NCBI RefSeq assembly: GCF_039555535.1
Contig: NZ_CP154630.1
Coordinates: 4,415,001 to 4,479,000, forward strand
DNA: 64,000 bases
From: Stenotrophomonas maltophilia
GTDB lineage: Bacteria > Pseudomonadota > Gammaproteobacteria > Xanthomonadales > Xanthomonadaceae
Direction: 5' to 3'
Shown: positions 1 to 64,000 of the stretch, in pieces
Layout of the letters: every line of letters begins with the position of its first letter
Numbering within the stretch: the first letter of the stretch is position 1
The notes under the pieces: generated by a model
Told to the model about the DNA's origin: nothing
The model's database searches: none
What the model saw: the letters and a program-made list of their open reading frames with translations, nothing else
Made by a program: the position numbers and the translations under genes

Positions 1-168
1 CAGTGCCAGGGCAACGCCCGCCGGCCCCTGCCAGGCCTTTCCACCATGCGCGTCCAGCCAGCCCAACCAGCGCCGGAAGCCGTCGAAACGGCGCAGCGAG
101 GCAGCAGCAGCCGGAGCGACATGGCCCAGGGCCAGTGCGACCAGCACGGCGGCCAGAGTGGTGAACAT
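1..168 (-). CDS. N-terminal part of a membrane protein, possibly AmpE-like
   Basis: The first 56 residues of a minus-strand gene that runs off the left edge. The start at 168 is followed by a hydrophobic stretch (about residues 3-22), then an arginine- and tryptophan-rich segment, and the fragment ends in what looks like a second membrane segment. This opening resembles AmpE-type inner-membrane proteins, which in other bacteria lie beside ampD and affect beta-lactamase signalling, but the fragment is too short to be sure. The 134 bases between it and nudC hold no other gene that I can see. Confidence 0.6.
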   Translation of the reverse strand, partial: MFTTLAAVLVALALGHVAPAAAASLRRFDGFRRWLGWLDAHGGKAWQGPAGVALAL

Positions 169-302
169 GGCGGGTCTCCCTACGAAACAGATCGCTCGGC
201 GTCGCTACCTTACCTGCCGCAGCGGCACCCTCAGCGGTGAACCGGACTGTAACCCGTGCCGTGTTCAGGTGGCGGCAATACAGGCGCCCCCACCGGCCTG
301 GC

Positions 303-1208
303 TCAGCCCTTCTGCTGCCGGTACCAGTGCTCGATCAGCCCTCGCGAAATCGAGATCGGCGGTGACAGGCGGATACCCTCGCCATCGTCCTGGTCATCAC
401 GTGCCAGCGCGGCACCGACCTCCTCGGCACTGAACCAGCGCGCGTCCTCCAGTTCACCATCCACGATCGGCAGATCGGCGTGCGCCTGCGCGCGGAAGCC
501 AACCATCAGCGCTCCCGGAAATGGCCAGGGTTGCGAACCGAGGTACTGGCAGGCGGTCACCCGCACCTTGCTCTCCTCGTGGACTTCGCGCACCACGGTC
601 TGCTCGAAGGTTTCGCCCGGTTCGACAAAGCCGGCCAGCACCGAGTAGCGACGTGGCGCCCAGTTCGACTGGCGGCCGAGCAGCAGGCGGCCCTGGTTTT
701 CAACCGCCACGATCACAGCGGGGTCGACACGCGGGTAGTGCTCGGTGGAACACTGCGCGCAACGCCCCACGAAGCCGCCGCGGGCAAACGCCACGGCACC
801 ACCGCATACACCGCAGAAACGGGTGCGCGAGTGCCAGTAGGACATGCCACGGGCGTAGCTGAAAGCGGTCGCATCAGCCACCGACCACAGCAGGGCGGCC
901 TGGCGCAGGTCGAGGCGACGTGGTGCGGTGACGGTGACGCTGGCGGCTTCAACCGAGAACCACGCTTGTTCCCCGCGCAGGCCGAGGAAGATCGCGGAGC
1001 CGGGACCGCCGCCGATGTCGGCGCCGGTCAGTGCCAGCGGCTGGTCGTCATCGCCGGTGAAGGCGCTGCCGTCCTGATCGAGCACCAGAATGCGCGCACC
1101 CGGCCACAGGCGCGCCAGTGCATCGGCATCTTCGCGCAGGGCATCGGCGCGCTCCAGCGGTTTGCCCACGAAGGCGAAACCGGAAAGCGGCGAAGGAGTA
1201 TTGGGCAT
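303..1208 (-). CDS. nudC: NAD(+) diphosphatase NudC (Nudix family)
   Basis: A 301-residue Nudix hydrolase that splits NADH/NAD to NMN and AMP; family members also remove NAD caps from RNA. Visible features are a four-cysteine zinc ribbon (C132, C135, C150, C153), a Nudix box at about residues 193-215 with the REVHEE core, and the NudC signature SQPWPFP at 225-231. An in-frame start 28 codons upstream exists, but the residues it adds (arginine- and cysteine-rich) do not look like the family, so the ATG at 1208 is preferred. It is the last gene of a minus-strand cluster behind erpA, about 120 bases away, so it may have its own promoter. Confidence 0.93.
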   Translation of the reverse strand: MPNTPSPLSGFAFVGKPLERADALREDADALARLWPGARILVLDQDGSAFTGDDDQPLALTGADIGGGPGSAIFLGLRGEQAWFSVEAASVTVTAPRRLDLRQAALLWSVADATAFSYARGMSYWHSRTRFCGVCGGAVAFARGGFVGRCAQCSTEHYPRVDPAVIVAVENQGRLLLGRQSNWAPRRYSVLAGFVEPGETFEQTVVREVHEESKVRVTACQYLGSQPWPFPGALMVGFRAQAHADLPIVDGELEDARWFSAEEVGAALARDDQDDGEGIRLSPPISISRGLIEHWYRQQKG

Positions 1209-1327
1209 CCGGCAAGCGTGCCGCCAATCGATGCAGGTGGCAAGCCGCAGGCTTTGCCGAAACCGTCTGCAGGTGTGGAGCTTGCTCCACACACCTTGTC
1301 GCGCGGGACGCAGGCCCCGCGCCCTGC

Positions 1328-1720
1328 CTACATGCTGAAGCTGCTGCCGCAGCCGCAGGTGGTCTTGGCGTTCGGGTTGCGGATCACGAACTGCGCACCG
1401 GTCAGGCTCTCGGTGTAGTCCACTTCGGCGCCCATCAGGTACTGCAGGCTCAGCGGGTCGACCAGCAGGGTCACCCCGCTGGTCTGCACCGCCAGGTCGT
1501 CCTCGGCACGGTTCTCGTCGAACTCGAACCCGTACTGGAAACCGGAACAGCCGCCGCCTTCGATATACACGCGCAATGCCAGGTCGGGGTTGCCCTCTTC
1601 CTGGATCAGGGATTTGACCTTGGCGGCCGCCGACTCGGTGAAGTTCAGCGGGCGCTCCAGCGACTGGTAATCGGGCGCGGCGGCCGGGGTGGCGCCGGGC
1701 AGGGAGACTAGCGTGCTCAT
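1328..1720 (-). CDS. erpA: Iron-sulfur cluster insertion protein ErpA (A-type carrier)
   Basis: A 130-residue A-type carrier that passes Fe-S clusters to apoproteins, in E. coli including the isoprenoid enzymes IspG and IspH. The three cluster-binding cysteines are visible: C58 in GGGCSGF and C122/C124 in CGCGSSF near the C-terminus. The frame is open for 46 more codons upstream, but these overlap the bactofilin gene and are low in family-like sequence, so the ATG at 1720 is chosen. It lies 31 bases behind the bactofilin gene and is probably co-transcribed with it. Confidence 0.93.
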
Positions 1721-1751
1721 GGCGTCAGCATGGGGGCGCCGACGATGGCTT

Positions 1752-2216
1752 TCAAGCCATCGCCTCGGCCAGCTTGCGGCGTGCGGCAGTGTCACCCTTG
1801 CCACCATTGGCGTCGTCGCCTTCCGGGGCCGGCAGGGCCGCCATCGGCGCGTTGGCATGGATCAGGCGGCCGTTCAGCTGGGCGCCCGCATTCATCTCCA
1901 CCACCTGGTAATGAACGTTGCCGTTGACCCGCGCGCTCGGGGTCAGCTCGACCTTCTCGGTGGCATGCACGTCGCCGTCCAGGCGGCCACTGATGACCAC
2001 CACCTGGGCGCGGATCTCGCCCTCGATCACGCCATGCTCGGCGACCGTCAGGGTCGCGCCGCTGGCGCCTTCGGCGGCGATCACCTTGCCGTGGATGCGG
2101 CCTTCCACGTACAGGCCACCACTGAATTCCACATCGCCGCGGATCACCACCTGGTTGCCGATCAGGGCATCCACCACCAGCTGGCCTTCACGGTTGGATT
2201 TGCTGCTTCCGAACAT
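1752..2216 (-). CDS. Bactofilin (polymer-forming cytoskeletal protein)
   Basis: A 154-residue protein with a central stretch (about residues 12-115) of regularly spaced hydrophobic and glycine positions ([36 protein letters not shown]), typical of the beta-helical bactofilin domain. Bactofilins self-assemble into filaments, often at the membrane, that affect cell shape or polarity. The C-terminal tail is rich in Ala, Gly and charged residues and looks disordered. The ATG at 2216 lies 5 bases past the stop of the upstream membrane protein, a tight two-gene unit. Linking the two is an inference: the membrane protein could anchor the filament. Confidence 0.88.
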
Positions 2217-2220
2217 CTGC

Positions 2221-2964
2221 CTACTCCCCTTTGCTGGCCGGCGCACCGGCCTGTTTCCAGTCGAATACCTGGGTGGTACCCCCCGTACCACTCCCCAATG
2301 TCACCCGCACGCGTTGCGGGGTGAAGTCAGCCGGCAGCATCACGCTGCCGGTGAGCTGCTGGAAGTACCGGAACGAGTAATCCTGTCCCGGCACCTTGCT
2401 GCGCTGGTGCAGATCATCCCAGCTGATCGTGGCCAGCTTGCCGTTCTTCACGCCTTCCACGGTGAAACGCATCTGCCCCTGGCTGATGGCACCACGGTTG
2501 AGGTTCTGGGTCAGCACGGCGGTGTACTGCCAGGTGCCGGCCGCTTCCGGGCTGAACTCGATCGAATGGGTGTTCAGGCCCTTGCGCTGGCTGGTCGAAC
2601 CGACCAGGCGCTCATAGAAGGCGACGTCGGCACGCAGGCCGGCGATTTCCTCATCGCGCTCGGCCAGCGAGGACTGCACCTCGGTATTGGCGGCGCGGCT
2701 GATTCGGTCGGAGGCTTCCAGCGTGGCCTGCTTCTGGCGCAGTTCGGTCAGCTGTGCCTGCAGCGTCTCGGCACGCTTCTCGGCGGCCTGCAGGCGCTGG
2801 CCCTGCGCGTCGCGCGGGGTGGCCATCCAGCAGCCGCCGAGCACCGCCAGCACCAGGCTGAGCAGCCAGATGCCGCCGATCACCAGCAGGCGGCGGCGGT
2901 CGGCCGGCGGTTGCGGCGCGCCGGGCAGGCGGACCTGCACGCGCATGGGAGGACGGTTGGTCAT
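2221..2964 (-). CDS. Membrane-anchored coiled-coil protein, DUF6776-like
   Basis: About 247 residues: a short basic N-terminus, one transmembrane helix (about residues 26-47), a coiled coil rich in Ala, Glu, Gln and Arg (about 55-115), and a beta-rich C-terminal domain. Residue pattern and length fit DUF6776, whose function is unknown to me. Starts at 2982, 2964 and 2946 are all possible; none has a strong Shine-Dalgarno, and 2964 is a compromise. It is the first gene of the bactofilin-erpA cluster. By position it may connect bactofilin to the inner membrane, but that is inference. Confidence 0.75.
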   Translation of the reverse strand: MTNRPPMRVQVRLPGAPQPPADRRRLLVIGGIWLLSLVLAVLGGCWMATPRDAQGQRLQAAEKRAETLQAQLTELRQKQATLEASDRISRAANTEVQSSLAERDEEIAGLRADVAFYERLVGSTSQRKGLNTHSIEFSPEAAGTWQYTAVLTQNLNRGAISQGQMRFTVEGVKNGKLATISWDDLHQRSKVPGQDYSFRYFQQLTGSVMLPADFTPQRVRVTLGSGTGGTTQVFDWKQAGAPASKGE

Positions 2965-3143
2965 GGGTGGATTCCGGGGCATCGCGAGGGCGACGCCGGT
3001 ACGGCCCCTGTGGCAAACGACGGGCTAGTGTATGACAGGACGGGTGGGTTTCCTGCGCAGCACCCGACCGTGGTCTGTGGCGTTCAGGCACGCCATCGCC
3101 GATAGTGTGGCCCCCTGCACAGTTCCGTCACCGGAGCACCGCC

Positions 3144-3761
3144 ATGACCGAAGCCCACCTGTTCGTGATCGGCATCCTGCTGGCCTGGCTGGCCGGCATC
3201 CGCGTCTACCTCACCGTGTTCGGCGTCGGCCTGGCCGGCCTGCTCGGCTGGGTCGACCTGCCCCCCGCCCTGCAGGCCACCGAATCGTGGTGGGTGCTGG
3301 GCACCTCGGCGGCACTGGCGGTGACCGAATTCTTCGCCGACAAGATCCCCGGCGTGGACTCGGCCTGGGACCTGGTGCAGACCCTGGCACGCGTGCCTGC
3401 GGGTGCTTTCCTCGCCGCGGCCACGCTGTCGCCGGACGGCCAGCTCGGCACCGGTGCACTCGCCGCCGGTGCCGGTGTTGCGCTGGCCAGCCATGGCTTG
3501 AAAGCCGGCACCCGTGCCCTGCTCAACACGTCGCCGGAACCGGCCAGCAACTGGGTCGCCTCCGCCGCCGAGGACACCGTGGTGGTCGGTGGCCTGGCCC
3601 TGGCCCTGGCACACCCGTGGATCGCGCTGATCGTGGTGCTGGCCTGCAGCCTGGCCGGCGCACTGCTGGTGTGGCTGGTCTGGCGCGCCCTGTGGAAGGG
3701 CGTGCGCTGGCTGGCACGCACTGCGTCGCCCGACAGTGCACGCCAGCCCGGCACCGGTTGA
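3144..3761 (+). CDS. DUF4126 family membrane protein
   Basis: A 205-residue hydrophobic protein with several predicted membrane helices (about residues 5-35, 55-75, 85-130, 150-190) and a basic C-terminus. The pattern (LAGIRVYLTVF near the start, FFADKIPGVDS in the middle, and a glycine/alanine-rich second half) matches DUF4126, an uncharacterised inner-membrane family. The ATG at 3144 has GGAG at 3133-3136 and lies 13 codons inside the longest open frame. It starts divergently from the DUF6776 gene, with about 180 bases between them for two promoters. Confidence 0.85.
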   Translation: MTEAHLFVIGILLAWLAGIRVYLTVFGVGLAGLLGWVDLPPALQATESWWVLGTSAALAVTEFFADKIPGVDSAWDLVQTLARVPAGAFLAAATLSPDGQLGTGALAAGAGVALASHGLKAGTRALLNTSPEPASNWVASAAEDTVVVGGLALALAHPWIALIVVLACSLAGALLVWLVWRALWKGVRWLARTASPDSARQPGTG

Positions 3762-3805
3762 TCGCCGGGCTTGTCGCATAATGGACGCGAACACCAGGAG
3801 CACCG

Positions 3806-5692
3806 ATGGCCGCAAACGAATCCCCCGCGGGCGCCCGCCCGGGACGCGCTGAAACCCCTCCGGCCGACCATTGGCAACGCTGGGCGCCAGGCCCGGCGGC
3901 CGCGGTCACGGCAGCACCGGCGTCAGCCGCACCGCTGGCGGCCGTCGATACACCCCCTGGGATTGGCAGCGCACCGCCACCGCTGCCCGGCCCATCCCTG
4001 CTGGCAGAGGCCGGCAGCAATGACCCCGCACCGCTGCATTCCGATTCGCCCTACCGCGTGCTGATCGTCGAGGATGATCGTGCCCAGGCGCTGTTCGCAC
4101 AGAGCGTGCTGCACGGCGCCGGCATGCAGGCGATCGTGCACAGCGATGCCGATGACGCGCTGCAGGCGATCAAGGAACATCGCCCCGACCTGATCCTGAT
4201 GGACCTGCACCTGCCCGGCCTGGACGGAATGCGCCTGACCGCGCTGATCCGCCAGCAGCCCGGCCTGCAGCTGCTGCCCATCGTGTTCCTCAGCGGCGAC
4301 CCGGACCCGGAACGCCAGTTCGAGGTGCTCGACAGTGGCGCCGACGACTACCTGAGCAAGCCGATCCGCCCGCGCCACCTGATCGCCGCCGTGGCCAACC
4401 GCATCCGCCGCGCGCGGGCGCAGGCCGCAACCCTGCCCGGCGTATCCGGCACCCCGGCCACCAGCAATCCGGAAACCGGGCTGCCGACGCGGCATCACGT
4501 GCTGCAGCAGCTCAACGCCGCGCTCGCCCACCGCGACCAGGGCGGCGTGCTGTTCGTCGAGATATCCAGCGCACTGGGCCTGCGCGAGCGCTATGGCTAT
4601 GCCGCCTTCGAGCGCCTGATGGTGCAGGCCGGGCAACGCCTGGCAGAAGCCGGGCACCCGCACCTGCTGGCGCGCCTGAACGACAACAGCTTCCTGCTGC
4701 TTGCGCGCAATGTCAGCGAGGACAGCCTGGAAGGCATTGCCGCTGCGCTGCGCGAGCAGTTGTCGGCGCGGGCCTTCGTGATCCGCGATGACGAATCCGT
4801 GCACCTGCGCGGCGTGGTCGGCTATGCACCGCTGTCGCCGGGCTTCGACGATGCCAACAGCGCGCTGGAAGCGGTCGAGCGCACCACCCTGCAGGCACGC
4901 CTGCTCAGCGCCGGCGTGGCCGGCCACGTGCACCGCGACGTGATCAGCGAGCAGGAACACCTGGCACTGCTGGAAGGCCAGCTTGAACTGGCCTACCAGC
5001 CGATCGTCGCCGTCGCCGGCGGCAATACCGCGCAATACCAGCTGCTGCTGCGCCTTCGCCAGGCCGACGGTACGCTGCTGGCGGCAGGCCAGGTGATTCC
5101 GGCCGCCGAAGCCGCCGGGCGCATCGCCGATCTCGACCAGCAGGTGATGGACCATGCACTGGGGCTGCTCGACCTGTACCGGCACGCGACGCAACCGCTG
5201 AACCTGTTCGTCTCACAGTCACTGCGCACCCTGCAGCGCGATGCCTTCGCCGACTGGCTGCTGGAATCACTGCAGCAGCGCGGCCTGCCCGGCAGTGCGC
5301 TGGTGATCGACGTGCGCCTGCCGGATGCGCTGATCCACACCGTGCCGCTGCAGCAGTTCTGCGAACGCATGGCAGGGGCCGGCGTGCGTTTCTGCCTGAG
5401 CCAGTTCGAGCCCGGGGGCGAAGCCGATGCGCTGCTGACCCAGCTGCCGTTGTCGTTCGTGCGCATGGCCGCGCGCTTCTCCAGCAGCCATTCCAATCCG
5501 GCCACGCGCGAAGAGCTGCGCCGGGCAATCGAGCGGGCACACGCCGCCGGGCAGCAGATCATCGGCCAGCAGATCGAAGATCCACAGGCTGCCGCCGCGA
5601 TGTGGGTGGGCGGTGTCGACTACATCCAGGGCAACATGGTGCAGTCTGCCGGCAGCGATCTGAACTTCGACTTCCACAACGCGGTGCTCTGA
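3806..5692 (+). CDS. Response regulator with degenerate GGDEF and EAL domains
   Basis: A 628-residue protein. Residues 1-80 are a Pro/Ala-rich leader. Residues 84-200 form a receiver with the acidic pair E89-D91, phospho-acceptor D133 and K185. Residues 220-370 follow a GGDEF fold, but the signature is replaced by LNDNSF (291-296). Residues 385-620 follow an EAL fold, but EAL is replaced by QLL (412-414) and the DDFG loop by SQFE. It therefore probably neither makes nor breaks c-di-GMP, and may bind it or act by protein contact, as FimX/Filp-type proteins do. An AGGAG lies just before the ATG. The hybrid kinase gene starts one base after its stop, so the two are likely a pair. Confidence 0.9.
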   Translation: MAANESPAGARPGRAETPPADHWQRWAPGPAAAVTAAPASAAPLAAVDTPPGIGSAPPPLPGPSLLAEAGSNDPAPLHSDSPYRVLIVEDDRAQALFAQSVLHGAGMQAIVHSDADDALQAIKEHRPDLILMDLHLPGLDGMRLTALIRQQPGLQLLPIVFLSGDPDPERQFEVLDSGADDYLSKPIRPRHLIAAVANRIRRARAQAATLPGVSGTPATSNPETGLPTRHHVLQQLNAALAHRDQGGVLFVEISSALGLRERYGYAAFERLMVQAGQRLAEAGHPHLLARLNDNSFLLLARNVSEDSLEGIAAALREQLSARAFVIRDDESVHLRGVVGYAPLSPGFDDANSALEAVERTTLQARLLSAGVAGHVHRDVISEQEHLALLEGQLELAYQPIVAVAGGNTAQYQLLLRLRQADGTLLAAGQVIPAAEAAGRIADLDQQVMDHALGLLDLYRHATQPLNLFVSQSLRTLQRDAFADWLLESLQQRGLPGSALVIDVRLPDALIHTVPLQQFCERMAGAGVRFCLSQFEPGGEADALLTQLPLSFVRMAARFSSSHSNPATREELRRAIERAHAAGQQIIGQQIEDPQAAAAMWVGGVDYIQGNMVQSAGSDLNFDFHNAVL

Positions 5693-5693
5693 C

Positions 5694-7928
5694 GTGCCGA
5701 TGTGGGTCGCGCTGCTGGTTGCCCTTGCCGCGGCCTCCATCACGGCGCTGCTGTTGGGCCTGCGCCTGCGCGCGCGCAACCATGCACTGGCCCTCCTGCA
5801 GCGTGAGCGCAGCGCGTTGGCCAGCGAACGTGACCAGCTGCGCCGCACCACCGAACGCCAGGGGCAGCTGGAACAGCAGCTGCTGCAGGCCAAGCAGGCC
5901 GCAGAGGCGGCCGTGCTGGCCAAGGGTGAGTTCCTGGCCACGATGAGCCACGAGATCCGTACGCCGCTCAACGGCATCCTGCCGATGCTGGAGCTGATCG
6001 CACGCGGCCCGCTGGGCGAGGACCAGCGGCAGATGCTGGCCACCGCCTCGGCCAGCTCGCAGCAGCTGCTGCGCATCGTCGACGACATCCTCGACTACTC
6101 GCGGCTGGAAGCGCAGGCACTGGAACTGGAGATCACCAGTTTCAACCTGCGTGACCTGCTGGATGGCGTGGTGCAGCTCATGCAGCGCGCCGCCGACGCC
6201 AAGGGCCTGTCGCTGGGGCTGCAGCTGGACCCGTCGGTGCGCCTGCCGGTGCGTGGCGACCCGGTACGACTGCGCCAGGTGTTGAGCAACCTGCTGGCCA
6301 ACGCGATCAAGTTCACCGCACGCGGCCAGGTGCAGCTGCGCGTGCAGCGCCTGGGCGAAGGTGCGGCACAGCACCAGCTGCGCTTTGAGGTCATCGACAC
6401 CGGCATCGGCATCGACGAGGCACTGCAGGCGCGCCTCTTCCAGTCCTTCAGCCAGGCCGATGCCTCAACGACCCGCATCTACGGTGGCACCGGCCTGGGC
6501 CTGGCGATCTGCAAGCGCATCATCGACCTGATGCACGGGCGCATCGGCGTGCAGTCCACGCCCGGCCAGGGCGCCACGTTCTGGTTCGAGATCCCGTTGC
6601 TGAAGGTGCCCGGCGACCTGCCGGCCATGGCGCGCACGCCAGACTCGCTGCTGCTGTTCAGCAGCGATGCGATCCTGCAGGCACGCATCGAGCGCATCGC
6701 GGCCCATCATGGACTGCCGGTGCACGCCATGGCGCAGTTCGATGCCGTGGTCGAGCGCCTGCGCGCGATACCGAGGCCGGGGCAACCGGCACCAGCCTGG
6801 CTGCTGGTCGATGCACGCGCCCGCCGCATCGGTGAAGCGACGCTGCAACAGGCGTTGGCCGAGCGTGGCGAGGACGACGCCCTGCAGGTGCTGTGGCTGC
6901 AGGACGATGCCCTTCCAGCGCGCCCGCGCCAGCGGCAGCTACCCGCGCATTTCGACGACGCTGCGCTGCACGCACTGCTGGCGGCACCGGTCGCGCATGC
7001 ACGCCCTGCCGCGCTGCTGGCCAATGCCGAACCGGGGCAGCCCACGCCCATGCTGCCGCCGTTGCACCTGCGCGTGCTGCTGGTGGAGGACAACACGGTC
7101 AACCGCATGGTGGCCGAGCAGCTGCTAGGCGTGTTCCAGTGCGTGGTGCGCAACGCCGCCGATGGCGAGCAGGCATTGGTCGCCCTTCGCGAAGGGGGCG
7201 TGGATGTCGTGCTGATGGACTGCCAGATGCCGGTTCTGGACGGCTATGCCGCCACCCGCCGCTGGCGCGCCGAGGAAGTGGAGAACGGGCGCCCACGCCT
7301 GCCGATCATCGCGATGACCGCCAATGCCATGGCTGGTGACCGCGAGCGCTGCCTGCAGGCCGGCATGGACGACTACCTGTCCAAGCCGATCGCACGTGCC
7401 ACCCTGCATGCGCTGCTGCAGCGCTGGGGGGGCGGGAAAGCTGCATCACCGGGACAGCCTTCGGTAGAGCCGAGCCATGCTCGGCTGATGGCCAATAGCA
7501 GTCGCGCTCCATCAGCCGAGCATGGCTCGGCTCTACAAGACGATGACAGCCGAGTCGGCTCCAAGCCACAGCCGGTGCTGGACCGCGACGTGCTGGACGA
7601 GCTGCACGCGGTGATCGGCGATACCGCCATCCAGATCATCTCGGTATTCCTGGAGGATACGCCGACGATGGTGCAGCAGCTGCAGCAGGCCGCGCAGGCC
7701 GGCGACGAGCCCCGCCTGCAGGCCGTCGCGCACAGCCTCAAGTCATCCAGCGCGAACGTGGGCGCACTGTCGCTGTCGGCAGTCGCGCAGCGCATCGAGC
7801 ACGAAGCCCGCAGCGGCAGCCTGCAGCGCCCCGCAGTGGCGGTGGCGCTGCTGGTTGCGGAATTCGCCCGTGCGCGCGTGGCACTGACGGGCTACCTGGC
7901 ACAGCATCGCGCCGGCCAGGCCGGCTGA
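5694..7928 (+). CDS. Hybrid sensor histidine kinase with receiver and HPt domains
   Basis: A 744-residue kinase that starts at a GTG one base after the preceding stop (an ATG at 5700 is in frame), so it is translationally coupled. Order: a membrane helix (about 4-22), a coiled coil (35-75), HisKA with H86 in [11 protein letters not shown], HATPase with DTGIGI and GTGLGLAIC, a receiver-like region without clear acidic residues (about 310-430), a receiver (459-585, phospho-acceptor D509), and a C-terminal HPt (about 625-735, H680). There is no obvious input domain, so the signal may be sensed at the membrane or through a partner. Residues 591-615 are encoded by a SMAG repeat. Its stop is one base from that of bfr. 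Confidence 0.93.
7464..7536. repeat. SMAG (GTAG) dimer repeat inside the hybrid kinase gene
   Basis: Two 26-base arms (7464-7489 and 7511-7536) are perfect inverted copies, each starting with GTAG on its outer edge and carrying the GCCGAGC..GCTCGGC stem of Stenotrophomonas SMAG elements. The whole element is open in the kinase frame and encodes residues 591-615 between the receiver and HPt domains. Such repeats normally sit between genes. Confidence 0.95.
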
Positions 7929-7929
7929 C

Positions 7930-8400
7930 TCACTCTTCCAGCTTGCTCAGCAGGTACTTCGGTTCGCCGATGCGCTCGATCAGGTCCAGCTGGGTTTCCA
8001 GCCAGTCGATGTGCTCTTCTTCCGAATCGAGGATCTTCACGAACAGCTGGCGGCTGACGTAGTCGCCGACCGAATCGGAATAGGCCACGGCCTCGCGCAG
8101 GGTGACCACGCCATCGCGTTCCAGCGACAGGTCGCACTGCAGGATCTCGGTCGGGTTCTCGCCGATGCGCAGCTTGCCCAGTGCCTGGAAGTTCGGCAGG
8201 CCTTCGAGGAACAGGATGCGGTCGGCGAGCATGTCGGCATGCTTCATCTCGTCGATCGATTCCTTGTACTCGTGTTCGGCCAGTTCCTTGATGCCCCAGT
8301 TCTTCAGCATCTTGGCGTGCAGGAAATACTGGTTGATCGCGGTCAGCTCGTTGTAGAGGACCTTGTTGAGGAATTCGATGACCTTGGTGTCGCCCTTCAT
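7930..8400 (-). CDS. bfr: Bacterioferritin
   Basis: A 156-residue bacterioferritin, which forms a 24-subunit shell that oxidises and stores iron and binds heme between subunits. All ferroxidase ligands are at the usual places (E18, E51, H54, E94, E127, H130), and the heme ligand M52 is present. The ATG at 8400 matches the family start, 16 codons inside the open frame. The partner ferredoxin gene bfd lies upstream on the same strand with a 142-base gap. The gene converges on the hybrid kinase with only one base between the two stops, leaving no room for an ordinary terminator. Confidence 0.97.
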
Positions 8401-8542
8401 GGGGATGCTCCTGCACGCTGAAAACGCAGGCACTTTAGCGCCTTGCATGCAGTCGTGAAGGAACGCGAATCGTGCGCATTGGCCTATGCGGCCGCAGGTG
8501 AAGGATGCGAAAGCGCGGCGTCAATGCGCCGCGAAGAAGCGA

Positions 8543-8752
8543 TCAGGCGACCTGGGCCAGGCCCAATACCGGCAGCGGCAGATCGTGGGTGGCACGCGCC
8601 TTGGCCAGCAGGTCGCCGGCCATGTCCAGGCAGGAACCACAGGTAGCGCCGCAACCGGTACGCATGGTCAGTTCGGCCACCGAGGTGACGCCATTGCTGG
8701 CGGCTTCGCGGATCTGGTGGTCGGTGACTCCGTTGCAGATGCAGACGTACAC
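8543..8752 (-). CDS. bfd: Bacterioferritin-associated ferredoxin
   Basis: A 69-residue [2Fe-2S] protein that reduces the iron core of bacterioferritin so the metal can be released. The cluster cysteines are C4, C6, C38 and C41; an extra C34 is present. The C-terminal 15 residues beyond the BFD fold are specific to this lineage. A Fur-like palindrome about 60 bases upstream suggests induction when iron is short, as in other bacteria. It lies between rppH and bfr, all on the minus strand. Confidence 0.95.
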   Translation of the reverse strand: MYVCICNGVTDHQIREAASNGVTSVAELTMRTGCGATCGSCLDMAGDLLAKARATHDLPLPVLGLAQVA

Positions 8753-8800
8753 AGGCGTGGACCGGGCTGACAGGCCAGAAGCGGCCTGTTGGCTATTCCA

Positions 8801-8850
8801 ATGGAAACGAGAATGGTTGTCAATCAGAGAGCTGAACCATTCTCGATACC
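8801..8850 (-). promoter_or_regulatory. Fur-like inverted repeat before bfd
   Basis: An 11-base perfect inverted repeat, CGAGAATGGTT at 8808-8818 and AACCATTCTCG at 8835-8845, separated by 16 bases, sits between the rppH stop and the bfd start. The left arm and what follows it (8809-8827) match 11 of 19 positions of the classical Fur box by my count. Repression of bfd by Fur-iron is known elsewhere; here it is inferred from position. The arms could also fold as a weak rppH terminator, but there is no T-run. Confidence 0.5.
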
Positions 8851-8860
8851 GTTCAGCCCG

Positions 8861-9481
8861 TCAGCTGGCCGGGCCGTCGCCCGTGGCCTTCTTCGGCCAG
8901 TAGCCGCGGGTCCGCGGGCGCTTGCGTGGGCGGTCATGCCCGGCAGTATGGCCCGGCATCCAGGCCTCGGCGGCGCTCTTGGGCATGGCGGTAACCCCCT
9001 GCCCGGCCACCCCGCGCGCCAGCGGCGCCAGATGTCGCAACGCACGCGCATAGACGCCACGCTTGAACATCACCACATGCTCCACCGGATACCAGAAGTC
9101 CACCCAGCGCCAGTGGTCGAACTCGGGCGAGTCGGTGTGGTCCAGCTTCACGTGGGATTCGTCGCCGGTCAGGCGCAGCAGGAACCAGACCTGCTTCTGG
9201 CCGATGCAGACCTGCCGCTCGTTGCGGCGGATGGCCCGCGCCGGCAGCTTGTAGCGCAGCCAGCCGGGTGTCGCCCCAAGCACTTCCACATGCTCAGGCA
9301 GCAGGCCGGTCTCTTCCTGCAGTTCACGATACATGGCCTCGACAGGCGTCTCGTCGGTGTTCATGCCACCCTGCGGGAACTGCCAACCATCCCGGCGCAC
9401 ACGTCGTGCCCAGAACACCTGGCCGTCCTGCCGCATCAGCACGATGCCGACGTTCGGTCGATAGCCGTCCGGATCGATCAC
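8861..9481 (-). CDS. rppH: RNA pyrophosphohydrolase RppH
   Basis: A 206-residue Nudix protein that removes pyrophosphate from the 5' end of triphosphorylated mRNA, opening it to RNase E. The N-terminus ([15 protein letters not shown]) is typical of RppH, and the Nudix box is complete (GG at residues 38-39, then RELQEETG). The enzyme core ends near residue 160; the last 45 residues are basic, rich in Pro, Gly and Arg, and probably disordered. Such a tail could help RNA binding, an inference. It is transcribed away from the tRNA pair. Confidence 0.93.
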
Positions 9482-9559
9482 GATGCGGACTCCTAAGAAA
9501 ATCTACTGGTCGGGACTATCCCATGCCCTCTGTCGGCCCACAAGCACGACACAAAAGTG

Positions 9560-9588
9560 TTGACAGGGTCGATACACATCCGCAGAAT
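9560..9588 (+). promoter_or_regulatory. Sigma-70 promoter of the tRNA-Met/tRNA-Gln pair
   Basis: A perfect -35 box TTGACA (9560-9565) is followed after 17 bases by CAGAAT (9583-9588), which would place the start of transcription about 8 bases before tRNA-Met. No other gene starts here, so it most likely drives both tRNAs. Confidence 0.75.
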
Positions 9589-9602
9589 AGCGGGCTCACC
9601 AA

Positions 9603-9679
9603 GGCTATGTAGCTCAGCCGGTTAGAGCACAGCACTCATAATGCTGGGGTCGGTGGTTCGAGTCCACCCATAGCCACCA
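9603..9679 (+). tRNA. tRNA-Met (CAT), elongator type
   Basis: A 77-base cloverleaf with acceptor stem GGCTATG/CATAGCC, a D-arm with GGTTAGAGC, and anticodon stem CAGCA/TGCTG around loop CTCATAA (anticodon CAT at 9637-9639). The T-loop TTCGAGT and an encoded CCA are present. The first acceptor base pair is G-C, which excludes the initiator (its first pair is mismatched), and the body resembles elongator Met rather than the GGCCC-type Ile(CAT) tRNA. Confidence 0.95.
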
Positions 9680-9734
9680 CACTGAAAATCAAGTTGTTTT
9701 TCAGCGTGAAAAGTGAGAAAATAGTTGCACGTTT

Positions 9735-9809
9735 TGCCCCGTCGCCAAGCGGTAAGGCACCTGACTCTGACTCAGGCATTCGGTGGTTCGAATCCATCCG
9801 GGGCAGCCA
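9735..9809 (+). tRNA. tRNA-Gln (CTG)
   Basis: A 75-base cloverleaf with acceptor stem TGCCCCG/CGGGGCA, anticodon stem CCTGA/TCAGG around loop CTCTGAC (anticodon CTG at 9767-9769), T-loop TTCGAAT, discriminator G and an encoded CCA. The U1-A72 first pair and the D-arm CCAAGCGGTAAGG are typical of tRNA-Gln. It lies 55 bases after tRNA-Met and probably shares its transcript. Confidence 0.95.
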
Positions 9810-9862
9810 AATTAAAAGCAAAAGGCCAGATCGAAAGATCTGGCCTTTTGCTTTTAATTTGG
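9807..9862 (+). terminator. Very long perfect hairpin terminator of the tRNA operon
   Basis: A 26-base perfect stem closes a GAAA tetraloop (9833-9836). The left arm begins with the last bases of the encoded CCA of tRNA-Gln and the right arm ends ...CTTTTAATTTGG. A-rich and T-rich outer segments flank a GGCCAGATC core, so it can terminate in both directions. Confidence 0.85.
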
Positions 9863-9885
9863 TCGCGCATCCCACCGACCAGGAG

Positions 9886-9957
9886 CAGCCGAGCATCGGC
9901 TCGGCTCTACAGAGACACAGGGTCGGATCCTTTTCCGCAGGAAAAGGCCCTGACCCC
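9886..9957. repeat. SMAG half-element plus GGGGTC-type palindrome
   Basis: 9886-9910 is a single SMAG arm (CAGCCGAGC...GGCTCTAC). 9920-9957 is an imperfect palindrome of the form GGGTCGGATCC-TTTTCC..GGAAAA-GGCCCTGACCCC. The second element belongs to a family seen four more times in the window (two near 11.8 kb, one each near 37.7 and 55.6 kb). Confidence 0.8.
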
Positions 9958-9989
9958 ACCCCCTCCAATGCACACTCCCCCGAAACGAC

Positions 9990-10015
9990 AAAAGCCCGGC
10001 TTCGGCCGGGCTTTT
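9990..10015 (-). terminator. Terminator of the rplM-rpsI operon
   Basis: An 11-base perfect stem AAAAGCCCGGC / GCCGGGCTTTT with a TTCG (CGAA on the minus strand) loop, 50 bases past the rpsI stop. The T-run in the minus direction follows directly; the symmetric A/T flanks mean it can also stop transcripts coming from the left. Confidence 0.85.
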
Positions 10016-10064
10016 GCTTTTCCATCCAGCGGGCTCCCGAAGGAGCCCAGCCAGGCGCGGTAAA

Positions 10065-10457
10065 TCAGCGCTTGGAGAACTGGGTGGCGCGACGGGCCTT
10101 GTGCAGACCGACCTTCTTACGCTCGACTTCACGGGCGTCACGGGTCATGAAGCCAGCCTTGCGCAGCTCGGACTTCAGGGTTTCGTCGTACTCGACCAGC
10201 GCACGGGCGATGCCCAGACGGATCGCACCGGCCTGGCCGGTGGTGCCGCCGCCAGCGGCGGTGACCAGGATGTCGAAGCTTTCGGTGTTCTTGGTCAGCT
10301 CGAGCGGCTGGCGCACGATCATGCGCGCAGTCTCACGACCGAAGAACTCGTCCAGCGGACGGCCATTGACGGTGATGTTGCCCGAACCCTTGCGCAGGAA
10401 CACGCGAGCGGTGGAGGACTTGCGGCGGCCAGTGCCGTAGTTTTGAGTGATAGCCAT
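10065..10457 (-). CDS. rpsI: 30S ribosomal protein S9
   Basis: 130 residues, the normal length for S9. It begins [19 protein letters not shown], contains the conserved [10 protein letters not shown] stretch (about residues 68-77), and ends in the basic tail RATQFSKR that reaches the ribosomal P site. It lies 2 bases downstream of rplM in the universal L13-S9 operon. Confidence 0.98.
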
Positions 10458-10459
10458 GA

Positions 10460-10888
10460 TTAGATATCCAGAACCTGCGGCTGCTGTGCGGCGTGCGGAT
10501 GCTCAGTGCCAGCGTAGACCTTGAGCTTGCGGTACATCTGGCGACCCAGCGGGCCCTTCGGCAGCATGCCCTTCACGGCGATCTCGATCACGCGCTCCGG
10601 GTGACGCTCCAGCGCCTGGGCCAGGGACTCGGTCTTCAGGTTGCCGATGTAGCCGGTGAAACGGTGATACATCTTGTCCTGCAGCTTCTTGCCGGTGACG
10701 GCAATCTTTTCTGCATTGATGACGACCAGGTAGTCGCCGGTATCAACGTGGGGGGTGTAGACCGGCTTGTGCTTGCCGCGCAGACGGCGGGCCAGCTCGG
10801 TGGCGAGACGGCCCAGGGTCTTGCCCTCGGCGTCGACGAGGTACCAGTCGCGCTGGACGGTCTCGTTCTTGGCAGTGAAAGTGCTCAT
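10460..10888 (-). CDS. rplM: 50S ribosomal protein L13
   Basis: 142 residues, the normal length. Family segments are visible: [19 protein letters not shown] near the start, [12 protein letters not shown], and the [16 protein letters not shown] block near residues 110-127. L13 is an early assembly protein of the large subunit. It is the first gene of the operon, with a good promoter about 90 bases upstream. In E. coli L13 represses its own operon; nothing in this sequence settles whether that holds here. Confidence 0.98.
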
Positions 10889-10979
10889 GAAGAACTCTAG
10901 GTTAGGTCGGGCTCATTGCGGCGAAAGGCTCGCCGGAACTCTGCCACGCGTTGTGAAAAGGTGAAGCGTAAGAGGCGGG

Positions 10980-11008
10980 ATTGTACTCATCTTGCCGGGG
11001 GCGCGCAA
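10980..11008 (-). promoter_or_regulatory. Sigma-70 promoter of rplM-rpsI
   Basis: On the minus strand, TTGCGC (11003-11008) and TACAAT (10980-10985) are separated by exactly 17 bases. This gives a leader of about 85 bases before the rplM ATG. The site lies in the divergent gap to coq7. Confidence 0.7.
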
Positions 11009-11086
11009 CCCGCCCCCTGGGCCGGGTTGGCAGGGGCGCGGGGCCGGGCGAGAATCGAGGGGTCTTCCGCCCCACCCCGTACTGCC

Positions 11087-11731
11087 ATGACCGTGCTCCG
11101 CCAGACCACCCCGCTGGACCACCTGCTGACCGAGGCGCAGCGCGCCCTGGACACAGTGTTCGGCAATCCGCCGGCGGCCCGCCCCTACCCGGCCGCGGAC
11201 ACCGACGAGCCCGGCATGGACAGCGCCGAGCGGCGCCACGCCGCGGGCCTGATGCGGATCAACCACGTCGGCGAGGTCTGCGCGCAGGGCCTGTATTTCG
11301 GCCAGGCCGCCGTGGCCCGCGACCCGGCCACGCGCGAACACCTGCTGGAAGCGGCGCAGGAAGAAACCGACCACCTGGCCTGGTGCGCCACCCGACTGCG
11401 TGAGCTGGACAGCCGTCCGAGCCTGTTCAACCCGCTGTGGTACGCCGGCAGCTACACCATCGGCACCCTGGCCGGGCTGCGCGGCGACGGCTGGAACCTG
11501 GGCTTCGTGGTCGAGACCGAGCGCCAGGTGGAGGCCCATCTGGACGAGCATCTGGTCGACCTGCCGGCCGGCGACCTGCGCAGCCGCGCGGTCATCGCGG
11601 TGATGAAGGACGACGAGGCCCGCCATGCGGTCCACGCCGAGCAGGCCGGCGCACGCCGCCTGCCGTTCCCGATTCCGGGGGTGATGGCGGTGGCCTCCAA
11701 GGTCATGAAGACCATCGCCTACCGGCTGTAG
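11087..11731 (+). CDS. coq7: Demethoxyubiquinone hydroxylase (Coq7 family)
   Basis: A 214-residue di-iron monooxygenase that adds the last hydroxyl group in ubiquinone synthesis. The ligands appear in the expected order: E in [21 protein letters not shown] in the central [13 protein letters not shown] segment, and DDEARHA near the end. The open frame extends 57 codons upstream, but that part is Arg/Gly-rich and overlaps the rplM promoter, so the ATG at 11087 is chosen. Two inverted palindromes follow the stop and probably end the transcript. Confidence 0.95.
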
Positions 11732-11741
11732 GGAACCCGCC

Positions 11742-11844
11742 GGGGTCGGATCCCTTTCCCATCGGGAAAGGGCTCTGCCCCCTTACGGTCCGTGATCCAT
11801 GATGGGGTCAGAGCCCTTTTCCCGCGGAAAAGGGATCCGACCCC
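11742..11844. repeat. Two GGGGTC-type palindromes in inverted orientation
   Basis: 11742-11781 reads GGGGTCGGATCCC-TTTCCC..GGGAAAG-GGCTCTGCCCC, and 11804-11844 reads GGGGTCAGAGCCC-TTTTCC..GGAAAA-GGGATCCGACCCC. Each folds on itself and the two are inverted copies of one another, so a larger stem is also possible. They fill the gap between the convergent coq7 and sugE and can terminate both. Confidence 0.85.
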
Positions 11845-11849
11845 GTCAA

Positions 11850-12170
11850 TCAATTGGGCGAGACCAGCTTCAGGCCGATCACACCGGCCACGATCAGGCC
11901 CACGCAGGCCAGGCGGGCCGGTGAGGCGCTGTCGTTGAACAGGTAGATACCCAGCACCGCCACGCCCAGGGCGCCGATGCCGGTCCAGATCGCATAGGCC
12001 GTACCGACCGGGATGCTCTTCATCGCCTGGCTCATCAGGTACAGGCTGATCAATGCGGACACCACCGTGGCAACGGTAGGCAGGGGTTTGCTGAAGCCTT
12101 CGGAGTACTTCATTCCAAGTGCGAAACCGATCTCGAACAGACCGGCCAGCAACAGATGGATCCAGGGCAT
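11850..12170 (-). CDS. sugE: SMR-family guanidinium/quaternary ammonium exporter SugE (Gdx)
   Basis: A 106-residue protein with four membrane helices, the length of the small multidrug resistance family. The essential glutamate is E13 in LLLAGLFEIGFALGMKYSEGF, and the pattern of small residues (GTAYAIWTGIGALG) is that of the SugE/Gdx branch, which exports guanidinium in exchange for protons. The ATG at 12170 has an AAGGAG 9-10 bases upstream. No guanidine riboswitch is recognisable in the leader; the hairpin there is the speD terminator. Confidence 0.92.
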   Translation of the reverse strand: MPWIHLLLAGLFEIGFALGMKYSEGFSKPLPTVATVVSALISLYLMSQAMKSIPVGTAYAIWTGIGALGVAVLGIYLFNDSASPARLACVGLIVAGVIGLKLVSPN

Positions 12171-12206
12171 GGGTGGGGGCTCCTTACCTTTTTTGAGAAA
12201 AACGAA

Positions 12207-12234
12207 ACGGCCCGGTGTTTTCACACCGGGCCGT
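12207..12234 (-). terminator. Rho-independent terminator of speD
   Basis: A 12-base perfect stem, ACGGCCCGGTGT / ACACCGGGCCGT, with a 4-base loop, followed on the minus strand by TTTCGTTTTTC. It lies about 105 bases after the speD stop and just before sugE, separating the two. Confidence 0.85.
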
Positions 12235-12338
12235 GGGTCGGTACATCACCGTGGAACTGTAACGCGTGCGGGGCACTGGTTCCACGGGGCGGGTCGTCCC
12301 GCCTGGGTGGCGATGCCTGCGGGCATCGCGCATGGGGC

Positions 12339-13133
12339 TTACTCGGACAGGTTGCGGCCGTGGAACAGCTCTTCGATCTCGCGCTTGAGCAGCGCTTCGA
12401 TCTTCATGCGTTCCTTGAACGACAGGTTCTTGGCCTTCTCCTCGAACAGGTACTGGTCCAGGTCGAAGTCCTTCAGGTGCATCTTCGTGTGGAAGATGTT
12501 TTCCTGGTAGACGTTGACGTCGAACATCTCGTAACGCGACTTGATGTTCTTGGCCAGGAAGTTCTGGATCGAGTTGATCTTGTGGTCGATGAAGTGCTTC
12601 TTGCCCTTCACATCGCGGGTGAAGCCACGGACGCGGTAGTCCATGATCACGATGTCCGACTCAAGGCTCTCGATCAGGTAGTTCAGGGCCTTCAGCGGGG
12701 AAATGACGCCACAGGTGGCCACGTCGATATCCGCGCGGAACGTCGCGATACCTTCCTGCGGATGGGTTTCCGGGTAGGTGTGGACAGTGATGTGGCTCTT
12801 GTCCATGTGCGCGACCACGGCGTCGGAGATCAGCTCCTTGCCGGCCAGCTTCTTGTCGATCACCGGCTCTTCGGAGATCAGGATGGTCACCGAGGCACCC
12901 TGCGGGTCGTAGTCCTGGCGGGCCACGTTCAGGATGTTGGCGCCGATGATCTCGGCGACATCGGTCAAGATTTGAGTCAGCCTGTCGGCGTTGTACTCTT
13001 CATCGATGTATTCAATGTAACGCTGACGCTCCTCTTCGGTGCGCGCGTAACACACGTCATAGATGTTGAAGCTCAGCGCCTTGGTGAGGTTGTTGAAACC
13101 CTGCAGCCTCAGGCGAGGCAACGGCTTGACCAC
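12339..13133 (-). CDS. speD: S-adenosylmethionine decarboxylase proenzyme
   Basis: 264 residues, the length of the E. coli-type SpeD. It makes the aminopropyl donor for spermidine and self-cleaves before S113 (K112-S113 in [13 protein letters not shown]) to form the pyruvoyl cofactor. The motif around the catalytic cysteine is present ([17 protein letters not shown]). No speE is next to it. It is transcribed divergently from clp, as in Xanthomonas. Confidence 0.96.
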
Positions 13134-13216
13134 GGCGGTCGATTCCTGTGTAAGAAGGGAAAGGGGGAATTATGGGGCAAACTGCCCCCGGGGGGAACGT
13201 GAAGACGCAAGAGTTC

Positions 13217-13232
13217 TGGCACACTGTTTGCC
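13217..13232 (+). promoter_or_regulatory. Candidate sigma-54 (-24/-12) promoter of clp
   Basis: TGGCAC (13217-13222), 5 bases, then TTGC (13228-13231), with exactly ten bases between the GG and GC pairs as RpoN promoters require. Transcription would start near 13243, about 64 bases before the preferred clp start. No enhancer site was identified. Confidence 0.5.
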
Positions 13233-13306
13233 CTTAACAATTGCGCTGGTTAAGCTCCGCTATCGACCCCGTGAATCCGTTCATGCGCAGAGGGAGCGCC
13301 CCTATC

Positions 13307-13972
13307 GTGTCAACCGTGCGCCTAGCTAGCAGTCCACTGGCCTTGGATATCGCCACCATCGATCGTTTCCTGGCGCACAGCCACCGGCGGCGATATCCCA
13401 CCCGTACCGACGTCTTCCGACCCGGTGACCCGGCGGGAACCCTGTATTACGTTGTCAGCGGCTCGGTTTCGATCATGGCCGAGGAAGATGATGATCGCGA
13501 GCTTGTGCTGGGCTACTTCGGTGCCGGCGAGTTCGTTGGCGAAATGGGCCTGTTCGTCGAATCGGACCGCCGCGAGGTGATCCTGCGGACCCGTACCGCC
13601 TGCGAACTGGCCGAAATCAGCTACGAGCGCCTGCACCAGCTGTTCCTCGGCCCGCTGTCCGCCGACGCCCCGCGCCTGCTGTACGCGCTGGGCCAGCAGA
13701 TCTCCAAGCGCCTGCTCGATACCAGCCGCAAAGCCAGCCGCCTGGCATTCCTTGACGTTACCGATCGAATCGTGCGCACGCTGCACGATCTGGCGCAGGA
13801 ACCGGAAGCGATGAGCCATCCGCAGGGCAGCCAGCTGCGCGTGTCGCGCCAGGAACTGGCCCGCCTGGTCGGCTGCTCGCGCGAAATGGCCGGCCGCGTG
13901 CTGAAGAAGCTGCAGACCGACGGCCTGCTGCATGCACGCGGCAAGACCGTGGTGCTGTACGGCACCCGTTGA
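13307..13972 (+). CDS. clp: CRP/FNR-family regulator Clp (Crp-like protein)
   Basis: A cyclic-nucleotide-binding domain (about residues 20-135, with RPGDPAGTLYYVVSGSVS and GEFVGEMGLF) is followed by a winged-helix DNA-binding domain (RVSRQELARLVGCSREMAGRVLKKL). The sequence is close to Xanthomonas Clp, which is a c-di-GMP-responsive global activator of virulence genes. The preferred start is GTG 13307, with AGAGGGAG at 13290-13297; the in-frame ATG 13283 would add 8 residues. The Clp recognition helix SREMAGRVLKK is intact. A sigma-54-like promoter lies upstream. Confidence 0.94.
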   Translation: MSTVRLASSPLALDIATIDRFLAHSHRRRYPTRTDVFRPGDPAGTLYYVVSGSVSIMAEEDDDRELVLGYFGAGEFVGEMGLFVESDRREVILRTRTACELAEISYERLHQLFLGPLSADAPRLLYALGQQISKRLLDTSRKASRLAFLDVTDRIVRTLHDLAQEPEAMSHPQGSQLRVSRQELARLVGCSREMAGRVLKKLQTDGLLHARGKTVVLYGTR

Positions 13973-13990
13973 CCGTTGAGCACCCGGTGG

Positions 13991-14010
13991 GTGCGGACCT
14001 TGGTCCGCAC
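13991..14010. repeat. Short GTGCG..CGCAC palindrome after clp
   Basis: GTGCGGACC-TT-GGTCCGCAC is a 9-base perfect stem with a 2-base centre, preceded by CACCGGTGG-like sequence. It has the form of the GTGCCRACC repeats found elsewhere in the window (about 21.95, 31.9, 34.4, 46.4 kb). Confidence 0.7.
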
Positions 14011-14034
14011 TCCTTCGCGCGCTAGGCTCGGTGC

Positions 14035-14796
14035 ATGGAACTGAGCAGCGAATTCTGGTGGTTCATCCTCATCGGCCTCGGCGCACAGCTGGTCGACGGT
14101 GCGCTGGGCATGGCCTTCGGCCTGGTGTCCTCGTCGGTGATGCTGAGCATGGGCCTGCCACCGGCGCAGGTCAGCGCCAGCATCCACACCGCCGAAGTAT
14201 TCACCACCGGCGCCTCGGGCGTGTCGCACCTTGCCGCCGGAAATGTCGATAAGCGCCTATTCCTGCGCCTGGCCCTGCCCGGTGCGGTGGGCGGCGCGGT
14301 GGGCGCCTACGTACTCACCCAGATCCCCGGCGACATCATCCGCCCGTTGATCTACCTGTACCTGCTGGTGCTGGCGATCATCATCCTGGCCCGCGCCGCC
14401 GGCCGCTGGATGCCCAAGGGCGAAATCCGCCGGGTACCGGTGCTGGGCTTCTTCGCCGGCCTGCTGGACGCCAGTGGCGGCGGCGGCTGGGGCCCGGTGG
14501 CCACGTCCACCCTGCTTGCCCGCGGCGGCCAGGCGCGTACCACCCTCGGCACGGTCAACGCGGCCGAGTTCATCGTCACCCTGACCATCTCGGCCACCTT
14601 CCTGCTGTCGATGGGCGTGCAGCACCTGCAGATCGTCGCCGGCCTGCTGATCGGCGGCATGATGGCTGCGCCAGTGGCGGCCATCCTGGTCAAGCGGGTG
14701 AAGGAGCGCTGGGTGCTGGTGGCCGTTGGCATGCTGGTGCTGGGCATCAGCCTGTTCCAGATCGGCCATGCGGTGTACGGGCACCTGTATCGCTGA
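14035..14796 (+). CDS. TauE/SafE-family anion exporter (probable sulfite/organosulfur)
   Basis: 253 residues with about eight membrane helices in two homologous halves, the layout of TauE/SafE permeases. Conserved stretches are GALGMAFGLVSSSVMLS in the first half and GFFAGLLDASGGGGWGPV in the second. Members export sulfite, sulfoacetate or other small anions; the substrate cannot be read from sequence. The ATG lies 62 bases past clp with a palindrome between, so it may have its own promoter. Confidence 0.88.
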   Translation: MELSSEFWWFILIGLGAQLVDGALGMAFGLVSSSVMLSMGLPPAQVSASIHTAEVFTTGASGVSHLAAGNVDKRLFLRLALPGAVGGAVGAYVLTQIPGDIIRPLIYLYLLVLAIIILARAAGRWMPKGEIRRVPVLGFFAGLLDASGGGGWGPVATSTLLARGGQARTTLGTVNAAEFIVTLTISATFLLSMGVQHLQIVAGLLIGGMMAAPVAAILVKRVKERWVLVAVGMLVLGISLFQIGHAVYGHLYR

Positions 14797-14805
14797 GTCA
14801 TCCCC

Positions 14806-14882
14806 TGTAGAGCCGAGCCATGCTCGGCTGATGGCGCACGGATACCGCAACGAAGAGCAGCCGAGCATGGCTCGGCTCTACA
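14806..14882. repeat. SMAG dimer repeat
   Basis: Two 25-base arms, 14806-14830 and 14858-14882, are perfect inverted copies beginning TGTAGAGCCGAG. They sit between the convergent TauE-like gene and the HAD phosphatase gene, where the long stem can act as a bidirectional terminator. Confidence 0.95.
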
Positions 14883-14893
14883 GCAGGCTCGGA

Positions 14894-15610
14894 TCAGGCC
14901 TTGTCGCCGCCGCGGTCCACGCAGCCCCAGTTGAGGATGCGGGTACCGGCCGGCAGCACGCTGCGGAAGAAATCCACCTTGGAGCGCTTCGGGTTCACCA
15001 CCACCGGCGCTTTCGCGGCCAGCAGCAGCGGCAGGTCGGCGGTGCTGTCGGAGTAGGCGATATCGATGTTGCCGTAACCGCGCTCGCGCAGCATGCGCAT
15101 CTTTTCTTCGTTGTGGCAGTGGCGGGTCGGGCCGACGCCCCCCAGCCGCGGGCCGACCTCGGTGCCGATCACCGGCACGTCCTGGTGGGCCACGAAGGCC
15201 AGGATCGCGCGGGCCAGTTCCGGCGGCGCACCGGTGGCGACCACCACGCGGTCCCCCTTGGCGCGATGCGCCGCAAAGATGTCCAGCGCCTGCGGCAGCA
15301 GCTTGGCGCGCATCTGCGCCTCGTTGCGCAGCACGTACGCGTCGATCACCTTGTTGAAATCACGCGCCCGGTGCAGGCCGAAACTGCCGATCCACACGTA
15401 AACCGAAATACCCGCTCGACGGGTCGGCAGCATCGCCACCAGCGGCCCGGCGATCGGCGTGACCAGCAGTGCGGCCAGCATGCGCAGCGGGTTGCGCTTG
15501 ATCAGCGAGGCGAACAGGTGGGTGCCCGAATCGCCGTCGTAGAGGGTGTGGTCGAAGTCGAAGACCACCAGCGGCGCATCCTCGCGCGGCGTTGGATAGT
15601 GCGTTGTCAT
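14894..15610 (-). CDS. HAD-superfamily (HAD-IB) phosphatase
   Basis: 238 residues with HAD motifs: [11 protein letters not shown] (nucleophile D18, general acid D20), a TGAPPEL motif II and DSTADLPLL motif III. The layout, with a helical cap after motif I, is that of HAD-IB enzymes related to phosphoserine or phospholipid head-group phosphatases; the substrate is not clear. The start overlaps the trpC stop by 4 bases (ATGA), so it is the last gene of the trp cluster and translationally coupled. A role in tryptophan synthesis is not known to me. Confidence 0.85.
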
Positions 15611-16401
15611 GCCGCGAAGAATAGCTGACGCAGGCCCTCGCCCGGCTCTTCCACGCGCATGAAGGCCTCGCCGACCAGGAACGCGTGGATGCCGGCGTCG
15701 CGCATCAGGGCCACGTCCTGCGGGCCGAGGATGCCGCTTTCGGTGACCAGCAGGCGATCACGCGGCACCGCCTTCTGCATGTCCAGGGTGGTCTGCAGCG
15801 ACACCTCGAAGGTGCGCAGATTGCGGTTGTTGATGCCGATCATCGGAGCCGGCACCTGCAGCGCGCGCTCCAGCTCATCGATGTCATGCACTTCCACCAG
15901 CACGTCCATGCCCAGCGAAAGCGCCAGTTCGGACAGGGTGGCCAGCTGGGTGTCGTCCAGCGCGGCGACGATCAGCAGGATGCAGTCGGCGCCAAGCACG
16001 CGCGCTTCGTACACCTGGTAGGCGTCGATCACGAAGTCCTTGCGCAGCACCGGCAGCGTGCAGGCCTCGCGGGCCTGCTGCAGGTAGGCGTCGGCGCCCT
16101 GGAAGAAATCGACGTCGGTCAGCACCGACAGGCAGCTGGCACCGCCGAATTCGTAGCTGACGGCAATGTCGGCCGGGCGGAAATCCGGGCGGATCACGCC
16201 CTTGGACGGGCTGGCCTTCTTCACCTCGGCGATCACCGCCGGGTCGCCGTTGGCCACCGCCGCCTGCAGCGCGCGCACGAAGCCACGGACCGGCGGGGCG
16301 CTGGCCAAGGCGGCCTGCAGCTCCTCGAGCGGGCGCTGGGCGCGGCGCTGGGCTACTTCTTCGGCCTTGCGGGCCAGGATCGTCTGCAGGATGTCGCTCA
16401 T
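15607..16401 (-). CDS. trpC: Indole-3-glycerol-phosphate synthase
   Basis: 264 residues, the length of a single-function TrpC (no TrpF fusion). It converts CdRP to indole-3-glycerol phosphate. Family segments seen: [12 protein letters not shown] (about residues 56-67), [21 protein letters not shown] and VTESGIL. The ATG at 16401 is chosen; the 16-codon extension is not family-like. It follows trpD after a 74-base gap and overlaps the HAD gene by 4 bases. Confidence 0.97.
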
Positions 16402-16475
16402 CGTCGTCGCTTCGGTACTGGGGCGGTGAGGACGGCCATTATCGGCCATCGGGTGGGTCAGGCTGAACCGCGCGC

Positions 16476-17507
16476 TCAGGCAACCAGCGCGCGGGTGGTG
16501 TCAACGTACTGCTGCAGGCGCTGGCGGGCGCTGCCGTTGGCGATGGCGGCACGGGCGCGGGCCAGGCCGTCGCCGATGTCGCTGGCCACGCCGGCCACGT
16601 ACAGCGCCGCGCCCGCGTTGAGGGCAACGATATCCAGCGCCGGGCCGGGTTCGTTGTCCAGCACCGCGCGCAGCAGGGCAATGGACTGCTCCGGGCCATC
16701 CACGCGCAGGTTGCGGCTGGCCGACATGGCAATGCCGAAGTCTTCCGGATGGATCTCGTACTCGCGCACCTTGCCGTCGCGCAGTTCGCCCACCAGGGTG
16801 CCGGCGCCCAGCGAGATCTCGTCCATGTTGTCGCGGCCCCAGACCACCATGGCGCGCTCGGTGCCCAGTTCGCGCAGCACGCGCGCCTGGATGCCTACCA
16901 GATCGGGATGGAACACGCCCATCAGCACCGCCGGCGCGCTGGCCGGGTTGGTCAATGGGCCGAGGATGTTGAAGATGGTGCGCACACCCATTTCGCGGCG
17001 GACCGGGGCCACCACCTTCATCGACGGGTGATGGATCGGCGCGAACATGAAGCCGATGCCGGTCCGGTCGATGGCCTGCGCCACCTGCTCCGGCTGCAGC
17101 TCGATCACCGCGCCCAGCGCTTCGAGCGCATCGGCGCTGCCTGACTTGGACGACACGCTGCGGTTGCCGTGCTTGGCCACGCGCGCGCCTGCGGCGGCGG
17201 CGACGAACATCGCGCAGGTGGAAATGTTGAAGGTGTGCGAGCCATCGCCACCGGTACCGACGATATCGACCAGGTTCGTGGTGTCGGCCACCGGCACTGG
17301 CCGGGCGAATTCACGCATCACGGTCGCCGCCGCGGCGATTTCGTCCACGGTCTCCTTCTTCACGCGCAGGCCGGTGAGGATCGCCGCGGTCATCATCGGC
17401 GAGACATCGCCGCGCATGATCTGCCGCATCAGGTCGACCATTTCGTCGAAGAAGATTTCGCGGTGCTCGATGGTGCGGTGCAGGGCTTCCTGGGGGGAGA
17501 AGCTCAT
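16476..17507 (-). CDS. trpD: Anthranilate phosphoribosyltransferase
   Basis: 343 residues, typical length. Transfers phosphoribose from PRPP to anthranilate. The PRPP-binding motif [14 protein letters not shown] (about residues 86-99) and the following [19 protein letters not shown] stretch are intact. It lies 16 bases after trpG, which is a separate gene here rather than fused to trpD. Confidence 0.97.
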
Positions 17508-17523
17508 GGGAATGCTCCTTGGA

Positions 17524-18111
17524 TCAGGCCGCCGGACGCTGCAGGAAATTGCGCAGCAGGGCGTGGCCGTGTTCGGTGAGGATGGATTCGGGGTGGAACT
17601 GCACGCCTTCCACCGGGAACTGGCGGTGGCGCAGGCCCATGATCTCTTCGATCGAACCGTCGTCGTTCTCGGTCCAGGCGGTCACTTCCAGCACGTCCGG
17701 CAGGCTGTTCTTGTCCACCACCAGCGAGTGGTAGCGGGTGGCCTGATAGCGGTCCGGCAGGCCGGCGAACACGCCCTTGCCTTCATGGCGGATCGGCGAG
17801 GTCTTGCCGTGCATGATGTTGCCGGCACGGATGACCGTGCCGCCGTAGACCTGACCGATGCCCTGGTGGCCCAGACAGACGCCGAGAATCGGCGTGGTCG
17901 GGCCCAGCCGCTGGATCAGTTCCAGCGACACGCCCGCTTCGTTGGGCGTGCACGGGCCGGGCGAGATGACGATGCGCTCGGGCTTCTGCGCGGCGATCTC
18001 GTCCACGCTCATCGCATCGTTGCGCACCACCTTGACCTCGGCGCCCAGCGTCTGCAGGTACTGCACGAGGTTGTAGGTGAAGCTGTCGTAGTTGTCGATC
18101 ATCCACAACAT
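17524..18111 (-). CDS. trpG: Anthranilate synthase component II (glutamine amidotransferase)
   Basis: 195 residues. A class I glutamine amidotransferase that feeds ammonia to TrpE. The nucleophile cysteine is in [11 protein letters not shown], with [14 protein letters not shown] upstream and the His-Glu pair near the C-terminus ([13 protein letters not shown]). The ATG at 18111 gives the family start [14 protein letters not shown]. It begins 2 bases after the stop of the SIMPL gene, a tight junction. Because TrpG-type subunits can also serve 4-amino-4-deoxychorismate synthase, a double role is possible. Confidence 0.97.
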
Positions 18112-18113
18112 GG

Positions 18114-18893
18114 TCAGGTTCCGTCGCTTATCAGGAAAATGGCGTATACGTTTTCGGTGTAGGTGATGGGGCCGGCTTCCACCGACTCGCGCAGGCGGGA
18201 GCCCGTGCTCTCGATGCTGTTCATCGGTGCCTCGGGCGCGGGCGGCGAAGGCGGCGTCACCAGTTCCCCGCTGCTGGGCCAACTGCCCGCCTGGATGCCA
18301 TAGGCGAAGTTCGGCGCCACGTCGGAAATGCTGTACAGACCGCGCAGCTGGGTGCCGTAGGCCTTGGCCAGGCCCTGCGCGGACTGGCGGGTCTGGGCCG
18401 CCGCCTCGCCCTTGAGTTCGCGACGCAGCGCCACTTCACCCGAATACGTCGGAGCCACGCTGCTGACCTGCACGTTCTCATTGGCCTTCAGCGCCCCCAG
18501 CACGTCCTGCATCTGCTGGACGCTGGCGAAGCTGGCGCGCAGTTGGCGTGACACGCGGGTGCCGATGAAGACCTGCCGGTTCTGCTCATAGCGCGTTGCA
18601 GGACCAATCCGCAGGTTGTCCGCGCGCACGCTGCCGTCCACCGCCTTGTGCTGCTTGAACAGTGCCAGCACGCGGGCAACGTTGTCCTGCACGCGGCGGC
18701 GCGCGGCGTCGGCGTCCATGTCGGTCTCTTCGATGTTCAACTGCAGGCCGAACCGGTCCGGCATCACCACGCGGCGCGCCTCGCCCTTCACCAGCAGGTG
18801 CGGCTGCGAGGGAATGGTATTGGCCTGTGCCCACGCAGACGGGGCCACCGTGGCCAGCAGTGACGACCACAGCAATGCGCTCAGCAGCTTCAT
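18114..18893 (-). CDS. Secreted SIMPL-domain (DUF541) protein
   Basis: 259 residues with a signal peptide ([22 protein letters not shown], cleavage near residue 22) and then a SIMPL/DUF541 domain over most of the protein. The family is periplasmic or outer-membrane associated and linked to oxidative stress in E. coli (YggE), with no known enzyme activity. It sits between trpE and trpG, 2 bases from the latter, so it is translated from the trp message although nothing in its sequence suggests a tryptophan function. Confidence 0.85.
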
Positions 18894-18960
18894 GCGGTAC
18901 TCCTTGTCTTGAATGGGAACAGCAGGAGGTGCCGCGGCGCAGGCCACGGCACGGAAAGGC

Positions 18961-20436
18961 TCACAGGCCCTTGGCGGCCTGGGCGACGGCGCGGAACAGC
19001 GCGCGGCCCTTGTTCATCGTCTCGTCCCATTCCTTGTCCGGGTCCGAGTCGTAGACGATGCCGGCACCGGCCTGCACGTACAGGCGGCCATCCTTGATCA
19101 CCGCGGTGCGGATCGCGATCGCGGTATCGGCATCGCCGTGCCAGCCGATGTAGCCGATGCTGCCTGCGTACACATTGCGCTTGATCGGTTCCAGTTCGCG
19201 GATCACTTCCAGCGCGCGGATCTTCGGCGCACCGCTGACCGTACCGGCCGGGAAGGTGGCGCGCAGCACGTCGGCGTAGCTCAGGCCCGGCTGCAGCTGC
19301 CCGGTCACTTCGCTGACGATGTGCATGACGTGGCTGTAGCGTTCGATCACGAACTGCTCGCCCACTTCCACGGTGCCGGCCTTCGAGACGCGACCGGCAT
19401 CGTTGCGGCCGAGGTCGATCAGCATCAGGTGCTCAGCGCGCTCCTTCGGATCGGCCAGCAGCTCGGCTTCCAGCGCCAGGTCCTGCTCGACCGTGGTACC
19501 GCGCGGGCGGGTGCCGGCGATCGGGCGCACGGTGACTTCCCCATCCTGCAGGCGCACCAGGATTTCCGGCGAAGAACCGACCACCTGCAGGTCGCCAACA
19601 TCGAGGAAGTACATATACGGCGACGGATTCAATGCGCGCAGCGCACGGTACACATCCACCGGGCGCGCCTTGAACGGCACGCTCAGGCGCTGGCTCAGCA
19701 CCACCTGGAAGATGTCACCGGCGCGGATGTATTCCTTGCTGCGCTGGACCGCATCGACGAAGCCTTCGCGGGTGAAACCGGAGACGAAATCGGACTCGTC
19801 CAGCACGTCGCTGTTGAGCGGTGCCGGATAGCCCGCACCCGGCGCCCGCAGCTTGGCTGTCAGCGCATCCAGGCGCGCCTGCGCCTGTTCGAAGGCACCG
19901 TCGATACGCGGGTCTGCGTGCACGATCAGGTACAGGCGGCCCTTGAGATTGTCGAACACCGCCAGCTCGTTGGAGTCCAGCAGCAGGATGTCCGGGGTGC
20001 CCAGCTCATCGCGACCGGCCGGCGATGCCAGGCGCGGTTCGATGTAGCCGATGCACTCGAAACCGAACCAGCCGACCAGACCGCCAGTGAAGCCCGGCAG
20101 GCCTTCCAGCTTGGGCACCGAGTGGGCGCTGCGCAGCGCCTCGACTTCGGCGAACGGGTCGGCCACCTCGCGGGTGTCCACCACCTGCCCGTCCTCGCGC
20201 ACGGTCAGCGTGTGGCCGTGGAAGGCGTACACGCGGCGCGCCGGCAGGCCGATGATCGAGTAACGACCAAAGCGCTCGCCGCCTTCGACGGATTCAAACA
20301 GGTAGGTATTGGGGCCGTCGGCGAGCTTCAGATAGACCGAAAGCGGCGTGTCCAGGTCGGACAGCACTTCGCGGACAACGGGAATATGGGTGTGGCCTTC
20401 AGCGGCCTGCAGCTGAAACTGAGCGTGCGAGTTCAA
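18961..20436 (-). CDS. trpE: Anthranilate synthase component I
   Basis: 491 residues. Makes anthranilate from chorismate with TrpG. The feedback-inhibition segment near the N-terminus (LFESVEGGERFGRYSIIG) and the C-terminal chorismate-binding domain (PYMYFLDVGDLQVVGSSPEILVR, RPIAGTRPRG, MLIDLGRNDAGRVS, GTVSGAPKIRALEVI) are intact. The start is a TTG at 20436 with a strong GGAAGGAAA Shine-Dalgarno 7-8 bases upstream; the longer open frame has no such site. The leader holds a tryptophan-rich frame that overlaps this start (separate entry). Confidence 0.96.
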   Translation of the reverse strand: MNSHAQFQLQAAEGHTHIPVVREVLSDLDTPLSVYLKLADGPNTYLFESVEGGERFGRYSIIGLPARRVYAFHGHTLTVREDGQVVDTREVADPFAEVEALRSAHSVPKLEGLPGFTGGLVGWFGFECIGYIEPRLASPAGRDELGTPDILLLDSNELAVFDNLKGRLYLIVHADPRIDGAFEQAQARLDALTAKLRAPGAGYPAPLNSDVLDESDFVSGFTREGFVDAVQRSKEYIRAGDIFQVVLSQRLSVPFKARPVDVYRALRALNPSPYMYFLDVGDLQVVGSSPEILVRLQDGEVTVRPIAGTRPRGTTVEQDLALEAELLADPKERAEHLMLIDLGRNDAGRVSKAGTVEVGEQFVIERYSHVMHIVSEVTGQLQPGLSYADVLRATFPAGTVSGAPKIRALEVIRELEPIKRNVYAGSIGYIGWHGDADTAIAIRTAVIKDGRLYVQAGAGIVYDSDPDKEWDETMNKGRALFRAVAQAAKGL

Positions 20437-20548
20437 GACGACTTTCCTTCCGGGACACAGCGTTATGGGGGCGGACGACGGCAACGGGCCACCATCGCCA
20501 CCAACGGCGTGCGGAAGAAAGGGTATGCGGGGTCGTCAGGCTGGACAC
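20399..20548 (-). promoter_or_regulatory. Tryptophan-rich leader frame and possible SD-sequestering hairpin of trpE
   Basis: A frame open on the minus strand from a GTG at 20548 to a stop at 20399-20401 contains Trp-Trp-Arg-Trp-Trp, encoded by TGGTGGCGATGGTGG (20489-20503), 50-65 bases before the trpE start. It continues 38 bases into trpE in another frame. CTTTCTTCCG (20512-20521), just 5' of the Trp codons, can pair over 10 bases, with one bulged base, with CGGAAGGAAAG (20442-20452), which contains the trpE Shine-Dalgarno. There is no T-run for ordinary attenuation. The start codon of the leader frame is uncertain; the GTG has no spaced Shine-Dalgarno, and a weak promoter (TACAGT about 20560) would make it almost leaderless. 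Confidence 0.5.
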
Positions 20549-20655
20549 CCCTTGACTGTATCGCAGGATAGGCGGGAGGGGAACCCTGGGAAACTGAACC
20601 ACGGCAAGCACGGGGCCGGTGATGGGGGCTGTGGCGGCTACCGGCGCGGGAACCA

Positions 20656-20743
20656 GTAGAGTCGACTGTTAGTCGACTTGCGCGCGAAGCGCGGGGTTTT
20701 ACGTCGTCGGAACGAAAAGCAGTCGACTAACAGTCGACTCTAC
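20656..20743. repeat. 88-base GTAG/GTCGAC repeat, copy 1
   Basis: Arms GTAGAGTCGACTGTTAGTCGACT (20656-20678) and its exact inverse (20721-20743) flank a 42-base centre containing GCGCGAAGCGCGGGG. Two other 88-base copies lie at 24752-24839 and 47022-47109. The right arm forms the 3' end of the lipid kinase gene. The rest of the gap to trpE (20437-20655) holds the trpE leader. Confidence 0.92.
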
Positions 20744-21677
20744 CCCCCTGCCCGGCCAGCAACGGGCAACCGGCGGGCAGATGCATGCGCACCCGGCCCG
20801 CCACGCAGTCGATGCGGAACCGCTGGGCCTGCACCGGCTCGCCATCCAGATTGAGAGTCAACGAGCGCTGCGATTCGATCTGCAGCCACGGCAGCCGCGC
20901 GCGCGTGGCCAGCTGTTCCAGCGCCGCCTGGGTGCCGGACTTCAGCATCTGGCCAAGGGTGGCGGTGACTTCGCCTTCCAGCTCCGGAAGCACCGTCACA
21001 TCCAGCAGCCCATCATCGATCAGTGCCTGCGGGCACAGCTGCTGGCCGCCACCGGCCTGGCGACCGTTGCCGATGCCCAGGGCGATGAAGTCGCCTTCCC
21101 AAGCGAAGTCCGGCCCCGACAGGCGTGCGTTGATCGACTCGATGCGGCCGAGCTTGGCGATGCCGGTGATCACATAGGCCAGCCCGCCCAGCATCTTTTT
21201 CAGGCCGGCGTCGGTCTCCACGGTGACCTGCGTGCCGAAGCCACCGCTGGCGAGATTGGCGCACCACCACGGCGTGCCATCGGCGTCCACGCGCAGCAGA
21301 TCGATGGCACGCGGCGCGGTCTGCCCGATCAACGCGAAGGCCTCCTTCGGTTCGGTGGGAATGCCGGCGGCGGTGGCGAAATCGTTGGCGGTGCCCATCG
21401 GGATCAGGGCCAGCGAGGGCAGCGCATCGGCCGGTTCCTCGCGATGCGCCAGTGTTTCCGCGACCGCGCTGAGCGTGCCATCGCCACCAGCAGCAACGAT
21501 CACATCCACGCCGTGATCAATCGCCTCGGCCACATAGCGTTCGGCGTCGCCGTCCTCCCAGGTCACCCGTACTTCCAGCTGCACACCCTGCCCGCGCCAG
21601 TGGCCAACGGCCTCACGCAGGTCATCGTTGCCCGCGGATTTACCGTTGAGGATCAGGCGCCAGCGCGGGGTGGTCAT
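20727..21677 (-). CDS. YegS/DAGK-family lipid kinase
   Basis: 316 residues with the diacylglycerol-kinase catalytic fold: GGDGTLS (about residues 67-73), the GTANDFA loop (about 95-101) and a C-terminal beta-rich domain with LDGEPVQA. This matches YegS-like kinases that phosphorylate phosphatidylglycerol or related lipids. The ATG at 21677 is preferred over one 12 codons upstream. The last five residues (GRVDC) and the TAG stop are read from the 88-base GTAG repeat, so the native C-terminus has probably been replaced. The gene stands alone between two intergenic regions. Confidence 0.9.
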
Positions 21678-21753
21678 GCGATGCTTCCAGAGTGGGGCCG
21701 CACAGGCTATCAATCACGCGTTCGCGGCCAGTGAACGCCACCGCCTGGAAGCA

Positions 21754-21779
21754 GTAGATCCACGCCAGGCGTGGATGAT
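21754..21779. repeat. Single GTAGATCCACGCC-type repeat
   Basis: GTAGATCCACGCC-A-GGCGTGGATGAT folds as a 9-10 base stem. It starts with GTAG and resembles other such monomers at about 31.97, 38.96 and 46.5 kb. It lies 75 bases upstream of the lipid kinase start, in the 328-base gap that also holds a candidate small RNA. Confidence 0.75.
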
Positions 21780-21865
21780 GGTGAAAGGGAGCCGACGCGG
21801 TGCCACAACCGCCATGTCATGCAGATGTCATTGCCGGCCCGGAGAATGGAAGGCCATAGCAGGGA

Positions 21866-21938
21866 CGACGGATGGAGGCAGGATCAGCCTCCCACGCATG
21901 CAGCGAGGCCACGCCAGTGATTGGCGTGGCTTTTTTTT
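21866..21938 (+). ncRNA. Candidate small RNA ending in a strong terminator
   Basis: In a gap flanked only by minus-strand genes, a plus-strand terminator stands out: GCCACGCCA-GTGAT-TGGCGTGGC (21908-21930) followed by eight T. Upstream is a second hairpin, GGAGGC..GCCTCC (about 21874-21892), ending in a C-rich single strand. A weak promoter (TTGCCG about 21830, CATAGC about 21854) would give a transcript of about 73 bases. No open frame uses this strand. I do not recognise a known family. Confidence 0.45.
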
Positions 21939-21953
21939 CGAGGTCCGCAGGGA

Positions 21954-21973
21954 GTGCGAACCAAGGTTCGCAC
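21954..21973. repeat. GTGCGAACC..GGTTCGCAC palindrome
   Basis: A 9-base perfect stem with a two-base centre (GTGCGAACC-AA-GGTTCGCAC), followed by CCACCGGG. It is one of the GTGCCAACC-type repeats of the window and lies between the candidate small RNA terminator and the acetyltransferase stop. Confidence 0.75.
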
Positions 21974-22005
21974 CCACCGGGTTAGGTTGGCCCCAACCAC
22001 ACACC

Positions 22006-22497
22006 TCACCCGTTGGCGAAATCGTGCAGCGCCTGGCCCTGCAACCGGTACACGGTCCACTCGTCCTGCGGCTTCGCACCGGCGGCGGTGTAGAACTCGA
22101 TGGCCGGGGTATTCCAGTCCAGCACCGACCATTCAAAGCGACCGCAGCCCTCGGCCACGGACTGGCGCGCGATGTACTTCAGCAGTGCCTTGCCGGCACC
22201 AGCGCCGCGCTTTTCCTGGCTGACGTAGAGGTCTTCCAGGTAGATGCCCTTGCGGCCCAGCCAGGTGGAGTAGTTGTAGAAATACACGGCATAGCCGATG
22301 GCCTCGCCGTCGGCTTCGCAGATCAACGCGCGTGCGGTCGCATCGGCGCCGAACAGGCTTTCGGCAATACCGATCTCGTCGGTCTGCACCGAATGCTCGG
22401 CCTTCTCGTAGATGGCCAGCTCGCGGATGAAATGCAGGATCAGGCCAGCGTCGGCCGCGGTGGCCGGACGGATGTTCAACACGGCCACCGTGCTCAT
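22006..22497 (-). CDS. GNAT-family N-acetyltransferase
   Basis: 163 residues with a full GNAT core. The acetyl-CoA loop is KRGAGAGKALLKYIA (about residues 96-110), and the preceding YFYNYSTWLGRKGIYLEDLYV is typical of the spermidine/diamine acetyltransferase (SSAT-like) branch, so a small amine is a likely acceptor. That is inference. It starts 3 bases after the rpe stop and is probably translated from the same message. Confidence 0.88.
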   Translation of the reverse strand: MSTVAVLNIRPATAADAGLILHFIRELAIYEKAEHSVQTDEIGIAESLFGADATARALICEADGEAIGYAVYFYNYSTWLGRKGIYLEDLYVSQEKRGAGAGKALLKYIARQSVAEGCGRFEWSVLDWNTPAIEFYTAAGAKPQDEWTVYRLQGQALHDFANG

Positions 22498-22500
22498 GGT

Positions 22501-23178
22501 TCAGCCCCTTGCCGCAGCGACGTTCGCGCGCATCTGCGCGATCACGTCCTGATAGCTGGTCCTGGCGTTGAAGATGGCCGAACCGGCAACGAAGGTGTCG
22601 GCGCCGGCGGCAGCGATCTCGCCGATGTTGTCGGCCTTCACGCCGCCGTCGATCTCCAGGCGGATGTCCTTGCCGCTGGCGTCGATCATCTTGCGCACCA
22701 CGCGCAGCTTGTCCAGCGCCGAGGGGATGAAGGCCTGGCCGCCGAAGCCCGGGTTGACCGACATCAGCAGCACCAGGTCCAGGTCATCCAGCACCCAGTC
22801 GAGGATGTCCACCGGCGTGGCCGGATTGAGCACGATGCCCGGCTTGCAGCCCAGCGAGCGGATCAGCTGGATGGTGCGGTGCACGTGGCGGCTCGCCTCC
22901 GGGTGGAAGCTGATGTAGGTGGCACCGGCCTCGGCGAAATCCGGGATGATGCGGTCCACCGGCTCGACCATCAGGTGCACGTCGATCGGCGCGGTGACGC
23001 CGTGCTTGCGCAGGGCCTGGCAGACCATCGGGCCGATGGTCAGGTTCGGCACGTAGTGGTTGTCCATCACGTCGAAGTGGACCCAGTCGGCGCCGGCGGC
23101 GAGGACGTTGTCGACTTCCTCGCCGAGGCGGGCGAAGTTGGCGGACAGGATGGACGGGGCGATGAGGCAGTTGGACAT
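22501..23178 (-). CDS. rpe: Ribulose-phosphate 3-epimerase
   Basis: 225 residues. A TIM-barrel enzyme that interconverts ribulose 5-phosphate and xylulose 5-phosphate in the pentose phosphate pathway. Catalytic and metal residues are in family segments: [37 protein letters not shown] and [11 protein letters not shown], with the phosphate loop GSAIF. It starts 57 bases after the J-domain gene. Confidence 0.97.
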
Positions 23179-23235
23179 GGCCGGGGCCTTCGGAACGGGG
23201 AAAAGGTTCTCCCACCCGCAGGCGGGACTCTGGAA

Positions 23236-23565
23236 TCAGCGCTTGCGCAGGGTCTTGATGCGGTCGTAGGCGGCGTTGATGCGCCGCGACTTCTGCTCGG
23301 CCTGCTGCTGCAGCTCGGGGGCGGCGCCGCCCAGTTTGTCGGGGTGGTACTGGGAAATCAGCTTGCGGTAGGCGCGCTCGACCTCGGCATCAGTGGCCTC
23401 GGAGGTCAGCCCCAGCTCCCGGTACGGGTTCTCCTTGTTCAGGCGGAACCAGTCCGAGTCAAAGGCGTGGCCGATCAACAGGCCAACCACCGCGCCAAAC
23501 AGCGGATTGGGCCGGAACAGCAGGGCGCCGGCGATGAATCCGAGCAGTTTTCCGTACCAGCGCAT
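23236..23565 (-). CDS. Membrane-anchored J-domain protein
   Basis: 109 residues: a hydrophobic N-terminal segment (about residues 6-33) and then a J-domain with the HPD motif in ISQYHPDKL. It should stimulate a DnaK-type chaperone at the membrane, like a short DjlA lacking the TerB-like middle domain. The ATG at 23565 has a GGAG 5 bases upstream; the in-frame ATG at 23601 would add 12 residues. It lies divergent to purC, 141 bases apart. Confidence 0.87.
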   Translation of the reverse strand: MRWYGKLLGFIAGALLFRPNPLFGAVVGLLIGHAFDSDWFRLNKENPYRELGLTSEATDAEVERAYRKLISQYHPDKLGGAAPELQQQAEQKSRRINAAYDRIKTLRKR

Positions 23566-23706
23566 GGCGCTCCGGGGGCGGCCGACGAAATGGATGCTCA
23601 TTTTACGTCACAGCGGGCCCGGACGGCTTTACACTAGGCCGCCCGCTGGTCAGCGGGCCCGCCGGGTCCGTTGGGCAGCCGTATCGACAACGCCCCAGGA
23701 GTGCCC

Positions 23707-24633
23707 GTGCCAACCACGCTGTTGCAATCCGATCTCCCCGGCCTGCCCTTGCGCCATCGCGGCAAGGTGCGTGATGTGTTCGATATCCCGCGCGAGCGGC
23801 TGCCCGCAGGGACCCCGCCGGGCGACTACCTGTTGATGGTCGCCACCGATCGCCTGTCGGCGTTCGACGTGGTGCTGCCCGACCCGATTCCGGGCAAGGG
23901 CGAGATGCTCTGCCAGGTGTCCAACTTCTGGTTCGCCAAGACCGCGCACCTGATGCCCAACCACCTGACCGGCATCGACGTGGCCAGCGTTCTGCCCGAA
24001 GGCGTGGACCCGGCCCTGTACGCCAAGCGTGCGGTGGTCACCCGCAAGCTGAAGCCGGTGCCGGTGGAAGCGATCGCCCGCGGCTACCTGATCGGCAGCG
24101 GCTGGAAGGACTACCAGCGCACCGGCAAGGTCAGCGGTATCGACCTGCCCGACGGCCTGCGCCAGGCCGAGCAGCTGCCGGAGCCGATCTTCACCCCCTC
24201 GACCAAGGCCGCCGTCGGCGACCATGACGAGAACATCGATTTCGATGCGATGGTGAAGCAAGTCGGTGCCGACCTGGCCGAGCGCGTGCGCGACGCCACC
24301 CTGCGCATCTACAAGTTCGCCGCCGACTACGCGCGCGAGCGCGGCATCATCCTGGCCGATACCAAGTTCGAGTTCGGTACCGACGCCGATGGCCGCCTGT
24401 ACATCATGGACGAGATGCTGACGCCGGATTCCTCGCGTTACTGGCCGGCCGACGAGTACGAAGTGGGCACCAGCCCGCCGAGCTACGACAAGCAGTTCGT
24501 GCGCGATTACCTGGAGACGCTGGACTGGGGCAAGACCGCCCCGGGCCCGACCATCCCGGCCGAGATCATCGAGCGCACCCGCGCCAAGTACGCCGAGGCG
24601 CTGCAGCGCCTGGCCGGGATCAGCGTCGACTGA
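23707..24633 (+). CDS. purC: Phosphoribosylaminoimidazole-succinocarboxamide synthase
   Basis: 308 residues, the long form of SAICAR synthase found in xanthomonads. Catalyses the ATP-dependent joining of CAIR and aspartate in purine synthesis. Family signatures are seen: [36 protein letters not shown], and LADTKFEFG with [13 protein letters not shown]. The GTG at 23707 is chosen because CAGGAG lies 5 bases before it; a GTG at 23701 and an ATG at 23671 are also in frame. A GC-rich hairpin follows the stop. Confidence 0.95.
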
Positions 24634-24641
24634 TCCGCCTG

Positions 24642-24670
24642 CGCCCCCGGCCGGAAAGGCTGGGGGCGTT
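24642..24670 (+). terminator. Possible terminator of purC
   Basis: CGCCCCCGGCC and GGCTGGGGGCG pair over 11 positions (one mismatch) around GGAAA, about 10 bases after the stop. Only two T follow, so it is a weak intrinsic terminator at best. Confidence 0.5.
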
Positions 24671-24751
24671 CTGAAGGCGCGGCCGCCGACGGGGTGCATC
24701 GGCTGGGATGCGTTCGACTGGGATGAAATCGGCCGCGATACGGTCGACTGG

Positions 24752-24839
24752 GTAGAGTCGACTGTTAGTCGACTATCGCGCGCAGCGCGGGGATTTTCGC
24801 CGTCGAAACGAAGAGCAGTCGACTAACAGTCGACTCTAC
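24752..24839. repeat. 88-base GTAG/GTCGAC repeat, copy 2
   Basis: Same arms and length as the copy at 20656-20743, with centre GCGCGCAGCGCGGGGATTTTCGCCGTCG split as two shorter blocks. It is preceded by degenerate GGTCGACTGGG and GTTCGACTGGG units (about 24713-24750) that look like decayed arms. Confidence 0.92.
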
Positions 24840-24844
24840 CCGGT

Positions 24845-25011
24845 CGGTCCCGCCCCATCGGTCCCGCCCCATCGGTCCCGCCCCATCGGTCCCGCCCCAT
24901 CGGCCCCGCCCCATCGGCCCCGCCCCATCGGCCCCGCCCCATCGGCCCCGCCCCATCGGCCCCGCCCGGTCGGCCCCGCCCGGTCGGCCCCACCCATCGG
25001 CCCCACCCCGT
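24845..25011. repeat. 14-base tandem repeat, about 12 units
   Basis: Units run from 24845 to 25011: four CGGTCCCGCCCCAT, four CGGCCCCGCCCCAT, two CGGCCCCGCCCGGT, one 13-base and one further variant. Groups of identical neighbours show recent duplication, as in a variable-number minisatellite. It fills much of the 461-base gap between purC and the Mpo1-like gene; 25012-25094 holds decayed units and the next promoter area. Confidence 0.95.
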
Positions 25012-25094
25012 CGGTTCGACTCGGTGCGCCCCACCCCGTCGCTCACCATTCGCCGCCCCTCACCGCCTGGCCCCGGCGGGAGTATGCTGGCCGC

Positions 25095-25580
25095 ATGCAG
25101 ACCTCCACCGAGCTTGCGCGGCCGATCGACCGCTATTTCGCCAGCTACTCCGACGACCACCGCAATGTGATCAACCAGCGCATCCATGTGGTGGCAGTAC
25201 CGGCGATCCTGTGGTCGGTGGTGGCCCTGCTGTGGTGCCTGCCGCCGCTGATCACCTGGTTCCAGTACGGCATCTGGTCGGCGTTCGCGATGTTCAGCGC
25301 CTGGTGCTTCTACAACAAGCTGTCGCGCCCGCTGGGCATCGGCATGCTCATCCAGTTCTTCGTGTTCGGTTGCCTGTGCCGCCTGCTGGAAGCAGAAATC
25401 GGCCTGCAGGCCCTGCGCTGGCTGGCGGTAGGCGTGTTCGTGGTGGCCTGGATCGCACAGTTCATCGGCCACAAGTTCGAGGGCCGCAAGCCCAGCTTCC
25501 TGACCGACCTGACCTACCTGCTGATCGGCCCGGCGTGGGTGATGGCCAAGTTCTACCGCAAGCTCGACTGGCGCTACTGA
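25095..25580 (+). CDS. Mpo1/DUF962-family membrane protein
   Basis: 161 residues with four membrane helices. The conserved N-terminal YFASYSDDHRNVINQRIHVVAVP and the C-terminal IAQFIGHKFEGRKPSFLTDLTYLLIGP contain the paired histidines of the Mpo1 family. Yeast Mpo1 is an iron-dependent dioxygenase that alpha-oxidises 2-hydroxy fatty acids; whether bacterial members do the same is not settled. GGGAG lies about 13 bases upstream of the ATG. It is a single gene between repeat DNA and the Mrp operon. Confidence 0.9.
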   Translation: MQTSTELARPIDRYFASYSDDHRNVINQRIHVVAVPAILWSVVALLWCLPPLITWFQYGIWSAFAMFSAWCFYNKLSRPLGIGMLIQFFVFGCLCRLLEAEIGLQALRWLAVGVFVVAWIAQFIGHKFEGRKPSFLTDLTYLLIGPAWVMAKFYRKLDWRY

Positions 25581-25913
25581 CACGCCGGCAGCCGACAACG
25601 ACCGTCGTTTCCTGAACGGGCAGATCCCGTCACCCTCACTCCACGGCGGCCCTGCCAGCCTGCGCCGGTGACCCGCTCCCCACTTCCCGCCCGTCGACGG
25701 CAGCCCCTGTGCGACAGGGCCTGCCGTCTCCCTGCGTGGGCGTAGGGTGATCCCCGAGGGCAGCCAGCGAGGGACCGCAGGAACGTGATGCTGCGCCGCA
25801 GAAAAAATGAATCAGCGGACGTTACATGCAATTGATCGCTGTTCGATGGGTTTCGGCGACATTTCGCAGCCTGTTATCCTCCCTGACCTGCTCGTGAATC
25901 ATGGATTCCCTGC
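25581..25913. other. 333-base gap before the Mrp operon
   Basis: No gene is visible. A hairpin GACGGCAG..CTGCCGTC with an inner CCCTGT/ACAGGG stem lies at about 25695-25727 without a T-run. A -10-like TATCCT (25875-25880), extended to TGTTATCCT, lies about 35 bases before the mrpA start, with only a weak -35 match. The segment 25580-25800 may be the 3' region of the preceding gene. I see no recognisable riboswitch. Confidence 0.5.
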
Positions 25914-28745
25914 ATGCTCCCCAGCCTGCCCCTGCTGCTGGCCCTGCCGTTCCTGATGGCAGCGGCTGTTGCGGCCTTCCCCCGTAGTTCGCGCTCGACT
26001 GCTGCCTGGCTGGCGGCGCTGGCGCCGTTGGGCGGGCTGGCCATCCTCGGCTGGCTGACCCCGTCCGTACTCGATGACCAGGTGGTCCGCACCCTGGTGC
26101 CCTGGCTGCCACAGATCGGCCTGGACTTCACCCTGCGCCTGGACGGGCTGGCCTGGATGTTCGCCGGGCTGGTGCTGGGCATCGGCGCACTGGTGGTGCT
26201 GTATGCGCGCTACTACCTGAGCCAGCAGGACAACGCGCACCGCTTCTACTGCTACCTGCTGCTGTTCATGGGCGCCATGCTGGGCATGGTGCTGTCGGGC
26301 AACCTGCTGTTGCTGATGATCTTCTGGGAAATGACCAGCATCAGCTCGTTCCTGCTGATCGGCTTCTGGTCGCACCGCCAGGACGCCCGCGAAGGCGCGC
26401 GCATGGCGCTGGTGATCACCGGCGGTGGCGGCCTGGCCCTGCTCGGTGGCGTGCTGCTGATCGGCCGCATCGTCGGCAGCTTCGACCTGGACGTGGTGCT
26501 GGCCGCCGGCGAGCAGATCCGCGCCAGCGCGCTGTATCCGTATGCCCTGTTCCTGGTGCTGGCCGGCATCTTCACCAAGAGCGCGCAGTTCCCGTTCCAC
26601 TTCTGGCTGCCGCACGCGATGGCCGCGCCGACTCCGGTCTCGGCCTATCTGCATTCGGCCACCATGGTGAAGGCCGGCGTGTTCCTGCTGGCGCGCCTGC
26701 ATCCGGCGCTGGCCGGCAGCGACCTGTTCTTCTACACGGTCAGCGGCATCGGCGCGCTGACCCTGTTGATCGGCGCCTGGAACGCGATCTTCCAGCACGA
26801 CCTGAAGGGCCTGCTGGCCTATTCGACGATCTCGCACCTGGGCCTGATCACCCTGCTGTTCGGCCTGTCCACGCCGATGGCGGTGGTGGCCGGCGTGTTC
26901 CACATCCTCAACCACGCCACCTTCAAGGCCTCGCTGTTCATGGCCGCCGGCATCATCGACCACGAGACCGGCACCCGCGACATGCGCAAGCTGGGCGGCC
27001 TGCGCAAGCTGATGCCGTTCACCAGCGCGCTGGCGATCATCGCCTCGCTGGCGATGGCCGGCATTCCGCTGCTCAACGGCTTCCTGTCCAAGGAAATGCT
27101 GTTCGCCGAGGCGCTGACCGCCGGTGGCGGCCCGGGCGCGATGCGCACCGCGGTGTCGATCGCCGCGCTGCTGGCCGGCGTGTTCGGCGTGGCCTACAGC
27201 CTGCGCTTCGTGCACGACACCTTCTTCGGCCCTGGCCCGCACGACCTGGACCGCGTGCCGCACGAGCCGCCGCGCTGGATGAAGGTGCCGGTGGAACTGC
27301 TGGTGGTGATCTGCGTGGCGGTAGGCATCGCCCCGGCACTGACCGTGGCGCCGGTGCTGCATGCCGCCGCGGCGTCGATCCTCGGCAATGCCATGCCCGA
27401 GTACAGCCTGGCGGTGTGGCACGGCTTCAACCTGCCGCTGGCGATGAGCGCGATCGGCGTGGTCGGCGGCGTGGCGCTGTACTTCGGCCTGCGCAAGCTG
27501 ATCAACCTGCACGGCGTGGAAACCCGCACCACCGGCCGCAACGTGTTCCATGCGCAGCTGGATGCGATTTCCGCGCTGGCCATGCGCCTGACCAACGGCA
27601 TCGCCAATGGCAGCCTGCAGCGCATGCTGCTGGGACTGGTGCTGGTGGCGATCGTGGTCGCTGCCGCACCGTTCGTGGCCAACCCGGCCTCGCCGAACTG
27701 GACCGCGCCGCAGCCGATCCCGCTGCTGGGCTGGGCGCTGTGGCTGGTGATGATGGCCTGTGCAGTCGCCACCCTGCGCGTCTACAAGCAGCGCCTGCTG
27801 GCGGTGCTGCTGGTCGGCGGCGTCGGCCTGATGGTGGCACTGACCTTCGTGTTCCTGTCAGCGCCGGACCTGGCGCTGACCCAGCTGCTGGTGGAGATGG
27901 TCACCCTCGTGCTGATGCTGCTGGGCATGAACTACCTGCCCGCGCAGTCCGGGCCGGAGCGACCGCGCTGGCGCAAGCGGCGCGACGCGGTGATCGCGAT
28001 CATCGCCGGCGCCGGCCTCGGCGCACTGGCCTATTCGGCGATGACCCTGCCGCCGAACACCATGGCCGGCGAACTGCTCGCCCGTGCCCTGCCCGAGGCG
28101 TACGGCCAGAACGTGGTCAACGTAATCCTGGTCGACTTCCGCGGCTTCGATACCTTCGGCGAGATCACCGTGTTCGGCATCGCCGCGCTGGTGGTGCACG
28201 CGCTGCTGCGACGCACGCGGATGGCCCCGGAGCAGATCATGCCTGGCCCGCCGATCAAGCTGCCGGTACCGGCCGATCTGGCGCAGATCATGTTCCCGCT
28301 GACGCTGACCGTGTCGATCTTCCTGTTCCTGCGCGGCCACAACGCGCCCGGTGGTGGATTCATCGCCGGCCTGGTACTGGCGGTGCCGCTGCTGATCCAG
28401 TACGTGATCCAGGGCACTGCGTCGGTGGAATCGCGCTTCGGCTTCGACTACATCCGCTGCATCGGCATGGGCCTGCTGATCGCCCTGCTCAGCGGCAGCG
28501 CCTCGATGCTGTTCGGCGTACCGTTCCTGACCAGTGGCCACCTGGACCTGCACCTGCCGCTGATCGGTGACGTGCCGCTGGCCAGCGCGATTGGTTTCGA
28601 CATCGGCGTCTACCTGGTGGTGTTCGGCGGCGCCATGCTGATGCTGTCGATGATGGGCACGATCAAGCCCTCGCGTACCCGTACCGCCCGCAAGGGTGAG
28701 ATCGACCTGCAACGCCGTTCGGCCCGCACCGGGGAGATGCACTGA
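25914..28745 (+). CDS. Mrp-type Na+(K+)/H+ antiporter subunit A, fused A/B form
   Basis: 943 residues, about 20 membrane helices. The N-terminal part is NuoL-like (proton-channel lysines and the KSAQFPFHFWLPHAMAAPTPVSAYLHSATMVKAG segment in two shorter blocks). The C-terminal 150 residues (after HNAPGGGFIAGL) are the MrpB-like domain, as in PhaAB/Mrp group 2 systems. The seven-subunit complex expels Na+ or K+ against protons and helps at high pH or salt. First gene of the operon. Its stop overlaps the mrpC start by one base. Confidence 0.95.
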   Translation: MLPSLPLLLALPFLMAAAVAAFPRSSRSTAAWLAALAPLGGLAILGWLTPSVLDDQVVRTLVPWLPQIGLDFTLRLDGLAWMFAGLVLGIGALVVLYARYYLSQQDNAHRFYCYLLLFMGAMLGMVLSGNLLLLMIFWEMTSISSFLLIGFWSHRQDAREGARMALVITGGGGLALLGGVLLIGRIVGSFDLDVVLAAGEQIRASALYPYALFLVLAGIFTKSAQFPFHFWLPHAMAAPTPVSAYLHSATMVKAGVFLLARLHPALAGSDLFFYTVSGIGALTLLIGAWNAIFQHDLKGLLAYSTISHLGLITLLFGLSTPMAVVAGVFHILNHATFKASLFMAAGIIDHETGTRDMRKLGGLRKLMPFTSALAIIASLAMAGIPLLNGFLSKEMLFAEALTAGGGPGAMRTAVSIAALLAGVFGVAYSLRFVHDTFFGPGPHDLDRVPHEPPRWMKVPVELLVVICVAVGIAPALTVAPVLHAAAASILGNAMPEYSLAVWHGFNLPLAMSAIGVVGGVALYFGLRKLINLHGVETRTTGRNVFHAQLDAISALAMRLTNGIANGSLQRMLLGLVLVAIVVAAAPFVANPASPNWTAPQPIPLLGWALWLVMMACAVATLRVYKQRLLAVLLVGGVGLMVALTFVFLSAPDLALTQLLVEMVTLVLMLLGMNYLPAQSGPERPRWRKRRDAVIAIIAGAGLGALAYSAMTLPPNTMAGELLARALPEAYGQNVVNVILVDFRGFDTFGEITVFGIAALVVHALLRRTRMAPEQIMPGPPIKLPVPADLAQIMFPLTLTVSIFLFLRGHNAPGGGFIAGLVLAVPLLIQYVIQGTASVESRFGFDYIRCIGMGLLIALLSGSASMLFGVPFLTSGHLDLHLPLIGDVPLASAIGFDIGVYLVVFGGAMLMLSMMGTIKPSRTRTARKGEIDLQRRSARTGEMH

Positions 28746-29137
28746 TGGAACTGGCCCTGGCTACCGCGATCGGCGTGCTGACCGCCATCGGCATCTACCT
28801 GCTGCTGCGTGCGCGCAGCTTCGATGTGATCCTCGGCATGACCTTCCTGTCCTACGCCACCAACCTGCTGATCTTTGCCGGTGGCCGCGTGGTGCTGGGC
28901 AAGGCGCCGGTGCTGCAGGAAGGCGTGGACAGCCACCTCGGCAACTACACCGACCCGCTGCCGCAGGCGCTGGTGCTGACCGCGATCGTGATCGCGTTTG
29001 CGATGACCGCGGTGAGCATCGTGCTGGCCATGCGCAGCCGCAGCGACAACCACAGCGACCACGTGGACGCCCACGAGCCCGACGACGACCTGCAGGATGA
29101 GAGCGTGCCGCCGCGCCAGGGCGAGGACCGCGCATGA
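28745..29137 (+). CDS. mrpC: Mrp antiporter subunit C
   Basis: 130 residues with three membrane helices, NuoK-like (LRARSFDVILGMTFLSYATNLLIF). The C-terminal 35 residues are acidic and hydrophilic. It overlaps mrpA by one base and mrpD by 4 bases, typical of tight translational coupling in this operon. Confidence 0.94.
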   Translation: MELALATAIGVLTAIGIYLLLRARSFDVILGMTFLSYATNLLIFAGGRVVLGKAPVLQEGVDSHLGNYTDPLPQALVLTAIVIAFAMTAVSIVLAMRSRSDNHSDHVDAHEPDDDLQDESVPPRQGEDRA

Positions 29138-30669
29138 ACCATCTGGTGATCCTGCCGATCCTGATTCCGCTGCTGGGTGCTGCGCTGTCCCTGTTCGTCG
29201 AACACCGTCGCTACGGCCCCAGGGTGCAGCGCGCGGTGGCCTGGACTGCGCTGTCGGCGCTGGCGCTGGCGGTGGGCCTGCTGTTTGCCAGCACGGCCAG
29301 CGGTGACATCAACGTCTACCTGCTGGGTGACTGGCCGTCGCGGCTGGGCATCGCGCTGGTGGCCGACCGGCTGTCGGCGTGGATGCTGCTGACCACCCTG
29401 CTGCTGGCCATTCCCTGCCTGCTGCATGCCTGCTCAGGCTGGGACCGCCGCGCGCCGCACTTCCATGCGCTGTTCCAGTTCCAGCTGGTGGGCCTCAATG
29501 GCGCGTTCCTCACCGGCGATATCTTCAACCTGTTCGTGTTCTTCGAGGTGATGCTGATCGCCTCCTACGGCCTGCTGCTCAGCGGTGGCCGCGGCCTGCG
29601 CATGCGCATCGGCCTGCACTACGTGGTGTTCAACGTCACCGCCTCGACCCTGTTCCTGATCGCGCTGGGCCTGCTGTACGCCTCGCTGGGCTCGCTGAAC
29701 ATGGCCGAGCTGTCGCAGCGCATCGCCGAGGTGCCGCCGGCGCAGCTGACCCTGGTGAAGGCGACGATGGGCCTGTTGCTGCTGGTGTTCTGCGCCAAGG
29801 CTGCGCTGATGCCGCTGTACCTGTGGCTGCCGGAAGCCTATTCGCGCGCACCGGCGGCGGTGGCCGCGCTGTTCGCGATCATGACCAAGGTCGGCCTGTA
29901 CTCGGTGCTGCGCATCCAGATGCTGTGGTTCGGCGATGACGCGGGCGCGATGGCCGGCTACGGCCGCGACTGGCTGCTGTGGGCCGGCGTGGCAACGCTG
30001 GTGCTCGGCGGCCTCGGTGCCTTGGCTGCGACCCGCCTGCGCGTGCTGATCTCGTACCTGGTGATCGTCTCGGCGGCCACGCTGTTCATCGCCTTCTCGG
30101 TCGGCACCCCGCAGGTGCTGTCAGCCGGCCTGTATTACCTGCCGCACAGCAGCTTCGTGGCCGCTGCGCTGTTCCTCATTGCCGATCTGATCCGCCGCCG
30201 CCGTGGTGGCGCCAGCGATCGCAAGGAGGTGGTGGCACCGATGCCGGGCAAGGAAACGCCGGCGGTGCTGTTCCTGATCGGTGCGGTATCGGTGGCCGGC
30301 CTGCCGCCGCTCTCCGGCTTCCTGGCCAAGGCCGCGCTGCTGGCCGGCATGCCGGCGCAGTACACCGGCCCGGTCTGGACCGCGGTGCTGGTCAGCAGCC
30401 TGCTGGTGATCATGGGCCTGACCCGCGGCGGTATCCGCCTGTTCTGGCGCGTGCCGCCGGTCGATCCGGAGGCACCGAAGCCGCGCAAGGCACGCCTGCG
30501 CCGGGTCGAGTTGTACGCCGCCTGCATCCTGCTGGGCTACGGCATCGGCATGACCCTGGCCGCCGCCCCGCTGATGCGCTACACCGACGCCACCGCTGCA
30601 CAGCTGCTGCACCCCAGCGAGTACGTGCAGCAGCTGCGCGCGACCACGCCGGAGATCCGCCAGCCATGA
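29134..30669 (+). CDS. mrpD: Mrp antiporter subunit D
   Basis: 511 residues, about 14 helices, homologous to NuoM/NuoN. Conserved proton-pathway features appear: the glutamate in FFEVMLIASYGLLL and the lysine in CAKAALMPLYLWLPEAYSRAPAAVAALFA (shown as key residues in a long helix), plus KVGLYSVLR. It works with subunit A as an ion-translocating unit. Overlaps mrpE by 4 bases (ATGA). Confidence 0.95.
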   Translation: MNHLVILPILIPLLGAALSLFVEHRRYGPRVQRAVAWTALSALALAVGLLFASTASGDINVYLLGDWPSRLGIALVADRLSAWMLLTTLLLAIPCLLHACSGWDRRAPHFHALFQFQLVGLNGAFLTGDIFNLFVFFEVMLIASYGLLLSGGRGLRMRIGLHYVVFNVTASTLFLIALGLLYASLGSLNMAELSQRIAEVPPAQLTLVKATMGLLLLVFCAKAALMPLYLWLPEAYSRAPAAVAALFAIMTKVGLYSVLRIQMLWFGDDAGAMAGYGRDWLLWAGVATLVLGGLGALAATRLRVLISYLVIVSAATLFIAFSVGTPQVLSAGLYYLPHSSFVAAALFLIADLIRRRRGGASDRKEVVAPMPGKETPAVLFLIGAVSVAGLPPLSGFLAKAALLAGMPAQYTGPVWTAVLVSSLLVIMGLTRGGIRLFWRVPPVDPEAPKPRKARLRRVELYAACILLGYGIGMTLAAAPLMRYTDATAAQLLHPSEYVQQLRATTPEIRQP

Positions 30670-31172
30670 CCGCCCAGCGCTCCCTGTTCCGCCGCGTCAT
30701 TCCCTCGCCGATGCTCAGCATCATGGTGGTGGCGTTCTGGCTGCTGATGTCCGACAGCTTCACCCTCGGCCAGATCGTGCTGGGGCTGATATTGGGCGTG
30801 GTGGTGCCGCTGTTCGCCGCACGCCTGGACCGCGAGTTCGCCCGCATCGGCACGCTGCGCCCGCTGCCCAAACTGCTGTGCGTGACCCTGTGGGACATCC
30901 TGATGTCCAACATCCGCGTCGCCCTGCAGGTGCTCGGCCCGGAGAAGAACATCCATCCGGGCTTCATCTGGCTGCCGCTGGACATCGCCAACATCCACGG
31001 CATCGCCGCGCTGACCAGCATGATCACGCTGACCCCGGGCACGGTCTCGGCCGCGCTCAGTGACGACCGCAAGTTCCTGCTGGTGCATGTGCTGCACCTG
31101 GAGGACCCACAGGACCTGATCGATACGATCAAGCGCCGTTACGAGGCGCCGTTGATGGAGATCTTCCCATGA
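30666..31172 (+). CDS. mrpE: Mrp antiporter subunit E
   Basis: 168 residues with two or three N-terminal helices and a hydrophilic C-terminal domain (ITLTPGTVSAALSDDRKFLLVHVL), as in MrpE proteins, which are needed for assembly or stability of the complex. The ATG at 30666 overlaps the mrpD stop by 4 bases; the longer open frame upstream is only out-of-frame mrpD. Confidence 0.93.
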   Translation: MTAQRSLFRRVIPSPMLSIMVVAFWLLMSDSFTLGQIVLGLILGVVVPLFAARLDREFARIGTLRPLPKLLCVTLWDILMSNIRVALQVLGPEKNIHPGFIWLPLDIANIHGIAALTSMITLTPGTVSAALSDDRKFLLVHVLHLEDPQDLIDTIKRRYEAPLMEIFP

Positions 31173-31453
31173 CCGGTTTTGAAGTCATCCAGACCACCCT
31201 GGTGGTGTGCATGCACGTGGTCGGCCTGGCCATGCTGCTGGCCACCTGGCGCCTGCTGCGCGGGCCGACCGTGCCCGACCGCATCCTCGCGCTGGACACC
31301 CTGTCGGTGACCGCGATCGCCGAGCTGATGCTGTTCGGCATGTACCTCAACTCGCCGATCTACTTCGAGGCGGCGCTGATCATCGCCATGCTCGGCTTCG
31401 GCAGCACCGTGGTGCTGAGCAAGTTCGTGCTGCGCCGGGACATTGTCGAATGA
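31169..31453 (+). CDS. mrpF: Mrp antiporter subunit F
   Basis: 94 residues, three helices. The block LLRGPTVPDRILALDTLSV (about residues 29-47) is the family signature. Overlaps mrpE and mrpG by 4 bases each. Confidence 0.94.
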   Translation: MTGFEVIQTTLVVCMHVVGLAMLLATWRLLRGPTVPDRILALDTLSVTAIAELMLFGMYLNSPIYFEAALIIAMLGFGSTVVLSKFVLRRDIVE

Positions 31454-31839
31454 TCACCTTCATCCAGATCGCCCTGTCGGTGCTGCTGCTGTTCGGCTGC
31501 TTCTTCATCCTGGTCGGCGCACTGGGGCTGGTGAAACTGTCGACGTTCTTCAAGCGCCTGCATGCGCCCACCAAGGCCAGCACGCTGGGCGTGGGCTGCG
31601 TGCTGGTGTGTTCGGTCTGCTACCACATCTTCCTCGGCCAGGACCCGCAGCCGCGCGAGCTGCTGATCACCGTGTTCCTGTTCATCACCGCGCCGATCAG
31701 CGCACACATGATGGCCAAGGCCGCGCTGTCGCTGCTGATGGAAACCCGCCCCAGCCTGCCCGGCAACGAGCCGGCTGCTGAAGAGCAGCTGCCGCCGCCG
31801 GAGCCGGTGCGCGAGGAAGAAGGTTCACAGAGCCGGTAA
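31450..31839 (+). CDS. mrpG: Mrp antiporter subunit G
   Basis: 129 residues with three helices. Family features are GALGLVKLSTFFKRLHAPTKAST (two shorter blocks) and FLFITAPISAHMMAKAA. The C-terminal 25 residues are rich in Pro and Glu and extend beyond the family core. Last gene of the operon. Five bases past the stop a cluster of GTAG-type repeats begins, which may serve as the terminator. Confidence 0.94.
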   Translation: MITFIQIALSVLLLFGCFFILVGALGLVKLSTFFKRLHAPTKASTLGVGCVLVCSVCYHIFLGQDPQPRELLITVFLFITAPISAHMMAKAALSLLMETRPSLPGNEPAAEEQLPPPEPVREEEGSQSR

Positions 31840-31843
31840 ATCC

Positions 31844-31977
31844 GGTAGAGGCCGACCTTGGTCGGCGCAGTGTTTTGGCGAGTGCCAACCAAGGTTGGCA
31901 CCCACCGGATGATCGGTGGTAGGTGCCGACCTTGGTCGGCACGGCACCAACCGCATCCACGCATGGCGTGGATCTAC
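31844..31977. repeat. Cluster of four GTAG-type repeats
   Basis: In order: GTAGAGGCCGACC-TT-GGTCGGCGC, GTGCCAACC-AA-GGTTGGCAC, GTAGGTGCCGACC-TT-GGTCGGCAC and the inverted ATCCACGC..GCGTGGATCTAC. The first and third start with GTAG on the plus strand, the last on the minus strand. They fill the gap between the convergent mrpG and the exchanger gene, whose TAG stop lies in the last element. Confidence 0.9.
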
Positions 31978-32939
31978 ATGGCCGGGGCGCCCACCAGCAG
32001 CAGCTCCAGCACGAACCAGCCGACGAAGGCGACCAGCAGGATTGCGCCTTCGCCGCGGCTGACCTTCAGGTCACCGCGCAGCATCGGGTACAGCACCAGC
32101 GCGAACGCAAGCAACGCGGGCAGTTCCAGGCGTACGAACGAGGCCGGCAGTGCGAGCGGCTGCAGCACCGCCATCGCGCCGATCACCAGCAGCAGGTTGA
32201 CAGCGCTGGAACCCAGTACGTGGCCCAGCACCATGTCGCCATGCCCGCGGCGCGCGGCGGCGATGGCGGTGGCCACTTCCGGCAGCGCGGTGCCGATCGC
32301 CACCGGCAGCAGGCCGACCAGCAGCGGCGTCCAGCCCAGCGCAGCACCGAAGTCGGCGGCAGCCCCCACCACCAGGCGCGCACCCCAGTACAGCGCCAGC
32401 GCCGCGATCAACACCCTCAACACGTTCAACGGCAGGCTGGTGCGGCTCAGCGCGGACTCGGCGATGACCGCCTGCACCTCGGCGTTCTCGCTGCGACCAC
32501 GGCGCAGCAGCACGACCTGCATGACGATGAAGCCGGCCACCAGCACGCCACCTTCCCAACGCGCCAGGCGGCCATCCAGGCCGAACAGGATCAGCAGCAT
32601 GCCGGCCGCCAGCAGCGACCACCACAGCACCGTCTGCAGGCGTGCGCGCAGCAGCAGCGGCGCGGCAAGCGCCGCCATGGCCAGGGTCAGGCCGAGGTTG
32701 GCGATGCTGCTGCCCACCGCATTGCCCAGCGCCAGTTCCGGCTGGCCCACCGCCAGTGCCCGCGCGTTGACCGCCAGTTCCGGCAACGAGGTGGCTAACC
32801 CGAGCAGCAGCAGGCCCGCAGTGAAGGGCGTGGCCCCGAAGCGTTGGGCCAGGCCGGACACGGCCTTGACGATGGAGTCCCCGCCCAGCGCCAGCAGCAG
32901 CAGGCCAAGCAGGAACCAGGCAATGGCAATGGCGATCAT
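31974..32939 (-). CDS. Calcium/sodium (or K+) antiporter, CaCA family
   Basis: 321 residues, about ten helices in two inverted halves. Each half has an alpha-repeat with acidic and small residues: GLLLLGLATSLPELAVNARA..GNAVGSSIANLGL in the first and LLPVAIGTALPEVATAIAAARRG..GHVLGSSAVNLLL in the second. This is the YrbG-type branch of CaCA exchangers. The stop codon TAG is the TAG of a GTAG repeat. It faces the Mrp operon; both handle cations, but no direct link is seen. Confidence 0.92.
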   Translation of the reverse strand: MIAIAIAWFLLGLLLLALGGDSIVKAVSGLAQRFGATPFTAGLLLLGLATSLPELAVNARALAVGQPELALGNAVGSSIANLGLTLAMAALAAPLLLRARLQTVLWWSLLAAGMLLILFGLDGRLARWEGGVLVAGFIVMQVVLLRRGRSENAEVQAVIAESALSRTSLPLNVLRVLIAALALYWGARLVVGAAADFGAALGWTPLLVGLLPVAIGTALPEVATAIAAARRGHGDMVLGHVLGSSAVNLLLVIGAMAVLQPLALPASFVRLELPALLAFALVLYPMLRGDLKVSRGEGAILLVAFVGWFVLELLLVGAPAM

Positions 32940-33012
32940 CGAGCACTCCCCCAGCGGTCGTGGCGCGATTCTACGCTGGGCCCGCGCGCAGGGCTGGGCC
33001 GTGGATCAAGGA

Positions 33013-33645
33013 TCAGCCGCAGCCTTCCGCATAATCGACCTGGGGGGTCTTCCCGACCCGCCAGGTACCCACCCGGCCATCGGCACCGAGCGCGAAGTCG
33101 ATCACCGCCCCGCCCTCCTGCGCCGGGCGAACGCGCAGGTGCTGGGCGTTCTCGTCGTACTTGTCAGGGCCGACATCGGCCCGCTCCGGGTACAGCACCT
33201 GCAGCTCACCCAGGGTCATGCCGACCTTGCCGCCGCCTGGTGCGGTGATGGCGGCGCTGCGCACGTCGTAGCGCACCAGCTTGCGGCCTTCGATCATCAG
33301 GCGCGGGTCCTCGGCATCCTGCGGGCGCAGGAAGTAACAGCCATCGTTGCCATCGTCAGCCAGCAGCGGTTTGCCGGCGGCATCGGTGCCCAGCCCTTGC
33401 AGGGGCTTGCCGAAACCGCTGCGGACTTCGGCAATGCCAGCGCCCAGCTTTACGCCGGCGAAACCATCCAGCCGCGCCGGGCTGTCGGTGCGAGGATCGG
33501 CCGGCGACCGGGTCGCCAGATCGGCATCAGCTGTGGCAGCAGCCGGCGTAGCGCCCTTGGCCGGAGCATCAGCAGGTGTCTCAGGCGTGCGGTTGCAAGC
33601 GGCAAGTGACAGCAACAACAGACCTGCAATCGGAAGGTGCTTCAT
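33013..33645 (-). CDS. Putative lipoprotein of unknown function
   Basis: 210 residues with a lipoprotein signal (MKHLPIAGLLLLSLAACNRT, lipid-attachment C18). A Pro/Ala/Thr-rich linker (about 20-60) precedes a compact domain (about 75-205) with regular glycines and a cysteine pair (C118, C209) that could form a disulfide. I do not recognise the domain. The ATG at 33645 is chosen because it starts the signal peptide; the frame is open 23 codons further upstream. It starts divergently from the next gene, 125 bases apart. Confidence 0.8.
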   Translation of the reverse strand: MKHLPIAGLLLLSLAACNRTPETPADAPAKGATPAAATADADLATRSPADPRTDSPARLDGFAGVKLGAGIAEVRSGFGKPLQGLGTDAAGKPLLADDGNDGCYFLRPQDAEDPRLMIEGRKLVRYDVRSAAITAPGGGKVGMTLGELQVLYPERADVGPDKYDENAQHLRVRPAQEGGAVIDFALGADGRVGTWRVGKTPQVDYAEGCG

Positions 33646-33770
33646 CGGTGCGGTTCCCTGGCACGAAGGTAGCTGCACGCTAGCGCAGCACACGTGCAGA
33701 TGCTGCATTGTCATCGCGGTTTCATCGCCTTCGTTCAGGCTTGGCGAGCACCGACCTGGCCGTCCCTTCC

Positions 33771-34316
33771 ATGCAACCGCGCAAGACCGATCTCGCCCGA
33801 ACCGCGCTGCAGGCCCACCGCGCGCCGCTGGACATGCGCCAGCGCCGGCTGCTGATCCTGTGCGACGGTCAGCGCGGCATCGCCGAACTGACCAGCCTGC
33901 TCGGCCCGGAGGCGCCGGCGATGGTCATCCAGCTGGTGCAGGCGGGTTATCTAAGCACCGGGCTGGCCACGACGACGCCCACGCCCTCCTCCAGAGCGGT
34001 CATCCCCCCCGAACCGGTTGCTGCAGCACCGGCACCCGCTGCAGCGACTTCCATACCGGTCGAACGTCGCCGTTCGCTGGTGGCGGCGCGCATCTACGTG
34101 CTGGGCATCCTGGAGATGCAGCGGCATCCGCAGGCAGCGGCGCTGTTCCGCGACCTGCAGCAGGCGCGTGCGGAGGATGAGGTGCTGCAGCGGCTGCAGT
34201 CTGCGATGCAGCTGCTGCCCGCGCTGACTTCGGATGGCTATTGCCAGCGCGTGCGCCAGCGCCTGCTGGAGGCGTTGCCGCTGGAGCATTGCGACGCCTT
34301 CGCCGAGGTGGCGTAA
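33771..34316 (+). CDS. Protein of unknown function with a small N-terminal helical domain
   Basis: 181 residues. Residues 1-65 have a winged-helix-like pattern (LDMRQRRLLILCDGQRGIAELTSLLGPEAPAM.. as two shorter helices). An Ala/Pro/Thr-rich linker follows (about 75-100) and then a helical C-terminal half (about 103-175). It has no signal peptide or membrane helix. The ATG at 33771 is preferred over an upstream one at 33708. I cannot name a family or function. Confidence 0.7.
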   Translation: MQPRKTDLARTALQAHRAPLDMRQRRLLILCDGQRGIAELTSLLGPEAPAMVIQLVQAGYLSTGLATTTPTPSSRAVIPPEPVAAAPAPAAATSIPVERRRSLVAARIYVLGILEMQRHPQAAALFRDLQQARAEDEVLQRLQSAMQLLPALTSDGYCQRVRQRLLEALPLEHCDAFAEVA

Positions 34317-34335
34317 GCGCAGGTTCCTGCCCATC

Positions 34336-34439
34336 CGGGCCGACCAACGGTCGGCCCCCACCGAAGGCCGCGTTCGGTAGACCCACGCCACGCGTGGATG
34401 CGGCCAGGATCCGTGCCAACCAACGGTCGGCACCTACCC
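34336..34439. repeat. Cluster of GTAG/GTGCCAACC-type palindromes
   Basis: GGGCCGACC-AAC-GGTCGGCCC, then GTAGACCCACGCCACGCGTGGATGCG, then GTGCCAACC-AAC-GGTCGGCACCTAC. All have short stems and GTAG or CTAC edges. They lie between the convergent unknown gene and hmgA. Confidence 0.85.
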
Positions 34440-34441
34440 AC

Positions 34442-35749
34442 CTAGCGGGACGACCGGAAATTGTTGCGCAGGCCGTTCCAGCACTGCTGGTAATCGCCCT
34501 GGCGATGGCCGGCGGCCAGCGCCTGCGCGGTCGGGCGGATCACCCCGCGGGTCTCGAACATGAAGGCCATCGTGTCCTTGATCACATCGGCCTTGGACAG
34601 GTCGGCATTGGACGCCTTGTCGAAGGTCGGTGCATCCGGACCGTGGCCGCTCATGCAGTTGTGCAGCGACGCGCCGCCCGGCACGAAGCCTTCGGCTTTG
34701 GCGTCGTAGGCACCGTGCACCAAGCCCATGAACTCGCTGGCGATGTTGCGGTGGAACCACGGCGGGCGGAACGTGTTCTGCGCCACCAGCCAGCGCGGCG
34801 GGAAGATCGCGAAGTCCATGTTGCTGGTGCCCGGCGTGTCGCTGGGCGAATGCAGCACCAGGAAGATCGACGGGTCCGGGTGGTCGTAGCTGATCGAGCC
34901 GATGGTGTTGAAGCGACGCAGGTCGTAGCGGTACGGCGCGTAATTGCCGTGCCAGGCCACCACGTCCAGCGGCGAATGGTCGATCGGCGCACGCCACAGG
35001 CGGCCTTCGAACTTGGCGATCAGTTCGAAATCGCCATCCACATCCTCGAACGCCGCATGCGGGGTCTCGAAGTCGCGCGGATTGGCCAGGCCGTTGGAGC
35101 CGATCGGGCCCAGGTCGGGCAGCTTCAGCAGCGCGCCGTAGTTCTCGCAGATGTAGCCACGGCCAGGGCCATCGGGCAGCTCCACGCGGAAGCGCACGCC
35201 ACGCGGAATCACCGCGATCTGCTGCGGTTCGATCTCGATCACGCCCAGCTCGGTCAGCAGGCGCAGCGCGCCCAGCTGCGGCACGATCAGCAGCTCGCCA
35301 TCGGCGTTGTAAAAGTAGCGGCCGACCATGTCGCGGTTGGCGGCGTAGAGGTGGATGCCAACACCCGCGTGTGCATCGGGCGAGCCGTTGCCGCCCATCG
35401 TGTACAGGCCCTCGACGAAGTCGGTCGGCAGTTCCGGCAGCGGCAGCGGGCTCCAGCGCAGCTGGTTCGGCGAGGCCGGCTGTGCGCCGAAATCACACTG
35501 CAGCTGCGACTGCGCGAACGGGGTGAACTCGCCATGGGTCACCGCCGGGCGGATCCGGTACAGCCAGCTGCGGCGGTTGCTGCCGCGCGGCGCGGTGAAG
35601 GCGGTGCCGGTCAGCTGTTCGGCGTACAGGCCGTGGGCCACCTTCTGCGGTGAGTTCTGCCCGACCGGCAGCGCGCCGGCAACGGCCTCGGTGGCGAATT
35701 CGTTGCCGAAGCCGGACTGGTAGCCGCGGGCGGTGATGGCGCTGGACAT
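34442..35749 (-). CDS. hmgA: Homogentisate 1,2-dioxygenase
   Basis: 435 residues, typical of HmgA. Opens the aromatic ring of homogentisate in tyrosine breakdown. The iron-binding histidines and glutamate lie in the C-terminal half ([19 protein letters not shown], and [10 protein letters not shown]). Loss of this enzyme causes brown pyomelanin pigment in related bacteria. The ATG at 35749 has AGGAG 5-6 bases upstream. It follows hppD after 102 bases that contain a SMAG monomer; no fumarylacetoacetase or maleylacetoacetate isomerase gene is in the window. Confidence 0.97.
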
Positions 35750-35785
35750 GGGGGCTCCTGGATACGGCAAAACCGGAACGGAAAG

Positions 35786-35810
35786 CAGCCGAGCATGGCT
35801 CGGCTCTACA
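35786..35810. repeat. SMAG monomer between hppD and hmgA
   Basis: CAGCCGAGC-ATG-GCTCGGCTCTAC. A single arm of the SMAG dimer type, GTAG on the minus strand. On the hppD-hmgA message it could form a short hairpin. Confidence 0.85.
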
Positions 35811-35851
35811 GATGGACAGGCGCCGGGACTGGCCCGGCGCTGCTGATGACC

Positions 35852-36964
35852 TTACAGCACGCCGCGGCGGATCTGGTCGCGCTCGATGCTCTCGAACAGC
35901 GCGGTGAAGTTGCCTTCGCCGAAGCCTTCATTGCCCTTGCGCTGGATGATCTCGAAGAAGATCGGGCCGATGCAGTTCTGGGTGAAGATCTGCAGCAGCT
36001 TGCGCTGGTGGGTTTCCGGATCGGCATCGATCAGGATCTTGTTCTTCGCCAGGCGCGGCACGTCTTCACCGTGGTTCGGCACGCGCTGGTCGATCACGTC
36101 GAAGTAGGTCTCCGGCGTGTCGAGGAAATCCACGCCCTGCGCGCGCATGGCTTCGACGGTCTCGTAGATGTTGTCGGTGAAGCAGGCGATGTGCTGGATG
36201 CCCTCGCCCTTGTACGCATCCAGGTACTCGTTGATCTGGCTCTTCGGGTCCGACGATTCGTTCAGCGGGATGCGCACGATGCCGTCCGGCGCGGTCATCG
36301 CCTTGGACACCAGGCCGGTCTTCAGGCCCTTGATGTCGAAGTAGCGGATCTCGCGGAAGTTGAACAGGCGCTCGTAGTAATCCGACCACTGCTGCATGTT
36401 GCCGAAGTACAGGTTGTGGGTCAGGTGGTCGATGAAGGTCAGGCCGAAGCCCACCGGGTGCAGGTCGGCACCGGCGATCGGCTCGTAGTCGCCGTCGTAG
36501 ATGCTGCCGGCCGCACCGTAGCGGTCGACCAGGTACAGCATGCAATCGCCGATGCCCTTGATGACCGGGGCGCTGACCGCCTTGCTGTCCGGCTTGAAGG
36601 CGATGGCTTCGGCGCCGTTGCCCAGCGCGGTCTGGTAGACCTCCTGGCCCGGCTTCTTGAAGCGGATGGCGAAGCCGCAGGCGCATGGACCGTGCTTCTC
36701 GGCGAAGTCGGCGGCGAACGAATCGGGGTCTTCATTGACCAGGAAGTTGACGTCGCCCTGGCGATAGACGGTAATCGGACGCTGCTTGTGCTTGAGCACC
36801 GCGCTGAAGCCCATCTTCCGGAAGTAGTCGTGCAGCTCCTGGCCACGGCCGGCCGGGGCGGCGAATTCGACGAACTCGAAACCGTCGATGCCCATCGGGT
36901 TCTCGAAGGTGGTGACCTGCATGCCGGGGTTGGGGTGCGAGGCGGTCGGGACTGCGGTATTCAT
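35852..36964 (-). CDS. hppD: 4-Hydroxyphenylpyruvate dioxygenase
   Basis: 370 residues. Makes homogentisate from 4-hydroxyphenylpyruvate. The iron ligands are in place: H180 (FIDHLTHNL), H258 (IQHIACFTD) and E338 (FFEIIQRKG), and the C-terminal helix is complete. It is the first gene of the hppD-hmgA pair and divergent from a MarR-type regulator, with 129 bases between them. The two genes probably form an operon for tyrosine use. Confidence 0.97.
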   Translation of the reverse strand: MNTAVPTASHPNPGMQVTTFENPMGIDGFEFVEFAAPAGRGQELHDYFRKMGFSAVLKHKQRPITVYRQGDVNFLVNEDPDSFAADFAEKHGPCACGFAIRFKKPGQEVYQTALGNGAEAIAFKPDSKAVSAPVIKGIGDCMLYLVDRYGAAGSIYDGDYEPIAGADLHPVGFGLTFIDHLTHNLYFGNMQQWSDYYERLFNFREIRYFDIKGLKTGLVSKAMTAPDGIVRIPLNESSDPKSQINEYLDAYKGEGIQHIACFTDNIYETVEAMRAQGVDFLDTPETYFDVIDQRVPNHGEDVPRLAKNKILIDADPETHQRKLLQIFTQNCIGPIFFEIIQRKGNEGFGEGNFTALFESIERDQIRRGVL

Positions 36965-36975
36965 GGTGTGGCTCC

Positions 36976-37080
36976 GAATCGGTACCGCATCGGTACAAAC
37001 CAGGTGCGGGCAGGTAGGGACCCGGCGAGAATGCAGGGTCTGGACCTACCCCTTATAGTTACACTTGAAACCACCAGCAA
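36976..37080. promoter_or_regulatory. Divergent hppD/marR promoter region with likely operators
   Basis: Two direct repeats ATCGGTACCG and ATCGGTACAA lie at about 36977-36998. CTTATAGTTACACTTGAAAC (about 37052-37071) contains -10-like boxes on both strands and the imperfect palindrome AGTTACACT. On the minus strand TTGCTG followed by CTATAA about 16 bases later could be the hppD promoter. A MarR dimer binding here would control both genes; this is inferred from layout. Confidence 0.4.
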
Positions 37081-37093
37081 GGTGCACCGCAAC

Positions 37094-37588
37094 ATGAGCC
37101 CCGCCGATCCTGCCTCGACCCGCCTGCGTGCCTCGCACGTCCTGCTCGACCTGGAACAGTTCCTGCCGTACCGGCTGAGCGTGCTGTCCAACCGGGTCAG
37201 CGGCAACATCGCCAAGCTGTACGGTGATCGTTACGGTCTGGCGATTCCCGAATGGCGGGTCATCACCATCCTGGCGCTGTACCCCGGCTCCTCGGCCAGC
37301 GAGGTCTCCGACCGCACGGCGATGGACAAGGTGGCGGTCAGCCGCGCCGTGGCCCGCCTGCTGGAGCGCGGCTTCATCAAGCGCGAGACCCACGGCGACG
37401 ATCGCCGCCGCTCGGTGCTGGCGCTGTCGGCGGCTGGCTTCGAGGTGTACGAGACCATCGCACCGATGGTGATCGAGATCACCCGCAAGCTGATGTCGGT
37501 GCTGAGCGAGGAGGAGGAGCAGCTGCTGGAGAAGCTGATCCTGCGCCTGGCCGGTGATGGCCTGGAGCGGATGGGCGAAGGGGTGTAA
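37094..37588 (+). CDS. MarR-family transcriptional regulator
   Basis: 164 residues with a winged helix (about residues 45-115: IPEWRVITILALYPGSSASEVSDRTAMDKVAVSRAVARLLERG as key helices) and the wing DDRRRSVLALSAAG. The divergent layout with hppD points to control of tyrosine breakdown, perhaps by homogentisate or a precursor. The ATG at 37094 is preferred; the frame is open far upstream but that is antisense hppD. Repeats follow the stop. Confidence 0.9.
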   Translation: MSPADPASTRLRASHVLLDLEQFLPYRLSVLSNRVSGNIAKLYGDRYGLAIPEWRVITILALYPGSSASEVSDRTAMDKVAVSRAVARLLERGFIKRETHGDDRRRSVLALSAAGFEVYETIAPMVIEITRKLMSVLSEEEEQLLEKLILRLAGDGLERMGEGV

Positions 37589-37609
37589 CCACGCCGAGCG
37601 CGGCGATTG

Positions 37610-37696
37610 GTAGATCCGCGCCCTGCATGGATGGCGACACGCCGGCGCGGCTTCGGTGGGGGCAGAGCCCTTTCCTACGGAAAGGAATCCGACCCC
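37610..37696. repeat. GTAG monomer followed by a GGGGTC-type palindrome
   Basis: GTAGATCCGCGCCC..ATGGATGG starts at 37610. 37657-37696 reads GGGGGCAGAGCCC-TTTCC..GGAAAG-GAATCCGACCCC, the family also seen at 9.9, 11.8 and 55.6 kb. They separate the convergent marR gene and the next unknown gene. Confidence 0.85.
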
Positions 37697-37707
37697 TGGG
37701 CGTGGGG

Positions 37708-38847
37708 TCAGCTCAGATGCTTGCGCCGTGCGTGGATCCACGGCACGGCCAGCGCCGCAATGGCGCCACCGGCGAAGCCGAGCGAGGCGGCAACTGTGGC
37801 CGCTTCGACCGCCCCCGGCAACGCCAGCGCCGCAGCCACCAACAGCAGCGACGGCAGGCCAACGAAGGTGCCCAGGAAGAAGTGCCAGCGCGGCGACCAG
37901 GTGTTGAGCTGCAGCAGGCTGACCGGCTGCCAGGCTTCGGAGGCGGCGTCCTCGGCGATCTTCGCCACCGCCTTGGCCAGGTCCACTTCCGGCAGCGCGC
38001 GCCCCAGGCGAGCGGTCGCCAGCAGTTCGGCCACGGCCTCCACCGGCGGGAAGCTGGACGGCCACGCCACCGGCGCCGGCACGCCATAGGCGGTCAGCAG
38101 CGGCACGCTCAGCCACGGCGCCACCAGCGGACGCATGCGGCGGCGGCCCTGCACGCACCAGATCTGCGGCTGGCCGTGCGCGGTGACGCTGTACAGCGCC
38201 AGTTCGTTGGCCGGCGGATAGCCGAGCATGGTCACCCGTGCCGCCAGGCTGTCCTGGCCCATCGCGCGCAAGAAACCGGGGCGGCTGCGCCCTTCCTGCA
38301 TCCACGCCAAGCCGAGTGCACCCACCAGATAGGCCTCGGCCACGTCCTTGCTGCCGGCGGAGGCGCGTTCGTCGCTGGCCAGGTACCAGGCCAGCGATTT
38401 CGGTTCGGACACATCGTCCAGGCCCCAACGGCTGTCGTCCCCCAGCACATGGCGCACTGGCAGGCGCGCGGGCGCGGTTTCGCCACGCTCGCCTGGCTGC
38501 AGGAACGGCAGCACGCCCTGGATGAAGGTGGACAGTTCGATCGCACGCACGCCGTGGCCCTGCCATTCCGGCGGCAGCAACCCGGCCAGCTGGCCGTCGG
38601 CGGCCAATGCATCGAGCCGGGACTTCTGCTCGACCAGCTTCTGCACCGCGCCCTTCAGCACCACGTTGTCGGGCAGCGCGATCTGCGGCAGGCGGTGGCG
38701 TGGCGGCGCCAGTTCAACACTGTCCTCGCCGGTACCAGCGTCATCCAGCAGCGCCTCCTGCGGCGGCAGGGTCACGCCCTCGCCTGCTCCGGCCTCGGCC
38801 AGCTCACTGGCGGGTTCGGGCAATCGTTCGGCATGGTCGCTGTGCAT
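37708..38847 (-). CDS. Protein of unknown function with a C-terminal membrane hairpin
   Basis: About 379 residues. The N-terminal 60 residues are acidic and Pro-rich, the middle (about 60-310) is a mixed domain without a motif I know, and two membrane helices lie near the end (about 320-345 and 347-365) followed by ARRKHLS. The ATG at 38847 has a weak CGGAA upstream; ATG 38868 is an alternative. It stands alone. No function can be given. Confidence 0.72.
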   Translation of the reverse strand: MHSDHAERLPEPASELAEAGAGEGVTLPPQEALLDDAGTGEDSVELAPPRHRLPQIALPDNVVLKGAVQKLVEQKSRLDALAADGQLAGLLPPEWQGHGVRAIELSTFIQGVLPFLQPGERGETAPARLPVRHVLGDDSRWGLDDVSEPKSLAWYLASDERASAGSKDVAEAYLVGALGLAWMQEGRSRPGFLRAMGQDSLAARVTMLGYPPANELALYSVTAHGQPQIWCVQGRRRMRPLVAPWLSVPLLTAYGVPAPVAWPSSFPPVEAVAELLATARLGRALPEVDLAKAVAKIAEDAASEAWQPVSLLQLNTWSPRWHFFLGTFVGLPSLLLVAAALALPGAVEAATVAASLGFAGGAIAALAVPWIHARRKHLS

Positions 38848-38957
38848 GGGCGTTCCGGTAAGGGGCATCGACGGGATGTCGACTGAAGTCCTTGCCGGTA
38901 GCGGCGAGCGCGTAGCGAAATTGAGATGCTGATTCCGGGAATGTGACCGCACCCACA

Positions 38958-38981
38958 GTAGATCCACGCCATGCGTGGATG
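38958..38981. repeat. GTAGATCCACGCC-type monomer
   Basis: GTAGATCCACGCC-AT-GCGTGGATGC, a short hairpin starting with GTAG. It lies in the 180-base gap between the unknown gene and the thioredoxin-like lipoprotein gene. A further palindrome, TGCCGGCC..GGCCGGCA (39009-39027), adjoins the stop of the latter. Confidence 0.85.
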
Positions 38982-39027
38982 CGACCCGGTATCAGTGCCG
39001 AACAACCCTGCCGGCCAGCGGCCGGCA

Positions 39028-39627
39028 CTACCGGTCAGGCGCCCATTGCTTCAGGAAGGCGCTCACCCGCGCAGGCTGGAATGCCTCGCCCCGGCGCAGC
39101 TCACCGGTGGCCTGCGAGACCAGCAGGCTTCCATCGGCATCGAGCACCAGCAGGCGTGGATAGTCGCGCTCCATCTCGGGGAACTGGGCGAAGAAGGCGG
39201 TGTTGGGCTGCTCGTCACTGGCGTTGACCTTTACCCACACGTAGTGGGCATCGCGGAAGCGGCGCAGGTCGCCGTTGCCTTCCACGATCTCATCCAGCGC
39301 ATGGCAGCGGTCGCAGGCGGCATTGCCGACCTCCAGCAGGATGCGCTTCTTGCCGCGCTGGGCTTCCACCTTGGCGGTGGCCAGGTCATCGGCGGGGTCG
39401 CGGGCCGGGTCGAACTGCGCGCCGAGCCCGGCGATGGCGGCGATGTCCGCCGCCACCGGGGTGTTGCCCGAGGCCACCGGTTCGCTGGGGTCAGCGACCG
39501 GTGGCTCGGTGGGTCGGGTATCCAGGGGCTGCGTGGGCTCGGCGGCGGCAGGCGGTTGCGGTTGGGAACAGGCGCCGATCAGCGCCGCACAGACCACCAC
39601 CACTGCTCCACCGAGCTTCATGCGCAT
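39028..39627 (-). CDS. Thioredoxin-like lipoprotein
   Basis: 199 residues: a lipoprotein signal (lipobox LIGAC, attachment C20), a Pro/Thr/Glu-rich linker (about 22-70), then a thioredoxin-like domain with CDRC (about residues 105-108) and a cis-Pro-like EMERDYPRLLVLDADG. It probably acts in the periplasm on disulfides. ATGs at 39627 and 39621 are both possible. Its TAG stop lies in the GTAG edge of a palindrome (39009-39031). It follows the peptide transporter gene after 19 bases and may be read from it. Confidence 0.8.
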   Translation of the reverse strand: MRMKLGGAVVVVCAALIGACSQPQPPAAAEPTQPLDTRPTEPPVADPSEPVASGNTPVAADIAAIAGLGAQFDPARDPADDLATAKVEAQRGKKRILLEVGNAACDRCHALDEIVEGNGDLRRFRDAHYVWVKVNASDEQPNTAFFAQFPEMERDYPRLLVLDADGSLLVSQATGELRRGEAFQPARVSAFLKQWAPDR

Positions 39628-39646
39628 GCCTTCTACCCTCTCATCG

Positions 39647-41146
<1,500 letters not shown>

Positions 41147-41327
41147 GCGGGTTTCCTGGTTCGGTGGATGACGAGCACGTCCGCTGTGCAGTTGGAGCAA
41201 CGCGCGAGGATCACCGACTTCTGGCGTTCACGTCAAATACACGCCGTTTGAGGCAAGTGCCGGCCTGCTCGCTGAACTTGCATCTGAAACGATCCAGCCA
41301 ATGGCCGCGGTCCAAGCTGAATACGGA

Positions 41328-42203
41328 TCAGCCCTGCGCTGACGGGGGCCCGGCCTGCAGGCTGGTGCGCACCTGGAACAGCTCAGGGAAGAAGGTCAGT
41401 TCCAGCGCCTTGGCCAGGAAGCCCACCCCGGACGAGCCGCCGGTGCCGCGCTTGAAGCCGATCACCCGCATCACCGTGCGCATGTGGCGGAAGCGCCAGA
41501 GCTGGAAGGCGGTCTCCAGGTCCACCAGGTCCTCGCACAGCGAATACTCGCGCCAGTAGCGGTCGGTGTCCTGGTAGATGCGCTCGAAGACCGGCTGCAG
41601 TGCGTCGTCGGCCACGTGCGGCTGGGTCCAGTCGTGGTTTTCATACACAGCCGGTACGGCGTGGCCGAAGCGGGCCAGGTACTTCAGGAACTCCTCGTAC
41701 AGGCTGGGCGCTTCCAGCACGGTGCGCAGCTGCGCCTGGCCCGCGGCGTCGTGCTCGAACACCTGCAGCATCTGCGCGTTCTTGTTGCCCAGCAGGAACT
41801 CGATGTAGCGGTACTGCAGCGACTGGAAACCCGACGAAGGGCCCAGCACGTCGCGGAAGCCCATGTACTCGGACGGGGTCAGCGTTTCCAGCACCGACCA
41901 TTGCTCGGTGAGCTGGCGCAGCACCTGCTTGCTGCGCGCCAGCACCTTGCGGCACTGCCAGACTTCATCGCGCTGCAGGAAGCCGATTGCGGCACGCAGC
42001 TCGTGGCCCAGCAGCTTCAGCCACAGCTCCGAGGTCTGGTGCTGGATGATGAAGAGCATCTCGTCGTGGTGCGGCGGGTTGGACAGCGGCTGCTGCGCGC
42101 TGAGCAGCTGGTCCAGCCGCAGGTAGCCGCCGTAGGTCAGGCGCCCCTGCAGGTCGGTGTGGATGCCGGCTTCGAGATCGCGTTGGTTGTTGTCGACGGA
42201 CAT
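41328..42203 (-). CDS. kynA: Tryptophan 2,3-dioxygenase
   Basis: 291 residues. A heme enzyme that opens the indole ring of tryptophan to N-formylkynurenine. Family blocks: [53 protein letters not shown] and the C-terminal [21 protein letters not shown] with the heme-ligand histidine. The ATG at 42203 matches the family start; 43 more codons are open upstream but do not resemble it. No kynU or kynB is nearby, so the pathway is spread over the genome. Confidence 0.95.
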
Positions 42204-42538
42204 GGGTGCGGCCAGATCGGGGGCGGCAAGGGTAGCGCGTTGCCGCCGCGCTGGCAGCCGCCGGGTCCATACCGGGGCGTGCGGTTGGCCGTGGAGCATC
42301 GGCCGATGCCGGGCCTGCGCGTGGAACCCCACATGCCGTTGTACTGGCGGTCAGCCAGAGGCGTATTCTGATGCTTTGCAGCAACGACTGAATACGTTGT
42401 TGTTATTGGCCCCCCACCCGCCGGCAGGGGTAAAACGGGGAATCGCCGTGTTGCGGCGCAGGAAGGCTATTCCGTACGCGTTCCTTAACATGGCGATTCA
42501 TATCATTTGTAACTTCTCTGTCGAAGGTGCAGTACGCA
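42204..42538. other. 335-base divergent gap between kynA and the dehydrogenase operon
   Basis: No gene is visible. Near-inverted CAGCAACG and CGTTGTTG (about 42380-42403) flank ACTGAATA. CATATCATTTGTAAC (about 42499-42513) is -10-like for the operon. The first 150 bases may hold the kynA promoter. No clear regulator site of known type is seen. Confidence 0.45.
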
Positions 42539-43621
42539 ATGACGGTTGCCGCTGAATTCAAGATCGAATACCTGCAGTACCTGGACGCGGACGGCAAGCT
42601 CGTCCGCGATGACCTGCCCGCGTCGCTGCGCGACCCCAAGGTCCTGGTACCGCTGTTCAAGCAGATGCTGTACGTACGCACGTTCGACAGCAAATCCATC
42701 GCGCTGCAGCGCACCGGCAAGCTCGGCACCTATGCCGCCTGCCTGGGCCATGAAGCCGCGCACGTGGGCATCGGCGCTGCGATGCAGAAGGACGATGTGT
42801 TTGCACCGTCCTACCGCGAGTACGGCGCGATGTTCATGCGTGGCGTGCGTCCGCACGACGTGCTGATGTACTGGGGCGGCGACGAGCGCGGCAACGACTA
42901 CGGCGGCAATGCGGCCAAGGACTTCCCGTTCTGCGTGCCGATCTCCACCCAGTGCCTGCATGCTGCAGGCGCCGCGCTGAAGTTCAAGCTCAACAAGGAA
43001 CCGCAGATCGCCGTGGCGGTGTGCGGCGACGGCGGCAGCTCCAAGACCGACTTCTACGCAGCACTGAATTCGGCAGGCGCCTACAAGCTGCCGCTGATCC
43101 TGTGCATCGTCAACAACGGCTGGGCCATCTCGGTTCCGCGTTCGGCCCAGACCGGTGCCGAGACGCTGGCGCAGAAGGGGCTGGCCGGCGGCCTGCATTG
43201 CCTGCAGGTGGACGGCAACGACCTGATCGCGGTGCTGGCCGCCATGGAGCAGGCGCGCGAACGTGCGCTGGCCGGCGACGGGGGCACCGTGCTGGAACTG
43301 ATGACCTACCGCCTGTCCGACCACACCACCGCCGATGACGCGCGCCGCTACCGCGACGACGCCGAAGTGAAGGATGCCTGGCAGCGCGAGCCGATGCTGC
43401 GCCTGCGCAAGTACCTGACCGCCGCCGGCGTGTGGAGCGAAGAAGAAGAAACCGCCTGGATCGCCGAGTGCGGCACGCGCGTGGACGAGGAAGTGAACCT
43501 GTACCTCAACACCCCGGTGCAGCCGGTCGAGGCGATGTTCGACTTCCTGTATGCCGATCCGCCGCCGGACCTGCTGGCCCAGCGTGCCCAGGCGATCGCC
43601 CTGGAGAAGCGCCATGGATGA
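42539..43621 (+). CDS. 2-Oxoacid dehydrogenase E1 component, alpha subunit
   Basis: 360 residues. The thiamine-diphosphate motif GDGGSSKTDFYAALNSA..VNN (about residues 164-195) and FAPSYREYGAMFMRGV are typical of type II pyruvate or branched-chain dehydrogenases. Decarboxylates the 2-oxoacid and passes the acyl group to lipoate on E2. The ATG at 42539 is preferred over a GTG four codons earlier. First gene of a four-gene operon; no E3 gene follows, so lipoamide dehydrogenase must come from elsewhere. Substrate (pyruvate or branched-chain) cannot be decided. Confidence 0.94.
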   Translation: MTVAAEFKIEYLQYLDADGKLVRDDLPASLRDPKVLVPLFKQMLYVRTFDSKSIALQRTGKLGTYAACLGHEAAHVGIGAAMQKDDVFAPSYREYGAMFMRGVRPHDVLMYWGGDERGNDYGGNAAKDFPFCVPISTQCLHAAGAALKFKLNKEPQIAVAVCGDGGSSKTDFYAALNSAGAYKLPLILCIVNNGWAISVPRSAQTGAETLAQKGLAGGLHCLQVDGNDLIAVLAAMEQARERALAGDGGTVLELMTYRLSDHTTADDARRYRDDAEVKDAWQREPMLRLRKYLTAAGVWSEEEETAWIAECGTRVDEEVNLYLNTPVQPVEAMFDFLYADPPPDLLAQRAQAIALEKRHG

Positions 43622-43694
43622 GATCAAGAACGGCGCGCCCGGCGCGCACACCAACGCCGCCGACAGCGCTGCTGTCGCGCGCGGAGAAGAGAGC

Positions 43695-44681
43695 ATGACC
43701 ACCACGCCGATCACCCTCATCGAAGCCATCACCCAGGCGCTGGCCTGGGAGCTGGAGCACGACCCGTCGGTGCTGGTGCTGGGCGAGGACGTGGGCGTCA
43801 ACGGCGGCGTGTTCCGCGCCACCGCCGGCCTGCAGCAGCGCTTCGGCTCCGAGCGCATCCTCGATACCCCGCTGGATGAAACCACCATCGCCGGCCTGAC
43901 CATTGGCCTGGCCGCGCAGGGCATGAAGCCGGTGGCCGAAGCCCAGTTCGATGGCTTCATGTACCCGATGGTCGACCATATCGTCTGCCACGCCGCACGC
44001 CTGCGTTACCGCACCCGTGGCCGCCTGCACTGCCCGATGGTGCTGCGCGTGCCGTGGGGCGGCGGCATCCGCGCGCCGGAACACCACAGCGAAGCCAACG
44101 AGGCGATCTTCACCAACGTGCCGGGCCTGCGCGTGGTGCTGCCGTCCTCGCCGCAGCGTGCGTACGGCCTGCTGCTGGCCGCGATCCGCGAGCCGGATCC
44201 GGTGATCTACATGGAGCCCAAGCGCATCTATCGCCAGTACAAGGAGGTGGTCGTCAACGACGGCGAGGCCTTGCCGCTGGACGTCTGCTTCGTGCTGCGC
44301 GACGGTACCGACGTGACCCTGGTGACCTGGGGCGCGCAGGTGAAGGAAGCGCTGGAAGCGGCCGACAAGCTGGCCGGCGAAGGCATCAGTGCCGAAGTCA
44401 TCGACGTGGCCACGCTGCGTCCGCTGGACTTCGCCACCATCGCCGAATCGGTGGCCAAGACCGGCCGCTGCGTGATCGTGCAGGAGGCCCCGAAGACCGC
44501 GGGCTTCGGCGCCGAGATCGCCGCGCGCCTGGCCGAGGAATCGATCTACGACCTGCTGGCCCCGGTCGAACGCGTTACTGGCTACGACACCCACATTCCG
44601 CTGTTCCGCCTGGAAATGAAGTACCTGCCGAGCGTTGAGCGGATCGTGGCTGCAGCCAAGCGCGCGGTGGCGGCCGGCTGA
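43695..44681 (+). CDS. 2-Oxoacid dehydrogenase E1 component, beta subunit
   Basis: 328 residues with the transketolase pyrimidine-binding and C-terminal domains (VLGEDVGVNGGVFRATAGL, DTPLDETTIAGLTIGLA, FDGFMYPMVDHIV, EAPKTAGFGAEIAA). Pairs with the alpha subunit. The start at 43695 (GGAGA 6-7 bases upstream) gives the family N-terminus. An in-frame ATG at 43614 with an equally good Shine-Dalgarno would add 27 hydrophilic residues and overlap the alpha gene by 8 bases. Confidence 0.94.
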   Translation: MTTTPITLIEAITQALAWELEHDPSVLVLGEDVGVNGGVFRATAGLQQRFGSERILDTPLDETTIAGLTIGLAAQGMKPVAEAQFDGFMYPMVDHIVCHAARLRYRTRGRLHCPMVLRVPWGGGIRAPEHHSEANEAIFTNVPGLRVVLPSSPQRAYGLLLAAIREPDPVIYMEPKRIYRQYKEVVVNDGEALPLDVCFVLRDGTDVTLVTWGAQVKEALEAADKLAGEGISAEVIDVATLRPLDFATIAESVAKTGRCVIVQEAPKTAGFGAEIAARLAEESIYDLLAPVERVTGYDTHIPLFRLEMKYLPSVERIVAAAKRAVAAG

Positions 44682-44682
44682 C

Positions 44683-45036
44683 ATGCGGGCCCGCCTTCTG
44701 GGGGCTTACCGCAGCCAGTATCCCAACCCGCTCCGGTTCCACACCGGCCAGATCGTCGAAGTAGGTGTCCGTGACGAGGAATGGCCGGCGTTTGCCTGGG
44801 TACGCACCAACGATGGGCGCGCTGGATGGGCGCCCGTCGCCTGGTTGCAGCTGCTGGACGAGGGTCGCGCCGAAGCACTGTGCGACTACGACGCCCGCGA
44901 GCTGGATGTGGAAAGCGGCGAGATGGTGAAGCTTCATCACGAACACGGTGGGTGGTGGTGGTCCGAGCGCGCCAATGGCGCGACGGGCTGGCTGCCGGCC
45001 CGCGAACTGGAACTGCTGGAAGAGAACTGCAAATGA
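44683..45036 (+). CDS. Small tandem SH3-like protein in the dehydrogenase operon
   Basis: 117 residues, starting one base after the E1 beta stop and overlapping the E2 start by 4 bases. Two SH3-like halves are visible: residues about 1-55 with ARLLGAYRSQYPNPLRFHTGQIVEVG..AWVRTNDGRAGWAP in short blocks, and about 60-117 with ALCDYDARELDVESGEMV and WWWSERANGATGWLPARELE. ALCDYDA, WWW and GWLPA are classical SH3 surface motifs. It may bind proline-rich linkers, such as the Ala/Pro linkers of E2; that is inference. Confidence 0.85.
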   Translation: MRARLLGAYRSQYPNPLRFHTGQIVEVGVRDEEWPAFAWVRTNDGRAGWAPVAWLQLLDEGRAEALCDYDARELDVESGEMVKLHHEHGGWWWSERANGATGWLPARELELLEENCK

Positions 45037-46421
45037 GCCAGACCAAGAACTTCAACCTGCCCGACCTGGGCGAAGGCCTGCCGGACGCGACCATCGTCGA
45101 GTGGTTCGTCAAGGAAGGCGATGTGATCAAGCTGGACGAGCCGCTGGTCTCGATGGAGACCGCCAAGGCCGTGGTGGAAGTGCCCTCGCCGTTCTCCGGC
45201 AAGGTGCTGAAGCTGTCCGGCGGTGCCGGCGACATCATCCCGACCGGCTCGGTGCTGGCCAGCTTCGAACTGGACCCGAACCTGCCGCAACGCGCCGATG
45301 GCCAGGACACCGGCCACAGCCATGGCCATGCCGCACCGGCCGCTGCACCGACGCCGCCGCCGCTTCCCGCTGCCGCCGCACCGGTGGCCGCAGAAGAAGC
45401 CAAGCCCGCCGCAGCCGAGCGTGATGACGCCGGTACCGTGGTCGGCGCGATGCAGAGCTCCAATGCCGTGCATGCCGAACAGGCGCTGGCCGTCGGTGGC
45501 GTCAAGGCCGTGCCGGCGGTGCGTGCGATGGCGCGCAAGCTGGGCGTGGACCTGAGCCGCGTGCCAGCCACCGGCACCGATGGCGCCGTGACCATGGCCG
45601 ACGTCAAGCAGGCCGCCGCCAATGGCACCGCCAAGCTCGGCGCCGCCCCGGCACCGGTCGCCGCCGCCGCGTATGCCGCACCGGCCCCGGCGCAGGTGTC
45701 TGCCCCGGTGCAGAGCGAAGCCCGCACCCCGCTGTCTGCCGCTGGCAAGCCGATGCGCACCCAGCCGCCGGGCGTGGTCGCCAAGGGCCAGCCGGAACCG
45801 CTGAAGGGCGTGCGCCGCAACATGGCGCGCGTCATGGCCGACGCGCACAGCAAGGTCGTGCCGACCACGCTGAACGACGACGCCGACATCCACGCCTGGC
45901 TGCCGGGCAACGACGTCACCGCGCGCCTGGTGCGTTCGATCGTGGTCGCCGCGCAGAAGGTGCCGGCGATGAACGCCTGGTTCGACGGTGAAGCGCTGAC
46001 CCGCACCCTGCACGCGCAGGTGGACATCGGCATCGCCGTGGACACCGACGACGGCCTGTTCGTGCCGGCCCTGCGCAATGCCGACATGCTCGACGCACGC
46101 GGCATCCGTGAAGGCGTCAATCGCCTGCGCGAGCAGGTCGAATCGCGTTCGATCGCCGCCTCGGAACTGAGCGGCTACACCATCTCGCTGTCCAACTTCG
46201 GCATGTTCGCCGGCCGCTACGCGACCCCTGTCGTGGTACCGCCGTGCGTGGCCATCGTCGGTGCCGGCCGTGCCCGCCACCAGATGACTCCGGTGATGGG
46301 CGGCGTGGAAGCGCACAAGGTCATCCCGCTGTCGGTCACCTTCGACCATCGCGCGGCAACCGGCGGCGAAGCTGCACGCTTCCTGCGCGCGATGATGGAC
46401 GACCTGGCGCTGGCCAGCTGA
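45033..46421 (+). CDS. 2-Oxoacid dehydrogenase E2 component (lipoyl acyltransferase)
   Basis: 462 residues: one lipoyl domain (1-80, K45 in METAKAV), an Ala/Pro-rich linker with GHSHGH (about 85-150), a peripheral-subunit-binding domain (about 158-195), a second linker, and the catalytic domain (about 245-462). The active-site motif reads HRAATGG (H439) where most E2 proteins have HRxxDG. The ATG overlaps the stop of the SH3 gene by 4 bases. A strong terminator follows. Confidence 0.94.
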   Translation: MSQTKNFNLPDLGEGLPDATIVEWFVKEGDVIKLDEPLVSMETAKAVVEVPSPFSGKVLKLSGGAGDIIPTGSVLASFELDPNLPQRADGQDTGHSHGHAAPAAAPTPPPLPAAAAPVAAEEAKPAAAERDDAGTVVGAMQSSNAVHAEQALAVGGVKAVPAVRAMARKLGVDLSRVPATGTDGAVTMADVKQAAANGTAKLGAAPAPVAAAAYAAPAPAQVSAPVQSEARTPLSAAGKPMRTQPPGVVAKGQPEPLKGVRRNMARVMADAHSKVVPTTLNDDADIHAWLPGNDVTARLVRSIVVAAQKVPAMNAWFDGEALTRTLHAQVDIGIAVDTDDGLFVPALRNADMLDARGIREGVNRLREQVESRSIAASELSGYTISLSNFGMFAGRYATPVVVPPCVAIVGAGRARHQMTPVMGGVEAHKVIPLSVTFDHRAATGGEAARFLRAMMDDLALAS

Positions 46422-46437
46422 TCCAGCTGATCGGTGG

Positions 46438-46457
46438 GTGCCAACCTTGGTTGGCAC
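46438..46457. repeat. GTGCCAACC..GGTTGGCAC palindrome
   Basis: A 9-base perfect stem (GTGCCAACC-TT-GGTTGGCAC) 16 bases past the E2 stop, between the coding region and the terminator. A GTAGATCCACGCC-type monomer in inverse orientation lies at 46505-46529, just past the terminator. Confidence 0.8.
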
Positions 46458-46469
46458 ATGAGTTGGAGA

Positions 46470-46498
46470 AACGCCGGGCACTGCCCGGCGTTTTTTTT
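46470..46498 (+). terminator. Terminator of the dehydrogenase operon
   Basis: ACGCCGGGCA and TGCCCGGCGT form a 10-base perfect stem around a single C (a few pairs open in practice), followed by eight T. Ends the E1-SH3-E2 message. Confidence 0.9.
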
Positions 46499-46542
46499 GT
46501 GCCCGCATCCATGCATGGCGTGGATCTACCAAATGCCTGCGA

Positions 46543-46929
46543 TCAATCGCGAGCGACCATGCCCTCGGCGCGGCTGTAGACACGCAGGCGGTGCCCGTCA
46601 GGATCGGCACCGACGAAGGTGTAGCCAAACTCCAGCGTCACCGGCGCCTGCAGGATCTGCACGCCGAGTGCGTGCCACGCATCGTGCATCTGCTGCACGG
46701 CGTCGGGGTTGGCGACGACCATCGCCAGTTCGGCGGCACCGGCCTGCGTGGACACCGGCGGTTGCACGTCGTCGCGCTGCCACAGGCCCAGGGCAGCGCC
46801 ATCGCCGAGCAGGAACAGGGCAAAGCCGGGCGACTGCTCGACCGGCGGTTTGCCGAGAATGCCGCTGTAGAAAGTGGCGCTGGCGGCGACGTCGCGCACG
46901 TACTGCAGCAGGGTGCTGGGCTTGAACAT
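46543..46929 (-). CDS. VOC-family (glyoxalase/bleomycin-resistance-like) protein
   Basis: 128 residues with one full vicinal-oxygen-chelate domain (LLQYVRDVAASATFYSGILG, DPDGHRLRVYSR). Members include lyases, dioxygenases and antibiotic-binding proteins; which one this is cannot be told. The usual first metal histidine position is Gln9, which suggests a binding protein rather than a metal enzyme. Confidence 0.85.
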   Translation of the reverse strand: MFKPSTLLQYVRDVAASATFYSGILGKPPVEQSPGFALFLLGDGAALGLWQRDDVQPPVSTQAGAAELAMVVANPDAVQQMHDAWHALGVQILQAPVTLEFGYTFVGADPDGHRLRVYSRAEGMVARD

Positions 46930-47021
46930 GGGGAAGCTCTGTTGTTGGGAGCGATCATGGTGGTATGGGCCTGCTGACAGATTCTGTCAGCAGATTCGAC
47001 TGTCGGTGGATTCGTCTGTCG

Positions 47022-47109
47022 GTAGAGTCGACTGTCAGTCGACTGCTCTTCCTTCAGCGTGCTTGAAACCCCGCGCTGCGCGCGATAGTCGACTAACAGT
47101 CGACTCTAC
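47022..47109. repeat. 88-base GTAG/GTCGAC repeat, copy 3 (inverted centre)
   Basis: Arms GTAGAGTCGACTGTCAGTCGACT and AGTCGACTAACAGTCGACTCTAC with a centre that is the inverse of the copies at 20656 and 24752 (CCCCGCGCTGCGCGCGATAG). Directly before it are three degenerate 16-base units (GATTCGACTGTCGGTG-like, about 46981-47021). The whole 217-base gap is repeat DNA plus the start region of the VOC gene. Confidence 0.9.
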
Positions 47110-47146
47110 CCCGCCGCCCGCTCCCCGCTTCCCGCTGTTGCTGTGG

Positions 47147-47854
47147 TTATGAGCGATCCAGCCAGTCCGGTGCGATGCCCTGCGCTTTCTGCCAGCGTCG
47201 CAGCAGGGTGGCGCGTGGCACCAGGTAGTGATCCTCCAGCACGCGCACCTGACGGATGCGGTCGAGCCTGAAATGCCGGAAGTCCTCGCGACCTTCGCAC
47301 CATGCCGCCAGCATCGGCACTTCATCGAAGTAACCCAGCGCGAACGGCCAGACGGTGCGCTCGGTACGCTGGCCCTGCGCGTCCTCGTAGCCGAACTTCA
47401 GGCGCTGCTGCGAACCGACAGCCTCTCGCACGGCCTGCAGACGAGCCGCGGGAACCTTGGCCGCGGCGCGCGACGGGCCCACGCGCAGGCCACTGTCACG
47501 CAGCGCTTCGCGCCGTGCTGCAGGCAACACATGGGCGATACGCGCCAGGGCATCACGGGCAGCCTCGGCCAGCGCAGGCTCGGTGCGCGCGGCGACCCAG
47601 CGCAGGCCCAGCACCAGCGCGTCGATCTCGGCCGGTGGCAGGGTCATGGGAGGCAAGGTATCGCTCGGCGCCAGCAGGTAGCCGACGCCGGCCTCGCCAC
47701 GCAGGTCAGCGCCCTGCTCGCGCAGGGTCTCGATATCGCGGTACAGCGTGCGCAGGCTGATCCCCAGCGCGTCGGCGAGGGCCTGCCCGGCCACCGGACG
47801 TCGATGACGGCGCAGCAGCTGCAGCAACTGGGTCAGGCGCAGCGCACGTGACAT
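47147..47854 (-). CDS. HTH regulator with WYL domain (YafY type)
   Basis: 235 residues. An N-terminal helix-turn-helix (GQALADALGISLRTLYRDIETL, about residues 22-43) and a C-terminal WYL domain (RTVWPFALGYFDEVPMLAAWCEGREDFRHFRLDRI as key blocks), in which the ligand-sensing WYL is here LAAW. Such proteins regulate neighbouring stress or DNA-repair genes. It shares one base with the stop of the upstream NAD(P)-binding protein gene, so the pair is coupled. Confidence 0.9.
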   Translation of the reverse strand: MSRALRLTQLLQLLRRHRRPVAGQALADALGISLRTLYRDIETLREQGADLRGEAGVGYLLAPSDTLPPMTLPPAEIDALVLGLRWVAARTEPALAEAARDALARIAHVLPAARREALRDSGLRVGPSRAAAKVPAARLQAVREAVGSQQRLKFGYEDAQGQRTERTVWPFALGYFDEVPMLAAWCEGREDFRHFRLDRIRQVRVLEDHYLVPRATLLRRWQKAQGIAPDWLDRS

Positions 47855-48489
47855 CAGCCGACCAGCGCGCTCGATGCCACCACGTGCTCGCCCGGCTGCG
47901 GGGCCAACGCGGCCTCGACCAGCACCTTGGCGATTTCGGTAGCCGGATTGATCCGCCACGCCCGCGGCAACACCGGCCCCAGCGCGCCCAGCACCGTCAG
48001 CGCGAAACGCTCACCACGGCGCACCTCGTTGCGCTCGCCCCCGATCAACCCTGGGCGGACCAGGGTCAACGAATTGAAGCCCAGCGCGCGCAGGTCGCGC
48101 TCCAGCTCGCCCTTCACCCGGCTGTAGAAGATCGACGACTGCGGATCGGCACCGGCTGCGGAATTCAGCACATAGGCCTGCGCACCCTGCGCCTGCGCCA
48201 GGCGGGCGAACGCCAGTGGGTAGTCATGGTCGATGCGATGGAAGGCCTCGCGGCTGCCGGCCTGGGCAATGGTGCTGCCCAGCGCGCAGATGACCGCGTC
48301 CACGCGCGCCCACCCCGGTGCGGCCGGCAGCGCGTCGAAGGCCAGCACCGGGTTTTCCAGCGTCGCGCGGGTCAACGCCAGCGGGCGGCGGGTGGGTGCC
48401 ACCACGGCGCTGCAGCGCGGGTCGTCCAGCAGCCGGGACAGGGTCAGCCCGCCGACAAGGCCGGTCGCCCCCAGCAACATCACGCGCAT
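47854..48489 (-). CDS. NAD(P)-binding atypical short-chain reductase
   Basis: 211 residues. The dinucleotide loop GATGLVGG (about residues 7-14) and a YxxxK-like FYSRVKGELER (about 120-130) mark an NmrA/HTATIP2-like SDR. Function unknown. The ATG at 48489 is chosen; a second ATG lies three codons later. Its stop shares a base with the WYL regulator start, which may therefore sense a product of this enzyme. Confidence 0.87.
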   Translation of the reverse strand: MRVMLLGATGLVGGLTLSRLLDDPRCSAVVAPTRRPLALTRATLENPVLAFDALPAAPGWARVDAVICALGSTIAQAGSREAFHRIDHDYPLAFARLAQAQGAQAYVLNSAAGADPQSSIFYSRVKGELERDLRALGFNSLTLVRPGLIGGERNEVRRGERFALTVLGALGPVLPRAWRINPATEIAKVLVEAALAPQPGEHVVASSALVG

Positions 48490-48594
48490 CACCACCTCCA
48501 CTGCGGCATCCTGTCGCCCATCGTAGCCGTTCAAGCCATCGGCAGCCGCGCCGATATGCTGGAACCTGCCCCTGCCAGCCCCAGGATTTGCTCC

Positions 48595-50133
48595 ATGACG
48601 GACCAGCCCGACCACCGCCCTGCCCCCGGTACTGCCCTTGGGCCGCCGGCACGCGTGCGTGCGGTGGTGGACGATGGGCTGGGTGACCGCGTGGTGCTGC
48701 AGGGCGGCGGTGGCGTGGCCCTGCAGCAACTGTTCGCAGGCGCCGACGCGCCGGAACCGCTGCTGGCGGCGTTCGCCAACGGCATGGCCACCCTGCCCGG
48801 CGAGCTGGGCGACATGGGCGACCGCCTGCAGTCGGCGCAGGCCAGCGCCGACTGGCCACGCTACGGCCGCGCGATGCGGCAGCTGATCGACAAGTACATC
48901 CGCACCATCGAGCAGCATTCCCCGCACGGGCAGCCGGAAAGCCTGCGCCTGTCCGAGCAGCTGCGGCTGCTGCTGGGTGGGGCGGTGGTAGCCCTGCTGC
49001 AGCACGACCCGGACCTGCGTGAGCAGGCACAGGCGCTGGCCATGCGCCTGCGCCAGTGGCAGCCGGGCACGGCACTGGAACCGATCGAACAGGGCGTGCG
49101 CGAGCTCGGCCACCAGGTCGGCGTGCGCGCCGAGAGCTGGCAGGAGCAGCAGGCACTGCTGCTGGAACTGTTCGCGCTGCTGCTGGAGAACGTGAGCGAG
49201 CTGCTGGACGACCGCAGCTGGCTGCAGGGCCAGATCGCCGCAGTACGCCAGCTGCTGGACGGGCCGTTGGAGGCCGAGGCCGTCGAGCGAACCCGCGCCG
49301 AGCTGCGCGAAGTGATCTACAAGCAGGGCCTGCTGCGCCAGGGCATCGATGATTCAAAGGCGGCCATGCGCGGGCTGATGGGCGAGTTCATCGAGCGCAT
49401 GGATGGCATGGCCACCAGCACCGGTGAGTACCACGACCGCATCGGCAGTTACGCGCTGCAGCTGCGCGAGGCGCGCAGCATCGCCGACCTCAATCAGCTG
49501 CTGCAGGAGGTGATGCGCGACACCGGCAAGGTGCAGCAGCAGGCTGCACAGGCCCGCGATCACCTGGCCAATGCGCGGCAGGAAGTGGAACGTGCAGAGC
49601 AACGCATCGCCGAGCTTGAGCAGGAGCTGCGCGCCGCCGGTGACCTGGCACGCATCGATCCGTTGACCCAGGCACTGAACCGTCGCGGCCTGGACGAACT
49701 GCTGCAGCGCGAGCTGGCGCGCGCCGCGCGCAACAACTCGCCACTGGGCGTGGCGGTGATCGACCTGGATGATTTCCACCAGACCAACGACGCGCACGGG
49801 CATGCCGGTGGCGATGCGCTGCTGCAGCACCTGGTGTCCGTGTGCAAGCTGTTGCTGCGCGCCACCGACGGCATCGCTCGGCTGGGCGGCGACGAATTCG
49901 TACTGGTGCTGCCGGAAACCCAGGGCGCCGACAGCATGGCCACCGTGCAGCGCCTGCAGCGTTCGCTGGCACATCGCGTGCTGACCGTGCAGGACCAGCG
50001 CGTGCCGGTGCATTTCAGCGCTGGGCTGGCGCAATGGCAGCCCGGCGACGATACCGAGACCCTGCTGCGCCGCGCTGATGACGCGCTGTATGCCGCCAAG
50101 CGGCAGGGCAAGAACCGGGTGCAGGCGGGGTGA
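48595..50133 (+). CDS. Diguanylate cyclase (GGDEF) with N-terminal helical domain
   Basis: 512 residues, no membrane helix. The N-terminal 330 residues are helical with a coiled coil (about 275-345). The GGDEF domain has an intact active site GGDEF at 431-435 and an inhibitory RxxD at 422-425, so it should make c-di-GMP and be feedback inhibited. The ATG at 48595 is chosen; ATG 48556 in frame would add 13 residues. With Clp and the degenerate GGDEF/EAL protein it is one of three c-di-GMP-related genes in the window. Confidence 0.93.
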   Translation: MTDQPDHRPAPGTALGPPARVRAVVDDGLGDRVVLQGGGGVALQQLFAGADAPEPLLAAFANGMATLPGELGDMGDRLQSAQASADWPRYGRAMRQLIDKYIRTIEQHSPHGQPESLRLSEQLRLLLGGAVVALLQHDPDLREQAQALAMRLRQWQPGTALEPIEQGVRELGHQVGVRAESWQEQQALLLELFALLLENVSELLDDRSWLQGQIAAVRQLLDGPLEAEAVERTRAELREVIYKQGLLRQGIDDSKAAMRGLMGEFIERMDGMATSTGEYHDRIGSYALQLREARSIADLNQLLQEVMRDTGKVQQQAAQARDHLANARQEVERAEQRIAELEQELRAAGDLARIDPLTQALNRRGLDELLQRELARAARNNSPLGVAVIDLDDFHQTNDAHGHAGGDALLQHLVSVCKLLLRATDGIARLGGDEFVLVLPETQGADSMATVQRLQRSLAHRVLTVQDQRVPVHFSAGLAQWQPGDDTETLLRRADDALYAAKRQGKNRVQAG

Positions 50134-50153
50134 TGATCCAGCGTGCGGATTCT

Positions 50154-50225
50154 GTAGCGCCCGAGCCCATGTTCGGGCGGCGGCGCGCAGCGCCGTAGAG
50201 CAGCCGAGCGTGGGCTCGGCTCTAC
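50154..50225. repeat. Two SMAG-type elements
   Basis: GTAGCGCCCGAGCCCATGTTCGGGCG at 50154-50179 and CAGCCGAGCGTGGGCTCGGCTCTAC at 50201-50225, GTAG on opposite strands. They sit between the convergent diguanylate cyclase and DUF808 genes. Confidence 0.88.
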
Positions 50226-50228
50226 ATA

Positions 50229-51155
<927 letters not shown>

Positions 51156-51271
51156 GGGGCGTCCAAGAAAGGGAATGGGCGGATTCTGACCGATTCGGCG
51201 TTGACTGCGGAAGAGATCGGGTTCACCACGTGACGACCCCGGCCCGGCCAGACTGGAGCGTGATCCCGTTT

Positions 51272-51294
51272 CGCCGGGCATGGCCCGGCGCTAC
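51272..51294. repeat. SMAG-like monomer
   Basis: CGCCGGGC-ATG-GCCCGGCGCTAC, a single arm with GTAG on the minus strand, 26 bases upstream of the UbiB-type start and just before its Shine-Dalgarno. Confidence 0.8.
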
Positions 51295-51320
51295 CGGCCG
51301 TCGTCTGAAAGGAGTTCCGC

Positions 51321-53012
51321 TTGAGCAACCCGCCCACCGCCTATGGCAATCCTCCGCTGGTCAAAGGCATGAACCGGCGCAGCCAGATCCTGCGCCTGCT
51401 GATGCGCTATCGCCATTCAGGCGTGTTCTCGGGCATGAACCTGGATGCCGCAGGCAATCCGGCCGACGTTCCCGCAGACGGCAACCCGGAACAGTTCGTC
51501 AGCGATCTGGAAGCGCTGGGGCCCACCTTCGTCAAGCTGGGCCAGATGTTGTCCACGCGCCCGGACATGGTGCCGGTGGAGTTCGCCACCGCACTGGAAC
51601 GCATGCAGGAGAAAGTGGCCGAGATCCCGGTCGAACGCATCCACGCGATCGTCGAGCAGGAGCTGGGCGCACCGGTGAACAAGCTGTTTGCCTCGTTCGA
51701 CCCTGAACCCCTTGGCTGCGCCTCGATCGCGCAGGTGCATCGCGCGGTGCTGCACGATGGACGCCAGGTGGCGGTGAAGGTGCAGAAGCCTGAAGTCGCT
51801 GCACAGCTGCGCTCGGACCTGGAGGCGTTGCGCAGCTTCGCGTTGGCCGCCGACCACCTGACCCAGGTCGGCCGCCGCGTGCGCCTGCGCGACTGGCTCA
51901 ACGAGTTCGCCAAGACCCTGATGCAGGAGCTGGACTACCACGCCGAGGCCGAGAACCTGGCCCGCTTCGGCCGCCACCTCAAGCCGTTCCGCCGCCTGTG
52001 GATCCCGCAGCCGCTGTGGGATTACAGCAGCCAGCGCGTGCTGACCATGGAACTGGCCACCGGCGTGCGCGTGGATGCGATCCCCGATGTGCGCCGCACC
52101 GAACAGTCGATGGATCCACTGGCGGCGGCGCTGATCCGCGGCTACCTGGACCAGATCTTCGTGCATGGCGAGATCCATGCCGACCCGCATCCGGGCAACC
52201 TGCGGGTGATGCCCGATGGCCGGCTGGCGATCTTCGATCTGGGCATGGTCGCGCACATGCCGCCGCGCCTGCGCGAGCGCCTGTTGAAGATCCTGTTCGC
52301 CGCCGTCGATGGCCGTGGCGAGGAAGTGGCTGACGACCTGATCAGCATCAGCACGCGTCTGGAGGCGTTCGACGAGGAACGTTACCTGCGTGAGACCGGC
52401 CAGTTGATCGCGCGTTACGCCGCCAGCGGCACGTTCTCCGAAGGCCGCGTCGTGCTGGACATGGTGCGCATCGCCACCGCCTGTGGGCTGCGCACACCGC
52501 CGGAACTGAGCCTGCTGGGCAAGGCATTGCTCAACCTGGAAACCGTGTGCCGCTTGCTGGCACCCGAGCTGGAAACACGACGCATCGTCGAGCGTCAGCT
52601 GCAGCACGTGATGCGCGCGCGACTGAAGAAATCACTGTCCGCAGCCAACATCGCCAGCGAGGCGATGGAGCTGCAGCAGCTGCTGCGCGATGGACCGCGC
52701 AAGCTCTCGGACATCATGGCGCTGCTGGCCGAAAACCGCCTGCAGATGAAGGTGACCGGGCTGGAGGAATCGCGGCTGATGGAGAACCTGCAGAAGATCG
52801 CCAACCGCGTGGCGGCCGGCATCATCAGCGCGGCGCTGATCATGGCCGCGGCGATGATGATGAAAATCGACACCGGCTGGCACCTGTTAGGCTACCCGCT
52901 CATTGCGCTGATTCTGTTGTTCATCGGCGTAGTGCTCGGCCTTGGCATCGTGACCAGTGCACTGCTGTTCGATCGTCGCGCGCGGGCACGCGAAGAGCGC
53001 GGGCATCGCTAG
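51321..53012 (+). CDS. UbiB/ABC1-family atypical protein kinase (AarF)
   Basis: 563 residues starting at a TTG with GGAG 6 bases upstream. The KxGQ motif (FVKLGQMLSTRP), the Ala-rich loop SIAQVHRA, the ATP lysine in VAVKVQKP, HADPHPGN and FDLGMV are all present, and two membrane helices end the protein. UbiB proteins support ubiquinone synthesis or extraction from the membrane; they are ATPases more than protein kinases. No other ubi gene is beside it. Confidence 0.93.
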   Translation: MSNPPTAYGNPPLVKGMNRRSQILRLLMRYRHSGVFSGMNLDAAGNPADVPADGNPEQFVSDLEALGPTFVKLGQMLSTRPDMVPVEFATALERMQEKVAEIPVERIHAIVEQELGAPVNKLFASFDPEPLGCASIAQVHRAVLHDGRQVAVKVQKPEVAAQLRSDLEALRSFALAADHLTQVGRRVRLRDWLNEFAKTLMQELDYHAEAENLARFGRHLKPFRRLWIPQPLWDYSSQRVLTMELATGVRVDAIPDVRRTEQSMDPLAAALIRGYLDQIFVHGEIHADPHPGNLRVMPDGRLAIFDLGMVAHMPPRLRERLLKILFAAVDGRGEEVADDLISISTRLEAFDEERYLRETGQLIARYAASGTFSEGRVVLDMVRIATACGLRTPPELSLLGKALLNLETVCRLLAPELETRRIVERQLQHVMRARLKKSLSAANIASEAMELQQLLRDGPRKLSDIMALLAENRLQMKVTGLEESRLMENLQKIANRVAAGIISAALIMAAAMMMKIDTGWHLLGYPLIALILLFIGVVLGLGIVTSALLFDRRARAREERGHR

Positions 53013-53256
53013 CGCATCACAGAAAACACCCGTATTCATGCGGTTTTTAATGCAATCCAACGGCGTCTTTCACGCTCGTTTTACCTTCTGAGCGCGATCC
53101 CGCGCGCGTCATTGCAACAAACATTTCAGTCAGGTTCGTGCATGCACTATCGGGTCATCGGCCTGTCACATGCATGTGCTTGCGGCAGCGCCGGTCGGAT
53201 GGACACGCGTCGGTACGACGTCCATCACCACCACCCCGTCACTGCCGAAGCTGCCT

Positions 53257-55362
53257 ATGCTCTGGATACTGCTGCTGTCGTTGTTGCTGCTGTGCTGGTT
53301 GTTCCTCGCGTCCGACAAGTGGGTGTGGTGGAAGGCCAGTGCGTTCTCGCTGCTGCTGCTTGCGCTCAGCGCATGGTGGCTGATCGACAAGCTGTCCGGT
53401 GATGGGCTCAACGCCGCCACCCTGTACCACCTGGGCGCCGACATGGAAGGCGCCGGTGTCTCCGATTTCAAGGGCTATATCGCCGGCTTCATCGTGCTGG
53501 CGCTGGTCTCGCTGCTGCCGCTGTTCGCCACGCGGGTGAAGCGCTGGCGCCGGCCCGGCCATGGAGGCGCCTGGTTTGCCGGCTTCATCGCAGTGTGGGT
53601 GGGCACGATCATGTTCAGCCCGTTGGCCCGCGACGGCCAGCGCCTGTATCAGCAGCTGCGCCCGGTCGATTTCGCCCGCATCGCACCTGAGTACCAGGTG
53701 CCGACGCAGCCACTGCAGCGTCCGCGCAACATCGTCTGGATCTATGGCGAAAGCCTGGAACGTACCTACCTGGACGAGGCCGTGTTCCCCGGCCTGATGC
53801 CCAACCTCAACCGCCTGGCGTCCGAGTCGCTGGACGTGCGTGGCCTGGCCTCGGCCGAAGGCAGCGGCTGGACCATCGCCGGCCTGGTGTCGTCGATGTG
53901 CGGCGTACCGCTGACCACCTCGCAGGGCGATGAGAACAGCATGGACCGCATGGGCAGCTTCCTGCCCAAGGCGGTGTGCCTCGGCGACTACCTGAAGCAG
54001 CAGGGCTACACCAACCACTATCTTGGCGGTGCCAACGGCCAGTTCGCCGGCAAGGGCCAGTTCCTGGCCAGCCACGGTTTCGATGAAGTGCATGACCTGG
54101 CCTGGTTCAAGCAGCAGAAGAAGATCGGCCGCATCCATTACTCGGCCTGGGGCGTGCACGATGACGTGCTGCTGGACACCGCCTACCAGCGCTTCGAGCA
54201 GCTCTCGCGTGCCGGCTCGCCGTTCATGCTGACCACGCTGACCATGGATACCCATCACCCGGCCGGGCACCTGCCGGTGTCGTGCAAGGGCGAGCGCTAC
54301 CAGAGCCAGTACGGCAACATCGGCCTGCTCAATGCACTCAAGTGCACCGACCGCCTGATCTCGCAGCTGGTCGAGCGCATCCAGGCCAGCCCGTATGGCA
54401 AGGACACGTTGATCGTGATCGCTTCCGATCATCTGGCGATGCCCAACGATCTCAGCCATGTGCTGGCCAAGCAGCAGCGCGAAAACCTGCTGCTGTTCCT
54501 CGGCGACGGCGTGACGCCTCGCCAGCTGGCGGTGGAAGACGGTTCAACGCTGGACTCCGGCGCCACCCTGCTCAGCCTGCTCGACCCGAACCTGCAGACC
54601 ATGGGCTTTGGCCGCTCGCTGCTGGATGACAAGCGCGCGCCGAGCGCCAGCGTCGCCGCGCGCCGCGACGGTGGCCGCGACTACCCGCAGTATCTGGCGT
54701 TCGCCCGTTCGCTGTGGCTGGGTGAACCGACCCGTGAACTGAAGATCGACGGCGACGACCAGGTGGTGGTCGGCCTGCAGCATGTGCAGCCACCGGTTCT
54801 GCTGGAGTACGACAAGGACTGGGGTTTGAAGTCGGTATATCTGGAAAACACCTCACGCCAGTTCGATGATGCCGACCCGGACAATACCCTGGCCTATGTC
54901 GATCGCTGTACCGCGTTCGAGGACGGCTCGGCCGATGGCGACTGGTGCGCCCTGCTGGTCAACCGCGACAACGGCATCAAGCTCTACCGTGACAACGACC
55001 TGCGTGGCGGCATCGCCGTGGATGCACCGCTGGACCCCTTCCAGGGCCCGCGCCCGAGCGTGCGCCAGGCGCACATGATCACGCAGAAGGGCCGCCGCAC
55101 CCGCGCCGGCCAGTACATGCTGCAGCTGGTGGCGAGCACGCGCCCGGATCGCGGTTTCTGGATCGAGGCGGTGTCGTCGCAGCGCAAGGTGGTGCTGGCC
55201 CAGCAGTGGGTGCAGCCCGATGCCAATGGCAAGATCAACGTATCGTTCGGGCTGGACCACGAAGTGGACGATCTGGAGATCCGCGCGTGGTTGAACCATG
55301 CCGAGAAGTTGGCGGTGGATACGTTCGCACTGGTGCCCTCGCGCAGCCGACCGCGCGGGTAG
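53257..55362 (+). CDS. opgB: Phosphoglycerol transferase I (OpgB/MdoB-like)
   Basis: 701 residues, three or four N-terminal helices and a periplasmic sulfatase-fold domain. The sequence follows E. coli OpgB closely: SGDGLNAATLYHLGADMEGAGVS, IVWIYGESLERTYLD, SGWTIAGLVSSMCGVPL, LASHGFDEVHDLAWF, TLTMDTHHP and IASDHLAM. It transfers phosphoglycerol onto periplasmic glucans. The ATG at 53257 starts the first helix and fits Xanthomonas length; the ATG at 53170 would add 29 residues. The 244 bases upstream hold the palindrome CACATGCATGTG (53167-53178) but no gene. Confidence 0.92.
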   Translation: MLWILLLSLLLLCWLFLASDKWVWWKASAFSLLLLALSAWWLIDKLSGDGLNAATLYHLGADMEGAGVSDFKGYIAGFIVLALVSLLPLFATRVKRWRRPGHGGAWFAGFIAVWVGTIMFSPLARDGQRLYQQLRPVDFARIAPEYQVPTQPLQRPRNIVWIYGESLERTYLDEAVFPGLMPNLNRLASESLDVRGLASAEGSGWTIAGLVSSMCGVPLTTSQGDENSMDRMGSFLPKAVCLGDYLKQQGYTNHYLGGANGQFAGKGQFLASHGFDEVHDLAWFKQQKKIGRIHYSAWGVHDDVLLDTAYQRFEQLSRAGSPFMLTTLTMDTHHPAGHLPVSCKGERYQSQYGNIGLLNALKCTDRLISQLVERIQASPYGKDTLIVIASDHLAMPNDLSHVLAKQQRENLLLFLGDGVTPRQLAVEDGSTLDSGATLLSLLDPNLQTMGFGRSLLDDKRAPSASVAARRDGGRDYPQYLAFARSLWLGEPTRELKIDGDDQVVVGLQHVQPPVLLEYDKDWGLKSVYLENTSRQFDDADPDNTLAYVDRCTAFEDGSADGDWCALLVNRDNGIKLYRDNDLRGGIAVDAPLDPFQGPRPSVRQAHMITQKGRRTRAGQYMLQLVASTRPDRGFWIEAVSSQRKVVLAQQWVQPDANGKINVSFGLDHEVDDLEIRAWLNHAEKLAVDTFALVPSRSRPRG

Positions 55363-55893
55363 GGTTCTTTGCAGGGCCGCGCCCTGCCACCCGCCGAAGC
55401 AACAGCCGAAGCAAGAGCAACAGCAACGGCAACAGCGTGCATTCCGTGGTTGGGCGGGGCAGTGCCGGAGTGCGGGGACGCCGCAAGTACGTCCCTGTAG
55501 GCTTGGCAGCCGCATCCATGCGGCTGACACCCCGCACTCCGACACCGCCCCACCTCTGACAGATTTCGTGTGCTGTTGGTGGGTGTCGACCTTGGTCGAC
55601 ACAATCTGTCAGATATCGAAAATCAAAATGGGGTCAGATCCGTTTTCCGGAGGAAAACGGATCTGACCCCAATAGTATTTCCAACAGACCGCAGCCAACT
55701 GTCGAAGGCGGGGTGGGTCCGGTGGCGGGAGTGTCCGCGGCATGGATGCCGCGGCCAAGCCCCCATGGATGGGTTTACGGCGTCTCCCGCAACCGGACCC
55801 ACCCCGCCAATCCTCGGAATGCCAGCTTTTGCTGTTGCTCTTGCTTCGGCCGTTGCTTCGGCGGGTGCAGGGCGCAGCCCTGCAAATAAACCC
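55363..55893. repeat. Nested palindrome region between opgB and the MscS-type gene
   Basis: 531 bases without a gene. An outer 53/54-base inverted pair (55371-55424 and 55831-55883) differs at about three positions. Inside are two palindromic modules of the same plan: A, stems 55456-55477/55530-55551 around CAGCCGCAT..ATGCGGCTG; B, stems 55707-55731/55784-55808 around CCGCGGCAT..ATGCCGCGG. Between A and B are TCTGACAGATT/AATCTGTCAGA (55555-55613) around a GTGTCGACC hairpin, and a perfect GGGGTC-type palindrome (55630-55670). Confidence 0.88.
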
Positions 55894-58314
55894 CTACTCC
55901 TGCGGATCGCGGGTGATGTGGATGTCGGTCGGGGTCGACAGCGGGATGTTCCGCTCCGCCAGGATCTGCAGCAGGCTGAAGTACAGATCGCTGCGGGTGG
56001 CGTAGACCTGCCGCGGGCTGGCCACGTACGCGAAGCTGTTGATGGTGATCTGGCCACCGGCAATGCTGTCGATGTAGACCGTCGGCGCCGGCTGCTTCAG
56101 CACGTTGGTGTGCGCGGTGTACGCATCCAGCAGCGCCTGCCGCAGATTGCCGACATCCGTGCTGGGCGGTACCGCGAACTGGATCTGGATGCGGCCCTGG
56201 TTGTTGCCCATCGTCATGTTGCGCACGGTCTTGGTGACCAGCTCGGAGTTGGGCACGATCAGCGTCGACTTGTCGCCCACCTGGATCTCGGTCGAGCGCA
56301 GGCTGATGCGGCGGATGTCGCCTTCCTGGTCACCCAGCTTCACCCAGTCGCCGATCTTCACCGGGCGCTCGGCCAGCAGGATCAGGCCGGAAACAAAGTT
56401 CTGGGTGATCACCTGCAGGCCGAAGCCGATACCCACCGACAGCGCGCTGACCAGCAATGCCAGCTTGCTCAGCTGCAAGCCCATCGCGCTCAGCGCCCAG
56501 ATCACCGCGATGATGATGCCCACATAGCGGGCAACCGTACTCACCGAATTGCGTGCGCCCAGGTCCAGTTCGGTCTTGGGCAGGTAGGTGTCGGTCAGCC
56601 AGCGCTGCACCAGCTGGGTGACCGCCAGGCCGGCCAGCAGCACCAGCACGGCCAGCACGATGCGCACCGGCTCCAGCTTGGTTCCGCCGATATCGAACCC
56701 AGAAGTGAACAGCGACGAGAACCGCTCGACCACTGCGCCGATGTTGCCGAATGGCGCCACCAGGGCCAGCAGCGCGATCAGTACGACGATGGTGCGCAGT
56801 GCTGCCGACAGCAGCACGCCGGCCTGCTCCAGCCGCGATACGCTCAGCCCGGTGCTGAGCAGGATGGTCTGGCCGACCTTGCTGTCGGCGTTGAGCATCC
56901 AGGTGCTCAGGTCATCGACGAACTTGAACAGCAGCGTCGCCGCCAGCACCACGATGCTGCCGCCGATCAGCTGCTGGTTCACGAACTTGGCGAAATTCAG
57001 ATAGCCCAGCAGCGTGGCGATGATCGCTGCCACCACCGCGATGTTGCCTGCCACGCGCGCCAGCACCAGCCAGCTGCTGCGGCGCACCGGCGTACTCGGG
57101 CCCTGCCCGTCGGCCTGCGCTTCCAGCTTGGCTTCGGCCTCGGCGGTCTGCCGGCGGTGCAGGCGCGCCAGCGTCACCAGCATGGCCATGATCAGGCCGA
57201 GGTAGGTCAGTGCAATCAGGCCATCCAGCGCCACCGTGGTGACGTCGCTGGTGCGCGTGGCCTGATCGAGGGCGACCAGCACCGCGCTCAGCCAGGCCAG
57301 CGCCGCCGCGCCCCAGGCGTACTTGCGCAATTTCAGTGCGGCGGTGTCGTCCAGATTCAACAATCGCCATGAGGGGCGCTTGGGCACCAGCAGGCAGGCG
57401 CTGAGCGCCGCGATGAACGCGGCGCGGAAGGTCGCGGTTTCCAACCCGTCGGCCACCACCTGCAGGCGCGGTGCGATCGCATCAACGGCGTCCAGCGCCG
57501 CCATCAGCACCACTACGGCATAGCCGGGCAGCAACGTGCCCACCAGCAGCAGCCACATGGCCAGGCCAGACCGGCGCAGGCGGCCATCAGGCGCGCGGTC
57601 AGACGCGGCGAACTGCCGCCCCAGGCGGCGCAGCCACAACCGCAGCGGGAACATCATCACCAGCGCGGCCACCAGGCCCAGCAGCGGCGTGCCCCAGCCA
57701 TTGGCGCCGATGCCAGCGACCAGCGTGTCACGCCCCTGCTCGGCCAGCGGCGCAACGCGTGCGATATCGATCGGCAGGCGCTCGGCCACCTTGCTCCACA
57801 GCGCAGGCGACAGCGGCGAGGCCACCTTCTGCCCCAGCTCTTCGGTGCGCTGCGCGGCGCGTTGCTGGTCGATGTCGGTCGCCAGCTGCTGGGCACGCAC
57901 CGCGCTGGTCTTGGCTTGGGCCACCGATGCGGCCAGTCCGTCGCGCTGCTTGTTGAGGATGCGCCGTTGCGCCGCCAGTTCGGGCGGCTCGGTGGCGCCC
58001 TCGGCAGGCGTGCCCAGCTGCGCCAGCTGTTCGTCGAGACGGTCCAGCTGCGGCTGCAGCGACTTCTCCAGCGCCTCGGCGTCACGCCGGGCCTTCGAAG
58101 CGTCCTCGGACAGCATGGCCAATGTTTCGATGGCCGCGGCATCACCACGCTTGCGGTCGACTTCCTTCAGCTTCGCATCGATATCCGCCAGCTGCTGCTT
58201 CGGCGTGGGGTCCTCATCCTGTGCCAGCACCGGTGCCGACAGCAGGAAGGCAGTGCACAGCAGCAGGACCAGCCAAGGCCCCCGTGCACGGATCGATTGC
58301 AGGAAAGAAGACAC
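55894..58314 (-). CDS. Mechanosensitive channel of the MscS family with DUF3772 domain
   Basis: 806 residues from a GTG at 58314: a signal peptide (about residues 1-31), a periplasmic coiled coil (about 35-200) with the DUF3772 region, about ten helices, and a C-terminal MscS pore and beta domain (GIGFGLQVITQNFVSGLILLAERPVKIGDWV in key blocks, then VPNSELVTKTVRNMT). A GTG at 58368 is also in frame but sits on a -10-like TATAGT. It should release solutes on osmotic downshift. The stop is flanked by the long palindrome region. Confidence 0.91.
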   Translation of the reverse strand: MSSFLQSIRARGPWLVLLLCTAFLLSAPVLAQDEDPTPKQQLADIDAKLKEVDRKRGDAAAIETLAMLSEDASKARRDAEALEKSLQPQLDRLDEQLAQLGTPAEGATEPPELAAQRRILNKQRDGLAASVAQAKTSAVRAQQLATDIDQQRAAQRTEELGQKVASPLSPALWSKVAERLPIDIARVAPLAEQGRDTLVAGIGANGWGTPLLGLVAALVMMFPLRLWLRRLGRQFAASDRAPDGRLRRSGLAMWLLLVGTLLPGYAVVVLMAALDAVDAIAPRLQVVADGLETATFRAAFIAALSACLLVPKRPSWRLLNLDDTAALKLRKYAWGAAALAWLSAVLVALDQATRTSDVTTVALDGLIALTYLGLIMAMLVTLARLHRRQTAEAEAKLEAQADGQGPSTPVRRSSWLVLARVAGNIAVVAAIIATLLGYLNFAKFVNQQLIGGSIVVLAATLLFKFVDDLSTWMLNADSKVGQTILLSTGLSVSRLEQAGVLLSAALRTIVVLIALLALVAPFGNIGAVVERFSSLFTSGFDIGGTKLEPVRIVLAVLVLLAGLAVTQLVQRWLTDTYLPKTELDLGARNSVSTVARYVGIIIAVIWALSAMGLQLSKLALLVSALSVGIGFGLQVITQNFVSGLILLAERPVKIGDWVKLGDQEGDIRRISLRSTEIQVGDKSTLIVPNSELVTKTVRNMTMGNNQGRIQIQFAVPPSTDVGNLRQALLDAYTAHTNVLKQPAPTVYIDSIAGGQITINSFAYVASPRQVYATRSDLYFSLLQILAERNIPLSTPTDIHITRDPQE

Positions 58315-58405
58315 GCCAGCCACACCGTTTCGCGCGGACCACCGCGCCTGCGCGCGACTATACGGCACAGACGGTAAAGGGCGGATGCGTGGCCCCGTGG
58401 CGGTA

Positions 58406-58654
58406 TCAGTACTTCAACCGCAGCTCTTCCACCGTGGGCTGCTGCAGCGCGTACCAGTCCTGGAACTCTTCCTCGGTGATCTCATCGGGCGCATACACCG
58501 CCACCGGGTGCCAGTCGTGGTCGGTCGGCAGTGGCTGGCGCGGGCCGGCACGCAGGCTGTAACTGACGCCCTCGTAGTCCACCAGGTCGTCGACCTGCGG
58601 CCACTGTTCGCGTGCGAACGCGGATTCACTCTTCAACAGGATCACCTGGTACAT
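58406..58654 (-). CDS. Small acidic protein of unknown function
   Basis: 82 residues, rich in Glu, Asp and aromatic residues (about 20 acidic), without cysteine, signal or membrane helix. The ATG at 58654 is chosen over an open extension of 17 codons. It lies 91 bases upstream of the MscS-type gene on the same strand and might be a leader gene of it. I cannot name a family. Confidence 0.7.
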   Translation of the reverse strand: MYQVILLKSESAFAREQWPQVDDLVDYEGVSYSLRAGPRQPLPTDHDWHPVAVYAPDEITEEEFQDWYALQQPTVEELRLKY

Positions 58655-58836
58655 CGGCACCTCCACTTCGGTTGGATCAGGAAAACACGGCGCTGGTGGC
58701 AGCATACCGCCGCACCGTTGACAACGGGCACGCCGCAGCAGCGACGGAACGTTCTGGACACGGCCATCGCCCCGGCTTCACCCGCCCATGGCAAGGCCAT
58801 CGGCATCGTGGAGGCCCACCCCTGCCACGACCGCCG

Positions 58837-59331
58837 ATGACCGACCACCCGCCGCTGAAGACCGTCACCGACCTCAAGCTGCCCCGCTACCTGGGCACCT
58901 GGTACGAGATCGCACGCCTGCCGATGCGCCACGAACCGGAAGGCTGCACCGACGTGTCGGCGCACTACACCCTGCTCGACAACGGCAACGTCGGCGTCAC
59001 CAACCGCTGCCGCATGGACGGCGAGGTCGAGGAAGCCACCGGCGAGGCCTGTGCCGTCGACAACGACAGCGCGCGCCTGGAGGTGAGCTTCCTGCCCAAG
59101 GGCCTGCGCTGGTTGCCATTCGCCAAGGGCGACTACTGGGTGATCCAGGTCGCCCCGGACTACAGCGTCGCGCTGGTCGGCAGCCCGGACCGCAAGTACC
59201 TGTGGCTGATGGCACGCGAGCCACGCCTGGACGCGACCGTGCAGGACCATTATCTGGCGACTGCCCGCCTGCAGGGCTTCGATCTGTCCGAACTGATCCA
59301 CACCCCGCATACCGGTCGCCCGACAGCCTGA
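58837..59331 (+). CDS. Bacterial lipocalin (Blc-like), without lipoprotein signal
   Basis: 164 residues. The lipocalin GxW motif (YLGTWYEIARLPMRHE, about residues 18-33) and the C-terminal LMAREPRLD are typical of Blc. E. coli Blc is an outer-membrane lipoprotein, but this one starts MTDHPPLKTV with no signal peptide, so it is probably cytoplasmic. The ATG at 58837 is the only good start. It precedes an FAD oxidoreductase by 13 bases. Confidence 0.91.
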   Translation: MTDHPPLKTVTDLKLPRYLGTWYEIARLPMRHEPEGCTDVSAHYTLLDNGNVGVTNRCRMDGEVEEATGEACAVDNDSARLEVSFLPKGLRWLPFAKGDYWVIQVAPDYSVALVGSPDRKYLWLMAREPRLDATVQDHYLATARLQGFDLSELIHTPHTGRPTA

Positions 59332-59344
59332 GCCGCGCACGCCC

Positions 59345-60553
59345 ATGGACCTCAAGAGTGGCTACCCATGGTGGGCGGTTCGCAACGGCCTGATCCACGC
59401 CTTCCCACCGCTGGAAGAGAACCTGCGCTGCGACGTGCTGGTGGTGGGTGGTGGCATCACCGGTGCGCTGATCGCCGACGAACTGTCCGCCCACGGCCAC
59501 GAGGTGGCGGTCATCGAGCAGCGCGACATCGGTTGGGGCAGTACCGCCGCCAGCACCGCGCTGCTGCAGTACGAGATCGATACCCATCTGCTGGAACTGG
59601 CACAGCGTTACGGCCATGACGCCGCCGCACGGGCCTACCTTGCCTGTGCCGAGGCCATTCCGGCGCTGGGCGATGTGGCGCGGGGCCTGAAGGACGTGGA
59701 TTTCCAGCGGATGGACAGCCTGTACCTGGCCAGCCGCCATCGCGACGTGCCGCGCCTGATGGCCGAAGGCGATGCCCGTCGCGGCATCGGCCTGGATGCC
59801 CGCTGGCTTGGCCCCGGGGAACTGCAGGAACGTTTCGACGTTGGGGCCGGCGGCGCCCTGCTGACCCGGCAGGCGGCCCGGGTTGATCCGTATCGGCTGA
59901 CCTATGCGCTGCTGCAGCGCCTGCGTCGGCGCGGCGGCCATGTGCATGACCGCACCATACTGCACAGCCTCGATGCTACCGCGCGCGGGGTGACCGCCCG
60001 TACCGAAGCCGGTGCCACCATCCGCGCACGCCACGTGGTGCTGGCCATGGGCTATGCCAACCAGCGCTGGCTCAAGCAACGGGTCGCACGCAACCGCAGC
60101 AGCTACGCCTTCATCACCGATCCCATCGATGCGGACGTGCTCGGCCGGCTGCGCAACACGATGGTCTGGGAGAGCGCCCGCCCCTACCTGTACCTGCGCG
60201 CCACCGGCGACCGTCGCCTGCTGGTGGGCGGGCTGGACGACGCCATCGACATCCCCGCCCGCCGCGACCGGCGCGTTCAGAGCAAGGCCGACCAGCTGAT
60301 GAAGCAGCTGCTGCGCTGGTTCCCACGGCTGGACCCGGTGCCGGCGTTCTCCTGGGGCGGCACCTTCGCCGAGACCGCTGATGGCCTGCCGTTCTTCGGC
60401 CCGCACGAACAATGGGGACCGCGGGTGCACTTCGCCATGGCCTACGGTGGCAACGGCATCACCTATTCGATGATCGGCGCGCAGCTGCTGCGGGCCCGGA
60501 TCGAACGGCGCACGCATCCACTGGCGGGGCTGTTCGGGTTCGGGCGGTTGTGA
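59345..60553 (+). CDS. FAD-dependent oxidoreductase, DAO family
   Basis: 402 residues with the dinucleotide loop VVGGGITGALIADEL (about residues 33-47) and the C-terminal GGTFAETADGLPFFGP typical of DAO-fold amine or amino-acid oxidases. The substrate is not clear. It lies 13 bases after the lipocalin gene, likely in the same message. Confidence 0.9.
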   Translation: MDLKSGYPWWAVRNGLIHAFPPLEENLRCDVLVVGGGITGALIADELSAHGHEVAVIEQRDIGWGSTAASTALLQYEIDTHLLELAQRYGHDAAARAYLACAEAIPALGDVARGLKDVDFQRMDSLYLASRHRDVPRLMAEGDARRGIGLDARWLGPGELQERFDVGAGGALLTRQAARVDPYRLTYALLQRLRRRGGHVHDRTILHSLDATARGVTARTEAGATIRARHVVLAMGYANQRWLKQRVARNRSSYAFITDPIDADVLGRLRNTMVWESARPYLYLRATGDRRLLVGGLDDAIDIPARRDRRVQSKADQLMKQLLRWFPRLDPVPAFSWGGTFAETADGLPFFGPHEQWGPRVHFAMAYGGNGITYSMIGAQLLRARIERRTHPLAGLFGFGRL

Positions 60554-60557
60554 CCTG

Positions 60558-60581
60558 CAGCCAGGCATGGCCTGGCTCTAC
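60558..60581. repeat. SMAG-like monomer
   Basis: CAGCCAGGC-ATG-GCCTGGCTCTAC, GTAG on the minus strand, 4 bases after the oxidoreductase stop. Confidence 0.85.
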
Positions 60582-60679
60582 CCCAATCCGGTACCGACAG
60601 GCATCATTCAAGCAGCCCCTGCTAGCGTCGGCCTGTACCGCCGCGTGTTGCGTGGCCACCTGTCCGCTGGAGCGCTGTC

Positions 60680-61162
60680 ATGATCCGCCCCCTGACCCTG
60701 CTGCTGTGCCTGGCCCTGCCGGGAACCGTGCTGGCCCAGTCCGCCGCAGGCGCCACCGCGCCGCAGGCGGCCGGCCTGGACCTGACGCTGCCGCAGGCGC
60801 CGATGCGCTACCTCAACGACCCAGCCCTGCAGCAGGACCCGCCGGGCACGTACTACGGCGACAAGAGCGGCCCGCGCGTGCACGACGACGCGAAGATCGC
60901 CGACGTGACCGACGACAAGGTCAAGGTGTCCGGCAGCTTCACCACCGGCATCGGCTATTCCAAGAATGGCGGCAACAGCCACTACAACGCCGCCACGCTG
61001 AACCTGAGCAAGAACTACACCACCGATGAGGGCAAGACCCACGGGGTCAACGTCAACATCCACGTGAGCGAAGGCAAGGGCCCGGGCTTCTTCGGTCCGT
61101 ATGGCGGCTACTACGGCCGTGGCCCGGGCTACTGGGACTACCCGCCGCCGTTCGGCTGGTAA
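60680..61162 (+). CDS. Secreted protein of unknown function with a Gly/Tyr/Pro-rich tail
   Basis: 160 residues: a signal peptide (about residues 1-19, MIRPLTLLLCLALPGTVLA), a middle section with DGxG-like NGGNSHYNAATLNL, and a tail in which Gly, Tyr, Phe and Pro dominate (GPYGGYYGRGPGYWDYPPP). It may be exported to the periplasm or surface. I do not recognise a family. A SMAG dimer follows. Confidence 0.75.
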   Translation: MIRPLTLLLCLALPGTVLAQSAAGATAPQAAGLDLTLPQAPMRYLNDPALQQDPPGTYYGDKSGPRVHDDAKIADVTDDKVKVSGSFTTGIGYSKNGGNSHYNAATLNLSKNYTTDEGKTHGVNVNIHVSEGKGPGFFGPYGGYYGRGPGYWDYPPPFGW

Positions 61163-61171
61163 GCCAGCTCC

Positions 61172-61235
61172 TGTAGAGCCGAGCCCATGCTCGGCTACGG
61201 TTGGCCGCAAAGCCGAGCATGGCCTCGGCTCTACA
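61172..61235. repeat. SMAG dimer repeat
   Basis: TGTAGAGCCGAGCC.. at 61172 and the inverse AGCCGAGC..GGCTCTACA ending at 61235, with a short centre. It sits between the convergent secreted protein and PepSY genes. Confidence 0.9.
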
Positions 61236-61245
61236 TGGGCCAACG

Positions 61246-61680
61246 TCAATCCAGCCAGCCATCGCGCTCGCTGTGCAGGATGCGGCCGTCGTAACCGCTC
61301 AGGCGCACTTCCACCTTCTGGTTGCGGGCATTGCGCGCTTCCAGCGACCAGGTGGCACCATCGCGTTCCAACGAATGGATCTCGCGCAGGCCATGTGCCT
61401 GTGCCCGTGCCAGCACCTGCTCGGTGGTCAGCAGCGCGCGGCCGTTGTGCTCGTCGAAGATCTCGCCGGTCTTCGGGTCCACGTAGACCTCGCTGAAGCG
61501 GCCATCGGCGCGGCTCACGTCCGCTTCCCACAGGCTGTCATCACGCTCGATCTCGTGGATCTGGGTGTAACCGGCCTTGCGCAGGGTCTGTTCAACCTGG
61601 GCCATGCCCAGCGGTGCGGCCTGAGCGGCCGGTACGATGGCCAGGGCGGCGACGGTGGCGAGGGCAAGCGACTTCAACAT
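61246..61680 (-). CDS. Periplasmic PepSY-domain protein (two repeats)
   Basis: 144 residues: a signal peptide (MLKSLALATVAALAIVPAAQA), then two PepSY-like units, each ending in GEIFDEH or DGRILHSE. PepSY proteins often inhibit peptidases or sense the envelope. The ATG at 61680 has AGGAG 7-8 bases upstream. It is divergent from a second PepSY gene, 151 bases away. Confidence 0.9.
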   Translation of the reverse strand: MLKSLALATVAALAIVPAAQAAPLGMAQVEQTLRKAGYTQIHEIERDDSLWEADVSRADGRFSEVYVDPKTGEIFDEHNGRALLTTEQVLARAQAHGLREIHSLERDGATWSLEARNARNQKVEVRLSGYDGRILHSERDGWLD

Positions 61681-61741
61681 GGGGATTCTCCTGTTCGTGT
61701 TCATGGCCGGACCATCCCGGCAACGCCACGATGCACGGGGT

Positions 61742-61782
61742 GGTTAACAGCCCCTTAGCCGGCGCTGTTAGCCCGCTGTTAG
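61742..61782. promoter_or_regulatory. Direct repeats between the two PepSY genes
   Basis: CTGTTAG at 61765-61771 and 61776-61782, 11 bases apart start to start, plus GGTTAACAG (61742-61750; CTGTTAACC on the minus strand). The 11-base spacing is that of OmpR-type regulators, whose gene follows. The link is inferred. Confidence 0.4.
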
Positions 61783-61831
61783 TCAGCCGCTGCACACTCA
61801 CGCCTGTTCCCCCTTCCCTCATGCGCCCGCG

Positions 61832-62122
61832 ATGCTCGCCACCCTGCCCCTGCTGCTGGCCCTGGCCAACACCCCGACCGCCGCTGCGCCCGTGCAGGAT
61901 CCGGCGCAGCAGGTCGCGCGCCGTGCCGTGCAGCAAGGCCGTTACGTGCCGCTGGAAAGCGTGGTGCGCGATGCACTCAAGCGCTACCCGGGGCAACTGC
62001 TGGAAGTGGAGCTGGACGACGGCGTCTACGAAGTGGAGATCCTGCGCGCTGACGGCGTGGTGGTGGAGCTGGACTATGATGCGCGCAGCGGAAAGCTGCT
62101 GAAGACGGAGCTGGACGACTGA
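61832..62122 (+). CDS. Periplasmic PepSY-domain protein, two-component operon leader
   Basis: 96 residues: a short signal peptide (MLATLPLLLALANTPTAAA) and one PepSY unit (YEVEILRADGVVVELDYDARSGKLLKTE in key blocks). Its TGA stop overlaps the response regulator start by one base, so the three genes are one operon. It may modulate the kinase. Confidence 0.88.
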   Translation: MLATLPLLLALANTPTAAAPVQDPAQQVARRAVQQGRYVPLESVVRDALKRYPGQLLEVELDDGVYEVEILRADGVVVELDYDARSGKLLKTELDD

Positions 62123-62781
62123 TGCGCATTCTGTTGGCCGAAGACGATGCCGCGCTGGCGCAGCGCCTGGTGCCCCTGCTGGAGCAGGCCGGCTACGTGG
62201 TGCATGTGGTTGCCGATGGCCGCCAGGCCGAAGAGATCGGCCAGATCGAAGATCTGCAGGCGGCCATCGTCGACCTGGGCCTGCCCGGCCTGGACGGACT
62301 GAGCGTGATCGAGCGCTGGCGTAGCAACGGCCGCGGCTTCCCGGTGCTGGTGCTGACCGCGCGCGGGCGCTGGCACGACAAGCTGGCCGGCTTCGATGCC
62401 GGTGCCGACGACTACCTGACCAAACCGTTCCAGGCCGACGAACTGGTGCTGCGCCTGCGCGCCCTGATCCGCCGCAGCCATGGCCACGCCAGCCCGCGCC
62501 TGCACTGCGGCCCGCTGCAGCTGGACGTCAACGCCGGCCGCTTCGAACTGGACGGACAGCCGCTGGCACTGAGCCCGCAGGAGTTCCGCCTGCTCAGTTG
62601 CTTCATCCATCACAGCGGCCAGGTGATCGGCCGTGACCGCCTGGGTGAACAGGTGTTCGAGGGTGGGCTGGATCCCGACTCCAACGCGCTGGATGTGCTG
62701 CTCGGGCGCGTACGCCGCAAGCTCGGCATCGAGCTGATCCAAACCGTACGCGGCCAGGGCTGGCGGCTGGCGCCGCCGTGA
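62122..62781 (+). CDS. OmpR-family response regulator
   Basis: 219 residues: a receiver with acidic pair ED8-D9, phospho-acceptor D51 and K101, and a winged-helix DNA-binding domain (LSPQEFRLLSCFIHHSGQVIGRDRL in key blocks, LDVLLGRVRRKLG). The layout and neighbours suggest a PhoP- or QseB-like regulator. Confidence 0.94.
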   Translation: MRILLAEDDAALAQRLVPLLEQAGYVVHVVADGRQAEEIGQIEDLQAAIVDLGLPGLDGLSVIERWRSNGRGFPVLVLTARGRWHDKLAGFDAGADDYLTKPFQADELVLRLRALIRRSHGHASPRLHCGPLQLDVNAGRFELDGQPLALSPQEFRLLSCFIHHSGQVIGRDRLGEQVFEGGLDPDSNALDVLLGRVRRKLGIELIQTVRGQGWRLAPP

Positions 62782-64000
62782 CGCGGCAGCCCTCGCTGCG
62801 ACGGCGCCTGCTGCTGGCCGGTGGCGTCGGCCTGCTGCTGATCTCGCTGCTGGCCAGTGCACTGCTGGGGGAACTTTTCAAGCGCAGCGCGCGTGATCGG
62901 CTGGACCACGAACTGCAGCAGGACATGCTGACTCTGGTCGCGCAGGTGGAAGTTGCCCCCGACGGCCAGTTGCAGCTGCGCCAGGAACCGAACGATGCGC
63001 GCTTCCAGCGGGTGTTCTCCGGGGCTTACTGGCAGATCGCCGGTGCCGACGGCCGCGTGCTGCTGCAGTCACGCTCGTTGTGGGATGAAACGCTTCCCGC
63101 CACCGCCACTGGCCCGACCCCCCGCAACCTGGCCGGGCCGCTGCAGCAATCGCTGCGCGCACGCGTGCAGCAGGTGCGCCTGCCACGCGCCCGCGAACCG
63201 TTCGTGGCGGTGGTCGCCACCGATCGCAGCGCACTGGACGCGGATGTTGCTGCATTCCGCAAGCGCACCGCCATCGCGCTGGGCGTGCTGGTCGCCGCGT
63301 GGCTGGCGGTGCTGGCCAGCCAGGTGCACTTCGGCCTGCGCCCGCTGCATCGCCTCGGTGCGCAGCTGGAACGCGTACGGCGCGGTGATGCGCAGCGCAT
63401 CGAAACGCGCGGATTGGGCGCGGAGGTCGCACCGCTGGGTGAAGAACTCAACGCGCTGCTGGAGCACCAGCAGCGCATGGTCGCGCGGGCACGCACCAGT
63501 GCACAGGATCTGGCGCATGCGCTGAAGACTCCGCTGAGCGTATTGGCCGCCGAGGCCGACGGCGACGGTACGCATTGGCGTGCCACCGTGCGCGAGCAGA
63601 GTGCGCGCATGCAGGCCAGCGTCGACCGTTACCTTGCTGCCGGACTGGCCGCCGACCATCGCCAACGCACCGACGTGGCGGCCGTCGCGCAGGCGATGTG
63701 CCGGCTGATGGCACGCGTGCATGGCGAACGTGGCATTGCGTTCACGGCGGCGGATATCGATCCGGCGTTGCAGTTCGCCGGTGCCAGTGCGGACCTGGAA
63801 GAGATGCTGGGCAACCTGCTGGACAACGCCGGGCGCTGGGCGCAACGGCAGGTCACTGTCGAAGCAGAAACCAGCGAAGGGCAGCTACGCATCGAAGTGC
63901 GCGATGACGGCCCCGGCCTGGCTGCAGACGCGCTGGAACGGGTCACCCAGCGTGGTGTGCGGCTGGATGAGCGTGAAGGCAGCAGCGGGTTGGGCCTGGC
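62778..64000 (+). CDS. Sensor histidine kinase, partner of the OmpR-type regulator (cut by the window)
   Basis: Starts at a GTG (62778) overlapping the regulator stop by 4 bases (GTGA). Two membrane helices (about residues 12-34 and 165-190) flank a periplasmic loop of about 130 residues. HisKA has H247 in AHALKTPLS, and HATPase shows LLDNAGRWA and the DDGPGLA box; the last visible codons (EGSSGLGLA) are the G2 box. The C-terminal end is outside the window. Confidence 0.92.
   Translation, partial: MTRQPSLRRRLLLAGGVGLLLISLLASALLGELFKRSARDRLDHELQQDMLTLVAQVEVAPDGQLQLRQEPNDARFQRVFSGAYWQIAGADGRVLLQSRSLWDETLPATATGPTPRNLAGPLQQSLRARVQQVRLPRAREPFVAVVATDRSALDADVAAFRKRTAIALGVLVAAWLAVLASQVHFGLRPLHRLGAQLERVRRGDAQRIETRGLGAEVAPLGEELNALLEHQQRMVARARTSAQDLAHALKTPLSVLAAEADGDGTHWRATVREQSARMQASVDRYLAAGLAADHRQRTDVAAVAQAMCRLMARVHGERGIAFTAADIDPALQFAGASADLEEMLGNLLDNAGRWAQRQVTVEAETSEGQLRIEVRDDGPGLAADALERVTQRGVRLDEREGSSGLGL

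Follow-up and report, generated by a model that had tools for sequence, protein, structure and literature searches.

On the minus strand of the window (the whole stretch of 64,000 nucleotides of Stenotrophomonas maltophilia DNA that was analysed) lies a trp cluster made up of trpE, a gene for a SIMPL-domain protein and then genes with Pfam domains of trpG, trpD and trpC. The SIMPL-domain gene (PF04402, 18114-18893) sits within the cluster between trpE and trpG and is carried on the same strand. Ahead of trpE we find a short open reading frame with a run of tryptophan codons, here called the leader ORF, which follows a -10-like box and ends inside trpE, and two segments that can pair with the trpE Shine-Dalgarno (SD) segment or with the bases adjoining the trpE start codon (Table 1). 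Further upstream, between a diacylglycerol-kinase-like gene and the trpE promoter, positions 20656-20743 hold a perfect 23-nt inverted repeat, GTAGAGTCGACTGTTAGTCGACT, whose arms lie 42 nt apart; its half-element has 58 matches in the genome compared with 0 for a reversed control, and we take the repeat to resemble the GTAG-type REP elements of Stenotrophomonas.

Table 1. Features of the trpE leader region in the window, with the basis for each.
Feature	Position	Strand	Basis
trpE, anthranilate synthase component I	18961..20436	(-)	TTG start at 20436; PF00425 (E 1.5e-94), PF04715 (E 3.4e-26)
-10-like promoter box TACAGT of the putative trp leader mRNA	20555..20560	(-)	TAnnnT, 6 nt before the leader start
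Leader ORF, begins VSSLTTPHTLSSARRWWRWWPVAVVRPHNAVSRKESRLELARSVS	20399..20548	(-)	GTG 20548-20546; stop TGA 20401-20399 inside trpE
GACGAC arm, can pair with GTCGTC by the trpE start codon	20532..20537	(-)	Long-range helix when the window leader is folded
Anti-SD arm TTTCTTCCG	20512..20520	(-)	Lies within the 6-bp window that pairs best with the SD in its group; swap and recoding tests
Trp codons TGG TGG CGA TGG TGG (W W R W W)	20489..20503	(-)	Read from the sequence
Trp-codon hairpin, 5' arm GGCGATGG	20492..20499	(-)	Pairs with 20481-20474
Trp-codon hairpin, 3' arm CCGTCGTC	20474..20481	(-)	Fixed-column pairing, consensus fold
SD arm CGGAAGGAA, pairs with the anti-SD arm	20444..20452	(-)	Pairing, swap test, fold model
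GTCGTC partner adjoining the trpE start codon	20437..20442	(-)	Fold model, fixed columns
trpE codon 12 (GCT), whose T begins the leader stop TGA	20401..20403	(-)	GCT in 111/127 overlapping leaders

The Trp codons stand where a preliminary description of this DNA had placed them, at 20489-20503 on the minus strand, and four Trp codons in five were matched by only 1 of 20,000 first-order resampled leaders when any of the three frames was allowed. The same description had seen no good start codon for the frame, which does not hold: a GTG (20548-20546) is found directly after the box TACAGT (20560-20555). A strict promoter scan of the window returned no passing promoter for the trp leader.

For comparison we assembled 198 loci with trpE and its upstream DNA, namely the window locus, 23 loci from a named set of 80 (L004-L024, L050 and L068), 149 from a family search and 25 from a genus search, which together gave 182 distinct upstream sequences. 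The family search covered 150 of 198 genomes, the window included (30 loci taken directly and 120 fetched separately), and the genus search (91 genomes) added 25 new loci among the matches listed; Xanthomonas, Stenotrophomonas, Pseudoxanthomonas, Lysobacter and their kin are represented. A leader was called where an ATG or GTG opens an ORF with a Trp core and a TAnnnT box stands 4-11 nt before the start, and by this definition 142 of the 182 distinct regions carry a leader ORF upstream of trpE. Among the 40 rows with no called leader, eight have titles naming genera or a family that we take to lie outside Lysobacteraceae, L023 is titled only Proteobacteria, and in L161 and L188 a leader that the pattern missed appears by eye to be present. 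In a further set of rows with no called leader (L198, L210, L212, L219, L221, L222, L224-L226, L229 and L231), inspection by eye finds, roughly 25-45 nt upstream of trpE, a box resembling GGCATACT or GTCATACT, of which GGCATACT looks promoter-like. Most of these rows have no clear SD, which suggests that they either have lost the leader or retain an older form of trpE control.

The comparison also bears on how the leader begins. The gap between box and start codon, for which the search demanded a TAnnnT box and permitted 4-11 nt, is 6 nt in 85 leaders, 7 in 48, 8 in 7, 9 in 1 and 10 in 1, so that 133 of the 142 leaders have the box 6-7 nt before their start codon (ATG in 84, GTG in 58). At least three of the six -35 bases match at the right spacing in 78 of 123 cases, as against 38 of 123 at a control spacing. 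An SD-like core precedes the leader start in 2 of 142 leaders; among the 141 leaders for which a trpE start was called, 138 have such a core before trpE. From the spacing of the -10 box and the missing SD we infer that transcription starts at the leader start codon and that the trp leader mRNA is probably leaderless.

The Trp core is shared widely. Within their first 35 codons, 58 leaders have three Trp codons, 48 have four, 27 have two and 9 have one, so at least two are present in 133 of 142. The usual core in relatives is W-R-W(-W), with WRWWP the commonest form (n=85), and outside it the leader peptide differs between groups. CGA encodes the core Arg in 139 of 141 cases, compared with 18 of 1541 Arg codons in the trpE genes of 40 loci; three readings of this near-invariance remain, that CGA is a slow codon sharpening a stall, that it supplies a base of the Trp-codon hairpin, or that it preserves the ATG hidden in CGATGG. 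The hairpin itself is paired in 98.8% of cells in the alignment of the TTG-start group (the window's own) and is predicted there by consensus folding; in a swap test it has no cognate preference in any of three groups (z +2.7, -0.2 and +0.5). Five leaders (L007, L101, L117, L120 and L187) end W-R-W-(W/R)-(P/S) and then stop 41-49 nt before trpE, and these retain the Trp core with no trpE overlap.

Overlap with trpE and the leader stop codon

That the frame of the Trp codons runs into trpE had been proposed from the window, and it is indeed open across the trpE start and closes at TGA 20401-20399. The leader ORF continues past the trpE start codon in 127 leaders, and in 126 of these, which comprise 13 different leader lengths, its frame relative to trpE is the same. 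Leader start and trpE start are 91 to 139 nt apart, with 14 different distances, 13 of which share one frame. The stop lies +35 nt from the called trpE start in 103 of the 127 overlapping leaders (range 20-62), whereas 14 short leaders stop 41-61 nt upstream of trpE.

The leader stop is formed by the third base of trpE codon 12 and the first two bases of codon 13, and the choice of synonymous codon at this site is unusual. At codon 12, 111 of 118 Ala codons are GCT, compared with 39 of 198 in the rest of codons 2-30 (uncorrected for relatedness, Fisher p 4.9e-42; on 70 representatives, 3.1e-24) and with 81 of 1807 Ala codons in the trpE genes of 40 loci. The neighbouring codon 11, mostly Ala as well, is GCC in 108 of 127 and GCT in 9 of 127. 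A T occupies the third position of codon 12 in 118 of 127 overlapping leaders, 2 of 14 short-leader rows and 5 of 40 rows with no leader; a phylogenetic pair test of stop codon against overlap found a single independent pair when restricted to supported branches. The retention of a rare synonym at one site across the family, chiefly in rows with an overlapping leader, points to selection on the leader stop codon, and a selected stop in turn suggests that the leader is translated through the trpE start. The leader stop inside trpE thus appears, from these sequence comparisons, to be under selection. The preliminary description had noted the overlap with trpE but had missed that it, stop codon included, appears to be selected.

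Predicted pairing between the leader and the trpE Shine-Dalgarno segment

The two segments previously proposed to pair, CTTTCTTCCG at 20521-20512 and the trpE SD segment CGGAAGGAAAG at 20452-20442, are both present. Taken alone, the window sequence is only modestly striking in this respect: of 5000 resampled leader arms, 219 match its pairing with the SD, and folding of 20399-20560 gives ordinary stability (z -0.54). The case therefore rests on comparison, and both the Trp run and an SD-pairing arm are found in close and in distant relatives.

When leader arms and SD segments were swapped between 81 cluster representatives (140 of the 142 leaders fall into these clusters; L157, with no called trpE start, and one leader with no R-W pair were excluded), cognate partners paired better than exchanged ones with z -10.5 (0 of 5000 permutations), compared with z -2.9 to +3.5 for five windows shifted downstream; these swap p-values were computed without regard to relatedness. 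Within groups the same test gave z -2.7 (27 of 5000) for the TTG-start group, with control windows at +2.1 and 0.0, z -5.7 (0 of 5000) for the GTG/ATG-start group, with controls at +2.1 and +0.5, and z -1.6 for the short leaders, with a control at -1.8. Swapping the 5' leader against the start region gave z -3.5 (TTG), -2.6 (GTG/ATG) and -0.5 (short leaders). Synonymous recoding with the peptide held fixed (200 recodings per leader) placed the real pairing above the mean in 67 of 81 representatives, and in 24 of 25 of the TTG-start group, with only 22 of 81 real leaders beating 95% of their recodings.

Two alignments, A1 with 21 of 25 TTG representatives (L147, L180, L216 and L227 excluded) and A2 with 26 of 45 GTG/ATG representatives, were used for tests at fixed columns. 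Among all six-pair windows between leader and trpE start, the one with the most pairing is the anti-SD/SD window in both groups, with 0.95 of cells paired in the TTG group (first of 960 windows) and 0.77 in the GTG/ATG group (tied first of 1032). With structures taken from member sequences, 81.7% of fixed-column cells are paired in the TTG-group alignment compared with 34-58% after sliding, and 74.0% compared with 23-56% in the other alignment; the GACGAC/GTCGTC helix is paired in 66.7% of cells at fixed columns. Two-sided changes at the SD window are unremarkable: there are 0 in the TTG group, and the 11-14 of the GTG/ATG group fall below the 95th percentile of 18. Covariation at fixed columns does not rise above shuffles either (76-314 of 500 shuffles reach the observed values in the TTG-group alignment and 112-367 of 500 in the other), and RNAalifold on A1 and A2 returns the Trp-codon hairpin only, with two further pairs in A1, and no SD stem. 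In our explanation the register of the stem slides between species, so that fixed columns cannot follow it. The earlier proposal that the leader sequesters the trpE SD finds support in the swap and recoding tests and in the paired fractions, while fixed-column covariation, two-sided changes and consensus folds speak against it.

Proposed mechanism and its alternatives

We propose that a leaderless Trp leader overlapping trpE out of frame acts as a translational attenuator of trpE, a reading to which we assign a probability of about 0.7. Transcription would start at or next to the leader GTG, as judged from the -10 spacing, and ribosomes would load on the bare 5' end of the RNA. With tryptophan plentiful, ribosomes would pass the Trp codons, continue in another frame over the SD and start codon of trpE and terminate 35 nt into the gene; behind them, and on RNA free of ribosomes, CTTTCTTCCG and GACGAC would fold over the SD and the bases by the start codon. 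When charged tRNA-Trp is scarce, a ribosome would halt on the Trp codons, covering or splitting the 5' arms, so that no ribosome would reach the trpE start from upstream, the SD would be free and trpE would be translated. By our footprint estimate, a stop at +35 would put a terminating ribosome just clear of an initiating one, which would explain the position of the stop; in 24 of the 127 overlapping leaders the position differs.

Energy models are consistent with such a switch. In the window leader folded from its GTG, the SD and the bases adjoining the start codon are both predicted to be paired, and opening -14 to +3 is modelled to cost 15.1 kcal/mol on free RNA. The cost falls to between 4.6 and 5.6 kcal/mol with the ribosomal A site on the core's R or on either of its first two W codons. 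With the ribosome on the last Trp codon or just past it, the modelled cost is about 5 kcal/mol if spanning pairs are disallowed and 12 to 15 if they are allowed (5.5 and 12.1, respectively, for the last Trp itself). The suggestion that a Trp-stalled ribosome frees the SD is therefore borne out in the model for the first two Trp codons of the window, where the cost drops from 15.1 to about 5 kcal/mol. A scan of the window predicts that a ribosome with its P site anywhere on codons 5-17 opens the SD; since many ribosome positions do so, the response can be specific only through the sites at which ribosomes pause. Averaged over 70 representatives, the modelled cost is 11.8 kcal/mol for free RNA, 7.1-7.8 with a ribosome on the first Trp codon and 9.3 with a foreign 5' leader; free RNA costs more than the stalled state (no spanning pairs) in 67 of 70 and more than the foreign-leader state in 54 of 70. 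A Trp-stalled ribosome would only just reach the anti-SD arm in the GTG/ATG group, so that steric hindrance, not masking, would be needed there.

A fuller version, which we regard as an even bet, would have a family-wide regulatory ORF begin at nucleotide 1 of the mRNA, cross the start of its target out of frame and end at a selected stop about 35 nt inside; ribosome traffic and the SD fold would both repress trpE, a single Trp stall would relieve both, and the rare CGA before TGG would sharpen the stall.

It could instead be ribosome traffic itself that forms the switch, with out-of-frame leader ribosomes blocking initiation at trpE until a Trp stall halts them and with the stem of secondary importance. 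The very strict maintenance of overlap, frame and stop inside trpE speaks for this, as does a stem that varies in register and fails the fixed-column tests. Leader arms nevertheless pair with their own SD beyond what foreign leaders and synonymous recodings achieve, and the 14 leaders that end well upstream of trpE would send no traffic over its start, so we consider it rather unlikely that traffic is the main switch. A quite improbable alternative is transcription attenuation, in which transcripts would end within the leader or early in trpE, by an intrinsic or a Rho-dependent route, unless a Trp-stalled ribosome relieved the termination. Trp leader peptides are commonly held to act in this way in proteobacteria, and untranslated trpE mRNA could be a substrate for Rho. 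The window leader, however, has no terminator-like site, in line with the preliminary description, and such sites occur in 1 of 141 leaders where 8.5 are expected; the region does have three terminator-like sites, but these (20599-20739) are not part of the leader. An intrinsic terminator in the leader was accordingly rejected. In an Rfam search of 20300-20800 only four microRNA-family hits were returned, all far below gathering scores, at 20641-20755.

The ATG inside CGATGG offers another route, since it could open a second ORF that ends on a TGA overlapping the trpE start and feeds ribosomes into trpE. This ATG is present in 125 of 126 sequences and its frame ends at +1 of trpE in 82 of 125 (53 of 69 representatives); between core and trpE, stops occur in the ATG frame in 4 of 70 representatives compared with 17 of 70 for the trpE frame. 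Part of the TGA/start overlap is automatic, however, because the second codon of trpE also starts with A in 18 of 20 rows that have no leader. In 24 sequences, the window included (ATG 20497-20495), this ORF stops 29 nt before trpE, its frame being broken by a TAA in the window's close group; an SD-like core precedes the ATG in 4 of 127, and starvation would be expected to act in the wrong direction, which together make coupling through a second ORF highly improbable in our view. We give still less credence to the idea that the leader encodes an independently functioning small protein and exerts no control over trpE. A trans-acting Trp leader peptide has been reported in Sinorhizobium (excerpt of PMC7298713), but across groups the peptides here have only the W-R-W core in common, while frame, overlap and SD pairing are kept. 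A +1 frameshift from leader into trpE was set aside because trpE keeps an SD-like core of its own in nearly all leaders, and termination-reinitiation at the +35 stop was set aside as the main route because starvation would then be expected to lower trpE expression.

Other amino-acid loci of the same genome (HisG, KARI, PDT, PRAI and two homoserine dehydrogenase matches) were scanned for short ORFs rich in His, Thr, Phe, Trp, Leu or Ile/Leu/Val with a -10-like box 5-9 nt before the start. No comparable ORF was found at these six loci, a weak negative result, given that the start of the fused aspartokinase gene lies outside L264.

Relation to known attenuators

The classical trpL of enteric bacteria is a transcription attenuator (Rfam family Trp_leader). 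The leader described here resembles it in placing a peptide with Trp codons before trpE and differs from it in having no terminator, no Rfam match and an overlap with the structural gene. Proteobacterial attenuators are also said to have been the subject of a comparative study in 2004. The translational attenuation that we propose has its nearest precedents in the actinobacterial LEU element (see below) and in the rtpLP-rtpA (anti-TRAP) leader of B. subtilis, for which Chen and Yanofsky (2003, 2004; cited in PMC4027176 and PMC11255114) reportedly found that stalling at Trp codons exposes the rtpA SD. The B. subtilis leader peptide, with its consecutive Trp codons, governs how the gene behind it is translated, as is proposed for trpE here. 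The rtpLP leader has an SD of its own, targets a trp regulator and stops just before the rtpA SD, whereas here the target is trpE, the leader is apparently leaderless and the stop lies inside the target gene in 127 leaders. The translational attenuators of erm and cat involve a drug-caused stall and a leader that ends before the gene, unlike the shortage of charged tRNA proposed here; what they would share with the trp leader is a stalled leader ribosome that unmasks a downstream SD (see also the excerpt of PMC5118997).

Translation of AT responds to uncharged tRNA-Trp, according to an excerpt of PMC4027176. In the LEU element of actinobacterial leuA, as an excerpt of PMC1262725 presents it, Leu codons pair directly with the SD. 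The trp leader likewise combines a leader ORF that has a run of regulatory codons with predicted pairing to the SD of a biosynthetic gene; compared with the element as described in that excerpt, its proposed pairing arm (20520-20512) lies 5' of the Trp codons and its ORF overlaps the gene. Leader peptides have also been described for leu, trp and met genes of Campylobacter jejuni, with transcription termination proposed (excerpt of PMC3847290). The C. jejuni TrpL is similarly a short Trp ORF before a trpE operon in a genus outside the enterics; according to the same excerpt, unlike the leader described here, it has a single Trp codon and the leaders there were sought by their ribosome binding sites (PMC3847290).

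In literature titles and the starts of abstracts, no trpE Trp leader in this bacterial family appeared among the matches listed, a search that leaves most subscription papers uncovered, so that an earlier prediction is possible. We know of no amino-acid attenuator leader that overlaps a structural gene and in which a synonymous codon of the enzyme gene serves as the stop of the regulator. If our proposal is correct, it would supply a tryptophan control for the family, a regulatory ORF that apparently starts at the very 5' end of its mRNA, and an amino-acid attenuator in which leader and structural gene overlap and a synonymous enzyme codon is kept as the regulator's stop. Translational attenuation by leader peptides is already known from other systems; what would be new here is the apparently leaderless start together with the conserved overlap.
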